Origin: a virus | Length of the DNA: 39,460 nucleotides | Strand: one strand, 5' to 3' | Virus record (IMG/VR): IMGVR_UViG_3300035195_000791 | Coordinates: 1-39,460 of that record | Part shown: positions 1 to 39,460 of the stretch, one piece after another | Layout of the letters: every line of letters begins with the position of its first letter | How positions within the stretch are numbered: position 1 is the stretch's first letter | Position numbers and translations under genes: made by a program | The notes under the pieces: generated by a model | The model's database searches: none | What the model was told of the DNA's origin: nothing | The model's input: the letters and a program-made list of their open reading frames with translations, nothing else

Positions 1-3
1 TAA

Positions 4-225
4 CTATCTTCTTCTTTTTGTTCTGCAACCTACTTTTTTTCCTCTTCTATATACAGCTTTACGACCTCTTCCACAACTGTTTCTTGCTTCTCTTTTAAGT
101 TCATAAGCTTCTTGTTCACTTCTTCTTGCTGCTTGAGGCCATCCTTTATCTTTTCTTTTTTGAGCTTGCCTTTGTTTTCTTGCTGCTTTTTTTAAAAGCC
201 TACTTCTTTTATCTGTAACTGCCAT
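4..225 (-). CDS. Arg/Lys-rich two-cysteine basic protein (73 aa)
   Basis: This is the last gene of a leftward run of eleven tiny basic genes. About 40 percent of its residues are Lys or Arg, and unlike its neighbours it has more Arg than Lys. It has exactly two cysteines (residues 51 and 67, C-x15-C) inside the most basic segment, and it ends in KRRR. No enzyme motif, signal peptide or membrane segment is visible. The stop codon lies 3 bases from the window edge, so anything further downstream is unseen. The start follows the stop of the upstream gene by a single base. Function is unknown. Binding to DNA or RNA through charge is inferred from composition, and a protamine-like virion role is one possibility. 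Confidence 0.7.
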   Translation of the reverse strand: MAVTDKRSRLLKKAARKQRQAQKRKDKGWPQAARRSEQEAYELKREARNSCGRGRKAVYRRGKKVGCRTKRRR

Positions 226-226
226 T

Positions 227-652
227 TTATTTTTTTTTGTTTAATTTATCTCTATTTTTTTTCATTCTACTTGTAATAAATTTACCTCTTACTTTCATAA
301 CTTTTCTGGTTGTACATTTACCTTTTTTATTACACTTAGACAACGTGTAAGTTCCGTCTTTGTTTTTTTTAATTTGTTTAAAAGTTTCAGTTGATTTTCC
401 TCCTCTTTTTGAGCTATACTTACCTTTTATACGACTTACTGTATTGTCGTCAAGGCTTGTACTATAAATTTTACTTTTAAATTTTTCAGAACTTTTTCCT
501 CTTTTCATTTTCATTTTCAAAGTAGACTTTGAAGTTATCTTCGCTCCAGGAACTTTTACATTGCTTTGACCTTTAGTTACTTTTGCTCCCTTAGCATATA
601 CTACAGTCCCTTTACCTACATAATTTTTTGTTTTTCTTTTTGGATCTGGCAT
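227..652 (-). CDS. Lys-rich MPDP-type two-cysteine basic protein (141 aa)
   Basis: One of the two largest members of the basic cluster. It begins MPDPKRK, a start shared with three other genes in the same run. The C-terminal third holds the only two cysteines in a short CNKKGKC motif flanked by beta-like segments, followed by a Lys-rich tail ending NKKK. The middle is Ser/Lys/Gly-rich low-complexity sequence with no hydrophobic core. Its ATG overlaps the preceding stop by one base (TAATG), a sign of translational coupling. Function is unknown; nucleic-acid binding is inferred only from charge. Confidence 0.72.
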   Translation of the reverse strand: MPDPKRKTKNYVGKGTVVYAKGAKVTKGQSNVKVPGAKITSKSTLKMKMKRGKSSEKFKSKIYSTSLDDNTVSRIKGKYSSKRGGKSTETFKQIKKNKDGTYTLSKCNKKGKCTTRKVMKVRGKFITSRMKKNRDKLNKKK

Positions 653-882
653 TATCTTACTCCTTTTACGTTTTTAACAAATTGTTTTCCTTTTGCTCCT
701 GCTTTCTTTTTCTTTCGAGCTGTAGCAGCAAGCTTTCGCTTAGAGAGGCTTTTAGCTTTAGCCATAGGTAAACAGCGATCAGGGTTTTTCTTGTTCTTAG
801 AAGTTCCACAAGGGCCTTTTATCTTACCGTCTGTACCGATACGAACCCAGTTCTCTTCACGCCATTTTTTTAACTCACCCAT
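652..882 (-). CDS. Two-cysteine basic protein with GPCGTSK/NPDRCLP motif (76 aa)
   Basis: A third of the residues are Lys or Arg. The N-terminal half has a recognisable pattern: a Trp-containing segment (KKWREENWVRIG), then GPCGTSK and NPDRCLP (C-x11-C), then an Ala/Lys-rich helix (AATARKKKKAGAKGK). From memory, this Cys-containing pattern recurs in small proteins of marine viral metagenomes. I could not verify that, and no function is known to me. It is the member of the cluster most likely to return database matches. It is coupled to both neighbours by one-base stop/start overlaps. Confidence 0.78.
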   Translation of the reverse strand: MGELKKWREENWVRIGTDGKIKGPCGTSKNKKNPDRCLPMAKAKSLSKRKLAATARKKKKAGAKGKQFVKNVKGVR

Positions 883-1016
883 TATTTTTTATTTGCTCTT
901 CTTTTATCGTGATTATAACCTCTTTTTTTTAAAGATAAGTGATCAGACATAGTCTTAGCAACTTTTTTAATTCCTGTTTTACTATACATGTTATGTACTT
1001 TAAATTTCTTAGCCAT
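882..1016 (-). CDS. Very small basic protein (44 aa)
   Basis: A 44-residue gene lying exactly between its neighbours. Its ATG overlaps the upstream stop by one base and its TAA overlaps the downstream ATG by one base, which is the main reason to accept such a short frame. The product begins MAKKFKVHNMYSKTG and ends RRANKK. It is strongly basic and, unlike most members of the cluster, has no cysteine. Function is unknown. Confidence 0.62.
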   Translation of the reverse strand: MAKKFKVHNMYSKTGIKKVAKTMSDHLSLKKRGYNHDKRRANKK

Positions 1017-1171
1017 TATTTTTTCTTTTTACCTTTTCCGTAATTAGGATCTTTACAATATTTACTTGCTGCCATGTTTGCGTAAGCAGACGGATACTTG
1101 TCAAAAGTTTTTTTAGCCCACGCTATACCAGCTGGGCAAATTTTATTTCCTTTTTTTGTTCTACCTGCCAT
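1016..1171 (-). CDS. Very small two-cysteine basic protein with KICPAGIAWAK motif (51 aa)
   Basis: A 51-residue gene tiled by one-base TAATG and ATGA-like overlaps with both neighbours. It has two cysteines (residues 12 and 39, C-x26-C), which flank an aromatic/Ala-rich helix-like stretch containing FDKYPSAYAN. The C-terminus is GKGKKKK. Unlike its low-complexity neighbours, the centre looks like a small folded domain, with the two cysteines placed to join its ends. From memory, similar short sequences occur in marine phages; this is unverified. Function is unknown. Confidence 0.68.
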   Translation of the reverse strand: MAGRTKKGNKICPAGIAWAKKTFDKYPSAYANMAASKYCKDPNYGKGKKKK

Positions 1172-1461
1172 TAGTCATACGGATTATAAGATCTTTTACT
1201 CGCCTTCTTTTTTTTCCTTCTTTCGATTCCTCTTTTTATACCTTTTTTTATTCCAGTAACTATTTTTCCTAATTTTTTCTTCTTTTTATTTGGCTTAGGT
1301 GTTTCTTTTTTATTATCACGTGATCTACCAGAAATACTATCAAATTCTCGCTGCAGTTGTTCCTTGTGTTTCTTAAATCTCGCTGCTAACTTAGCACATT
1401 CTTCTTTTGTCTTGCCAGTTTTGCGCTCTCCATTAAAATTGTAATTACATGTCTTTGCCAT
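1171..1461 (-). CDS. Two-cysteine basic protein (96 aa)
   Basis: The N-terminal 35 residues look folded, with two cysteines (C5 and C22, C-x16-C) and a helix-like stretch (EECAKLAARFKKHKEQ). The C-terminal half is a Lys-rich tail with KKKKK and RRKKKK runs, ending RSYNPYD. It sits in frame with the leftward run, 3 bases from the upstream gene and overlapping the next start by one base. A small cysteine-stabilised head plus a basic tail would suit nucleic-acid binding, but this is inference. Confidence 0.7.
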   Translation of the reverse strand: MAKTCNYNFNGERKTGKTKEECAKLAARFKKHKEQLQREFDSISGRSRDNKKETPKPNKKKKKLGKIVTGIKKGIKRGIERRKKKKASKRSYNPYD

Positions 1462-1464
1462 AAT

Positions 1465-1674
1465 TTATTTTTCTATAGGGCCTGGACTTGTAACATCAAG
1501 ATCACTTAGTTTTCCAAAACCTGAGGTGCTTTTCTTTCGGACTTTCATCATTGCGTCATAAGCTTTTAACTGCTTTGGTGTTCTTTTAACCATCTTGTAC
1601 TTACACTTTCTTACTCCTTTTTTGTTTGTTTTACAAACTTGAGTTCTTACTTTTTTTCTTTTTGGATCTGGCAT
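1465..1674 (-). CDS. MPDP-type two-cysteine basic protein (69 aa)
   Basis: It begins MPDPKRKK, so it belongs to the MPDP group. The two cysteines lie in CKTNKKGVRKC (C-x9-C), very like CNKKGKC of the gene at 227-652: a Lys/Gly turn between two cysteines. The C-terminal 20 residues are not basic (they include LSDLDVTSPGP), which is unusual in this cluster and could be an interaction tail. The ATG is preceded by an A-rich leader with no Shine-Dalgarno sequence. Function is unknown. Confidence 0.7.
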   Translation of the reverse strand: MPDPKRKKVRTQVCKTNKKGVRKCKYKMVKRTPKQLKAYDAMMKVRKKSTSGFGKLSDLDVTSPGPIEK

Positions 1675-1690
1675 AATTTTTATTTTAAAT

Positions 1691-2119
1691 TTATTTTTTC
1701 TTTTTTAATATTTTTCTATAATTAATAACTGTAGGAGCTTTCTTAACGTCCTTAGCTGTTTTGGTAATTGTATTAACAGCTCCTTTAGCATCAAGGTTTT
1801 TTATGTTTTTTGCAAGTTTAATAGCTCCTTGTACTACTTTACCAGTTTTAGAATTAGCTACTTTTTTACCTACCTCTACACCTTTGTCAACACCTCTTCT
1901 TACTTTAGTCTTTCCTGTAGAATTTAAACCTGCTATGTTTTTTTTAAGTCTTGACATTTTTTTAAGACTACATTTTTTACCTGAGCTTTTTGCAGCAGCA
2001 GCACATTTAGCTAATTTCTTTTTTTGAATAGCTAAAGATTTTTTAGCCAACATAGTCATTTTTGGCTTTGATGTTTTTGAACTTATTGTTTTTTTGCCAC
2101 CTGGGCCTGATGCTGCCAT
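1691..2119 (-). CDS. Ala/Lys-rich two-cysteine basic protein (142 aa)
   Basis: The longest member of the cluster. It has a Lys/Ala/Ser-rich N-terminus, two cysteines (C39 and C50, in KCAAAAKSSGKKC), then a histone-H1-like low-complexity region rich in Lys, Ala, Val and Gly with predicted helical stretches, ending ILKKKK. It resembles bacterial Lys/Ala-rich nucleoid proteins only in composition. It lies 2 bases from the upstream gene and 16 bases from the downstream one. Function is unknown; DNA compaction is a composition-based guess. Confidence 0.7.
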   Translation of the reverse strand: MAASGPGGKKTISSKTSKPKMTMLAKKSLAIQKKKLAKCAAAAKSSGKKCSLKKMSRLKKNIAGLNSTGKTKVRRGVDKGVEVGKKVANSKTGKVVQGAIKLAKNIKNLDAKGAVNTITKTAKDVKKAPTVINYRKILKKKK

Positions 2120-2121
2120 AG

Positions 2122-2337
2122 TTATTTCTTTTTTTGATTTTTTAGAGACTCTTTTAGTGAATTTCTTTTTTTTATAATTTTTTCATATCGAAAACCCTTA
2201 AGTGAATCTAATTTCCTTAGCTTAACAGAATCTTTTTTCCGTTTCATTTTGTAAGCGGAAGTCTTTCTTTTAGCAGCTATCTTAGCTTTACACTTTTTTA
2301 ATTTTTCTCCTTTTAATCCTTTACAATAAAGTCCCAT
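2122..2337 (-). CDS. Two-cysteine basic protein (71 aa)
   Basis: It begins MGLYCKGLKGEKLKKCKAK, with two cysteines at residues 5 and 16 (C-x10-C) again bracketing a Lys/Gly turn. The rest is an amphipathic Lys-rich helix-like sequence ending KNQKKK. The start overlaps the stop of the upstream gene by one base (TAATG). No known family is recognised. Confidence 0.7.
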   Translation of the reverse strand: MGLYCKGLKGEKLKKCKAKIAAKRKTSAYKMKRKKDSVKLRKLDSLKGFRYEKIIKKRNSLKESLKNQKKK

Positions 2338-2609
2338 TATCTTTTTCTTGGATTATCGTTAATTTTTCTTCGGTTCTTTTGTTCTTTTTTAGCTAACCGA
2401 TTAATTCTACTAATATATTTCTTTTGCTTTAAAGTTAGCTTAACATCTTTAACCTTATTAGTTCTAATCTTATTATAGTTTTCTTTGCCTAATTCTTTTT
2501 TCAAGACATTAACCATCTCCATTCTACTTGTAGAATCTCTAACGATTTTTTTTCTAACTTTAACTCTCTTTAAAGAGTCCCTAACTTTTTTAGTAATTGG
2601 ATCTGGCAT
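2337..2609 (-). CDS. MPDP-type basic protein without cysteine (90 aa)
   Basis: It begins MPDPITKK. It is mostly charged helix, about 40 percent Lys or Arg, without cysteine or hydrophobic segments. A central stretch (MVNVLKKELGKENYNKIR) looks like an ordinary amphipathic helix rather than pure low complexity, so a small helical fold is possible. It lies 3 bases from the upstream gene and is coupled to the downstream gene. Function is unknown. Confidence 0.68.
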   Translation of the reverse strand: MPDPITKKVRDSLKRVKVRKKIVRDSTSRMEMVNVLKKELGKENYNKIRTNKVKDVKLTLKQKKYISRINRLAKKEQKNRRKINDNPRKR

Positions 2610-2612
2610 ATC

Positions 2613-2915
2613 TTAATATCTAAGTGATTTTCTTTTAGTACTACTTGAACCTCTTTTCGCTTTTACTACTGGCTTCATTGGTTTTTTTATACCTTTTTTC
2701 TTAGCTTTTAGTAATGCAGCTTTTCTTAATGCAGCGACACTCTTTGCAGATCCACTTCTTACAATTTTTCCTACGCCTTTAAGTTTTGGGCCTTTTTTCT
2801 TAACTTTTTTCTTTTTAGCAAAAGTGCCTGGTCTATTTTGTGGGCCATAGCCTGTTTGACCTGCTTTCTTTTTTGCTGGTGTACCTTTTGTTTGTTTCTT
2901 TTTTGGATCTGGCAT
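2613..2915 (-). CDS. MPDP-type Lys-rich basic protein without cysteine (100 aa)
   Basis: The first of the eleven basic genes, directly downstream of the amidase (17-base gap). It begins MPDPKKKQTKG. By hand count it has 30 Lys and 6 Arg in 100 residues. Short Gly/Pro-rich segments separate Lys runs, and the C-terminus is SSTKRKSLRY. It probably lacks a stable fold by itself. Its leader (A-rich, ending AAATT before ATG) matches those of the other MPDP genes, suggesting gene duplication. Function is unknown. Confidence 0.7.
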   Translation of the reverse strand: MPDPKKKQTKGTPAKKKAGQTGYGPQNRPGTFAKKKKVKKKGPKLKGVGKIVRSGSAKSVAALRKAALLKAKKKGIKKPMKPVVKAKRGSSSTKRKSLRY

Positions 2916-2932
2916 AATTTTTATTTTTATAG

Positions 2933-3367
2933 TTATATATTACAATACTCTGTTGTTGCATCAAAACTTGGACATGCCTTAGCAGCAAAGTCTCGATGGG
3001 AATGAATTTTTGCTTCTGGATACATTTTACGTAATACACGCAATAATTCTAACATAGTTGCTATTTGTTCTGGAGTTCTTGTATCTTTTGCAGGATACTT
3101 TCCTTTTGAATCTCTTTCAGATTCTACTCCTCCCACATAACAAATCGAGATAGAGCTGCAATTCAAACCTTTCGTATGCGCTCCACATTTATCTACCATA
3201 CGTCCAGTTTCAATAGTACCATCTATTAAAACTAAAAAATGATATCCTATTCCTTTCCATCCTCTTTTTTTATGCCACCGATCTATAACCTCAGCATTGA
3301 TAGAATTATCTCCTTCTCTTGTTGCGGAACAATGAATAATGATTTTACTTACGTTCTCTTTCCTCAT
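2933..3367 (-). CDS. N-acetylmuramoyl-L-alanine amidase, T7-lysozyme type (endolysin)
   Basis: A 144-residue single-domain Amidase_2 protein, about the size of T7 lysozyme (gp3.5). It should cut the bond between N-acetylmuramic acid and L-alanine in peptidoglycan at lysis. The zinc ligands are visible: H12 in IIIHCSAT, H124 in SHRDF and C132 in ACPSF. K130, two residues before the ligand Cys, matches the catalytic Lys of T7 lysozyme, and Y42 of GIGYHF matches the conserved Tyr. There is no signal peptide, so a holin or other release route would be needed. It is the first gene of the leftward unit that continues into the basic-protein array. In T7 this protein also inhibits the phage RNA polymerase; nothing here shows that. 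Confidence 0.93.
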   Translation of the reverse strand: MRKENVSKIIIHCSATREGDNSINAEVIDRWHKKRGWKGIGYHFLVLIDGTIETGRMVDKCGAHTKGLNCSSISICYVGGVESERDSKGKYPAKDTRTPEQIATMLELLRVLRKMYPEAKIHSHRDFAAKACPSFDATTEYCNI

Positions 3368-3372
3368 TGCAT

Positions 3373-3396
3373 TACTTTTGTATCTTTACAAAAATA
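3373..3396. promoter_or_regulatory. Divergent -7 boxes embedding a TTTTGTA/TACAAAA inverted repeat
   Basis: The gap between the leftward amidase and the rightward winged-helix gene holds two facing Bacteroidota -7 boxes: TACTTTTG (plus strand, 3373-3380) and TATTTTTG (minus strand, 3396-3389). Between and within them is a perfect inverted repeat TTTTGTA-tctt-TACAAAA (3376-3393). Neither direction has a clear -33 TTG at the usual spacing. The layout looks like an operator from which one DNA-binding protein could control both directions. The neighbouring winged-helix gene is the obvious candidate, but that is inference. Confidence 0.6.
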
Positions 3397-3417
3397 ACGA
3401 ATTAAATCTACTTTTTT

Positions 3418-3873
3418 ATGAGCGTCTCAGTTCGCAATACTTCACGTAAACAACCTACGCATGATTATCTTAAATACTGGCGTGTAATTAAATACTGGGC
3501 AAAAAGAAAATATAATATTAGTACAGCAGATTTAGAAATGATGTTGTTTCTGTACAGTGAACACCTGTTTAATAAAACAAAATTTGAAGAATACCAACAA
3601 CTAATGAGTTGGAATAAAAATAAATTTTACACTTTAATCAAAGAAGGTTGGATACATCAATGGCGTAAGAAGAAAGGTAAAGAAGTTGCTATGTATGAAT
3701 TAACTTATAAAGCAAAACGTTTAGTAAATAACGTATATGGAAAATTAAATGGTGAAGAGTTTCCAGAAAACTACGTAAACAATCCTGTTTTCAAACACGA
3801 TGTTAGGTTTAGAGATAAAGTTTTTAGACAGTATATGCTAAAAATAAATAAAGAAATAAGAGAAAATAATTAA
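3418..3873 (+). CDS. Winged-helix (MarR-like) DNA-binding protein, putative
   Basis: A 151-residue protein whose residues 30-115 read like a MarR-type winged helix: a helix (STADLEMMLFLYSEHLF), a short helix-turn-helix region (SWNKNKFYTLIKEGWI), then a basic wing (RKKKGKEVAMYELT) followed by a long helix. It is the only rightward gene in the first 7 kb and is read divergently from the amidase, next to a perfect inverted repeat. A role as a regulator of the amidase/basic-protein unit is therefore plausible. Its last bases overlap the convergent groES by 4 bases. The family assignment is by pattern only. Confidence 0.6.
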   Translation: MSVSVRNTSRKQPTHDYLKYWRVIKYWAKRKYNISTADLEMMLFLYSEHLFNKTKFEEYQQLMSWNKNKFYTLIKEGWIHQWRKKKGKEVAMYELTYKAKRLVNNVYGKLNGEEFPENYVNNPVFKHDVRFRDKVFRQYMLKINKEIRENN

Positions 3874-4127
3874 ATAACTACAACTACGTCTCTTTCACTA
3901 ATAACAGTATAAAGCTTATCATCGATTAACATTGAGTGTCCTGCAGCTTTATCATAGTATATATTATCATTTTCTTTAATAGTGTCTACTAAAGTACCTG
4001 GTTTAACTACATTAGCTTTTTGATATCTCATAGCAGATACATCTTCAGATGATAATAATATACCTGATTCTGTTTTAACCTCTTCTTCTGTTTTTGTAAT
4101 TACAATGTATTTACCTATTGGTTGCAT
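3870..4127 (-). CDS. groES: GroES-type co-chaperonin (Cpn10)
   Basis: An 85-residue co-chaperonin, slightly shorter than the usual 95-100. It begins with the family-typical MQPIGKYIVI. The mobile-loop region around residues 14-28 contains SGILL, equivalent to the Ile-Val-Leu contact of GroES that docks on GroEL. The C-terminal half has GHSMLIDDKLYTVISERDVVVVI, matching the Cpn10 end (Y-x-hydrophobic-x-E-x-D-hydrophobic). It should cap the chaperonin encoded two genes upstream. The gene order (groEL first, groES last) is the reverse of the usual bacterial operon. It ends against the convergent winged-helix gene. Confidence 0.85.
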   Translation of the reverse strand: MQPIGKYIVITKTEEEVKTESGILLSSEDVSAMRYQKANVVKPGTLVDTIKENDNIYYDKAAGHSMLIDDKLYTVISERDVVVVI

Positions 4128-4319
4128 TTATTCTAAAATTTTCATTAATACTTTTTTAACGTGAATATAGACAGAGTTTGCTTGTCTAACTGTTATTTCT
4201 TGGTCTCTAAATAACTGATTAGAAAATTCCTCAGCTAATCTATCAGCTTTTAATTCTCTTTGATCAACTCTGTAGGCTTCAAAAATTTCATTTTCAATTG
4301 CGTTTGGTGTATCTGTCAT
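4128..4319 (-). CDS. Unknown 63-aa protein inside the chaperonin operon
   Basis: An acidic, helical small protein that I do not recognise. It lies between groEL (4-base gap) and groES (no gap), so it is certainly cotranscribed with them. The sequence is amphipathic helix throughout (for example EAYRVDQRELKADRLAEEF) with no cysteine, membrane segment or catalytic motif. Its place suggests a chaperonin partner or an unrelated insertion; neither can be decided from sequence. Confidence 0.7.
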   Translation of the reverse strand: MTDTPNAIENEIFEAYRVDQRELKADRLAEEFSNQLFRDQEITVRQANSVYIHVKKVLMKILE

Positions 4320-4323
4320 AATA

Positions 4324-5937
4324 TTAAATTTGATTTATTCTTTTGTGAGTTACAATAGCATTAGTTGAAAGTATAGTGGTAGCAACACTACTTGCATTTA
4401 ATAATGCATTCTTTGTAACCTTGAGTGGGTCAATAACCCCCATAGTTAGCATGTTACCAAACTTTTCGTTCTTAGCATCAAAACCATAGTTCTTAGTATT
4501 CTTGTCGTTTATCTTCTCTATGATGTCGTTCGGATCAATTCCTGCGTTGTTTAGGATTTGAATTAAAGGTTGACAAAGAGCATTCTTAACTATTTTAAGT
4601 GCAACTTCATAGTCTGCATCTCCCTTCCAGGTTTTTATTGTAGGCATATTTGTACTGGCATTGTATAATGCTATACCTCCACCAGCTACAATCCCTTCTT
4701 CTAAAGCCGATCGAACAGCACACACCGAGTCATCGACTCGGTCAAATTTTTCTTTCTGCTCCACGTCTGAGTTACCGCCCACGTAAATACAGCCTATAGC
4801 TCCAGCTAAGCTTGCTATACGCTCGTCAATAAATTTTCGAGACACTGGGTCTGTAGTATTATCTTGCTGCACTCTAAGCTCGCTTATGCGGTTTTTAAGT
4901 TCTTTAGTCGGTTCTGCATTTTTAATTAATACGGAAGTTGTCTTGCCAATAATGATTTTATCAGCAAAACCTAAATCCTCAGCTCTTAATAGGCTAAGGT
5001 CATCTCCCGTTTGCTCTGAAAAGTATTTAGCTCCAACAGTTGCTGCTATATCTTGCATCAGTTCGTTCTTCTTGTAACCGAACGAAGGCGGTGCAATATT
5101 ACATAGCTTCAAATTGTTTCTAACTACGTTGGCTGCAAAAGTGTTTATCACGTTTTGACCGCAGTCTGCTATTATTAATAACTTATCATTGTTTTTTATT
5201 ATCGTTTTTAGTACCGATTCGATTTGTAAAATATTACTTATCTCTTGATCACATACTAAAATCTTCACATCTTCTAATACGCACTCGTCTTTCTTTTGAT
5301 TATTTATAAATAGATTGGAAGTATAACCTCTATCTACTTTGATACCATTGGTAACCTCTGCGTAAGTCTTATGGTTTTGTGATTTCTCTACAGTCACTAT
5401 TCCATCACGACCAACTTTGTTGTAGGCTTCCGAAATTAATTCCCCTATTATCGAATCATTGTTAGCAGATATCTTAGCTACATCTAACAAACTATTGTCT
5501 GTAATCTTTTTTGAATTCTTCTCCAAAATATTTACAACTTGTTCTACCAAAGCATTAGTGTGTCTAACTACCATTGATGTGTTATGACTATCGTCAATGT
5601 ACTCATTACCTGCTTTTACAAAAGCTTCTGCCAAAACAATAGCTGTAGTTGTTCCATCACCAGCTGAATTAGCTGTACGCTCGGCCGCATCTTTCATTAT
5701 CTGAATCGCAAGATTCTCTACTGGATCATCTAAGAAGATTGATGCTGCTACTGTTACACCGTCTTTAGTCACTGTCATCCCTCTCATATGCTCAGGAGAC
5801 TCTACAACAACTGTCTTTCCCCTTGGGCCTAATGTACTCTTTACTGCTTTTGAAATTTGAGAGATTCCGCTTATTAATTTATCTCTACCAGATTTATCGA
5901 AATGTAAATCTTTTGGAATGTAGCCCTGTTTTGACAT
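4324..5937 (-). CDS. groEL: GroEL-type chaperonin (Hsp60/Cpn60)
   Basis: A full-length 537-residue group I chaperonin (bacterial GroEL is about 545). The nucleotide-binding motifs are intact: LGPRGKTVVV near residue 36, GDGTTTA at 93-99 with the catalytic Asp of the family, and RVDDSVCAVRSALEEG then IVAGGG towards the C-terminus, which keeps the second ATPase Asp. The apical domain is divergent. The C-terminus ends HKRINQI and lacks the Gly-Gly-Met repeat tail that lines the bacterial GroEL chamber. With the linked groES it could assemble a phage chaperonin able to fold large virion proteins; T4 replaces GroES alone, whereas this phage supplies both. It has its own promoter and is the first gene of a three-gene leftward operon. 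Confidence 0.95.
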   Translation of the reverse strand: MSKQGYIPKDLHFDKSGRDKLISGISQISKAVKSTLGPRGKTVVVESPEHMRGMTVTKDGVTVAASIFLDDPVENLAIQIMKDAAERTANSAGDGTTTAIVLAEAFVKAGNEYIDDSHNTSMVVRHTNALVEQVVNILEKNSKKITDNSLLDVAKISANNDSIIGELISEAYNKVGRDGIVTVEKSQNHKTYAEVTNGIKVDRGYTSNLFINNQKKDECVLEDVKILVCDQEISNILQIESVLKTIIKNNDKLLIIADCGQNVINTFAANVVRNNLKLCNIAPPSFGYKKNELMQDIAATVGAKYFSEQTGDDLSLLRAEDLGFADKIIIGKTTSVLIKNAEPTKELKNRISELRVQQDNTTDPVSRKFIDERIASLAGAIGCIYVGGNSDVEQKEKFDRVDDSVCAVRSALEEGIVAGGGIALYNASTNMPTIKTWKGDADYEVALKIVKNALCQPLIQILNNAGIDPNDIIEKINDKNTKNYGFDAKNEKFGNMLTMGVIDPLKVTKNALLNASSVATTILSTNAIVTHKRINQI

Positions 5938-5965
5938 ATGATTTAAAATTAAATTAGATTCCCTA

Positions 5966-5992
5966 CAAATATACGAAAATTATTTGATGCAA
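5966..5992 (-). promoter_or_regulatory. groEL operon promoter (Bacteroidota type)
   Basis: On the minus strand, TTG (5992-5990) is followed after 16 bases by TATATTTG (5973-5966), a good -7 box with a slightly short spacer. The box lies about 29 bases upstream of the groEL ATG, a normal distance. No CIRCE-like heat-shock inverted repeat was seen, so expression is probably phage-timed rather than heat-controlled. Confidence 0.6.
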
Positions 5993-6017
5993 CCGCATCT
6001 GCTGTGGCAAAACGATA

Positions 6018-6125
6018 ATGACGGAATGACAACTTTGCTCTCCCTTTTTGAGCTATAGAGTTTTTTTCTTTTTATATATTTTTTATATTATTATTTTTTA
6101 CTTAAAAACTGTCATTTCTGTCATT
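6018..6125. repeat. TGTCATT element, copy A (candidate origin or control element)
   Basis: A 108-base intergenic element. It starts with ATGACGGAATGACAAC (6018-6033), contains the 16-base block TATATATTTTTTATAT (6073-6088) and ends with CTGTCATTTCTGTCATT (6109-6125). The two ends are inverted versions of the same TGTCATT/AATGACA word. The same three blocks recur at 13608-13715, with the outer blocks starting exactly 91 bases apart in both copies. Two further TGTCATTAAAA words follow at 6170-6192. The rest of the gap from 5938 to 6326 is A+T-rich sequence with a promoter and a terminator but no gene. Confidence 0.65.
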
Positions 6126-6256
6126 TTATTTATAACTATCTTATTATTAGTTATTTATATATTTATTATTGTCATTAAAACTGTCATTAAAATATAATAA
6201 TAGTAATATATTAGTATAAAAATATAAAAAATCTTTACAAAACAAAATATATATGT

Positions 6257-6288
6257 AAAAAAAAAAGAGGTCTCTTATCGAAACCTCT
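6257..6288 (-). terminator. Rho-independent terminator of the 6327-6536 gene
   Basis: On the minus strand a 9-base-pair stem (GAAACCTCT at 6280-6288 paired with AGAGGTCTC at 6266-6274, one wobble pair) with a 5-base loop is followed by about ten T (plus-strand A-tract 6257-6266). It lies about 40 bases beyond the stop of the small leftward gene. Confidence 0.85.
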
Positions 6289-6326
6289 CTCTAAACTTAA
6301 TCAAAACAGAACAATGGGAATCAAGT

Positions 6327-6536
6327 TTAAAAATATAATTGTCTAAAATTCTTTTTGTTTTCAGCCATCTCAATAGCTTCTGCTATTTGGTTTACCTTAC
6401 GATCATTCTTTACAGCTCGCTTCATTGACGAGGCTCTTGCAATGCCTGTCATTCCATCTGGTGCTAAATTAATTAACCTACCGTTCTTTACTGTATAACC
6501 TTCTTGTCTCGGTGTCATTCCTTTAAAGTGACTCAT
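6327..6536 (-). CDS. Unknown small protein, single-gene unit (69 aa)
   Basis: A 69-residue basic/amphipathic protein beginning MSHFKGMTPRQEGYTVKNG. It has no recognised family, signal peptide or membrane segment. It forms its own transcription unit: a -7 box TATCTTTG lies 28 bases upstream and a strong rho-independent terminator lies downstream. The isolated, well-bounded arrangement argues that it is a real gene, possibly expressed at a different time from its neighbours. Confidence 0.7.
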   Translation of the reverse strand: MSHFKGMTPRQEGYTVKNGRLINLAPDGMTGIARASSMKRAVKNDRKVNQIAEAIEMAENKKNFRQLYF

Positions 6537-6563
6537 AACTTTTTTTTTAATAGTTGATTTTTA

Positions 6564-6571
6564 CAAAGATA
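6564..6571 (-). promoter_or_regulatory. -7 box TATCTTTG for the 6327-6536 gene
   Basis: The minus strand reads TATCTTTG at 6571-6564, a perfect TAnnTTTG box 28 bases before the ATG. No TTG is present at the usual -33 distance. The same TATCTTTG box is used before the late operon (39436-39443) and before the acetyltransferase-like gene (30865-30872). Confidence 0.55.
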
Positions 6572-6689
6572 ATAAAAAATTATTAGATATCAGGAAGTGG
6601 AGGGTAATACTATACTATACATGCCCTACCCCCCAATCGAAAACGAAAATTTAAAAAAAAATTTATCTTGTTTTAGTTGACCCGTCCGA

Positions 6690-6840
6690 AACTTTTTAGC
6701 TTTTTTTCTGGGGGTCTGGCGTAGCACCCCGACCACCGCACCGCACACGCTACCGCACCGCTCACCGCTTCCGCTTTGCGTAGCTGTTCGGCTTGTTGGT
6801 TGGGTCTCCGCTCCGCTCCGCCACCCTACACAACACAATT
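6690..6840. other. G+C-rich island with CACCGC/CCGCTC repeats in a 500-base gene-free region
   Basis: Between 6572 and 7063 I see no credible gene. By hand count, 6711-6830 is 81 of 120 G+C (about 68 percent), in a genome otherwise near one third G+C. The stretch holds several CACCGC/ACCGC words, two CCGCT repeats at 6808-6820, two GCGTAGC words and a hairpin GGGGT-ctggcgtagc-ACCCC (6712-6725). An A+T-rich leader follows up to the early promoter. It could be a structured RNA, an origin or packaging site, or acquired DNA. Nothing in the sequence decides between them. Confidence 0.5.
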
Positions 6841-7004
6841 AAATTAATGCACGTGTAAGCCTTCCCTCGTTTATAGCTGGGCGGAGTCTTTAAAATATAA
6901 ACATTTCTTATTTAGAATTACTTTAAATTAAATATATAAACTGCTTAAGCTCAGCGAGTTACAATATATTAAGTTGATGTAACTAAATATTTATATAAAT
7001 ATAG

Positions 7005-7035
7005 TTGTGTATTATATAGTTATGAACTATATTTG
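7005..7035 (+). promoter_or_regulatory. First early promoter, TTG-N20-TATATTTG
   Basis: A -33 TTG (7005-7007) and a -7 box TATATTTG (7028-7035) separated by 20 bases match the Bacteroidota sigma-ABfr consensus. The first early gene starts 28 bases downstream. This is the likely start of the main rightward early transcript. Confidence 0.8.
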
Positions 7036-7063
7036 AACATATTAATAACAATATATAAACATT

Positions 7064-7504
7064 ATGAAACGAATTAAAAGACTATTAAACAAGCAACAGA
7101 GAGAGCAATTTTTAAGCGAAAATTGGAGACTTGAAACATTGAATTTCAAATGGTCAAAATCTGGAGTGTGTCGCATCTATGACAGGCGAAACGATAAGAC
7201 CGAGTTTTATGCTGGTGGTTATGGCTACGATAAAAAAGGGACTGCACTCGGAGACCTTATAAACAAACATTTTTCTAATGAGCTGAAAAAATTAAATAGT
7301 TCAGAGTATTACGGATTAACACACTACAACCCAGACGGACGAAGAGGTCAAAGACACTTGAAACGAGCAACAGATAAAACTCGTTCTTACGTTGATGGCG
7401 GTTGTGGTTTTAATTGTATGGTCGACATACTTAGGAAGATTGGATTTAATGCAAAATTTGTGCAAGAAGATAAGAACTCATTAACCTATATAATACAAGC
7501 GTAA
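7064..7504 (+). CDS. Unknown early protein (146 aa)
   Basis: The first gene behind the strongest-looking early promoter. It is a basic protein with two Gly-rich segments (AGGYGYDKKGTALGDLIN and DGGCGFNCMVDIL) separated by a charged region containing HYNPDGRRGQRH. No catalytic motif is recognised. First-position early genes in phages often act on the host, but this is inference from position. Its TAA overlaps the next ATG. Confidence 0.75.
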   Translation: MKRIKRLLNKQQREQFLSENWRLETLNFKWSKSGVCRIYDRRNDKTEFYAGGYGYDKKGTALGDLINKHFSNELKKLNSSEYYGLTHYNPDGRRGQRHLKRATDKTRSYVDGGCGFNCMVDILRKIGFNAKFVQEDKNSLTYIIQA

Positions 7505-7659
7505 TGAAAACAGAATTAACAGAGCTTAGAAAGTATATAATAATATATAACAATCCGCCAAATGATAAAGCATTTGCAAAGGCGGAAAAGCATTTAATCA
7601 AAGTCCATAAAAGCTATGGCACAATAGATATTAACACAATTAAAAACTTAATCAAATGA
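7504..7659 (+). CDS. Unknown small protein (51 aa)
   Basis: A short helical protein beginning MKTELTELRKYI. It is accepted because it is coupled on both sides: its ATG overlaps the stop of the upstream gene and its TGA lies in the ATGA of the next gene. Function is unknown. Confidence 0.62.
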   Translation: MKTELTELRKYIIIYNNPPNDKAFAKAEKHLIKVHKSYGTIDINTIKNLIK

Positions 7660-7973
7660 AAATAAAAGATTTAATAAAACAGTTACAACAGGTAGAAAAT
7701 AAAGATAAATATATTCATTTGTTAGGAAACCATACAAATGGAGAAGATAAAGATTTTGATATTTTCTTCAATAATATAGAAGTTTGGGACGATGGAGACG
7801 AAAGCATTACTTTGTTTATGTCTCACATAACAGAAAATAGATTTGAAAGATGGACTTGGGGTAAAAATGCTCATTCAATAATAGACAATAAAAAAGATGG
7901 ACAAGTAATTAAAGTTTATAGAACACGTCAGGCTTGTATAAATAATGTAGAAAAATTAAATAATAATAATTAA
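7656..7973 (+). CDS. Unknown early protein (105 aa)
   Basis: A mixed alpha/beta-looking protein with an acidic centre (WDDGDESITLFMSHI) and a basic C-terminus. It starts inside the ATGA overlap with the upstream small gene. No family is recognised. It is followed after 11 bases by a small membrane-protein gene. Confidence 0.7.
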   Translation: MKIKDLIKQLQQVENKDKYIHLLGNHTNGEDKDFDIFFNNIEVWDDGDESITLFMSHITENRFERWTWGKNAHSIIDNKKDGQVIKVYRTRQACINNVEKLNNNN

Positions 7974-7984
7974 AAACAAAGACA

Positions 7985-8206
7985 ATGAAAACATTTCAAA
8001 AAATCTTATTAGTATTCTGTTGGTTGTTTGTTCACTCAGCAATTATAAAACTAATGATACATATTGTTAGAACAGAAATACAATCAATAACTAATTTAAT
8101 TGTATTGATCCCTTTACTAATTTTCATGGCGGTATTAATGTATTTCAGCGGTGGATTAGTTTATCATATAGTTAAATCAAAAAATCGTTTGAGCGATTTA
8201 AAATAG
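7985..8206 (+). CDS. Small membrane protein with two predicted transmembrane helices (73 aa)
   Basis: Residues 5-27 (ILLVFCWLFVHSAIIKLMI) and about 37-60 (ITNLIVLIPLLIFMAVLMYF) are hydrophobic enough to cross the membrane, with a basic C-terminus (KSKNRLSDLK) expected inside. Candidate roles are membrane takeover, superinfection exclusion or a holin-like function, but early position makes a holin less likely. The stop is directly followed by a structured intergenic element. Confidence 0.68.
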   Translation: MKTFQKILLVFCWLFVHSAIIKLMIHIVRTEIQSITNLIVLIPLLIFMAVLMYFSGGLVYHIVKSKNRLSDLK

Positions 8207-8284
8207 ACGTTAAGCTCAAAGCGTCCCAAGAGTTTGAAGCTGACCATGAAAAATAGGTTATTTGATGGATTCTCTTGTGGGTCG
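8206..8284 (+). ncRNA. Structured intergenic element (two hairpins), putative RNA
   Basis: The gap between two early genes folds on paper into two hairpins. The first is GACGTT (8206-8211) with AGCGTC (8220-8225). The second is longer: CAAGAG (8227-8232) pairs with CTCTTG (8272-8277), and nested inside are CCAT/ATGG and AAATA/TATTT closing a 3-base loop; CCC before and GGG after extend it. It has no T-run, so it is not a standard terminator. It could be an RNA processing or stability element, an attenuator or a small RNA. Confidence 0.4.
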
Positions 8285-8305
8285 TATAATATAAATAAAT
8301 AAACA

Positions 8306-8506
8306 ATGAAAAAAGTAACAACCGATGATACCAGAGATGTATCAATTTTATTAGTCCGCAGATTGATTGACTTGGGATATATTGAAGATAATGATGATTA
8401 TTATTTTGATATACAAGATGTAATACAAGATGAAATAAATGACTTATTAAATATAAGTGGAACTGATAATTTTTCAGAAATAACCTTTAAAACAATTAAA
8501 CAATGA
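8306..8506 (+). CDS. Unknown small acidic protein (66 aa)
   Basis: A strongly acidic protein (IEDNDDYYFDIQDVIQDEIND) with alternating hydrophobic residues. Acidic early proteins can mimic DNA or bind host proteins, but no family is recognised. Its TGA lies in an ATGA overlap with the lipoprotein gene that follows. Confidence 0.65.
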   Translation: MKKVTTDDTRDVSILLVRRLIDLGYIEDNDDYYFDIQDVIQDEINDLLNISGTDNFSEITFKTIKQ

Positions 8507-8670
8507 AAAAAGTATTAATGATTGTGATGTGTATGCTCATAGCTACACCCACGCTGACAAGTTGTTCATCATCAAGAAGTTGTAAAACTTCTAAAATGAA
8601 AAAGAAATGGGCAAAAGATAATTATTGGAAGTCTAACAAGAAACACAAAAAATCAAAATGGGGAAGATAA
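8503..8670 (+). CDS. Small lipoprotein (55 aa)
   Basis: The product has a clear lipoprotein signal: MKKV, a hydrophobic stretch (LMIVMCMLIATPTL) and a lipobox LTSC with Cys at residue 21. Signal peptidase II would leave a lipid-anchored peptide of about 35 residues that is rich in Lys and Ser. The start is set by an ATGA overlap with the upstream gene, and the 3' end overlaps the next gene by 13 bases. Early-made phage lipoproteins often block superinfecting phage (for example the Cor or Llp type); that role is only an analogy. Confidence 0.75.
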   Translation: MKKVLMIVMCMLIATPTLTSCSSSRSCKTSKMKKKWAKDNYWKSNKKHKKSKWGR

Positions 8671-9257
8671 AATTTAACTTAGAATTTGGGGGGTTTTATA
8701 ACTCCGTTCACGAAAATGTCATTGATGATGCTATCAGCAATATGTTTCAAGATTATATAGATTTTGATTCATTCTATGAGTCCGATGATTATGATAATCT
8801 TGATTGGAAATCTATTCATGTTCAATATTGTAAAATATATATAGACATATTAAACCATGAGCTTGATTTGAATTTGAAGTTTGTTAAATTAAATAGTCCA
8901 CGCTTCTACAATTTTGAAACTGATAAGATTGAAGCTGAAATATCTGGCAAAGAATTTAATAAATTAAAGTCAGAGTATCTAAACTCAAAAGAGTTCATTG
9001 ACTATGTTAATGAAAGCTCTAAGTCCTATGATGGATTTATTAGCTTCTACAATGGCATTGAGGCGGTAAAAGAGAATGATGAAATACTGTTAAATTATAT
9101 GTTCAATTATATATTATGTTCCATTTCTGATGACATAGAGATGAGTCTTTATAATGTATTGGACGGGGTTTTTCAGTCAGGTAATGAAATAATTATTCCC
9201 TCATTTAGTAAAATGATATCAATTAATGTTAACAAAATGTTTAAAACACTTGCATAA
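8658..9257 (+). CDS. Unknown early protein (199 aa)
   Basis: An acidic, probably globular protein beginning MGKIKFNLEFGGFYNS and rich in Asp, Tyr and Phe. No catalytic motif or membrane segment is seen. It is the last gene of the first early block: a new promoter overlaps its 3' end (TTG at 9250). Confidence 0.72.
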   Translation: MGKIKFNLEFGGFYNSVHENVIDDAISNMFQDYIDFDSFYESDDYDNLDWKSIHVQYCKIYIDILNHELDLNLKFVKLNSPRFYNFETDKIEAEISGKEFNKLKSEYLNSKEFIDYVNESSKSYDGFISFYNGIEAVKENDEILLNYMFNYILCSISDDIEMSLYNVLDGVFQSGNEIIIPSFSKMISINVNKMFKTLA

Positions 9258-9280
9258 GTCGTTTACATAATGTACATTTG
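9250..9280 (+). promoter_or_regulatory. Early promoter, TTG-N20-TACATTTG, with GTAC palindrome
   Basis: TTG (9250-9252) lies 20 bases before TACATTTG (9273-9280). The -7 box overlaps a perfect 10-base palindrome AATGTACATT (9269-9278). GTAC-centred palindromes also sit on the promoters near 11070 and 18450, suggesting a shared operator. The downstream gene starts at 9307. Confidence 0.72.
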
Positions 9281-9306
9281 AATTAATAACTTAAAAAAAA
9301 TAAATT

Positions 9307-9927
9307 ATGGCAAATTATTGTTGGAATTATGTAGTTTTCAATGGCAAAGCTACACAGATTAAAAAATTAAGAAACAAGTTTAAACAATATGACAAAACGA
9401 ATTGTTTTCTTGAGTTTGGAGACTATGTTTTAAACACAGGTAAGCTTGGTGCTACAAAAGAGGAGCTTGAAAAAAAGCATGGAGATGCATATTACTATGG
9501 TACACGAGATTGGGAATTTGACTTAAGAGACTATCCAGATGATGACAGAAATACTTTTACAGTAGCTGGAGACAGTGCTTGGAGTCCACCAATAGAATTA
9601 ATAAGACAGATTTGTATTTTCTATGGATTGTCTGCTGAGATGGACTACGAAGAGTGTATGGAAGATTTCGCAGGTGAAGTTAAGTTTGATGAAACAGGTA
9701 TAAAAGACCATAAAGAAATGACTTATCATGAGTACAGATACCATGATGATATTCCTTCTTGGAGAGATAACCTTGCTATGAATTATGAATATGAAGTTGA
9801 CAGAGAAGACCTTGAATACGAAATGAAAACATATCATAGCTATGCAAGTAAGACTCATATAAAGGAATTTATAGATTGGATTTTAGAAACCAATAGTCCT
9901 ACTAACTTAAACTATAAAGACTTATAA
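9307..9927 (+). CDS. Api92/YubB-like ferredoxin-fold protein (DUF1281 type), putative
   Basis: The 206-residue product has the pattern of the DUF1281 (YubB/Api92-like) family found on phages and plasmids: MANYCWNYVVFNG at the start, GDSAWSPPIELI near residue 95 and a segment ending EECMEDFAGEVKF at about 118-128. The last 70 residues are rich in Tyr, Glu and Asp and look like an added tail. The molecular function of the family is unknown to me. It begins a new transcription unit with its own promoter. Confidence 0.7.
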   Translation: MANYCWNYVVFNGKATQIKKLRNKFKQYDKTNCFLEFGDYVLNTGKLGATKEELEKKHGDAYYYGTRDWEFDLRDYPDDDRNTFTVAGDSAWSPPIELIRQICIFYGLSAEMDYEECMEDFAGEVKFDETGIKDHKEMTYHEYRYHDDIPSWRDNLAMNYEYEVDREDLEYEMKTYHSYASKTHIKEFIDWILETNSPTNLNYKDL

Positions 9928-9929
9928 TT

Positions 9930-10172
9930 ATGAAAATTACAATAAACAAAAATCAACAAGCGATTAATTTCAAAAAACATGTCTACCAAATAATAGCAAT
10001 AGCAAAAGATAAAGCAAAAAATGGTATAGAAAGGTTTTATTATCCGATACCACGAAATCAGGGGATAGATAGCCATTCATTAATTGAAGAGGTGGAAAAG
10101 CAAACTGAGGAAAGCGTGTATGGTGGATACAAGTGCATTAAAGACGGACAAATAAAATTTTCAATAGGATAA
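9930..10172 (+). CDS. Unknown small protein (80 aa)
   Basis: A basic N-terminal half (MKITINKNQQAINFKKHV) and a mixed C-terminal half containing YYPIPRNQGID. It lies 2 bases after the upstream gene. There is no recognised domain. Confidence 0.65.
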   Translation: MKITINKNQQAINFKKHVYQIIAIAKDKAKNGIERFYYPIPRNQGIDSHSLIEEVEKQTEESVYGGYKCIKDGQIKFSIG

Positions 10173-10175
10173 ATT

Positions 10176-10406
10176 ATGGCAAGACATTATAACAAAAACA
10201 CTTATGATTCAGTGATTGAATTAAAAACGTATGAGGTTGAAGCTCTGCGTAAAGAAATAAAATCTTTAACAGAAAAACTTCAAAAATCAGACATGATGTT
10301 AATGTGGTACAATGACTTTGTAGATTTAGTACAAGACCAACACAATAATATATATAATTCAGCGTGTGAATATGCTGATGAAAAAGAACATTTAACTTTA
10401 AATTAA
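10176..10406 (+). CDS. Coiled-coil small protein (76 aa)
   Basis: Residues 15-45 (heptad-like ELKTYEVEALRKEIKSL and onward) predict a short coiled coil, followed by an acidic tail. It is 3 bases downstream of the previous gene. A homodimeric scaffold or adaptor is likely; function is unknown. Confidence 0.65.
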   Translation: MARHYNKNTYDSVIELKTYEVEALRKEIKSLTEKLQKSDMMLMWYNDFVDLVQDQHNNIYNSACEYADEKEHLTLN

Positions 10407-10412
10407 ATAGAC

Positions 10413-10577
10413 ATGGAAAACGAATTAATAGATACTTATTACACATGGTATATAGAAGAATGTTCAGAACCATTTAACGAAATGAAATGGCTTATAAATT
10501 GTGCGTTATCTTCTGAAACAGAAAGAGATAATGTAATGCAAGCACTAAAAGACGTATTAAAACATAAAATTAAATAA
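10413..10577 (+). CDS. Unknown very small protein (54 aa)
   Basis: A 54-residue acidic protein beginning MENELIDTYYTWYIEE, with two cysteines and a predicted helical C-terminus. It is accepted because it fills the space between two genes with 6-base and 1-base gaps and has a normal A-rich leader. Function is unknown. Confidence 0.6.
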   Translation: MENELIDTYYTWYIEECSEPFNEMKWLINCALSSETERDNVMQALKDVLKHKIK

Positions 10578-10578
10578 A

Positions 10579-10821
10579 ATGAAATACAAAAATTATGTCA
10601 ATTCAATTATCAGCGAGATCGATAGTGAATTAAAAACTCCTTACAATAGGTATCAAATGATTCTTATAATTAAAAGACATGGCGGTGATGAATTTGAAAC
10701 CGCAGAAGATGTTTGGGATTTAGCAATGCAAACAGATGCTGAAATTGCATCTAATCTTCAAAACATGAAAGAATATTATTTAAGAATTAAAGAAGAATAT
10801 CATTATGAAACGGAGTTATAA
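10579..10821 (+). CDS. Unknown small protein (80 aa)
   Basis: A mostly helical acidic protein (MKYKNYVNSIISEIDSEL). Its last 17 bases overlap the start of the next gene. There is no recognised motif. Confidence 0.65.
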   Translation: MKYKNYVNSIISEIDSELKTPYNRYQMILIIKRHGGDEFETAEDVWDLAMQTDAEIASNLQNMKEYYLRIKEEYHYETEL

Positions 10822-11038
10822 CGGAACGTATACAATAGAACAAGACCACTATACATTAGCTATAATGTACACATATTATTCTGATGATGGAGACTACTTT
10901 AATCCTCCAGAGGAAGACTTTGAAATTATAGATATAGAATACAATGGCATGGATATTACAGATTTTTTCTGGGATTATTTAGATGGTAGTGGCTTATGGT
11001 ATGATGCTCTTGAGTATGCAAGAGATAGAGCGGAATAA
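10805..11038 (+). CDS. Unknown acidic small protein (77 aa)
   Basis: Very acidic and Tyr-rich (YYSDDGDYFNPPEEDFEIID), ending in a helix. It is the last gene before the promoter of the replication block. Such acidic proteins may mimic DNA; this is only a possibility. Confidence 0.66.
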   Translation: MKRSYNGTYTIEQDHYTLAIMYTYYSDDGDYFNPPEEDFEIIDIEYNGMDITDFFWDYLDGSGLWYDALEYARDRAE

Positions 11039-11041
11039 ATT

Positions 11042-11078
11042 TTGCAATGTTAAATATATAAACTACTTTTGTACAAAA
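11042..11078 (+). promoter_or_regulatory. Replication-block promoter, TTG-N19-TACTTTTG, with GTAC palindrome
   Basis: TTG (11042-11044) and TACTTTTG (11064-11071) are 19 bases apart, a textbook Bacteroidota promoter. The perfect palindrome TTTTGTACAAAA (11067-11078) overlaps the -7 box and would place a bound regulator in the way of RNA polymerase. The DnaA-like gene starts 35 bases downstream. Confidence 0.82.
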
Positions 11079-11106
11079 CATTGACATTTAATCAAATTTA
11101 AAACAC

Positions 11107-11415
11107 ATGAAAAAAAATATATTCGATATGTACGCTGATGCGGTTGCTACGCAATTTCATATCACACTTGACCAAATGTTTTCTGGAGATAGAAGAAGAG
11201 ATATTGTCGATGCAAGGCAAATGCTTTATTTCATCTGCATGGAAAGACCTATCAGAATTAGTTATATTCAGAGATTTATGGAAGAGAACGAGTGTCCTGT
11301 AAAACACAGTACTATTATTCATGGATACAATAGAGCTAAAAGTTTAATTGACAATGACCCTGACTATCAGGAAATTGTAGACCAAATCCAACAAACCAAT
11401 GCAAAAGTATCATGA
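11107..11415 (+). CDS. Stand-alone DnaA domain IV (DnaA-box-binding) protein, putative
   Basis: A 102-residue protein that matches only the C-terminal DNA-binding domain of DnaA. A basic-helix region (FSGDRRRDIVDARQMLYF, residues 25-42) leads into the helix-turn-helix signature VKHSTIIHGYNRA (65-77), which corresponds to the DnaA DHTTVLHA-type recognition helix. The AAA+ ATPase domain is absent. It could mark the phage origin, or occupy host DnaA boxes and so affect host replication. It is the first gene behind a strong promoter and heads the recombination/replication block. The next gene starts inside its last 17 bases. Confidence 0.8.
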   Translation: MKKNIFDMYADAVATQFHITLDQMFSGDRRRDIVDARQMLYFICMERPIRISYIQRFMEENECPVKHSTIIHGYNRAKSLIDNDPDYQEIVDQIQQTNAKVS

Positions 11416-11794
11416 TATTCAGGATATATTAAAACAAGCTTTGGAAGATCAAAAGTCTATAACAACTATCCTTACAAAAGGCTTAGCGGTTATAGGAAGA
11501 GGAGTTAAGATTCAAAAATTTGAAGATAAGACAGAGATTCTAAACATGGGCAAAGGCGGTATGTATTATTTAGAATGTGATAGTGAAGAGTATGGGTTTT
11601 TTGCTGAGCATGGTTGGATTGAAGGCTCAAAACATATTGCTTTAAATAATTGTCTACATAAATTAAGTCTTGTAGAAGACAGAATAAAGGAAGAGATGAA
11701 CACCAGAAAGAATGATAAGCACATTCAAAACATGAAGACCAGAAGAGAAAACCTTTTAAAAAAATACTTCATCATTAAACAAGAATTAAATTAA
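11399..11794 (+). CDS. Unknown protein with helical C-terminus (131 aa)
   Basis: It begins MQKYHDIQDILKQ, with a central beta-rich region (TEILNMGKGGMYYLE) and a charged coiled-coil-like C-terminus (residues 90-131). It sits between the DnaA-like gene and the annealing-protein gene, so a role in replication or recombination is likely, but no family is recognised. Confidence 0.68.
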   Translation: MQKYHDIQDILKQALEDQKSITTILTKGLAVIGRGVKIQKFEDKTEILNMGKGGMYYLECDSEEYGFFAEHGWIEGSKHIALNNCLHKLSLVEDRIKEEMNTRKNDKHIQNMKTRRENLLKKYFIIKQELN

Positions 11795-11803
11795 ATAAAT
11801 ATT

Positions 11804-12448
11804 ATGAAACAGAACACAATTTTTGAAACTTTAGGTAAGCTTCAAGTTTCAGACAAGACCCAAAAGAAAGGTAGATTCTCTTATCTATCATGGGCATGGG
11901 CTTGGCACATCTTAAAACAAAACTATCCAGATGCTCAGCGTAAAGTATATGAGAATCCTGAAGGAGTTCCATATTTTACTGATGGCAAATTTGCTAATGT
12001 AAAAGTTGGAATTATAATCAATGGGTTAGAGCATATTGATTACCTTCCGATTACTGACAATTCAAACAGGTCTATTCCTTTGGTAAAAATTACATCATTT
12101 CAAGTTAACACTGCTATACAAAGATCAACTGCAAAAGCTATTGCTCTTCATGGACTTGCATTGTCTTTATGGATTGATGAAGACACAACTAAGTGTTGGG
12201 GAACTCCAGATGCACCACTCAAATCAACTGATAAAAAGAAAGATACTGATAAATACACTATTCAAATCAATGACCCTGAAAAGTGGGACGATATGATGGA
12301 TTATGTAGTCAAGTGGAAAGCCAAAGGTTTAACTTGGATTATAAATAATATCAGTAAAGAGTATATCATTACAAAAGAAGTGGAAAATCAAATCAAAATC
12401 AAATTAAATGGAAAAGGAAAAAGTACTAAAAAAACTACAAAACGATAA
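11804..12448 (+). CDS. DUF1071 single-strand annealing protein (Sak/ERF-like recombinase)
   Basis: The N-terminal 130 residues match the DUF1071 annealing-protein family: FSYLSWAWAWHILKQNYPDA (about 25-44), a beta-rich middle, and the conserved AIQRSTAKAIALHGLALSLW (about 105-124). Family members anneal complementary single strands in phage recombination. The last 40 residues are Lys/Gln-rich. The next gene, a RecE-like exonuclease, starts 41 bases before its stop, the usual pairing of annealing protein and 5'-3' exonuclease. Confidence 0.85.
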   Translation: MKQNTIFETLGKLQVSDKTQKKGRFSYLSWAWAWHILKQNYPDAQRKVYENPEGVPYFTDGKFANVKVGIIINGLEHIDYLPITDNSNRSIPLVKITSFQVNTAIQRSTAKAIALHGLALSLWIDEDTTKCWGTPDAPLKSTDKKKDTDKYTIQINDPEKWDDMMDYVVKWKAKGLTWIINNISKEYIITKEVENQIKIKLNGKGKSTKKTTKR

Positions 12449-13148
12449 AGATTATTACGGAGAGTTTGGTAGAAAGTATTTGTCCGCTTCAAATGTTCGT
12501 AGTTTATTATACGAACCTACACGATATGGTCAGTTTGAAAAAACTCTTCCGTTAATACAAGGGGGATACTTTCACACATTAATGCTTGAGCCTGAAAAAC
12601 TTAAAGAGTATCATGTACTTGACTGTAAAACCAGAAACAACAAAGAGTTTAATGGATACAGAGCTGAGAACAACTTACATCAGTATGATATTTTATTGTC
12701 GCATGAGGTCGAAAAGATTAACAGATGGGCAGATAAAATGACATCGAACTTTGAATTATATAAGATGATATATGACTCTAAGAATAAGTTTGAAGTTCCA
12801 AACATCACAACTATTGGTGGGTTAGATTGGAAAGGTAAATGTGATATTCTGGGCGAGGATTATGTATATGATTTGAAAACTTCAGGAAACGTTCATAAAT
12901 TCCGTTGGTCATGCAAGGAGTATTGTTATGATGCTCAAGCGTATATATACCAAACATTATTTAATAAACCAATGAGGTTTATTGTTATTGACAAAACAAC
13001 ATTAGAAGTAAAAATCGCTGATTGCTCTGAGGAGTTTATTGATAGCGGTCAACAAAAAGTAGAAAATGCAATCAAAGTTTATAAAAAGTTTTTTGGTGAT
13101 GAAGCAGATGATGACATTGATAGCTTCATATATAGAGAAAAGTTATAG
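12408..13148 (+). CDS. RecE-like PD-(D/E)XK exonuclease
   Basis: A 246-residue nuclease of the RecE/DUF3799 type. Visible motifs are YLSASNVRSLL (24-34), GGYFHTLMLEP with H56, GKCDILG with D146, the core YDLKTSG with D155 and K157, and YDAQAYIYQ with Q177. It should digest 5' ends of double-stranded DNA to expose strands for the DUF1071 annealing protein encoded just upstream, whose 3' end it overlaps by 41 bases. The usual RecE N-terminal extension is absent. Confidence 0.85.
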   Translation: MEKEKVLKKLQNDKDYYGEFGRKYLSASNVRSLLYEPTRYGQFEKTLPLIQGGYFHTLMLEPEKLKEYHVLDCKTRNNKEFNGYRAENNLHQYDILLSHEVEKINRWADKMTSNFELYKMIYDSKNKFEVPNITTIGGLDWKGKCDILGEDYVYDLKTSGNVHKFRWSCKEYCYDAQAYIYQTLFNKPMRFIVIDKTTLEVKIADCSEEFIDSGQQKVENAIKVYKKFFGDEADDDIDSFIYREKL

Positions 13149-13182
13149 TAAAAGTATACAAGTAGAAGTTCCAAATACTTGC

Positions 13183-13266
13183 ATGAGTAGAAATGATAAG
13201 GACAACCTTATTAGTGCTACAATTAATTTCTTGGAGCATAACATTAAAATTAAAGATAATGAGTAA
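13183..13266 (+). CDS. Very small reading frame between exonuclease and SSB (27 aa from ATG 13183)
   Basis: An open frame crosses the gap between the exonuclease and SSB-like genes. It is open upstream to an ATG at 13066, deep inside the exonuclease gene, but the part outside that gene reads best (VEVPNTCMSRNDKDNLISAT). The first ATG outside the exonuclease gene is at 13183, giving 27 residues. The stop overlaps the SSB start by 8 bases. The true start is uncertain and the gene may be a remnant. Confidence 0.35.
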   Translation: MSRNDKDNLISATINFLEHNIKIKDNE

Positions 13267-13546
13267 CAATCAGAATCAAAAACCTATCTATGTCGGAAGT
13301 GGTGTAGAAAAGTTTGACGGGGATCTAATCGAAGTTTCAGTTTGTTTATCCGACTTACCATCAGAGCATCGCTTTGAGTACAACGGTAAGTGGTATGCAA
13401 AGCTTAAGATTAATCGTAAAAGAGAGACAGATGAATATGGTAAAACACATTCAGTGTCTATCAACACGTGGAAGCCAGAGCCGAAACAAAATGAAAAACA
13501 AGTAGCTAACCCTGTAGCAGAAAATGATGGTGATTTACCATTTTAA
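13259..13546 (+). CDS. Single-stranded DNA-binding-like protein with SSB tail (95 aa)
   Basis: The product ends ENDGDLPF, the acidic C-terminal tip typical of SSB that recruits partner proteins. The preceding 65 residues are beta-rich with aromatic residues (FEYNGKWYAKLKI), compatible with a reduced OB fold. I place the start at 13259 (MSNNQNQKPIYVG); an in-frame ATG at 13193 would add an unrelated hydrophobic segment from the overlapping frame. It is shorter than bacterial SSB (about 150-180). Its place after the recombination pair and before the primase supports replication use. Confidence 0.68.
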   Translation: MSNNQNQKPIYVGSGVEKFDGDLIEVSVCLSDLPSEHRFEYNGKWYAKLKINRKRETDEYGKTHSVSINTWKPEPKQNEKQVANPVAENDGDLPF

Positions 13547-13566
13547 TTAAATCAAGTGTTGTAATT

Positions 13567-13603
13567 AAGAGGTAGACCGTATGATTGCTCTTACCTACCT
13601 CTT
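13567..13603 (+). terminator. Hairpin after the SSB-like gene, probable terminator
   Basis: AAGAGGTAG (13567-13575) and CTACCTCTT (13595-13603) form a perfect 9-base-pair stem around a 19-base loop, followed by TCTT. It lies 20 bases after the SSB stop. The T-tail is short, so termination may be partial and the primase block may rely on readthrough or its own promoter. Confidence 0.6.
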
Positions 13604-13607
13604 TCTT

Positions 13608-13715
13608 ATGACGTAAATGACAAACAGAACAACTAATTTAGGGAACAAGGAATATACAATACTATATATATTTTTTATATATAATTATCTATTTATTTCT
13701 GTCATTTCTGTCATT
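13608..13715. repeat. TGTCATT element, copy B, upstream of the primase gene
   Basis: The second copy of the element at 6018-6125: ATGACGTAAATGACAAAC (13608-13625), the identical 16-base TATATATTTTTTATAT (13665-13680) and the identical 17-base CTGTCATTTCTGTCATT (13699-13715). The distance between first and last blocks is 91 bases in both copies. It fills most of the 195-base gap before the primase-helicase gene, a common place for a phage replication origin. No clear TAnnTTTG promoter is seen in this gap. Confidence 0.68.
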
Positions 13716-13741
13716 AAAGAAGTAAAATAAACTATAATTAA

Positions 13742-16141
13742 ATGGAAATAACTATATTTAAAGATATAAAAGAAACTTCACAACCTTTTTACAGAGACGT
13801 AAATATTATTCTTGATAGGATAAGAGACGGTGCTTCTAAAGACATTATTAAAAGAATACGTTCTGAAAAAGATAAAGAAAAAATAAATAATTTAAAACAA
13901 CAGCTACCTGCTGTATGTTTCAGTGGTAAGTTCACAAAACGAAATGATAAATCATTAAGTCAACACAGTGGATTGATTTGTTTAGATTTCGATGGCTATC
14001 CTAACAACAGAGAATTACTTCAAGAAAAAGAAAAACTTGCAAAGAATAAATATGTGTACTCAGTATTTATATCTCCAAGTGGAAACGGATTAAAAGCAGT
14101 TGTTAAAATACCACCAATACCAGAAAACCATAAGAATTATTTTCTTGGGTTAGAAAAACATTTTTCTTCACAATATTTTGACATCTCTTGTAAAAATGTA
14201 TCACGTGTATGCTATGAAAGTTATGATCCTCTAATCTATTTCAATGAAAACGCAAGTGTTTGGGATAAATTAGAAGACAAAGAGTACACAGAAGTTGTAA
14301 AGCACGTAGATATACAGACAATACCTGTCACTGACGAGAATAAAATCGTAGAAATTTTAGTAAAGTGGTGGCAAAAAAAATATCCTATGATGGAAGGAGC
14401 AAGGAACAATAACATTTATGTATTGGCTTCTGCTTTTAATGACTTTGGAGTAAACCAAACCTTGGCTGAGTATATTATGTCAAGCTTTGAAACTTCTTCA
14501 TTTAAAAAAGATGAAATCAAAAGAACTATATCATCTGCTTATAACAATAAACAAAACTTTGGCACAAAGTATTATGAGGACGAAGAAAAAGTCAGCATGA
14601 TTAAAGTTAAATTAAAGCGTGGTGTATCAAAAAAAGAAATTAAGACTCAGCTCGATGCAGTTGACCCTATCATTGTCGAGAATGTTGTAAACAGATTAGA
14701 AGAAGAACAATCTAATCACAAGTTTTGGACAAAGAATGAGAAAGGTGTTATAAAAATAGTACACATTTTATTCAAGCATTTTTTAGAGGAGAATGGTTTT
14801 TATAAGTTTAACCCTGAAGGAAGTAAGAATTATGTATTTGTAAGAGTAACAAATAATTTGATTGACCATACTGCAGAGAAAGAAATTAAAGATTTTATAT
14901 TAGATTATTTGTTAGAGGTTGATGATTATACTGTTTATAATTACTTTGCAGAACATACCAGATACTTTAGAGAAGAGTTTTTAACCTTGTTAAACTCAAT
15001 AGAGGTGTATTTTATAGAAGACAGTAAAGACACATCATACTTATATTATCGTAATGGAGCGGTTAAGATAAAGGAAGACAGTGTAACTATGATTGACTAC
15101 CTCGACTTAGGTGGTTATGTATGGAAAGACCACGTTATAGATAGAGATTTTGCATTTTGTGATAGTGTTCATTGTGACTATCAAAACTTTATAAGTAACA
15201 TATGCGGTGGCGATGAAGAAAGAACATTGTCTATGAAAAGCACCATAGGATATATGCTCCATGGCTGGAAAAACTTAGCCTATTGTCCTGCTATAATACT
15301 CAATGATGAAGTTATATCTGACAATCCTGAAGGTGGTAGTGGAAAAGGATTATGGATTAATGGACTAAGCCAAATGAAAAAGGTTGTAGTTATAGATGGT
15401 AAGTCTTTTAATTTTGAGAAAAGCTTTGCATACCAACTTGTTTCAGCAGATACACAAGTCTTAACTTTTGATGATGTACGTAAACACTTTGACTTTGAAA
15501 GATTATTCTCTGTTGTAACAGAAGGATTAACTCTTGAAAAGAAAAATAAAGATGCTATTAAAATACCTTTCAGCAAGTCCCCTAAAATTGCCATAACTAC
15601 TAACTATGCCATCAAAGGCAAGGGGACTTCGTTTGAAAGACGAAAGTGGGAATTAGAATTAGCACATCATTATAACAAAGATTACACACCTTTAGAAGAG
15701 TTTGGTAAGATGATGTTTGGAGACTGGAATGATGAAGAGTGGTGTCAGTTTGATAACTACATGATTCAATGTCTTCAGCTATATTTAGAAAAAGGATTAA
15801 TAAAAAGTACATTTGTTAACCTTAAAATACGTAAGTTATCAGCTGAAACATGCCATGAGTTTATTGAGTGGTGTGGAGTTTTAGGAGACGCTATGCATGA
15901 TAAATTAAGGGTTGGCGGTAAAAGAAACAAGTCAGATTTGTATTTAGATTTTGTAGAGGACTATCCAGATTTTGCACCTAAATCAAAAATGACAGTGAGC
16001 CGTACTCGTTTTAATAAATGGTTGATAGCATTTAGTCAGTTTAAGTATGATTGTTCACCAGAAGAAGGCAGAGAGGCTAATATGAGATGGATAAGGTTTA
16101 GAAACAAACATGAATTAGAAACACAAGGAGATTTATTTTAA
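13742..16141 (+). CDS. Primase-helicase: VirE_N/BT4734-type primase domain plus SF3 helicase
   Basis: A 799-residue replication protein. The N-terminal 180 residues are of the BT4734/VirE_N type common in Bacteroidota mobile DNA, with archaeo-eukaryotic-primase features: CLDFDG (about 80-85, DxD metal site) and SPSGNGLKAVVKI (about 111-123). A middle region (about 200-280) resembles the primase C-terminal linker. The C-terminal half is a D5/P4-like superfamily 3 helicase with Walker A GGSGKG (531-536), Walker B QVLTFDD (about 573-579), motif C ending PKIAITTNY and an Arg-rich SFERRKWELE. It should prime and unwind phage DNA. It lies just downstream of the candidate origin copy B and touches the SF2 helicase gene. 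Confidence 0.9.
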   Translation: MEITIFKDIKETSQPFYRDVNIILDRIRDGASKDIIKRIRSEKDKEKINNLKQQLPAVCFSGKFTKRNDKSLSQHSGLICLDFDGYPNNRELLQEKEKLAKNKYVYSVFISPSGNGLKAVVKIPPIPENHKNYFLGLEKHFSSQYFDISCKNVSRVCYESYDPLIYFNENASVWDKLEDKEYTEVVKHVDIQTIPVTDENKIVEILVKWWQKKYPMMEGARNNNIYVLASAFNDFGVNQTLAEYIMSSFETSSFKKDEIKRTISSAYNNKQNFGTKYYEDEEKVSMIKVKLKRGVSKKEIKTQLDAVDPIIVENVVNRLEEEQSNHKFWTKNEKGVIKIVHILFKHFLEENGFYKFNPEGSKNYVFVRVTNNLIDHTAEKEIKDFILDYLLEVDDYTVYNYFAEHTRYFREEFLTLLNSIEVYFIEDSKDTSYLYYRNGAVKIKEDSVTMIDYLDLGGYVWKDHVIDRDFAFCDSVHCDYQNFISNICGGDEERTLSMKSTIGYMLHGWKNLAYCPAIILNDEVISDNPEGGSGKGLWINGLSQMKKVVVIDGKSFNFEKSFAYQLVSADTQVLTFDDVRKHFDFERLFSVVTEGLTLEKKNKDAIKIPFSKSPKIAITTNYAIKGKGTSFERRKWELELAHHYNKDYTPLEEFGKMMFGDWNDEEWCQFDNYMIQCLQLYLEKGLIKSTFVNLKIRKLSAETCHEFIEWCGVLGDAMHDKLRVGGKRNKSDLYLDFVEDYPDFAPKSKMTVSRTRFNKWLIAFSQFKYDCSPEEGREANMRWIRFRNKHELETQGDLF

Positions 16142-17376
16142 TGTTTAAATTTAGAGATTATCAGAAAAGAATTGTTAGACAGGGTTCTAAAATATTAAAG
16201 AACCATAACTTGTTATACTTAACTATGGAAGTTAGAACAGGTAAAACTTTCACAAGTTTAGGCATCTGCAATAAAATTAAAGCTAATAATGTTTTATTCA
16301 TCACAAAGAAAAAAGCAATTAGCAGTATTGAAGATGACTTTAATACTTTAAAACCTAACTACAAAATTACCGTAATTAATTATGAGAGCTTACATAAAAT
16401 ATCTACAGATCAACATTTTGATGTTTTAATATTAGATGAAGCACACTCTATTGGAGCATACCCTAAAAAGAACAAACGTTGTTTACAAATACAAAGTTTG
16501 ATTTTGATTCATGACCCTAAAGTTATATTGCTTTCAGGTACTCCTACTCCAGAGTCTTTTTCTCAAATGTATCATCAGGTTTGTTCTATTCCTGGAAACC
16601 CTTTCTCAGATTATAAAAACTTTTATCAGTTTTGTAAACATCATGTAGATGTTAAACAACGTAGAATAAATGGTTTGTTTATGAATGATTACTCAAGAGG
16701 TAGAGAATCTATTTTAAAAGAAATGAAACCATATACAATATCGTTTACTCAGAAAGAAGCAGGGTTTGTAGTTGATACTAATGAGGAAGTTTTGTGGGTT
16801 GATTTAGAAGATTCAACAAAAGAAATGATTAAAACTTTGAATAAAGATAGAATACTCAAGGGGTCTGAAGAAGTTGTATTAGCCGATACTCCTGTAAAGC
16901 TTATGACAAAAACACATCAATTGTGTTCTGGGACAGTTAAGTTTGAATCAGGAAAGTCTCAAGTTGTAGATTACAGTAAAGCTAATTTTATTCATAAAAA
17001 ATTTGGTAATAAAAAAATAGGTATATTTTATAAATTCAAAGAAGAGTTGAATGCACTAAAAGAGGTGTATAAAGATGACCTATGCATTGATCTTGAGACC
17101 TTTAACTTAACTAATAAAACCATAGCTTTGCAAATTGTTAGTGGGCGAGAAGGTATATCATTACGTCAAGCTGAAGCTTTAATATACTACAACATAGACT
17201 TCAGTGCAACCAGCTATTGGCAAAGCAGAGACCGTATGACTACTAAGGAAAGACTTTATAATAAAATCTATTGGATCTTCTCAAAAGGAGGTATCGAATC
17301 AGATATATACAAGGCTGTTATAAAGAAAAAAGACTACACCTTAAATCATTTTAAAAGAGATTTATTAGATTTGTAA
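16141..17376 (+). CDS. Superfamily 2 helicase (SNF2/DEAH-like)
   Basis: A 411-residue two-lobe helicase. Motifs in order: Q-like FRDYQKR (4-10), motif I MEVRTGKT (29-36), motif II DEAH (99-102), motif III LSGTPTP (131-137), motif V-like GREGISL, and motif VI YWQSRDRM near residue 360. The compact size and VRTGKT loop are typical of phage SNF2-like helicases. It probably remodels replication or recombination intermediates. Its ATG overlaps the primase stop, so the two are made together, and a VRR-NUC nuclease follows as in many phage replication modules. Confidence 0.9.
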   Translation: MFKFRDYQKRIVRQGSKILKNHNLLYLTMEVRTGKTFTSLGICNKIKANNVLFITKKKAISSIEDDFNTLKPNYKITVINYESLHKISTDQHFDVLILDEAHSIGAYPKKNKRCLQIQSLILIHDPKVILLSGTPTPESFSQMYHQVCSIPGNPFSDYKNFYQFCKHHVDVKQRRINGLFMNDYSRGRESILKEMKPYTISFTQKEAGFVVDTNEEVLWVDLEDSTKEMIKTLNKDRILKGSEEVVLADTPVKLMTKTHQLCSGTVKFESGKSQVVDYSKANFIHKKFGNKKIGIFYKFKEELNALKEVYKDDLCIDLETFNLTNKTIALQIVSGREGISLRQAEALIYYNIDFSATSYWQSRDRMTTKERLYNKIYWIFSKGGIESDIYKAVIKKKDYTLNHFKRDLLDL

Positions 17377-17377
17377 C

Positions 17378-17584
17378 ATGAGGTTAATTAAATTTTTATT
17401 AATTTGGATTAGTCAAAATTTAGCAATACCTTTTTGGGTAGTAGGACATATTCATTTATCTATTCATAATTTTCATGACTTAATTGAACTACTTTCTTCA
17501 ATAGGTATGAACTTAATAGTAGCAATTGGATTTGTATTAGATTACAGAAATGACAGAGCAACAAATACAAGTAAAAAAGATTAA
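17378..17584 (+). CDS. Small two-helix membrane protein (68 aa)
   Basis: Two hydrophobic stretches (FLLIWISQNLAIPFWVVG and IGMNLIVAIGFVL) suggest two membrane helices; the C-terminus is charged. It lies 1 base after the SF2 helicase and overlaps the VRR-NUC gene by 35 bases. A membrane protein inside a replication operon is odd; it might tether replication to the membrane, but this is speculation. Confidence 0.58.
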   Translation: MRLIKFLLIWISQNLAIPFWVVGHIHLSIHNFHDLIELLSSIGMNLIVAIGFVLDYRNDRATNTSKKD

Positions 17585-17798
17585 AGAGTTAGAGTCTTTA
17601 GGTTATTATGTAATTAAATTAACACTTACTAATAAAAATGGTATACCTGATTTAATAGCTATACCTAAAAATTGTAATGTAGAATTTATAGAAGTAAAGA
17701 AACCAAATGGTAAACTATCAAAGCTACAAGAATATAGAATAGATGAACTAAAAAAACATGGAGTCAAGGTTGAAGTTTTTAAGGGATATGAATTATGA
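17550..17798 (+). CDS. VRR-NUC endonuclease
   Basis: A minimal 82-residue VRR-NUC domain of the PD-(D/E)XK fold, as in other single-domain phage members. The active-site pattern is NGIPDLIAI (Asp of the first motif) then VEFIEVKKPNG (E-x-K), with a conserved KLSKLQ helix after it. Single-domain members act on branched DNA such as Holliday junctions or flaps. Its place beside an SF2 helicase is a recurrent pairing in phage genomes. The start overlaps the membrane-protein gene by 35 bases. Confidence 0.9.
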   Translation: MTEQQIQVKKIKELESLGYYVIKLTLTNKNGIPDLIAIPKNCNVEFIEVKKPNGKLSKLQEYRIDELKKHGVKVEVFKGYEL

Positions 17799-18072
17799 TA
17801 TTGAAGACGGTTATACGTCAGCCTTGGAAAGTATGCCAGCAGGTAAGGCATATAGAATAGCTGTGTTTATAGAAAACAATATGCCCGATGTTAAAGTAAA
17901 CGATTACCATACTTACATTTTTACAGGAGTAATTAGTTATTTTGGAGAAGAAGTTCCGTTTATTTTTGAAATTATGCATGCTTCGGGAGATGTCCCTACT
18001 TTAACTGATCTGTCTATTATTGAGATGGATGAATTTTTAGACTTAATTAACTTAAATTTATTTGTAAAATGA
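17788..18072 (+). CDS. Unknown acidic protein (94 aa)
   Basis: I use the ATG at 17788 (MNYDIEDGYTSALE), overlapping the VRR-NUC stop by 11 bases. An earlier in-frame ATG at 17758 would add ten residues that lie over the nuclease gene. The product is acidic with an alpha/beta look and no recognised motif. Its stop is within the ATGA of the next gene. Confidence 0.66.
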   Translation: MNYDIEDGYTSALESMPAGKAYRIAVFIENNMPDVKVNDYHTYIFTGVISYFGEEVPFIFEIMHASGDVPTLTDLSIIEMDEFLDLINLNLFVK

Positions 18073-18413
18073 GACAAGCATCTAAAAGAGAAAACATAAT
18101 AATGGTATATACAAAAGATATGAGTGTATCATACAGTGATATAGCATTGTTAACAGATAGTAATGTTAATTATGTTAACCAATGTATACATAATTACCAC
18201 ATTGATTTAGTGTCTTATTACGACATGTGTTTAGCTCCGAGTTTAGTAGATTCTGATATTTACTTTTTATTTTCTGACAATGGAGCTGAAAAAAGATTAA
18301 AATTTAAAAACAATATTGTAACTCCTGAAAACGAGTTAACAGCGTTAGAGGAGTTGTATGTAAAATTAAATTTAAGCAATAGAATAGCTCATTATGAGTC
18401 TGGTGTATTTTAA
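18069..18413 (+). CDS. Unknown protein with possible helix-turn-helix (114 aa)
   Basis: Residues 18-45 (VSYSDIALLTDSNVNYVNQC) resemble a short helix-turn-helix, so DNA binding is possible. The C-terminal half is acidic. It is coupled to the upstream gene by ATGA and is the last gene before an intergenic promoter-like site. No family is recognised. Confidence 0.62.
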   Translation: MRQASKRENIIMVYTKDMSVSYSDIALLTDSNVNYVNQCIHNYHIDLVSYYDMCLAPSLVDSDIYFLFSDNGAEKRLKFKNNIVTPENELTALEELYVKLNLSNRIAHYESGVF

Positions 18414-18421
18414 AAAAAATT

Positions 18422-18455
18422 TTGATGTTTAAATTATTTTTAGTACATTGTACAA
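18422..18455 (+). promoter_or_regulatory. Promoter-like site with GTAC palindromes
   Basis: TTG (18422-18424) is followed after 19 bases by TACATTGT (18444-18451), which departs from TAnnTTTG at the last two positions. The site carries TTGTACAA (18448-18455) within GTACATTGTAC (18443-18453), like the palindrome on the 11.06 kb promoter. It is probably a weak or regulated promoter for the genes from 18468 onward. Confidence 0.42.
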
Positions 18456-18467
18456 AATCTAACTATA

Positions 18468-18716
18468 ATGAAAGCCTACGAGGAATGTAAATACAATACA
18501 TTAGATGTAGAGAAAATAATAAGTTTTTCTTCTTGGTCAGATACACGAAAAATTGATACGTTATTTCATATTGATTGTGTAATGTATTGTAATCTTGGAA
18601 AAGAGTCAAGTACTTCAGAAAGACGTAAAGCAAAATCAAATTCACGAACTATATATAAAGCAATAAAAACACTTGATTATAAATTAGGAGAGTTGTTATT
18701 AAAAAATATGGATTAG
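18468..18716 (+). CDS. Unknown small protein (82 aa)
   Basis: It begins MKAYEECKYNTLDVEKIISF and contains SSTSERRKAKSNSRTIYKAIK, a basic helical segment. The amphipathic helices and the basic stretch could bind nucleic acid, but no family is recognised. It is the first gene after the GTAC palindrome site. Confidence 0.68.
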   Translation: MKAYEECKYNTLDVEKIISFSSWSDTRKIDTLFHIDCVMYCNLGKESSTSERRKAKSNSRTIYKAIKTLDYKLGELLLKNMD

Positions 18717-18717
18717 T

Positions 18718-18909
18718 ATGTCAGGAATATCTCGTAATGATGTAGAGGTCATTAGTCATATAAATTATGTTACTAATAACCTTCACGACCTTACAGATGA
18801 TTTATACGAAGACTTAATGGAGCGTGATAATCAATCGGCCAAAAAGAAAGCAAAATACATTGTTAATCTTATGGAAGAATTAATTCAATCTTTAAGCGAT
18901 GACATTTAG
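18718..18909 (+). CDS. Unknown small helical acidic protein (63 aa)
   Basis: All-helical, acidic (NNLHDLTDDLYEDLMERDN) with one basic patch (AKKKAKY). It overlaps the following phosphatase gene by 11 bases. Function is unknown. Confidence 0.63.
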   Translation: MSGISRNDVEVISHINYVTNNLHDLTDDLYEDLMERDNQSAKKKAKYIVNLMEELIQSLSDDI

Positions 18910-19627
18910 TGACAGCAATGAAATACGACCAAGGTTAAAAGGAAATAAACGACAGGCTTTTGAAAACCTTAACAAAAAAGAAAGAAGAATATTAATTATA
19001 GGTGACCTACACGCACCATTTGTTTTACCAGAATATTTAGAACATTGTAAACAAACTTACGCAAACTATAATTGTAATCAAGTTATATTTATAGGAGATA
19101 TTTTGGACAACCATGCGTTTTCTTATCATGAGCCAGATCCAGACGGACTTTCTCCAGGCTCTGAATTAAAAATGGCTAAAAAGTTTATTAAAGATTGGTA
19201 TGGTGCATTTCCAAAAGCAGACGTTTTGATCGGAAATCACGATCGTATGGCCTCTCGTAAAGCAATGACTGGTGGAGTACCTTCTGCATGGATAAAGTCC
19301 TATAACGATGTCTTAGGCACTCCTAAATGGAACTGGGTAGAGACTATAGTGTATGATAATGTGTTGTATGAACATGGCGAAGGCGGTCAAGCTAAAACTA
19401 AAGCCAAGAACAATATGATGTCCAGTGTTTGTGGACACACACATACAGAAGCCTACACTATGTGGTTCGTTGGAAAGAAATTTAGAGTGTTTGGAATGCA
19501 AGTAGGTTGTGGGGTTGACTCCAAAAGTTATGCGGCTGCATATGCAAGAAACTTTAAAAAACAAGCCATAGGTTGTGGGGTAGTTATAGGAGGTCACACT
19601 GCAATAAATTCACTTATGAACCTATGA
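18899..19627 (+). CDS. Calcineurin-like metallophosphoesterase
   Basis: A 242-residue metallophosphatase with the full set of two-metal motifs: GDLH (35-38), GDILDNH (66-72), GNHD (112-115), YEHG (157-160) and GHTH (179-182). The substrate cannot be read from sequence. Phage members may act on protein phosphates, nucleotides or RNA ends. It starts inside the previous gene and ends in an ATGA overlap with a small membrane protein. Confidence 0.9.
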   Translation: MTFSDSNEIRPRLKGNKRQAFENLNKKERRILIIGDLHAPFVLPEYLEHCKQTYANYNCNQVIFIGDILDNHAFSYHEPDPDGLSPGSELKMAKKFIKDWYGAFPKADVLIGNHDRMASRKAMTGGVPSAWIKSYNDVLGTPKWNWVETIVYDNVLYEHGEGGQAKTKAKNNMMSSVCGHTHTEAYTMWFVGKKFRVFGMQVGCGVDSKSYAAAYARNFKKQAIGCGVVIGGHTAINSLMNL

Positions 19628-19755
19628 AAAAATTTAGACAATATAGAAGTAGACAAGGAAGAACAGATAAAAGTTACAGCGAATCATCTGCTGTTCTATT
19701 AATCTCTTACCTTGCAATGCTTTTAATATTGGTAGCAGTAGGATTAAACTCATGA
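19624..19755 (+). CDS. Small tail-anchored membrane protein (43 aa)
   Basis: I use the ATG at 19624 (MKKFRQYRSRQGR), which overlaps the phosphatase stop as ATGA, rather than an ATG at 19573 inside that gene. A basic N-terminus is followed by one hydrophobic stretch (AVLLISYLAMLLILVAVGL). It would be a single-pass membrane peptide with an inside N-terminus. Function is unknown. Confidence 0.6.
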   Translation: MKKFRQYRSRQGRTDKSYSESSAVLLISYLAMLLILVAVGLNS

Positions 19756-19877
19756 AACCAAACATAACAACACAGGAAAGAAAAGATATTTTACAAAAAA
19801 TATTGTTACTCAAAAATATGAGTTCACCTACACCAAAGGTAATAAAACAGATACAACAACTTCAACAACAATTATGA
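19752..19877 (+). CDS. Unknown very small protein (41 aa)
   Basis: A 41-residue helical peptide ending in a Gln-rich run (KQIQQLQQQL). It is supported by ATGA overlaps with both neighbours. There is no known function. Confidence 0.58.
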   Translation: MKPNITTQERKDILQKILLLKNMSSPTPKVIKQIQQLQQQL

Positions 19878-20209
19878 ATAAAAAGATAGCCCTTGAATTA
19901 AAAGCTCAAGCAGAGGTCGTAGCTAAAAGATTTTCTCGAAAAGATAGAGAACAAAACTTTAATAATGAAGACTTTAAAGTAGACGAGATAATACCAATGT
20001 CTGACCATACAGCTTGTGTATATTATAGAAAGACTACTGATAAAATAGGAGCTGCATTTTTTTACTACATACCAAACGGTATGTCAAAAGGTTGGAAATA
20101 TTTTTTTCCTACAGATTCACACCTCAACGGTCTTGCTTCGTTTCACTATTATAAGTTAGAGGCCGAGAGGAAAAACTATAGTAAGAATTTAACTTCTTCT
20201 GATCTCTAA
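19874..20209 (+). CDS. Unknown protein, last rightward gene (111 aa)
   Basis: A mixed alpha/beta protein with an aromatic-rich second half (AFFYYIPNGMSKGWKYFFP). The last 86 bases overlap the 3' end of the leftward gene 20124-20450, so early and late transcripts collide here without a visible two-way terminator. No family is recognised. Confidence 0.7.
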   Translation: MNKKIALELKAQAEVVAKRFSRKDREQNFNNEDFKVDEIIPMSDHTACVYYRKTTDKIGAAFFYYIPNGMSKGWKYFFPTDSHLNGLASFHYYKLEAERKNYSKNLTSSDL

Positions 20210-20450
20210 GCTCAGCAGCAATATTATATTCTTCTATACCAACAAAGTATTCCATTAATAAATCATAGACATCATCTTGCATAACCGCTACTGGTTTTGT
20301 AGGATTAAAAACCACCTCTACTGTATAGTCTCTTTCAAGAAGCTCTTCAAAAGATATTTTACCAGTTAATAACTCATAACTTTGAACCATACTTGAGTGC
20401 TGGTTGTAATTGTTATCCATAAAATCCCATTCTCTGTCTGAATTAATCAT
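20124..20450 (-). CDS. Unknown protein with UvrB/C-like motif (108 aa)
   Basis: The last gene of the late run. Residues around 72-86 (EEYNIAAELRDQKKL) resemble the UVR motif seen in UvrB, UvrC and Clp adaptors, a short helical protein-binding hairpin. The rest is acidic and not recognised. It overlaps the upstream lipoprotein-like gene by 8 bases, and its 3' end lies over the end of the convergent early gene by 86 bases. Confidence 0.66.
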   Translation of the reverse strand: MINSDREWDFMDNNYNQHSSMVQSYELLTGKISFEELLERDYTVEVVFNPTKPVAVMQDDVYDLLMEYFVGIEEYNIAAELRDQKKLNSYYSFSSRPLTYNSETKQDR

Positions 20451-20826
20451 CTTTTATTTTTGGAGGTTTTATTATTGTAGGTTTTTGACCATTTGGCGTT
20501 ACTATAGTTGGTCTGGGTTTTGGACGAACTAAAGGTCTAATGATGACTTGAGGGCTATAAGGTATATTATTATAATAAGGAATAGTATTATTATATTGAT
20601 AAGTGTTATAAATTTTTGGTCTTAATGAATTAACATCTATAAGAACAGTGTCACCAGAATGTGTAATACCTATTACTTTTCTAAAATGAAAAGGTTCATG
20701 AGTTACCGAACAACTACTAACAATTATTAAAAACAGTATCATAAATAAAAAAGTTATTACTGCATTAAAAGGGTGTGCCATTATATTTAATACTATATTT
20801 CTTGTGTAATTATACATATCTCTCAT
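20443..20826 (-). CDS. Proline-rich lipoprotein or membrane-anchored protein (127 aa)
   Basis: A hydrophobic segment (VITFLFMILFLIIVSSC, about 23-39) ends in a lipobox-like IVSSC, followed by a Tyr/Asn/Pro-rich region and a Pro-rich tail (RPKPRPTIVTPNGQKPT). The N-region before the hydrophobic part is long; a start at Met16 would give a more typical signal. A small Pro-rich lipoprotein in the late block could be an outer-membrane spanin for lysis, but no partner inner spanin is identified. Confidence 0.6.
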   Translation of the reverse strand: MRDMYNYTRNIVLNIMAHPFNAVITFLFMILFLIIVSSCSVTHEPFHFRKVIGITHSGDTVLIDVNSLRPKIYNTYQYNNTIPYYNNIPYSPQVIIRPLVRPKPRPTIVTPNGQKPTIIKPPKIKDD

Positions 20827-20829
20827 ATT

Positions 20830-23800
20830 TTAATTTAATCCTTTAGACAAAGGTTTAGATAACCTTCTTCTTTTTTGTTTATTACTTGAATTTTTTTGTA
20901 TAGGTTTTGGTCTTTGTAAAACTTTTCTTTTTCCTCCACTTGTTTTATCTCCTCCGATAACTTTACGACTATCCATATAATCATCATAAGCATCTTGTTG
21001 TTTTTTTGTTAAGGGACGTTTACCAAACATATCTTTAAGAATAATTCTTCTTATATCCTTATAAAAAGGTAGTAAACCTAAATTACCTAACGCTTCAACA
21101 GCTAATCTTTCTTCTAATTCTTTCTCGTATTTAGCTATCGTTTCTGGCTTAGCAGTATCACTATTTAATCTCGTTAGCACTGTACCTGTTCTGATTAATG
21201 TTTTTAAAAGAGGCCCGTAAGGCCCAGCTAATACTTTTGATCCTACCTTTAAAAGATCACCGCTTGCTAAATCATCTTGATTTATTTGACTAAATACCAT
21301 ACTATGTACAAACGGATCGTATTCACCCTTTCTAAAGTCTTTCATAAGAGGCTCGTTTATACCATACTCAAGCATAAAGTTTATAGGTATTTTAGCAAAG
21401 TTTCCAAGTGTACCTCCTGTCATAAGACCAAGAGATGATCCTACAAGTTGTCTTACCATCATATCTTCAAGGTCATCGTCTTCTCTTTTATCATCTTTTA
21501 CATCAAACAATTCATCATCCATTAGACTTGTAAGCATTGAATACATAACCATATAAGAAGACATTCTAAATGTAACTCCTGCTAATAAACCTAAAGCTTC
21601 AGCTTTGCTTAAATCTCCTTTTTTATGTAAAGCATGGATTGCATGTCTTGCAGTACCAAATTCAAATAAAGTAAATCTTTGCATATAAGAATTAGACAGT
21701 TTATATAATTGCATTAAGCCTGAGTCACTTACTTTTGGAGTGTTTTTGAGGATACCATCAAAAGGATTAGAAGAAGTAGCCATAACTACAACACTACCAT
21801 CTGCCTTTTGTGTTGCTTCTTGTCTTGCTTCTTTAAAATCTACACCTAAATATTTTGATGTTCCATCAGCAATCTTTTTAAAATCTTCAGATGTTAATTT
21901 AATACCTGTAGTTTCAGCAAAAGAATCTGCAAAAGCTCCAAACCACATAGGTCTCGAAAGAACTTGATCTGGATATGACAAAACTTTATTACCCACTTCA
22001 TTTACTGCAGCGTAAGTTTGTTTAATACCACTAAATCTCATAATAGCACCCATAACATTCGACATTTGACTAACTGCTTGTCCAGAAGATCTGCTTGGCT
22101 GTACAAAATCTGACATATCAGAGTACTTAGAAGTTAAAGCATCAGAATCTACTAACTTACTTGTAACACCTGATTGTAAATTTGTTAAAGCATCAAACAT
22201 TATTTCGGTATTGTAAGGATTTGATGTAAAAGTTCCAAAAGATTTCATAGCTCTTGTAGCTTTAGCTGGGTTGGACAACATCATTCCAAAGTTACCTATT
22301 AATTCAGCAGCAGCTCTTGGAAGTGAAGCCAATGCTGACTGATAACCTATTCTTTTTACTTCTTGCATCACTTTATCTGAAAGGGTTGCATCTGAATAAG
22401 ATTGCATAAACACGTTTTCAACTACTTCATTTATAGATCGTGTCAAAGCATTAGCAGCCATAATGGAAGATCGAGATGCATTAGGATTGTTTTCTAACTC
22501 ACTCTTTATTGTATTTACTAAACCACCTACTTGCTGTAAGTCTTGTGTCATATAGTAATCCATATTAATTTGTTGAACACCACGAATAGCCGAATACGAA
22601 GGATCAAAACTTATAGCTTTTGCTCCATCTGTTCTTTCAATTATAGTTTTAGACTTTGTAGTACTATCAACTGTGTTAACATATTCCTTTGCCCTCTTAG
22701 CTACTTCTGTTTTAGCATCTCCGTCAGTATTTATAACAGAGTGATGATTGTAGTTATTAAGTAAATCAACTTGATTACCATGCATTGTTGAAACAAACAC
22801 AGCTTTTTGGGCTAATCCATTATTAACTTCATCATATAAAGCTAAAGCTTTCTTTTCTGCTGGAGTTAAAGATTTTTCTAACTTCTCTAAACTTAATTGA
22901 TCTCCATCTAAAAATTGTTCTTTTAATTCTGTAAGTAATTTTCCATCTTTTTCTGAAAGTATACCTACGTTTTTTATTGCTTGCAACGTAGCATCTACAA
23001 ACTCTAAAGCAGAAGGAGTTTTTTTATTTGGTTTATCATTCTTAAAGTTAGATAAAAACTCTCTTTGTAACTGTAACATTCTAATTTTATACTTAGATTT
23101 TACAATTGCATTTTGAGATCTACCCATACGAGTTTTCTTTCTCACTTGATTTACTCCATCAAACTCTAATATTTTATCTGCAGCTTCTACTTTAGCTACT
23201 TCTTTTTTAGTTTCAGACTTGTAAGTTTCAAAAGCTTTACCAAGTCTACCAAATGTATTGTTGTAAATAGTTTTACTATTAAAGTTTCCAAAAATGTCAT
23301 CAACATTAAATAAAGGGCCAGACCTTACTCTTTCTAATACAAAAGATTTGTCAGTTTTCATTGACTTAATTTTTTGATAAGCACTCTTAACGTTACGATA
23401 TATGCTTTCTTTCTTAACTTTTGCAATTACTGGCTCTACTTTAATCTTTCTGTTATTAATATCTACTTTGTTAACCAGCTTCATAGCTGCTGCAGGAACA
23501 TAACCGTTTTGAATATTTTGTTTTACTTTTTTCAAAGTTTCGATAGCAGAATAATCCATAGTGCCATCTTTCTTTTCTCTTCCTAAAGACCTAATTTCTT
23601 TTTCATTAAGTTCAGAAAGAATCCTTGCTATTTCTCTTGCTCTTGGATCGCTTATTTTTGAAAGTTCTTTTTTAGATATTTTCACTGCTTTTACACCAGC
23701 TACTCCCTCTTCAACATTATAGTCATCTGGAGTTGGTTTTTGATCAACAGATAAATTTTCATCTACATTAACCTCAGCCTCCACAGCATTTATGATATCT

Positions 23801-26800
23801 AAGGCTTGTTGCATTGTCGTAGACTTTTCTTTTAAATCTAAAACTGCTTTACTTGATCCAAACTCTTCCATTAATTGAAGATAAGAATCCAGTTTTGCAT
23901 CTGGGATTATTGATGGATTAAAACCAAGTACTTGGTTTAAAGCTACTTTTAAATCATTTGAAACAGGCCCTATCTTACTTTTAATATTTTCCTTAGCCTT
24001 AGTTTTTAATTTTTTAGCTCTTGTAATTTTAGCTGTAAAGTCAGCGTCAGTCATGACTTTATCTACAAAAGCTAAATAACTATCTACTGATTCTTTAACA
24101 AAAGGTTTTACAGCTGCTAATCTATCTGTCAATACAGTAGTTTGCATAGAAGAAACTTTACCACCCTTTCTCAATGATTTTATTTCAGCAGTAATATTTT
24201 TTAAAAAACTCTGATAAGACTTTACTGCTTTCTTTGCAGCTTTTGCTTGCATTATAATTTGATCTTTAAGTGCAGTCCTTTCATTTACAACTACTCTTTT
24301 TTGAGGTACAGTTTTATTTTTACCTTCGTTTATAGTCCCTAACATTCTATTGTTCTGCTCAGCAAGCTTAAAACCTTTATTTATTGACGCTCTTGATGGT
24401 GCTTGAATACCAAGGTCTTCACTTACTTCACGAACTAAAGCATCATATTCCACTTGATTTAGTTGCTCGGCTAATTTAGTTCCACGTAAATACTCAGTCA
24501 CTTGCTTAACTATAAAAGCAGGGTTTATAGATTTAGGTCTACGTCCAAGAATTTTTTTCTTTATATCTTGAGCTATATTTTTAACACGCTGAGGGTCAGC
24601 TGTTACTCGTTGTTCAGCTTGTAAGAACTCGTCAACTGAAACATTTTCTTCAGCTGCAACTTCTTTAATAGTATTCATTACATTATTAAATGATTCACTA
24701 CCTTCTTGTTTTTCTTCTATTAATTTAGATCTAACATCTTTTAGTTTCCCAGGATCTCTTGAATCAATTGCATCATTTACTTCCGTTTCGGTCTGCGCCT
24801 TTGTTGTGGTGCTGCTTTCGACTTCAGTCGATTCGGTAGAGACGTTGGCAGTGGGGTCTCCTTCTCCCACCGTTTTGCTATCTTGGGTAGATTCTTGTGC
24901 ATCCACCTCCGTTGTGCTTGGCTTTTGAATGGCATCTGGTTTCGTATTTAATTCATTAGTTACGTTTGTTGTTTTTTCTAAAACAGGCAACGCTACGTCT
25001 ATAGTGTAACTTTTTTTACCTTTTTTAGTTCCTTTTCTTTTTATTTTTACCTCAATTCCTGGATAAGCTTTTTTAATTTTTTCAACTTCAGCTTCAGCTT
25101 TAGCTTTGTCATCGGTTTGAAAAGCCTTAAATGCATCTGTACCACCTTTATCTTTTACCGATTCTTGTGTTGCATCACTATATGCGGTTGTTTGCGTAAC
25201 CACATTTCCGTCAGCATCTACTTTCTCTGTTAAATTTTTTGATTTATAATAAACATTTAAACCACCTTCAGATATTGTTGTGGTTTCAACAACTTCAGAA
25301 CCAGGAGGTAAAGAAGCTTCTGCCATAGTAATCATATTCTTAAACTCATTCCCAGTAGATTCCATTTTTGCTGTAAACTGATTCGTTGGGTTTCCGTTTG
25401 AATCATAAATTCTTGTAAAGCCAACAAAATTTTTAGAATCTCCACTGCTACTTATAACCACATCTAACTCTCCAGTTTTAGGATTGTTGTATGTAGCTGT
25501 TTGCACACCTTTTTCGTCTGGATTTGTAATACCACTCAACACAGCTTTTCCATAAGGAAGTTTTTTATCTGAATGAGTTTTACCAAATACATCTGGTGCT
25601 GAATCTAATCGAGCTTGTTCAAATAATTCTTTTTGTTTAGCTTCTATTTGTTCTACAGAAGCATCAGTAACACCTTCGTTTTCTAAAGCTTCAATCGCAC
25701 TATCTTTGGTGATAGAAATATTTAGATTTGTTGTATTCCCTTTTGTATCAGAAACTTTAACAGATTGAGCCATTACACCCTCATATTTATCTAAAATTTT
25801 ATTTATCTGAATATCTATATCTGCTTTTCTTTTTTTATTTACTTTTAATGTAGGGTCTTGCATATTTGCAGACTCTTGTTCTAAAGCAATTAATTTAGCT
25901 CGATCTTCACCTTGTATGTAATCAGGAATATCTAAATCAAATTGTGCAGCTTGTTTTCTTAATGTAATTTTATTAGAAAGTTCTGGGTCATTTTTAATGT
26001 CAAACTGAGCAGTTCTAATTTCTTCATCAGTCATCGTGTCAACCATAGCTTCTACGTCAGCTTTAGTTGTAGGTGTAACATCTCCACCCTTGCTTATAGT
26101 TCCATACTTTGCTGGTTTAAATACATTTCGAGCAACATCTGTAAGGGAAGTTCCTGTCACAGCTTGAGGTACACTTAATACAGAACTTGCTTGTCCTGTT
26201 ATACCTTCAAAACCTATTTCAGCCACATCAAATTCTTGACCTCCTGTTCCACGATTAACAAAATCTAAATTAGTAGCTGCTCTTGCAGCGGTTTCTCCAG
26301 CTGACCCACCTAAAGCTTCTATACCAGCAGCTTTTAAACCTGCTCTTGTTGCCATTTTTTTAGACACTTGTTTTCCTGCTGCTTTTGCTGTTTTAACTGC
26401 TGATCCACCTAATTTACCTGCAACTCCACGTGTTAAGCCATCAATTGTTCCAATCACTAAACCTCTTGCTGCAGATTTATTTCTTATACCTTGAAGTGCT
26501 TCAGGGTCTTCTAACACTGCTCGTATGCCATCATCGTTAAACTCTAATCCCTTTTTCTCAACAGCTTCTTTTAAAAACTCTGTAAATGATAAACCTGTTT
26601 CAAGTGCAGCTCCTGCTCCCATCAATGACCCTGTTATAGCTCCACCTGCACCTGTAATAGCCGCTAAAGGCCCTCCAATAGCTCCTGCAGCTGCACCTAC
26701 ACCTCCACCTACTACTGCTCCAGCACCTGCTCCTGCAGCCACTGTGGGGTTTACCATTGAGGCAATAGATGAAATTAAAAGTTGGTTTACTACAGAAGGA

Positions 26801-27483
26801 TTAAATGCTACACCTTTAACAAAACCAAGTATACCACCACCACTTTCTTCATAAATTTTATTGAAGCTACGCATTTCATCAGACATACCAATGTTATCCA
26901 TTTCTTCAACAACCCTCATGTATTCTGTTAAATCTTCTTCTGAAATAGATGCGCCACGAGCATATAAGTTTAGAGCATCGTCTAAGGTTGCACCTTGACC
27001 CACCCCTTGTGAGGCAGCTCTCCACATATCTCCAAAGAAATCTGTTACAGTGTTTTTACCCACCATTTCTTCAAGCCAAGTATTCTTTTCCCCTACTTGA
27101 GTATTACCTCCGTAACGAGTTCCTACAGGGTCTTGAGGTATAAAAACACTTTCTTCTGTTAAATTTTGTACGTTAAGTCCGTCACTTAATGAACCTGCCA
27201 ACGGAGAAGATAATCCCGATGAAGATTGATCCTCTGGAATTGTTTGATCTTGCATAGTCGTATCCAATCCCATATCTTGGGTAGGAGAAACTTGCGGAGA
27301 ATCTTTTTTTTTTAATGGCTCAATATATTGATTAAACTGTTCTTCGTCTTCAAATGTTCCAGGCTTAAACAAATCAAATAATTCATCAGTCCCATCTTCT
27401 TCAATAAAAGTTTTAAATTCTTCTATATCCACGAATGTCCCATCGGGCATTAATCCAAATAATTCTTGTAATAATTCCTCCAT
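20830..27483 (-). CDS. Giant virion protein (2217 aa), likely DNA-ejection/internal virion protein
   Basis: The largest gene. The first 60 residues have two related acidic units (PDGTFVDIEEFKTFIEE and PGTFEDEEQFNQYIEPL). At about 235-310 is a long Gly/Ala-rich hydrophobic stretch able to enter membranes. Around 860-905 lies a Ser/Thr/Glu linker. The middle is Lys-rich helical and coiled coil. Two hydrophobic segments occur near 1970 and 2020 (LLAGVTFRMSSYMVMYSML; SSLGLMTGGTLGNF), and the tail is basic. Such size, hydrophobic patches and position after two smaller putative core proteins fit a T7 gp16-like or polyvalent ejection protein. I see no lytic transglycosylase or RNA-polymerase motif, so enzymatic cargo is unproven. 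Confidence 0.78.
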   Translation of the reverse strand: MEELLQELFGLMPDGTFVDIEEFKTFIEEDGTDELFDLFKPGTFEDEEQFNQYIEPLKKKDSPQVSPTQDMGLDTTMQDQTIPEDQSSSGLSSPLAGSLSDGLNVQNLTEESVFIPQDPVGTRYGGNTQVGEKNTWLEEMVGKNTVTDFFGDMWRAASQGVGQGATLDDALNLYARGASISEEDLTEYMRVVEEMDNIGMSDEMRSFNKIYEESGGGILGFVKGVAFNPSVVNQLLISSIASMVNPTVAAGAGAGAVVGGGVGAAAGAIGGPLAAITGAGGAITGSLMGAGAALETGLSFTEFLKEAVEKKGLEFNDDGIRAVLEDPEALQGIRNKSAARGLVIGTIDGLTRGVAGKLGGSAVKTAKAAGKQVSKKMATRAGLKAAGIEALGGSAGETAARAATNLDFVNRGTGGQEFDVAEIGFEGITGQASSVLSVPQAVTGTSLTDVARNVFKPAKYGTISKGGDVTPTTKADVEAMVDTMTDEEIRTAQFDIKNDPELSNKITLRKQAAQFDLDIPDYIQGEDRAKLIALEQESANMQDPTLKVNKKRKADIDIQINKILDKYEGVMAQSVKVSDTKGNTTNLNISITKDSAIEALENEGVTDASVEQIEAKQKELFEQARLDSAPDVFGKTHSDKKLPYGKAVLSGITNPDEKGVQTATYNNPKTGELDVVISSSGDSKNFVGFTRIYDSNGNPTNQFTAKMESTGNEFKNMITMAEASLPPGSEVVETTTISEGGLNVYYKSKNLTEKVDADGNVVTQTTAYSDATQESVKDKGGTDAFKAFQTDDKAKAEAEVEKIKKAYPGIEVKIKRKGTKKGKKSYTIDVALPVLEKTTNVTNELNTKPDAIQKPSTTEVDAQESTQDSKTVGEGDPTANVSTESTEVESSTTTKAQTETEVNDAIDSRDPGKLKDVRSKLIEEKQEGSESFNNVMNTIKEVAAEENVSVDEFLQAEQRVTADPQRVKNIAQDIKKKILGRRPKSINPAFIVKQVTEYLRGTKLAEQLNQVEYDALVREVSEDLGIQAPSRASINKGFKLAEQNNRMLGTINEGKNKTVPQKRVVVNERTALKDQIIMQAKAAKKAVKSYQSFLKNITAEIKSLRKGGKVSSMQTTVLTDRLAAVKPFVKESVDSYLAFVDKVMTDADFTAKITRAKKLKTKAKENIKSKIGPVSNDLKVALNQVLGFNPSIIPDAKLDSYLQLMEEFGSSKAVLDLKEKSTTMQQALDIINAVEAEVNVDENLSVDQKPTPDDYNVEEGVAGVKAVKISKKELSKISDPRAREIARILSELNEKEIRSLGREKKDGTMDYSAIETLKKVKQNIQNGYVPAAAMKLVNKVDINNRKIKVEPVIAKVKKESIYRNVKSAYQKIKSMKTDKSFVLERVRSGPLFNVDDIFGNFNSKTIYNNTFGRLGKAFETYKSETKKEVAKVEAADKILEFDGVNQVRKKTRMGRSQNAIVKSKYKIRMLQLQREFLSNFKNDKPNKKTPSALEFVDATLQAIKNVGILSEKDGKLLTELKEQFLDGDQLSLEKLEKSLTPAEKKALALYDEVNNGLAQKAVFVSTMHGNQVDLLNNYNHHSVINTDGDAKTEVAKRAKEYVNTVDSTTKSKTIIERTDGAKAISFDPSYSAIRGVQQINMDYYMTQDLQQVGGLVNTIKSELENNPNASRSSIMAANALTRSINEVVENVFMQSYSDATLSDKVMQEVKRIGYQSALASLPRAAAELIGNFGMMLSNPAKATRAMKSFGTFTSNPYNTEIMFDALTNLQSGVTSKLVDSDALTSKYSDMSDFVQPSRSSGQAVSQMSNVMGAIMRFSGIKQTYAAVNEVGNKVLSYPDQVLSRPMWFGAFADSFAETTGIKLTSEDFKKIADGTSKYLGVDFKEARQEATQKADGSVVVMATSSNPFDGILKNTPKVSDSGLMQLYKLSNSYMQRFTLFEFGTARHAIHALHKKGDLSKAEALGLLAGVTFRMSSYMVMYSMLTSLMDDELFDVKDDKREDDDLEDMMVRQLVGSSLGLMTGGTLGNFAKIPINFMLEYGINEPLMKDFRKGEYDPFVHSMVFSQINQDDLASGDLLKVGSKVLAGPYGPLLKTLIRTGTVLTRLNSDTAKPETIAKYEKELEERLAVEALGNLGLLPFYKDIRRIILKDMFGKRPLTKKQQDAYDDYMDSRKVIGGDKTSGGKRKVLQRPKPIQKNSSNKQKRRRLSKPLSKGLN

Positions 27484-27495
27484 TCTTTATTATTA

Positions 27496-29673
27496 TTATT
27501 GAGCATTAAAAGCTGCTGTTATTTCAGCAGTTGTTGCACCTGGATTAGTAGCTAAAAAGTCAGCTTTAAAAGCTGGATAACTCATTTTAATTTTATTTTT
27601 AACTTTCCCTCTGTTTTTGTAAGCTAATTCATTTAACTCATTTAAAGCTCTTTGAATCTGTTGTCCATACTTACGAACCTTTATACCGTTTTTCATATCT
27701 CCCTCACCCATGACTACTATTTCTTTATCTTCTCCATTTAATTTAAACTTAATAACAGACTTTCTATTTGCATCATCTCCAGTGACTACGGTTCTTACTT
27801 CACTTATACCAGCTCTTGTTCTTGCATCTGAGGCTGCTTGTGTAGTAAAGTCTTCAATAAACTTATTTGAAACTTCTTCTACTTTACTATCAGGATCAGC
27901 TACACCGTTACTAATATCTTCTCCAAATTCTGTCTGTCCTGGCCCATCTGTTTTTGTCCAGTAGCTTCTTGAGGTTTGCGAACCAGTAGGTGTGGCTACT
28001 GCAGTTTCATCTCCAAGCACTTCAGGTTTTTGTATATCCTGAGTATAACCTACGTTTCTATTTTCTCCTCTTTCTCCGACAGATATTTTTTCTTGTGTAA
28101 TAAATCCATCTATTTCAGAAGGTGATAAAGCTAAATCCCCTCCTTCAGCTTGCGCACCAGGAACAAGTATTTGATATAGCGCACCAATATCTTCTCTTAC
28201 TGATGTTTCACTTGTGATACTGTCCATATCATTCTCATCTCTAATTCTTCGTTTTATTATGGTTGGCTCTCCTGATTCATATGTAATAATAATTTTATCA
28301 TCATTAATATCAATGTCATTTATTCTTGGTCTACCACCGTTTTCAATTCCACCTCTTTGTTCATTAATATTAGTAACTAATGTTCTCATTGTAGCTTCAG
28401 AAGAAGCAATATCAGGATTAGTTAAAACTTTATTTATATCTCTTATATAAGCAGATTTTTTTCTGTTATTTACACCTGCTTTGGCTTCAGTTGGTGATTC
28501 AGCTCTTGCTTCTCTACCAGCCATTTCTTGAGTTTGTTTGATTTTTAAATCAATACGGCTTTCAATAGCACGTTTAGCTATGTTTCGAGCCTGCGTCATT
28601 TGTTCTGGTGTAAGCTTAATTTCTGGTCTACCATTTACATTTTTATATATTACATACTTTGATATACCTTTTTTCTTAGCTTCAGCTTCAGACTGTACCA
28701 TTTTATATCCTGCACCTGTTAAAACCTGCATAGCATTCATTGAACTTAAATCACTTTTATCACCAGTAATAGTATCTACTTGATCACTCATGAATTCTTC
28801 ATAAGTTATTTTAGTTCCATCATCATTCTTTAAATCCATATACCCTTTTCCATCAGGAGTTTCTGCATCAAATAAATTTCTAAAATCTTGAATAGAAGTT
28901 ACTTGACCACCACCACTATAAAGATTGTATTCTTGTGATGTAGATAAAATTACATCTGCTAAATTCTCTGTAATACCATCAGCTAATGTATTTGTGTTTC
29001 TACGATCTAATTTAAAATCAGTAGCTACATTTAAGTAAGCTGTGTTTTGAAAAGCTTCTGGATTTGTTTCTGGATCTGGCATAACTAAATTTCCAGTTCC
29101 ATCATCTTCCATTGTAACTAAAACCAGTTCTCCGTTTCTTGGATTTGTAATTAATCTTTTATTTCTTAAATTACCAAAACCAAATGTCCCTTCATTCCAA
29201 GTCATTTCCATATCTGAAGCAATGGACTGACCGTCTTCACCAAGCTCTAATCTTGTCATAGCTTCTTGGTACTTAGCATCAGCTCCTTCAGCGTATAGGC
29301 TTAAATTTTTATACCCATCTAATTGACTTTGCATAATTAATTGATAGTCTTTAGGATCAAGACCACCATTACGGAGCAATTCCATATTAGCCATTAATGT
29401 TTTTTTAGAAAAATCTGAACCATTAATTAAAAGTTTACCTAATGATTGATTATCAACATCAGCAATTTGAGCCAAATCATTCATGGCTTTATTTGTCGCA
29501 TCTGTTATGGCTTGCTTTTTAGCCTCTCTGCCGTCACGAATTGCATTTGCACCTGTAGTTAAATCCTTAGCTATCTGTCCCCAATTAACTTGAGTAGCTT
29601 GAGTGTCTCTATTTACATATACTGAATACTGATTCGCAGCTGCTGCTCTGTCGTTGTTTTCTTTTTCTGCCAT
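27496..29673 (-). CDS. Putative internal virion (ejection) protein, gp15-like position (725 aa)
   Basis: A largely helical, Asp/Asn/Gly-rich soluble protein with no signal peptide. It begins MAEKENNDRAAAANQYSVYV and has coiled-coil-prone stretches at about 30-110 and 360-420. It lies between the small membrane-interacting protein and the giant protein, as T7 gp15 lies between gp14 and gp16. The assignment is by position, size and composition; no sequence motif proves it. Confidence 0.65.
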   Translation of the reverse strand: MAEKENNDRAAAANQYSVYVNRDTQATQVNWGQIAKDLTTGANAIRDGREAKKQAITDATNKAMNDLAQIADVDNQSLGKLLINGSDFSKKTLMANMELLRNGGLDPKDYQLIMQSQLDGYKNLSLYAEGADAKYQEAMTRLELGEDGQSIASDMEMTWNEGTFGFGNLRNKRLITNPRNGELVLVTMEDDGTGNLVMPDPETNPEAFQNTAYLNVATDFKLDRRNTNTLADGITENLADVILSTSQEYNLYSGGGQVTSIQDFRNLFDAETPDGKGYMDLKNDDGTKITYEEFMSDQVDTITGDKSDLSSMNAMQVLTGAGYKMVQSEAEAKKKGISKYVIYKNVNGRPEIKLTPEQMTQARNIAKRAIESRIDLKIKQTQEMAGREARAESPTEAKAGVNNRKKSAYIRDINKVLTNPDIASSEATMRTLVTNINEQRGGIENGGRPRINDIDINDDKIIITYESGEPTIIKRRIRDENDMDSITSETSVREDIGALYQILVPGAQAEGGDLALSPSEIDGFITQEKISVGERGENRNVGYTQDIQKPEVLGDETAVATPTGSQTSRSYWTKTDGPGQTEFGEDISNGVADPDSKVEEVSNKFIEDFTTQAASDARTRAGISEVRTVVTGDDANRKSVIKFKLNGEDKEIVVMGEGDMKNGIKVRKYGQQIQRALNELNELAYKNRGKVKNKIKMSYPAFKADFLATNPGATTAEITAAFNAQ

Positions 29674-29684
29674 GAACTATAATT

Positions 29685-30446
29685 TTACTGAGCTGGTTTA
29701 TACATTTTGTCAAATATAGAGTAGTCAAAGGTTGTATTATCTCTCAAGAACCCTCTTGTTTGTTTTCCACTAAAATCTTGCTGTCTTAATGTATTTTTTA
29801 TTTGTGCTGCTGATAATTCTCCACCTGCTGCTGCCTCTATAGAAGTTGCATCTAAACCATCATATAATGCTTCAGCTCTTTTCATACCGCCAGTTTTACC
29901 ATATAAAGGTGCAATAGATGCTAAACTACTTGCGGCCGTACCAATACCTGATATACCACTTGAAATAGCAGCAACTCGTGCTTGATCAGCATCTCTGGCC
30001 ATTGCAGCCTGATCAGCCGCTTGACCCATGTCCATAGCTTTTAAATCTTGGTTTATGGTATTTTGAGCGTCAGCTTTCATTTTTCTATTTTCATACAAAG
30101 CTTCTCCTAAACCAATACGAGTCTGTTCGTTAGCCGCTGCTCCTGCTGCGGTTAAAGCACCAATTCCTCCTTGTAAGTTTCTTTGATCACCTTCTTGTAA
30201 AGCTTGAATGGCCTGTTGTTGTCCAGCAATATTTTGTCTAAATTGTTCACCATAAGCATCTAATGGCACATTAAGACCTTGATAAAAGTTTTTCTCTGCT
30301 CGTTCTCTTGCTGAAGCTTGAAGTTTTTTTTGCTCTGCTATCGCCTTAGATGATGCTCTTTTTTGTTGAGCGGCTTGACTAAAAGACATGCCTGCACTTG
30401 CCAAACCTGAACCAATACCTACTACTGCTGCTGTTGTTACTGCCAT
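29685..30446 (-). CDS. Putative internal virion protein, gp14-like (253 aa)
   Basis: It starts with a Gly/Ala-rich hydrophobic segment (TTAAVVGIGSGLASAGMSF), followed by a long Ala/Gln-rich coiled coil (about 25-160) and a second Gly/Ala/Ser-rich patch (AISSGISGIGTAASSLASI). This pattern is typical of podophage gp14-like proteins that enter the outer membrane during DNA ejection. It is 11 bases upstream of the gp15-like gene. Confidence 0.7.
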   Translation of the reverse strand: MAVTTAAVVGIGSGLASAGMSFSQAAQQKRASSKAIAEQKKLQASARERAEKNFYQGLNVPLDAYGEQFRQNIAGQQQAIQALQEGDQRNLQGGIGALTAAGAAANEQTRIGLGEALYENRKMKADAQNTINQDLKAMDMGQAADQAAMARDADQARVAAISSGISGIGTAASSLASIAPLYGKTGGMKRAEALYDGLDATSIEAAAGGELSAAQIKNTLRQQDFSGKQTRGFLRDNTTFDYSIFDKMYKPAQ

Positions 30447-30447
30447 A

Positions 30448-30858
30448 TTATAATACTTTAATCATTTCACTCGTATAACTTGAACCTTCTACATAACCTA
30501 TTTTTTTATAGGTATCAATTAAAGGTTTGTTTTTTATTAATGCATACGAATATTTATATCCTTTTGTTTTAGCAATTTCAGTTATATGTTCTATTAATAA
30601 TCCAATTGCTTCTTTTCTTTTTTGTCTATCTTTGTAATGTATATTAGATATGATCCAATCACACCAGACAGATTTAGAGTTTGTTTCATACATAAAACCT
30701 GCGCATATAGGAGTATCTTTTTCATATACAATATATCCTCCTACACCATTTTCTGGTAAAAAGTCTCTGTGAGGTGGTGTCCATCTCCAGTCTTTCCACC
30801 ACTGACATAATATATTATCATAGTCAGCAAATTTTAAAGGCTTTACATTTAATTTCAT
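30448..30858 (-). CDS. GNAT-fold acetyltransferase-like protein (136 aa)
   Basis: The fold pattern is that of a GNAT domain: a beta strand with acidic turn (GGYIVYEKDTPICAGFMY), a central strand (WCDWIISNIHY), the acetyl-CoA loop-like RQKRKEAIGLLIEHI and the ending ALIKNKPLIDTYKKIGY. It is the first of the ejection-protein genes and has an extra -7 box upstream. It may modify a virion or host protein; GNAT-like proteins occur at this place in several podophages (from memory). Confidence 0.72.
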   Translation of the reverse strand: MKLNVKPLKFADYDNILCQWWKDWRWTPPHRDFLPENGVGGYIVYEKDTPICAGFMYETNSKSVWCDWIISNIHYKDRQKRKEAIGLLIEHITEIAKTKGYKYSYALIKNKPLIDTYKKIGYVEGSSYTSEMIKVL

Positions 30859-30864
30859 TTAAAG

Positions 30865-30872
30865 CAAAGATA
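30865..30872 (-). promoter_or_regulatory. Internal late -7 box TATCTTTG
   Basis: The minus strand reads TATCTTTG at 30872-30865, 7 bases before the ATG of the acetyltransferase-like gene, in the only real gap of the late block. No -33 TTG is visible. A start here would give an almost leaderless message and separate control of the ejection genes. Confidence 0.4.
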
Positions 30873-30880
30873 GTAAATTT

Positions 30881-31666
30881 CTATGGAAAACTTTTCATCA
30901 TGCTACTACCAACAGAAAACAACTCTACTTCAGTAGTATCGTCATTAACTAAAGTAAATTCCATATAGTAACCACGCATACCGTAACTCTCCGCTACAGT
31001 GTTATTAGCAAACAATAAAAAGTTATTAGCTACAGGAGCAGTTGCGCCCGTTACTGTGGTATCTAAAGTTACAGTTCCGCTGTCTCCTAACTTAGTTACT
31101 GCTGTTACTTTTCCTGCAAGCACAGGAGCTTGGCCATTAACTAAAGTATAAGCGTTTGCACCATTAGTAATAAGGTTTCCTATATTATTATTAAAAGAAC
31201 AAACTAATGCATTGGCGTTTCCAGCTACACTTGCTATAGTTCCTAAACCATTAGAATATCTTAAAGCAAAATTTGTAACACCTGTGTTGTGTCTTACATA
31301 AGCAAACCATTCCCCTTCTTTCTGTTCAAAGTTTATTTCTGCTACATTTCCTTGACTTAAATCTGTAAGTAAAGATGTGCAATTCCAAACCGCATTACTT
31401 TCAAAAGAAAGTGTTTTAAATAATTTAATTGTTAGCGATGGCTCAGGATTAAATACACTGGTTACTTGTGAACTACCTTGGATGCCATAATAGTTATTAC
31501 GTAATGGAGAAGTATTATGTCTATATATATTTCCATTTTGAAACGTATACAAAAAACCATTCATTCCTTTTATATATTCAGGATAGAATGTGTAAAATGA
31601 CGGCCAACCTTCAACACCTTCGCTGTAGGTTAATGTAAATGGATTATTTAATGATGGTATAGGCAT
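30881..31666 (-). CDS. Tail-associated structural protein (261 aa)
   Basis: A beta-rich protein with no signal peptide. It begins MPIPSLNNPFTLTYSEGVEGW, with FYPEYIKGMNGFLYTFQNGN at about 29-48. This combination (a call to an opened-out sheet, then FQNGNIYRHN) recalls tail structural proteins of crAss-like phages. The C-terminal half has a Thr/Val-rich beta domain (GTVTLDTTVTGATAP). It lies between fibre-like and ejection genes. The assignment is by pattern and position. Confidence 0.65.
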   Translation of the reverse strand: MPIPSLNNPFTLTYSEGVEGWPSFYTFYPEYIKGMNGFLYTFQNGNIYRHNTSPLRNNYYGIQGSSQVTSVFNPEPSLTIKLFKTLSFESNAVWNCTSLLTDLSQGNVAEINFEQKEGEWFAYVRHNTGVTNFALRYSNGLGTIASVAGNANALVCSFNNNIGNLITNGANAYTLVNGQAPVLAGKVTAVTKLGDSGTVTLDTTVTGATAPVANNFLLFANNTVAESYGMRGYYMEFTLVNDDTTEVELFSVGSSMMKSFP

Positions 31667-31675
31667 AGTTTTTTT

Positions 31676-32716
31676 TTATGGTGTTACACAGTTTCCAGTT
31701 GATATTACTACCCCTCTTCTAACTTGAATATATGAACTTGAAGCTTGTAATGAATAGAATTTAGGGGTTGCTGTGTCGTTTAAATAAGTCGATCCATTAA
31801 TTGTAGTAAACACAAAGTTCCCTACATTTGGTATTGTATTAGTGTCTTCATTAAAAGGAGCTGTAGTACCTGTAGCGTTTCTTGCAAAATATAACGTTTG
31901 AGTATCTGCACCACAATTAGGTACACTATTAGTTGCTGCGGATGCTGTAAATGAAGGTAAATCTGCTGGACAATCTACTTCCCAACTAAAAGCTGTTCCA
32001 CACATAGGTGCAGCAATTAATACATTTCCTAAAGTAGGCGTAACACTTGTTTTAGGAAAGACTAAAGTAAATACTGGAGAGGAAGGTGTTGATGTATCAG
32101 TGGCGTATCCAACCTGATTATTTACTACACTAACACTTTGAAGAGTGCCTTGAGCTACATAAGATCCACTTGTTAAAACGTAATTTTGAGGTTGATCTCC
32201 TTGACTACATGAACCTCCTGGAGCTGTTGTGTAGTTTCCAACTAAATTTGCATTTTGATTACCAACATACGTAGGTAGTTGTGTGCCTTGATTATTTTGT
32301 CCTGCATAATCTACAGTTGCTCCTGATCCGTCCACTAACGTTACTCCATTATGATTGTTAAAAGCAGTCAGTCTATTATAATAAGCACTATTGTAAGTTA
32401 CTAATAAACCATCAGGTATACTTGATCCTAAAAAACATCTTAATATAACCGCACCTGTGGAGTTGGCTAAATCAACTGAAGCTTGAAACCATCCGTTTTG
32501 ATTACTTATAGCCGCAGAAACTCCATTACCACAGGACACCGCACATGTATCGCATGATTGTGCGTTTAACAAAATACCATTTAATTGTTGTCTTACAATA
32601 CCTGCATTAGAATAGAATCCATCAGGCGCAAGAGTGGTCAATGCTGCATTTGTATATATAGCAGATGCAGTAGAGAAAGATGTTCCATTAAAATAATATA
32701 TTCCTAATTGAGCCAT
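31676..32716 (-). CDS. Tail fibre/receptor-binding-like protein (346 aa)
   Basis: A beta-rich, Asn/Ser/Thr/Gly-rich protein. The N-terminus has YYFNGTSFSTASAIYTNAAL then APDGFYS, a motif often found in flavophage tail proteins. Next is a C-x2-C-x3-C motif (C55, C58, C62). The same C-x2-C-x3-C and IYTN elements occur near the C-terminus of the adjacent 1598-residue protein, which suggests that the two assemble together. It could be a fibre or adhesin at the tail tip. There is no depolymerase motif. Confidence 0.62.
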   Translation of the reverse strand: MAQLGIYYFNGTSFSTASAIYTNAALTTLAPDGFYSNAGIVRQQLNGILLNAQSCDTCAVSCGNGVSAAISNQNGWFQASVDLANSTGAVILRCFLGSSIPDGLLVTYNSAYYNRLTAFNNHNGVTLVDGSGATVDYAGQNNQGTQLPTYVGNQNANLVGNYTTAPGGSCSQGDQPQNYVLTSGSYVAQGTLQSVSVVNNQVGYATDTSTPSSPVFTLVFPKTSVTPTLGNVLIAAPMCGTAFSWEVDCPADLPSFTASAATNSVPNCGADTQTLYFARNATGTTAPFNEDTNTIPNVGNFVFTTINGSTYLNDTATPKFYSLQASSSYIQVRRGVVISTGNCVTP

Positions 32717-32725
32717 TTTATTTTT

Positions 32726-35700
32726 TTAACAATTAATTATTTGAATTACTAAACCACTTGTACCAACTTGCATATACTGAGTGTTTGATATTTTATAATA
32801 ACCTAAAGGTAAGAAATTTACTATTCCTAAATTACTATCTTCACAATTTGAATTTGTATAGATTGAACTTCCTACTATTGGTAAAGCATTACTTCCGTTA
32901 TTATGATAATAAGTGCTTGATCTAACTAACCCACAAGCATCTTGTGGTTGCTCTGTTCCAGAACTTGCAAGAAATGAAGTACAACTCCATGTACATAAAC
33001 AACAAGCATCATTAGCTGAATTTGCATCATAACATAATTGTTGTGCAGAAATTTCTCTTACGTCATATATCACATATAAATATTGATTATTTGTAGGTAA
33101 ACTTAAATTTGATACAGTTGCTAAATGAATATTAGTTGATGGATTAGTAACAGCACTATTAGGTATTGTAGTTGCAGCTGCTAATAATGAAGCTACTCCT
33201 GCAGGTGTGTTTGGATATAAAGTATTAGAAGATAAGTATCTAAAATTATCTTGAGGGTAACTCCAATCATATGTATCAAAGTTAACTTTGTTAACTCTAA
33301 TAGTAAAATTCACCCCACTGTAAGGAAAAGTTCCTTGTGATCTAACACCAACCTGACTATTATAAAAACTAAATATAGTATTATTAGAGCCTAATGTTGC
33401 CATGTCACTATCAACAGGACTAATAGAAGTTGTATCTGCCCAATTGTATTCTACGTGTATAGTTTGGCCACTATTAGTACTTGAATTTATTAAACACTTA
33501 AATACTGTTAATGGAGTTTTAACTACACATTCAGGTGTTACACTATAAGTTGCTGTTCCCCCAGGTGTAATTTTTATTGTTGCTGTTGTAGGTGTGGCAG
33601 ATGATTTAGTCCAACTAAAGTTTCCAGATCCTGTAACGCTACCTGAATTATAATTATTACCATTCCATGAAACATTTATAGTTATACTACCTGAAGTAAC
33701 ATTATAAGCTACGTTTGAAGCTCCAATTATAGTTCCATACTCATAAGTATTAGAAACTATTTGATTTTGGTTTTTAAAATTTATTTCTACACCACAACCA
33801 TAAACAGGGTCTGGAACAGGAACTGAATTTAAATTAGTACCTATTACATACTCGTCCATAAAAGGATCGTACCCTCCTATTTTTTGTGTATTGAGCTGAA
33901 AGTTGAATTGGTCTCTAAACCAAGATCTCATACCCAAATCAGATATTACTTTTAATCTGTCATTCACAGAATTACCAACCAGTTCGATAACAGCTCCTCT
34001 TTTAGTATCTGTAAAATAAAAGTAAGCTCCATAGTTTGCAAAACTTTCTGGATTATAACTAATACCATATTCTTCTACACGAGCTATTTGCGTCCCTAAA
34101 ACTTGAGGCACTGAAGCAATAACACCACCACCTGTTGAATCGCTAATAATATTTTTAGATGCAAGTACATAACTAATTCTATCTTCTTGCAATGTTAAAA
34201 TATCTGTTTCTCTTGCAAACAATAATTGTATAGGGCCAAATGAAGTTTCTAAAGTTTTAAAATTAGCTAATCCTAAATTAAATTCATTAAGATTATTTAA
34301 TCCTGAACTACTACTGTATACTCCACTGTATGTTAAATCAGCAAATCTATTTGTTTCTTTAAAATCTTGTTGTGACGCTGCCAATCCTCTTTGACCCATT
34401 ACTACAGATCTTCCTTCTATTCTATCTAAATATTTAAAACTTTCTACTCCGTTACCAAACGTGTAACAATCCATAAAATCTAAAGTTACTATAGCTGGTT
34501 GAGTTAAAGTTTGATTTTGATCTCCAGCATCAGTATCATTATCTGATTGATGTAACATAATTCCTGTACCTCCATTTCTAACTAAAGGCAATGCTCTCGA
34601 TGCATCATAGTATATCTCTTCATTTGCATCAGCTGGCTGTGTTTCAAAAACTAATACTGAATTAGCTCTTTGTACAACTATGTCAGCTTTGACCCTCATT
34701 GTTTTGTTACCAATATTAAAAGGTTCGTCTACTCCAATACCACCACATCTAACACCTAACCATAAAGGACTGTTTACATCTCCTGGAACTGCTTGTATAA
34801 ATTGAAAAGTCATGGTAAATTTCCCATTACAATCTACATTGTTAGCACGTTTATAAGTTCCGCCTGAGCCACTTATTGATGGATCAATACCACTACCAGA
34901 TGGTGTAGCAAACGCACTGGAATATTCACCAGTACATTCTACGTTTTCACAAAGATCTGCTTCAAGATCAACATTAGATGCTGTCCACCAATCTGCAAAA
35001 TCATTAAATGTTTCCGAAGCAACAAATGTTTTTTCTATTCTCCAATGTCTTATAGGTGCGCCTAATCCATTACCTCCCCTTCTAAATTCAAACATAACCT
35101 CTATTATTGAACCTCCAGGAATATTGTAATTTGTAGTTGAGTTATTAGCTTGATCATATGTAAATAACGGATAAGATAAAGCCCATACAGTACCACAAGC
35201 ATTTTCACTATCACTACCTCGACTTCTTTCTCCATAATCTATTATAGCGTCATCACTAATTTCAATACTAAAATTAGATGCTTTAAGCTGCATATAAAGT
35301 CCTGCTAATTGCTCAGAGTTTGTTCCAAGCTCTTGCACTCCGTTTAAAAAATCAGAACTTTGAGCATCAACCGCAAGTACAGTTGTTTCAACTAAAGATG
35401 TTAATGCACCCCCAGTATCTCTTTTTACAATAATTCTATCTCCTGTCTTTACTTTATTGGTGTTATCTCCTTCTAATTTAAAATGAGTTACATTATCAAA
35501 AGGATTGGTGTAAAAGAAATTTGTATATATTGTCTCATAACCTGCTTTACTTGGCTTTACTACGAATTTATATTTAGTTGCCCAAGTAGGAGCATAGTTG
35601 TTTACTGTTACTTGTATTCTGTTTTTATTTACACTTGATGAAGGGGAGATGTAAATAGTGTTGTATTCAGAAACTAAAACCGTAGAGGCTCTGGCATATT

Positions 35701-37522
35701 CATCCATATACACAATACCTGTTTCAAAATCTCTATTACTATGTAAACTATTTTTATTTATATTACTACTGTACTGTACATTAAATCTTATAAATCTAAA
35801 ATACTCATACATGTTACTTGTAACACCGCCCGTAGTGTTAGTATAGTTCATTGCCAATAACTGAATTGTAAATGAAGATGAACCAGGAGTTCCCGATATT
35901 TTAAATCCTTGCTGTACGGTAGAAGATGTAACACTACTTATATTTTTTGTAAAAGCACATGTTATTTGAGGTGGCACTAAAGCTGCATTAAATCTATCTG
36001 TAAGAGAGAAACCTTGATCAGCTGTCGCCATTGGTTCAAAGTTTGTGCTTTCAATAGTTCCAATTGCATTTTCAAAATCAGATGATGTAACAAAATCATA
36101 TGTATTAGCATAATTTTGTGTAAGATTTATTACTACACCTATTGAAGTATCTGCAGTTTTAAAACCAGCATTCGACTGATAACAAGAAGTGCCAGTAGTT
36201 CCATTTATTAATGCATGTTCAAATCTAATATTTAAAACAATTTGTGACCCTTGTTTTAATTTATCTTCTATTTCAGCTAAATTTACAGTTGCTAAAGAGT
36301 TTGCTACTGTGGTTGCAGTTGCAGCGTTTATAGTATAATTTACACCTGTTGAAAACACAGGCCCTGCTAAATTTTTAAAATCTAATGCTGTCTCTAATAA
36401 AGATGTAGAAAAGTCTAAAGGTATATTTTGCTTATTTCTATTAACTATATCAAAACCATCACTATAATTTCCATATATTAATCGGTTACCCATTATTGTT
36501 TGAGCTTGCGCTTTTAAAGGAACATTATCGTATAATCTTAGCAATTCATCCGCACCAATAACTGAATATATTTTACTGTTTGTAAAAACATATTCTTGAT
36601 GAGTGTTATCTGCCCATCCGTAATCTTCTTTTTTAAACCTTTCAATTACGTATATACTGTTAGTATTTGAATCTTTATAAAGTAAATCTACTTGAACTAC
36701 CCTGTCACTTCCTGTACTAAATTGTACTTTAGCTCCATTAAAATTATTAGACATACCTGCATTATCATAAGTTCTTGTATCAAACCTAAAATTACCAGGT
36801 TGAAATGCTGCTAAACTAAATAATGATGTAGCACTGTATTCATTATTTAGATATTTGTATCTATATGCAAAACTTATAAATCTATCTTCTAAATAATTTT
36901 GTCCACCAGCCGCATTAATTAATGAAAACGTAGGAGCTGGTAAAGGAATACTCCCCGATGGTAGTAAATCTTCAAACCCTGGTGGTTTTAATATTACTGA
37001 AATATCTTCTTCTTCTATACCATCTGTATTACCTGTAGGAAAATCATAGTTACTTGTAACATTAATTCTCCTTGGAGGATTTTTACCATCAGTAAAAAAC
37101 AATAAGTTTTCAATTTTATCTACACCTGTTACTAAATACTCAGGGTCAAACTTTAAAACGTCTAATGTTATTACATGATATATAAGTTGATCAGTTTGTG
37201 TATTAAAAGACACAATCATATCTACCGTTTCGTCTTGAGCTACTGGATTATCTGGATCATGAACAAACCAATATATGGTTTCTAACTGACCATCATCAAA
37301 TGCACCGAGACACTTAGCTAAAGGAGACAAAGGTTGACCGCCATAACTTAATGTTGTCAAAGCAGAATTTCCTCTTGAATTTTCTACAGCACCTATTTCA
37401 GTGTTTTCAGTAGAACCTAAACGTACATTTATGGCATCAATATATTCACCTGGCGGAAGAAGTCTTTCATCCACAGATTTATTCATTCTACCTGCAATAA
37501 AATTTGTGTTTACTATTGGCAT
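32726..37522 (-). CDS. Large tail protein, muzzle/stabilisation type (1598 aa)
   Basis: It begins MPIVNTNFIAGRMNKSVDER followed by LLPPGEYIDAINVRLGS, the pattern of proteins annotated as stabilisation (Tstab, P22 gp10/T7 gp12-like) in crAss-like and related marine phages. The N-terminal 350 residues look like a propeller-type structural core (NVRLGSTENTEIGAVENSRG, then WFVHD, LLFFTDGKNPPRRINV). The rest is a long chain of beta domains rich in Asn, Ser and Thr, with Cys-containing sections. The last 100 residues carry ACCLCTWSC and SSIYTN. It should form the lower tail tube/nozzle. It has no coiled coil and no signal peptide. Confidence 0.78.
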   Translation of the reverse strand: MPIVNTNFIAGRMNKSVDERLLPPGEYIDAINVRLGSTENTEIGAVENSRGNSALTTLSYGGQPLSPLAKCLGAFDDGQLETIYWFVHDPDNPVAQDETVDMIVSFNTQTDQLIYHVITLDVLKFDPEYLVTGVDKIENLLFFTDGKNPPRRINVTSNYDFPTGNTDGIEEEDISVILKPPGFEDLLPSGSIPLPAPTFSLINAAGGQNYLEDRFISFAYRYKYLNNEYSATSLFSLAAFQPGNFRFDTRTYDNAGMSNNFNGAKVQFSTGSDRVVQVDLLYKDSNTNSIYVIERFKKEDYGWADNTHQEYVFTNSKIYSVIGADELLRLYDNVPLKAQAQTIMGNRLIYGNYSDGFDIVNRNKQNIPLDFSTSLLETALDFKNLAGPVFSTGVNYTINAATATTVANSLATVNLAEIEDKLKQGSQIVLNIRFEHALINGTTGTSCYQSNAGFKTADTSIGVVINLTQNYANTYDFVTSSDFENAIGTIESTNFEPMATADQGFSLTDRFNAALVPPQITCAFTKNISSVTSSTVQQGFKISGTPGSSSFTIQLLAMNYTNTTGGVTSNMYEYFRFIRFNVQYSSNINKNSLHSNRDFETGIVYMDEYARASTVLVSEYNTIYISPSSSVNKNRIQVTVNNYAPTWATKYKFVVKPSKAGYETIYTNFFYTNPFDNVTHFKLEGDNTNKVKTGDRIIVKRDTGGALTSLVETTVLAVDAQSSDFLNGVQELGTNSEQLAGLYMQLKASNFSIEISDDAIIDYGERSRGSDSENACGTVWALSYPLFTYDQANNSTTNYNIPGGSIIEVMFEFRRGGNGLGAPIRHWRIEKTFVASETFNDFADWWTASNVDLEADLCENVECTGEYSSAFATPSGSGIDPSISGSGGTYKRANNVDCNGKFTMTFQFIQAVPGDVNSPLWLGVRCGGIGVDEPFNIGNKTMRVKADIVVQRANSVLVFETQPADANEEIYYDASRALPLVRNGGTGIMLHQSDNDTDAGDQNQTLTQPAIVTLDFMDCYTFGNGVESFKYLDRIEGRSVVMGQRGLAASQQDFKETNRFADLTYSGVYSSSSGLNNLNEFNLGLANFKTLETSFGPIQLLFARETDILTLQEDRISYVLASKNIISDSTGGGVIASVPQVLGTQIARVEEYGISYNPESFANYGAYFYFTDTKRGAVIELVGNSVNDRLKVISDLGMRSWFRDQFNFQLNTQKIGGYDPFMDEYVIGTNLNSVPVPDPVYGCGVEINFKNQNQIVSNTYEYGTIIGASNVAYNVTSGSITINVSWNGNNYNSGSVTGSGNFSWTKSSATPTTATIKITPGGTATYSVTPECVVKTPLTVFKCLINSSTNSGQTIHVEYNWADTTSISPVDSDMATLGSNNTIFSFYNSQVGVRSQGTFPYSGVNFTIRVNKVNFDTYDWSYPQDNFRYLSSNTLYPNTPAGVASLLAAATTIPNSAVTNPSTNIHLATVSNLSLPTNNQYLYVIYDVREISAQQLCYDANSANDACCLCTWSCTSFLASSGTEQPQDACGLVRSSTYYHNNGSNALPIVGSSIYTNSNCEDSNLGIVNFLPLGYYKISNTQYMQVGTSGLVIQIINC

Positions 37523-37526
37523 ATTT

Positions 37527-38450
37527 TTATTTTATCCACTTATCTTTTCCTCTCATGTTCATCAAGAGACGGCCAGGATGTATATTACTTAATCTTAATT
37601 TTGCATTTCTTAAAAGAGAAGACTTATCTTTTCTTGCTCTTGTTACAACATATTCTTGAACTCCAAGCCTGCCATTTAAAAGAGCAAAACGAATATATGC
37701 ATATATATAATCTTCAAATAATTTATTTAAACTAACTGAAGCATCATTTCCATTTTCCATTCCGTCAGAGACGTATTCTAAAACTATAGACATTACTCCT
37801 CCAGAAGAACTAAAATTAATAACTCCACCTTTTTTATCTATAGTAAATACAGGGTTTACATTTGCTGTTTCAGTATTTAATCCAAACCTTGCTCCTACTG
37901 CATAATCAAAATACCAACACCCATCTACGTTGTATCCTTCTTGACCGTCAAAGAGACTGTTAGAGTTTAAATAAATACTTCTTCCTCCTGATGTTATTCT
38001 TGCTAAATCTACTTCACTATCCTGTGGACTAAGAACATTACCATCTTGATCAAATAATAAATTAGAATTATTATCTTGTAAATATGCGGCAGCAAAACTT
38101 GTCTGAATATTTTCAGTTAGTGGAAGTAAAACTCCATTTTTCCATTGAGATATTCTTACCCAATTTACATAATCAGATGGTAAAATAAATCTATAGTTAC
38201 TATCTAAATCTAATTGTAATATTTTAATTTCTTTTAAAGCATCATAGTTCAGCTCTTGTATTCCACGTTTTGCGTGAAACAAGACTTGAAATCTATTTAG
38301 ATTATTTACTAATTCATGATTACCTTGATAGATAAGCATAAAATTATTTACTATGTCTTCTAATGATATATACTGATATGAACCCCAATTTGCATCATTA
38401 GGGTTTACCTCGTTATTAGTATAATATTGATATTGGTTTATATATGCCAT
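37527..38450 (-). CDS. Head-tail connector/tail tubular-like protein (307 aa)
   Basis: A helical N-terminal domain (about 25-80; LEDIVNNFMLIYQGNHELVN) then KRGIQELNYDALKE and FILPSDYVNWVRISQ (about 108-122). This resembles podophage tail tubular A/gp4-type ring proteins, which have a helical ring core and a beta insertion. The central part (about 125-235) is a beta-rich insertion and the C-terminus is helical and basic. It is 1 base from the upstream gene, as expected for a pair of stacked ring proteins. Confidence 0.65.
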   Translation of the reverse strand: MAYINQYQYYTNNEVNPNDANWGSYQYISLEDIVNNFMLIYQGNHELVNNLNRFQVLFHAKRGIQELNYDALKEIKILQLDLDSNYRFILPSDYVNWVRISQWKNGVLLPLTENIQTSFAAAYLQDNNSNLLFDQDGNVLSPQDSEVDLARITSGGRSIYLNSNSLFDGQEGYNVDGCWYFDYAVGARFGLNTETANVNPVFTIDKKGGVINFSSSGGVMSIVLEYVSDGMENGNDASVSLNKLFEDYIYAYIRFALLNGRLGVQEYVVTRARKDKSSLLRNAKLRLSNIHPGRLLMNMRGKDKWIK

Positions 38451-38451
38451 C

Positions 38452-39420
38452 TTAACTTGTTTCTTGTGTGTCTAAATTTTCTTGTCCTAACGCATACTCA
38501 ACAACATCTCCTTCTCTAATTTCTACCCCAGCGTATTGTAATATTTTCATTATTAAATTAGGCTCATCTGATAATGGTAATTCAAAACTTTGATACAAAG
38601 GATCAGAAGCATTGAATATAGGATCATTTCCAGAAGTCTCTAAATAAGTCCAATTAGGTGTAAACGGATATCTAATATACTGAGAAACTACTTGACCTTG
38701 CTCATATATAGTAATAGGATACATCTTAGCCGCTAAAGCATCCTGAGTGTATGCAGGGTAAGTTAGAGTTGGTTTTGTTAAAAGAGAGTTGTCTAAAAGT
38801 GTAATTTTAGAATGAGTTACTTTTTCAGCTTCTTTAATATCCGAACTATTAAATATAGAATAACTTATTCCTGTTGCAGTTAAATTGGTTGCTTCTAATT
38901 CCAGTCGTGTTTGTGAAGTAACTACTTCTACTACTGCATTAAAAGGAATACCACCTACAACATATCCTACTATATCTCCAGCAACAACACCATTTGTTAT
39001 AAAGGTAGCATTAGTATCAATAAGTTGATTGTTACCTACTACTGCAGTATTTGTTCCCGTAGCTCTTACTGTTTGATAAATTAATATTTTGTTTAGTAAA
39101 TAGTAATCACTTCCATTTAAAGTTGTGGTAGGAAGTGTATATAAACTTTTATTTAATTGAGCTGTACTTTGATTTAACAAAGGACTAATAACGCTAAACG
39201 TATCTATAACCTCTTCTAAGCCTTTTACAATATCTGCATAACCTGTTCCAGAGGTTCTATTATTTTCTCTGTTAATCCAGTTGTTATATTGGTAAAAGTA
39301 ATCCTCAAACATATCCATTTGCGCTTGCAAACAATATAAATTAAAGTCTTGAGGAGAAAGGTATCCGTAATTGTTTTTATTGAGTACAGCTAATACTGTA
39401 TTTCTTACAGAATTTATCAT
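38452..39420 (-). CDS. Connector/ring-like structural protein (322 aa)
   Basis: The first gene of the visible late transcript. It begins MINSVRNTVLAVLNKNNYGY and has a helical N-terminal part (to about 100; FNLYCLQAQMDMFEDYFYQY), then a beta insertion at about 130-190 (ATFITNGVVAGDIVG; RLELEATNL) and a helical C-terminus. It looks like a second adaptor of the neck. Head genes (portal, capsid, terminase) are expected upstream but fall outside the window. Confidence 0.6.
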   Translation of the reverse strand: MINSVRNTVLAVLNKNNYGYLSPQDFNLYCLQAQMDMFEDYFYQYNNWINRENNRTSGTGYADIVKGLEEVIDTFSVISPLLNQSTAQLNKSLYTLPTTTLNGSDYYLLNKILIYQTVRATGTNTAVVGNNQLIDTNATFITNGVVAGDIVGYVVGGIPFNAVVEVVTSQTRLELEATNLTATGISYSIFNSSDIKEAEKVTHSKITLLDNSLLTKPTLTYPAYTQDALAAKMYPITIYEQGQVVSQYIRYPFTPNWTYLETSGNDPIFNASDPLYQSFELPLSDEPNLIMKILQYAGVEIREGDVVEYALGQENLDTQETS

Positions 39421-39435
39421 TGATTTCTTTTTTTA

Positions 39436-39443
39436 CAAAGATA
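39436..39443 (-). promoter_or_regulatory. Late promoter -7 box TATCTTTG
   Basis: The minus strand reads TATCTTTG (39443-39436), 16 bases before the first late ATG in the window. The -33 region lies at or beyond the window edge and the base run there is A-rich. It drives the tail and ejection genes leftward for about 19 kb. Confidence 0.65.
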
Positions 39444-39445
39444 GC

Positions 39446-39460
39446 AAAAAAAAAAGAGGC
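39446..39460 (-). terminator. Partial terminator at the window edge
   Basis: The minus strand reads GCCTC followed by ten T (39460-39446), the 3' half of a stem plus U-run like the complete terminator at 6257-6288. The other half of the stem is outside the window. It implies that a leftward gene ends just to the right, immediately before the late promoter. If the genome is circular, the upstream gene could be the basic cluster at the left edge, but no stem partner is visible there. Confidence 0.5.

Follow-up and report, generated by a model that had tools for sequence, protein, structure and literature searches.

The window analysed here, a 39,460-base stretch of viral DNA, opens with an array of eleven abutting leftward open reading frames (positions 4–2915, minus strand; here o1 to o11) that encode proteins of 44–142 amino acids and either overlap by a single base or lie no more than 16 bases apart. 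Directly upstream, in the same operon, lies an N-acetylmuramoyl-L-alanine amidase (endolysin; 2933–3367, minus strand; PF01510, E = 3e-14) with 17 relatives in viral contigs, followed by two conserved neighbours on the same strand: a GroES-like co-chaperonin (3870–4127), assigned by resemblance and position and not by domain search, and GroEL (4324–5937; phrog_5725, E = 2e-127). A GroES-like protein of 85 amino acids follows GroEL in 42 related loci. The window phage, a tailed podovirus, has Cellulophaga phi19:3 and the Flavobacterium elemo phages as distant relatives, and the array is part of its late gene set, the operon running in the late direction; the stretch of phi19:3 that was examined has no small basic ORFs of the array kind. 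Relatives of the window phage are about 56 kb, and because the window is a fragment ending within the late operon, the count of eleven genes is a lower bound.

The array proteins are strongly basic, with 27–41% Lys+Arg and a net charge of +12 to +39 each (+269 for the eleven), and eight have exactly two cysteines; if the 16 cysteines are placed randomly by protein length, eight or more such proteins arise with P = 2e-4. The initial annotation had described eleven packed leftward genes of 44–142 codons with gaps of no more than 16 bases, about a third or more Lys+Arg in those counted, and eight cysteine pairs spaced x15, x5, x11, x26, x16, x9, x10 and x10; the coordinates, the basic character and every spacing proved correct. 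The plus strand across the array is T-rich and the proteins have low-complexity Lys-rich tails, as A-rich noise that stayed open by chance would, but ORFs of at least 40 amino acids cover 99% of the array coding strand against a mean of 5% and a maximum of 25% in 300 dinucleotide shuffles, homologues occur in many loci, and dN/dS is far below 1 for o3, o4, o5 and o10, so that the shuffles and dN/dS refute noise for no fewer than ten of the ORFs and leave it a negligible probability.

Homologues and selection across the array

BLAST homologues were found for ten of the eleven ORFs, o9 being linked to other loci by a short cysteine motif alone. The first gene, o1 (4–225; 73 aa, 40% Lys+Arg, Cys 51 and 67), whose stop lies 3 bases from the end of the window, has homologues with both cysteines in loci L084 and L092, and those of o2 (227–652; 141 aa, Cys 107 and 113 in CNKKGKC) in L086 and L087 retain the pair at x5, with x4 in a second copy. 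In the o3 family (652–882; 76 aa, Cys 25 and 37) both cysteines are present in 153 of 153 aligned relatives, and dN/dS against L089 is 0.03. The cysteine-free o4 (882–1016; 44 aa) has homologues in eight loci, and its copy in L027 has gained a cysteine pair. Next are o5 (1016–1171; 51 aa, Cys 12 and 39) and o6 (1171–1461; 96 aa, Cys 5 and 22), the pair of the latter being present in all five distinct family members; o7 (1465–1674; 69 aa, Cys 14 and 24) has homologues in eight loci with the pair at x9. For o8 (1691–2119; 142 aa, Cys 39 and 50) the L084 homologue carries the pair and the L092 relative does not. No whole-length BLAST match was obtained for o9 (2122–2337; 71 aa, Cys 5 and 16 in CKGLKG...KKC), and its N-terminal cysteine motif, at x10, recurs in L035, L084 and L086. 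The last two genes lack cysteine: o10 (2337–2609; 90 aa) has homologues in five loci at 82–90% identity and dN/dS 0.11–0.30, and o11 (2613–2915; 100 aa) has weak homologues in L084 and L092. The N-terminus MPDP is found in o2, o7, o10 and o11. Overall, dN/dS is about 0.00–0.15 for o3, o4, o5 and most o10 pairs and 0.3–0.7 for the other ORFs tested; the best-conserved array genes are under strong purifying selection.

Profile searches placed o3 in phrog_23735 (E = 1.3e-27) and o5 in phrog_27331 (E = 1.5e-22), both listed as of unknown function. They are also related to the C-terminal and N-terminal halves, respectively, of DUF5872 (PF19197), a domain that the algal giant virus CpV-BQ1 is also annotated as carrying (PMC12085832). 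The window proteins fall short of its 27.5-bit cut-off (o3 scores 15.3 bits, o5 has no match), but a cysteine-less o5 relative scores 41.7 bits, and a tandem of two viral proteins scores 57.2 bits and spans the entire profile (E = 3e-15); we therefore treat o3 and o5 as relatives and not members of DUF5872, whose two halves correspond to an o5-like and then an o3-like module, fused there and separate in the window. None of the eleven proteins matched DUF6321 (PF19846) in the Pfam scan, which is found in related arrays and whose modules occur in more than 440 cyanophage records. NCBIfam gave no credible match to the window, Rfam and a nucleotide search of phage records gave none, and PDB sequence and fold searches with o3 and o5 returned nothing usable. 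AlphaFold confidence was modest (pLDDT 68–71), a point against the virion and DNA-binding reading set out below. The earlier statement that no such phage system had been described is thus partly wrong, since relatives are catalogued as DUF5872, DUF6321, phrog_23735 and phrog_27331, all of unknown function; the papers found on DUF5872, DUF6321, DUF5754 and DUF5945 were gene lists only.

The array type is not unique to the window phage, and several of its members have relatives in ocean phages that are themselves unrelated. The o5 and o3 families each have hundreds of marine-virus relatives (o5 in more than 587 viral stretches; o5 and o3 types each in at least 600 stretches among the matches listed) and rank with the more common small genes of ocean phages that still lack an explanation. 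Among 84,980 prokaryote genomes o3 had just 13 matches, all in MAG contigs; the genes are therefore viral, and a host origin was rejected. Array members turn over and shuffle rapidly between close relatives, and the array is a shuffled set of modules. Such turnover resembles that of accessory effectors, and small basic folds could bind RNA or DNA, as would virion-carried or early proteins whose target is the nucleic acid, ribosomes or transcription of the host and not packaged DNA; however, few small genes are as well conserved as o3 and o5, which lie in head or late modules, and the operon has late direction, so we consider an effector role unlikely.

Cysteine pairing

That the cysteine pairs are under selection, as first proposed, is borne out in the o3, o5, F5 and DUF6321 families, where they are retained and lost together. 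Both cysteines are present in every aligned member of the o3 and DUF6321 families; the o5 family keeps the pair in 150 of 155 members and has lost it jointly in three, the lost pair being aligned in one case to Tyr/Tyr; and the F5 family has the patterns CCCC (46 members), ..CC (12) and CC.. (2), with no broken pair. Even cysteine numbers outnumber odd ones by 11 to 3 among basic families, as against 12 to 31 among other small families (Fisher P = 0.001). As a point against this, a third cysteine, located in an extension, is found in 64 of the 155 members of the o5 family. Because the cysteines are retained, lost and gained in pairs, they point to disulphides; a metal site would fit less well, since two cysteines without a conserved His offer too few ligands within one chain. 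Conserved paired cysteines, with pairing judged by conservation and co-loss, are common to the array and to protamine-like or core virion DNA-binding proteins. In the array each pair seems to lie within one small folded module and not to form protamine-style crosslinks between chains.

Gene position and the fused cyanophage proteins

In several phage lineages the head genes run portal (phrog_6547 or phrog_1216), o5, o3 and then capsid-side genes; a second order is scaffold, o5, major head protein. The array adjoins the amidase in the window, and in many pelagiphage-type loci array-type genes adjoin an M15 endolysin or a holin, so placed that one might regard the proteins as lysis-phase peptides, released with the endolysin to disrupt the outer membrane like the small, cationic, endolysin-adjacent disruptins, which replace spanins. 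To our knowledge, however, phage disruptins are single genes without cysteine pairs or arrays, and we are not aware of a phage that has as many as a dozen distinct ones for lysis; the placement between portal and capsid genes in other lineages occurs without any lysis gene, and the fused form carries a virion-protein annotation, all of which makes this function distinctly unlikely despite the cationic character of the proteins. The same position among portal, scaffold and major head protein would suit head-assembly or capsid-lining factors whose positive charge binds the inner shell or scaffold, with no role in DNA; yet Lys and Arg make up a third or more of the residues and are distributed along the full chain, which suggests nucleic acid as the ligand, and we regard such factors as quite improbable.

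In cyanophages Syn9 and S-SCSM1, o3-like, o5-like, CWxGY...NCV and DUF6321 modules are joined in one protein. These T4-like cyanophage proteins, Syn9 gp114 and S-SCSM1_29, contain basic modules like those of the arrays, with one cysteine pair per module, and are encoded in the structural region near terminase; gp114 has four module pairs, all of them present in S-SCSM1_29 along with further Cys-rich segments. They differ in being single long chains from phages of other hosts, whereas the window modules are separate genes; S-SCSM1_29 mixes the modules with other Cys-rich and non-basic segments, and o1, o2, o4 and o6–o11 mostly lack a recognised counterpart in either protein. The window o5 resembles the fused proteins weakly (z 1.9–2.5) and its cysteine-less variant clearly (z 5.6–7.4).

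S-SCSM1_29 (QFG06285.1) is annotated as "virion protein," and the detection of ORF29 in virions is taken from this tag of its record; the S-SCSM1 study describes 45 virion proteins found by mass spectrometry and warns that some may be carry-over (PMC9602691). Two small virion-tagged proteins of this phage (93 and 97) and SSCSM1_92 were rejected as relatives, having no cysteine and no family match. The DUF6321 protein of S-SZBM1 is absent from the 30 virion proteins detected in that phage, which is weak counter-evidence since trypsin-based methods suit K/R-rich peptides poorly, and S-CREM2 is uninformative as a proteome test because no array family occurs in the part of its genome that was examined, about 85%.

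A possible role with the packaged genome

Position in portal and capsid modules, together with fusion in an annotated cyanophage virion protein, favours a virion role, at least as far as gene order and homology can indicate. The initial suggestion of crosslinking virion peptides may thus hold for the virion, but less so for crosslinks between chains. The presence of array modules in virions is supported by homology to that annotated protein, from which we infer it for the window phage, and nucleic-acid binding we infer from charge. We give about an even chance to the reading that these proteins are carried in the virion, stapled by disulphides, and bind nucleic acid as companions of the packaged genome. 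They would be very small, independently folding basic modules, most with one intramolecular disulphide staple, synthesised late and then entering the virion, where their ligand would be the packaged DNA or some other nucleic acid, and they would pass into the host together with it; the disulphide would form outside the reducing cytoplasm and reopen after entry.

There is precedent in PBCV-1, whose virions contain, along with the packaged DNA, the basic virus-encoded proteins A278L and A282L, although the same paper holds that basic proteins contribute little to DNA packing in phages, which speaks against our reading of the array (PMC3281028). A278L and A282L differ in belonging to a eukaryotic giant virus and in being large kinases that carry a virus-specific basic adaptor domain; Pfam scans found neither the PBCV-specific basic adaptor nor the 2-cysteine adaptor domain in the window ORFs or the scanned relatives. 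More broadly, it is possible, though on balance doubtful, that many abundant marine tailed phages package redox-locked, protamine-like small basic proteins with their DNA, using modules common to phages and algal giant viruses. Were virion DNA binding to hold, packaging of protein along with the genome would be more frequent in tailed phages than has been assumed, ocean phages would have a packing toolkit in common with algal giant viruses, and protein-assisted genome packing, otherwise known from eukaryotic viruses, would extend to tailed phages, where it has been thought unimportant.

The fused cyanophage proteins and the cultured pelagiphages make the virion and DNA-binding reading testable at once. 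Pelagibacter phage HTVC106P has free-standing o3-, o5- and F5-family genes (gp25, gp26 and gp30) with conserved cysteine pairs, set, as in the window, among consecutive small basic genes; unlike the window phage, it has an alphaproteobacterial host, an M15 endolysin instead of an amidase, and fewer array members.

Coding capacity and relatives of the array

The eleven small, leftward, basic ORFs (o1 to o11, 4-2915) match the initial annotation exactly on re-examination, and ORFs of at least 40 aa span 99% of the coding strand across 1-2920, compared with a mean of 5% and a maximum of 25% in 300 dinucleotide shuffles of that stretch. Nei-Gojobori dN/dS is about 0.00-0.09 for o3, o4 and o5 (the zeros being due in part to saturation at synonymous sites), 0.11-0.30 for o10, and 0.3-0.7 for o1, o2, o6, o7, o8 and o11.

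BLAST homologues were found for o1-o8, o10 and o11, and o9 relatives were detected through a short cysteine motif. Viral contigs hold at least 587 relatives of o5 and at least 596 of the o3 type; the 84,980 prokaryotic genomes scanned yielded 13 o3 relatives, every one on a MAG contig. A related amidase occurs in 17 viral loci, and the closer amidase-bearing loci carry the same type of array with members shuffled, lost or replaced. Three genes on the minus strand, o2 (652-637), o7 (1674-1659) and o11 (2915-2900), share their first 16 bases (ATGCCAGATCCAAAAA, encoding MPDPK), and o10 begins MPDPI (2609-2598, minus strand); this common start could serve as a junction at which recombination shuffles the modules, as a signal for translation or as a leader that is processed. 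MPDP-type starts are also present in the homologues of these four genes.

Paired cysteines and exchangeable modules

Eight of the eleven proteins had been noted to carry exactly two cysteines, a pattern that proves to be beyond chance (P = 2e-4, with 16 cysteines distributed randomly in proportion to protein length); cysteine frequency is 1.7% in the array versus 0.9% in the remainder of the window. The pairs are also kept in relatives: both cysteines occur in every listed homologue of o1, o2, o3, o5, o6 and o7 and, in broad alignments, in all aligned members of the o3 family, 97% of the o5 family and 89/89 members of the Pfam family DUF6321. The four-cysteine basic family F5 shows only the patterns CCCC, ..CC and CC.. 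(the 12 "..CC" sequences are related and so represent a small number of events rather than twelve), both cysteines are missing from three o5 relatives, which have tyrosine aligned at each site, and the o4 relative in locus L027 has gained two. Basic families have an even cysteine number in 11 cases and an odd one in 3 (at least one of which looks spurious), against 12 and 31 for other small families (Fisher P 0.001). Because cysteines are kept, lost and gained as pairs, and because of this even-number excess, we read the pattern as selection for a disulphide inside each module. The exceptions are a third cysteine, in an extension, in 64 o5-family members and three cysteines in nine o3-family members. 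AlphaFold models (pLDDT 68-71) place the cysteines at the open ends of a helical hairpin in o5 and at strand ends in o3.

Profile comparison indicates that Pfam DUF5872 is an o5-like module (profile 1-39) followed by an o3-like one (about 51-115): a tandem of o5-like (L244) and o3-like (L250) proteins, two separate proteins joined for the search, matches it end to end (3e-15). A fold search with the o5 model led to cyanophage proteins, including a 517-aa "virion protein" of S-SCSM1 (SSCSM1_29) that combines an o3-like module (E 5e-9), an o5-like WPSAYASG module, a CWDGYEKKGMKTMFGKRYPNC module that is a 36-aa free protein in L085 (x19 spacing in both) and DUF6321 (E 2e-27). Its Syn9 counterpart, gp114, has the same four modules and exactly eight cysteines, at x11, x22, x19 and x29. 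Chimeras at L058:7184-7429 and L080:5400-5627 join an F5 N-terminal half to a DUF6321-like C-terminal half (RKKSYCAR...RAWNC), which suggests module swapping. The annotated relative ctfjg026 carries a low-complexity 107-aa Arg/Val/Cys-rich ORF with 8 cysteines (L106:851-1174), possibly spurious.

Virion evidence and proposed role

Mass spectrometry of S-SCSM1 detected 45 phage proteins (PMC9602691), and by our count 48 genes in its GenBank record are tagged "virion protein." The tag appears to mark detection, not homology, since it is on three non-structural genes named in that paper and missing from several predicted structural genes. The DUF6321 protein of S-SZBM1 is absent from that phage's 30 detected proteins.

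The best fit to a set that is late, basic, modular and disulphide-stapled, with a fused form annotated as virion-borne, is that small basic proteins would be made late, each module stapled by a disulphide, and would bind nucleic acid and be packaged with the genome. By our judgement, not computation, nucleic acid binding is quite likely and presence in the virion somewhat less so, though still probable; we give even chances to binding of the packaged genome as the main role. A parallel comes from PBCV-1, whose DNA is associated with basic proteins of the virion (PMC3281028). Basic proteins are thought to contribute little in phages (PMC3281028), so a phage genome packaged with them would, if true, be surprising against the prevailing view.

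Genome setting and gene order

The window (39,460 bases) has structural proteins matching PHROGs based on Cellulophaga and Flavobacterium podoviruses, plus a crAss muzzle domain, and is syntenic with two viral contigs, G001 (56,414 bases) and G002 (56,070 bases), in which the order is groEL, groES, basic genes, amidase and further basic genes. At their opposite end lie genes upstream of the counterpart of the window's 38452-39420 gene, among them two large ORFs (607-621 and 811 aa) that, by analogy with ctfjg026, would occupy the terminase and portal positions. The window thus lacks the stretch linking its two ends and the array continues past the contig edge, so that eleven ORFs is a minimum.

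Among the 210 fetched loci carrying both genes, o5 lies directly upstream of o3 in 141 and within 1 kb of it in 66 more. Several lineages have either a portal gene (phrog_6547 or phrog_1216), then o5-o3, then scaffold- or GroES-like and capsid-side genes, or the scaffold on one side of the pair and the major head protein on the other; in pelagiphage types the pair follows an M15 endolysin, and in relatives of the window the array flanks the amidase on both sides.

Upstream of the array lie a phage-coded groEL (4324-5937) and an adjoining GroES-like gene (3870-4127); in a different lineage, 41 loci likewise have a GroES-like gene after o5-o3. Between groES and the amidase is a rightward 151-aa gene (3418-3873) with related genes in 43 loci, mostly retaining the opposite orientation, and its ctfjg026 counterpart is annotated as a repressor. 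The structural operon ends with a 2217-aa protein of unknown function (20830-27483), whose counterparts in G001 and G002 are ~2970 aa.
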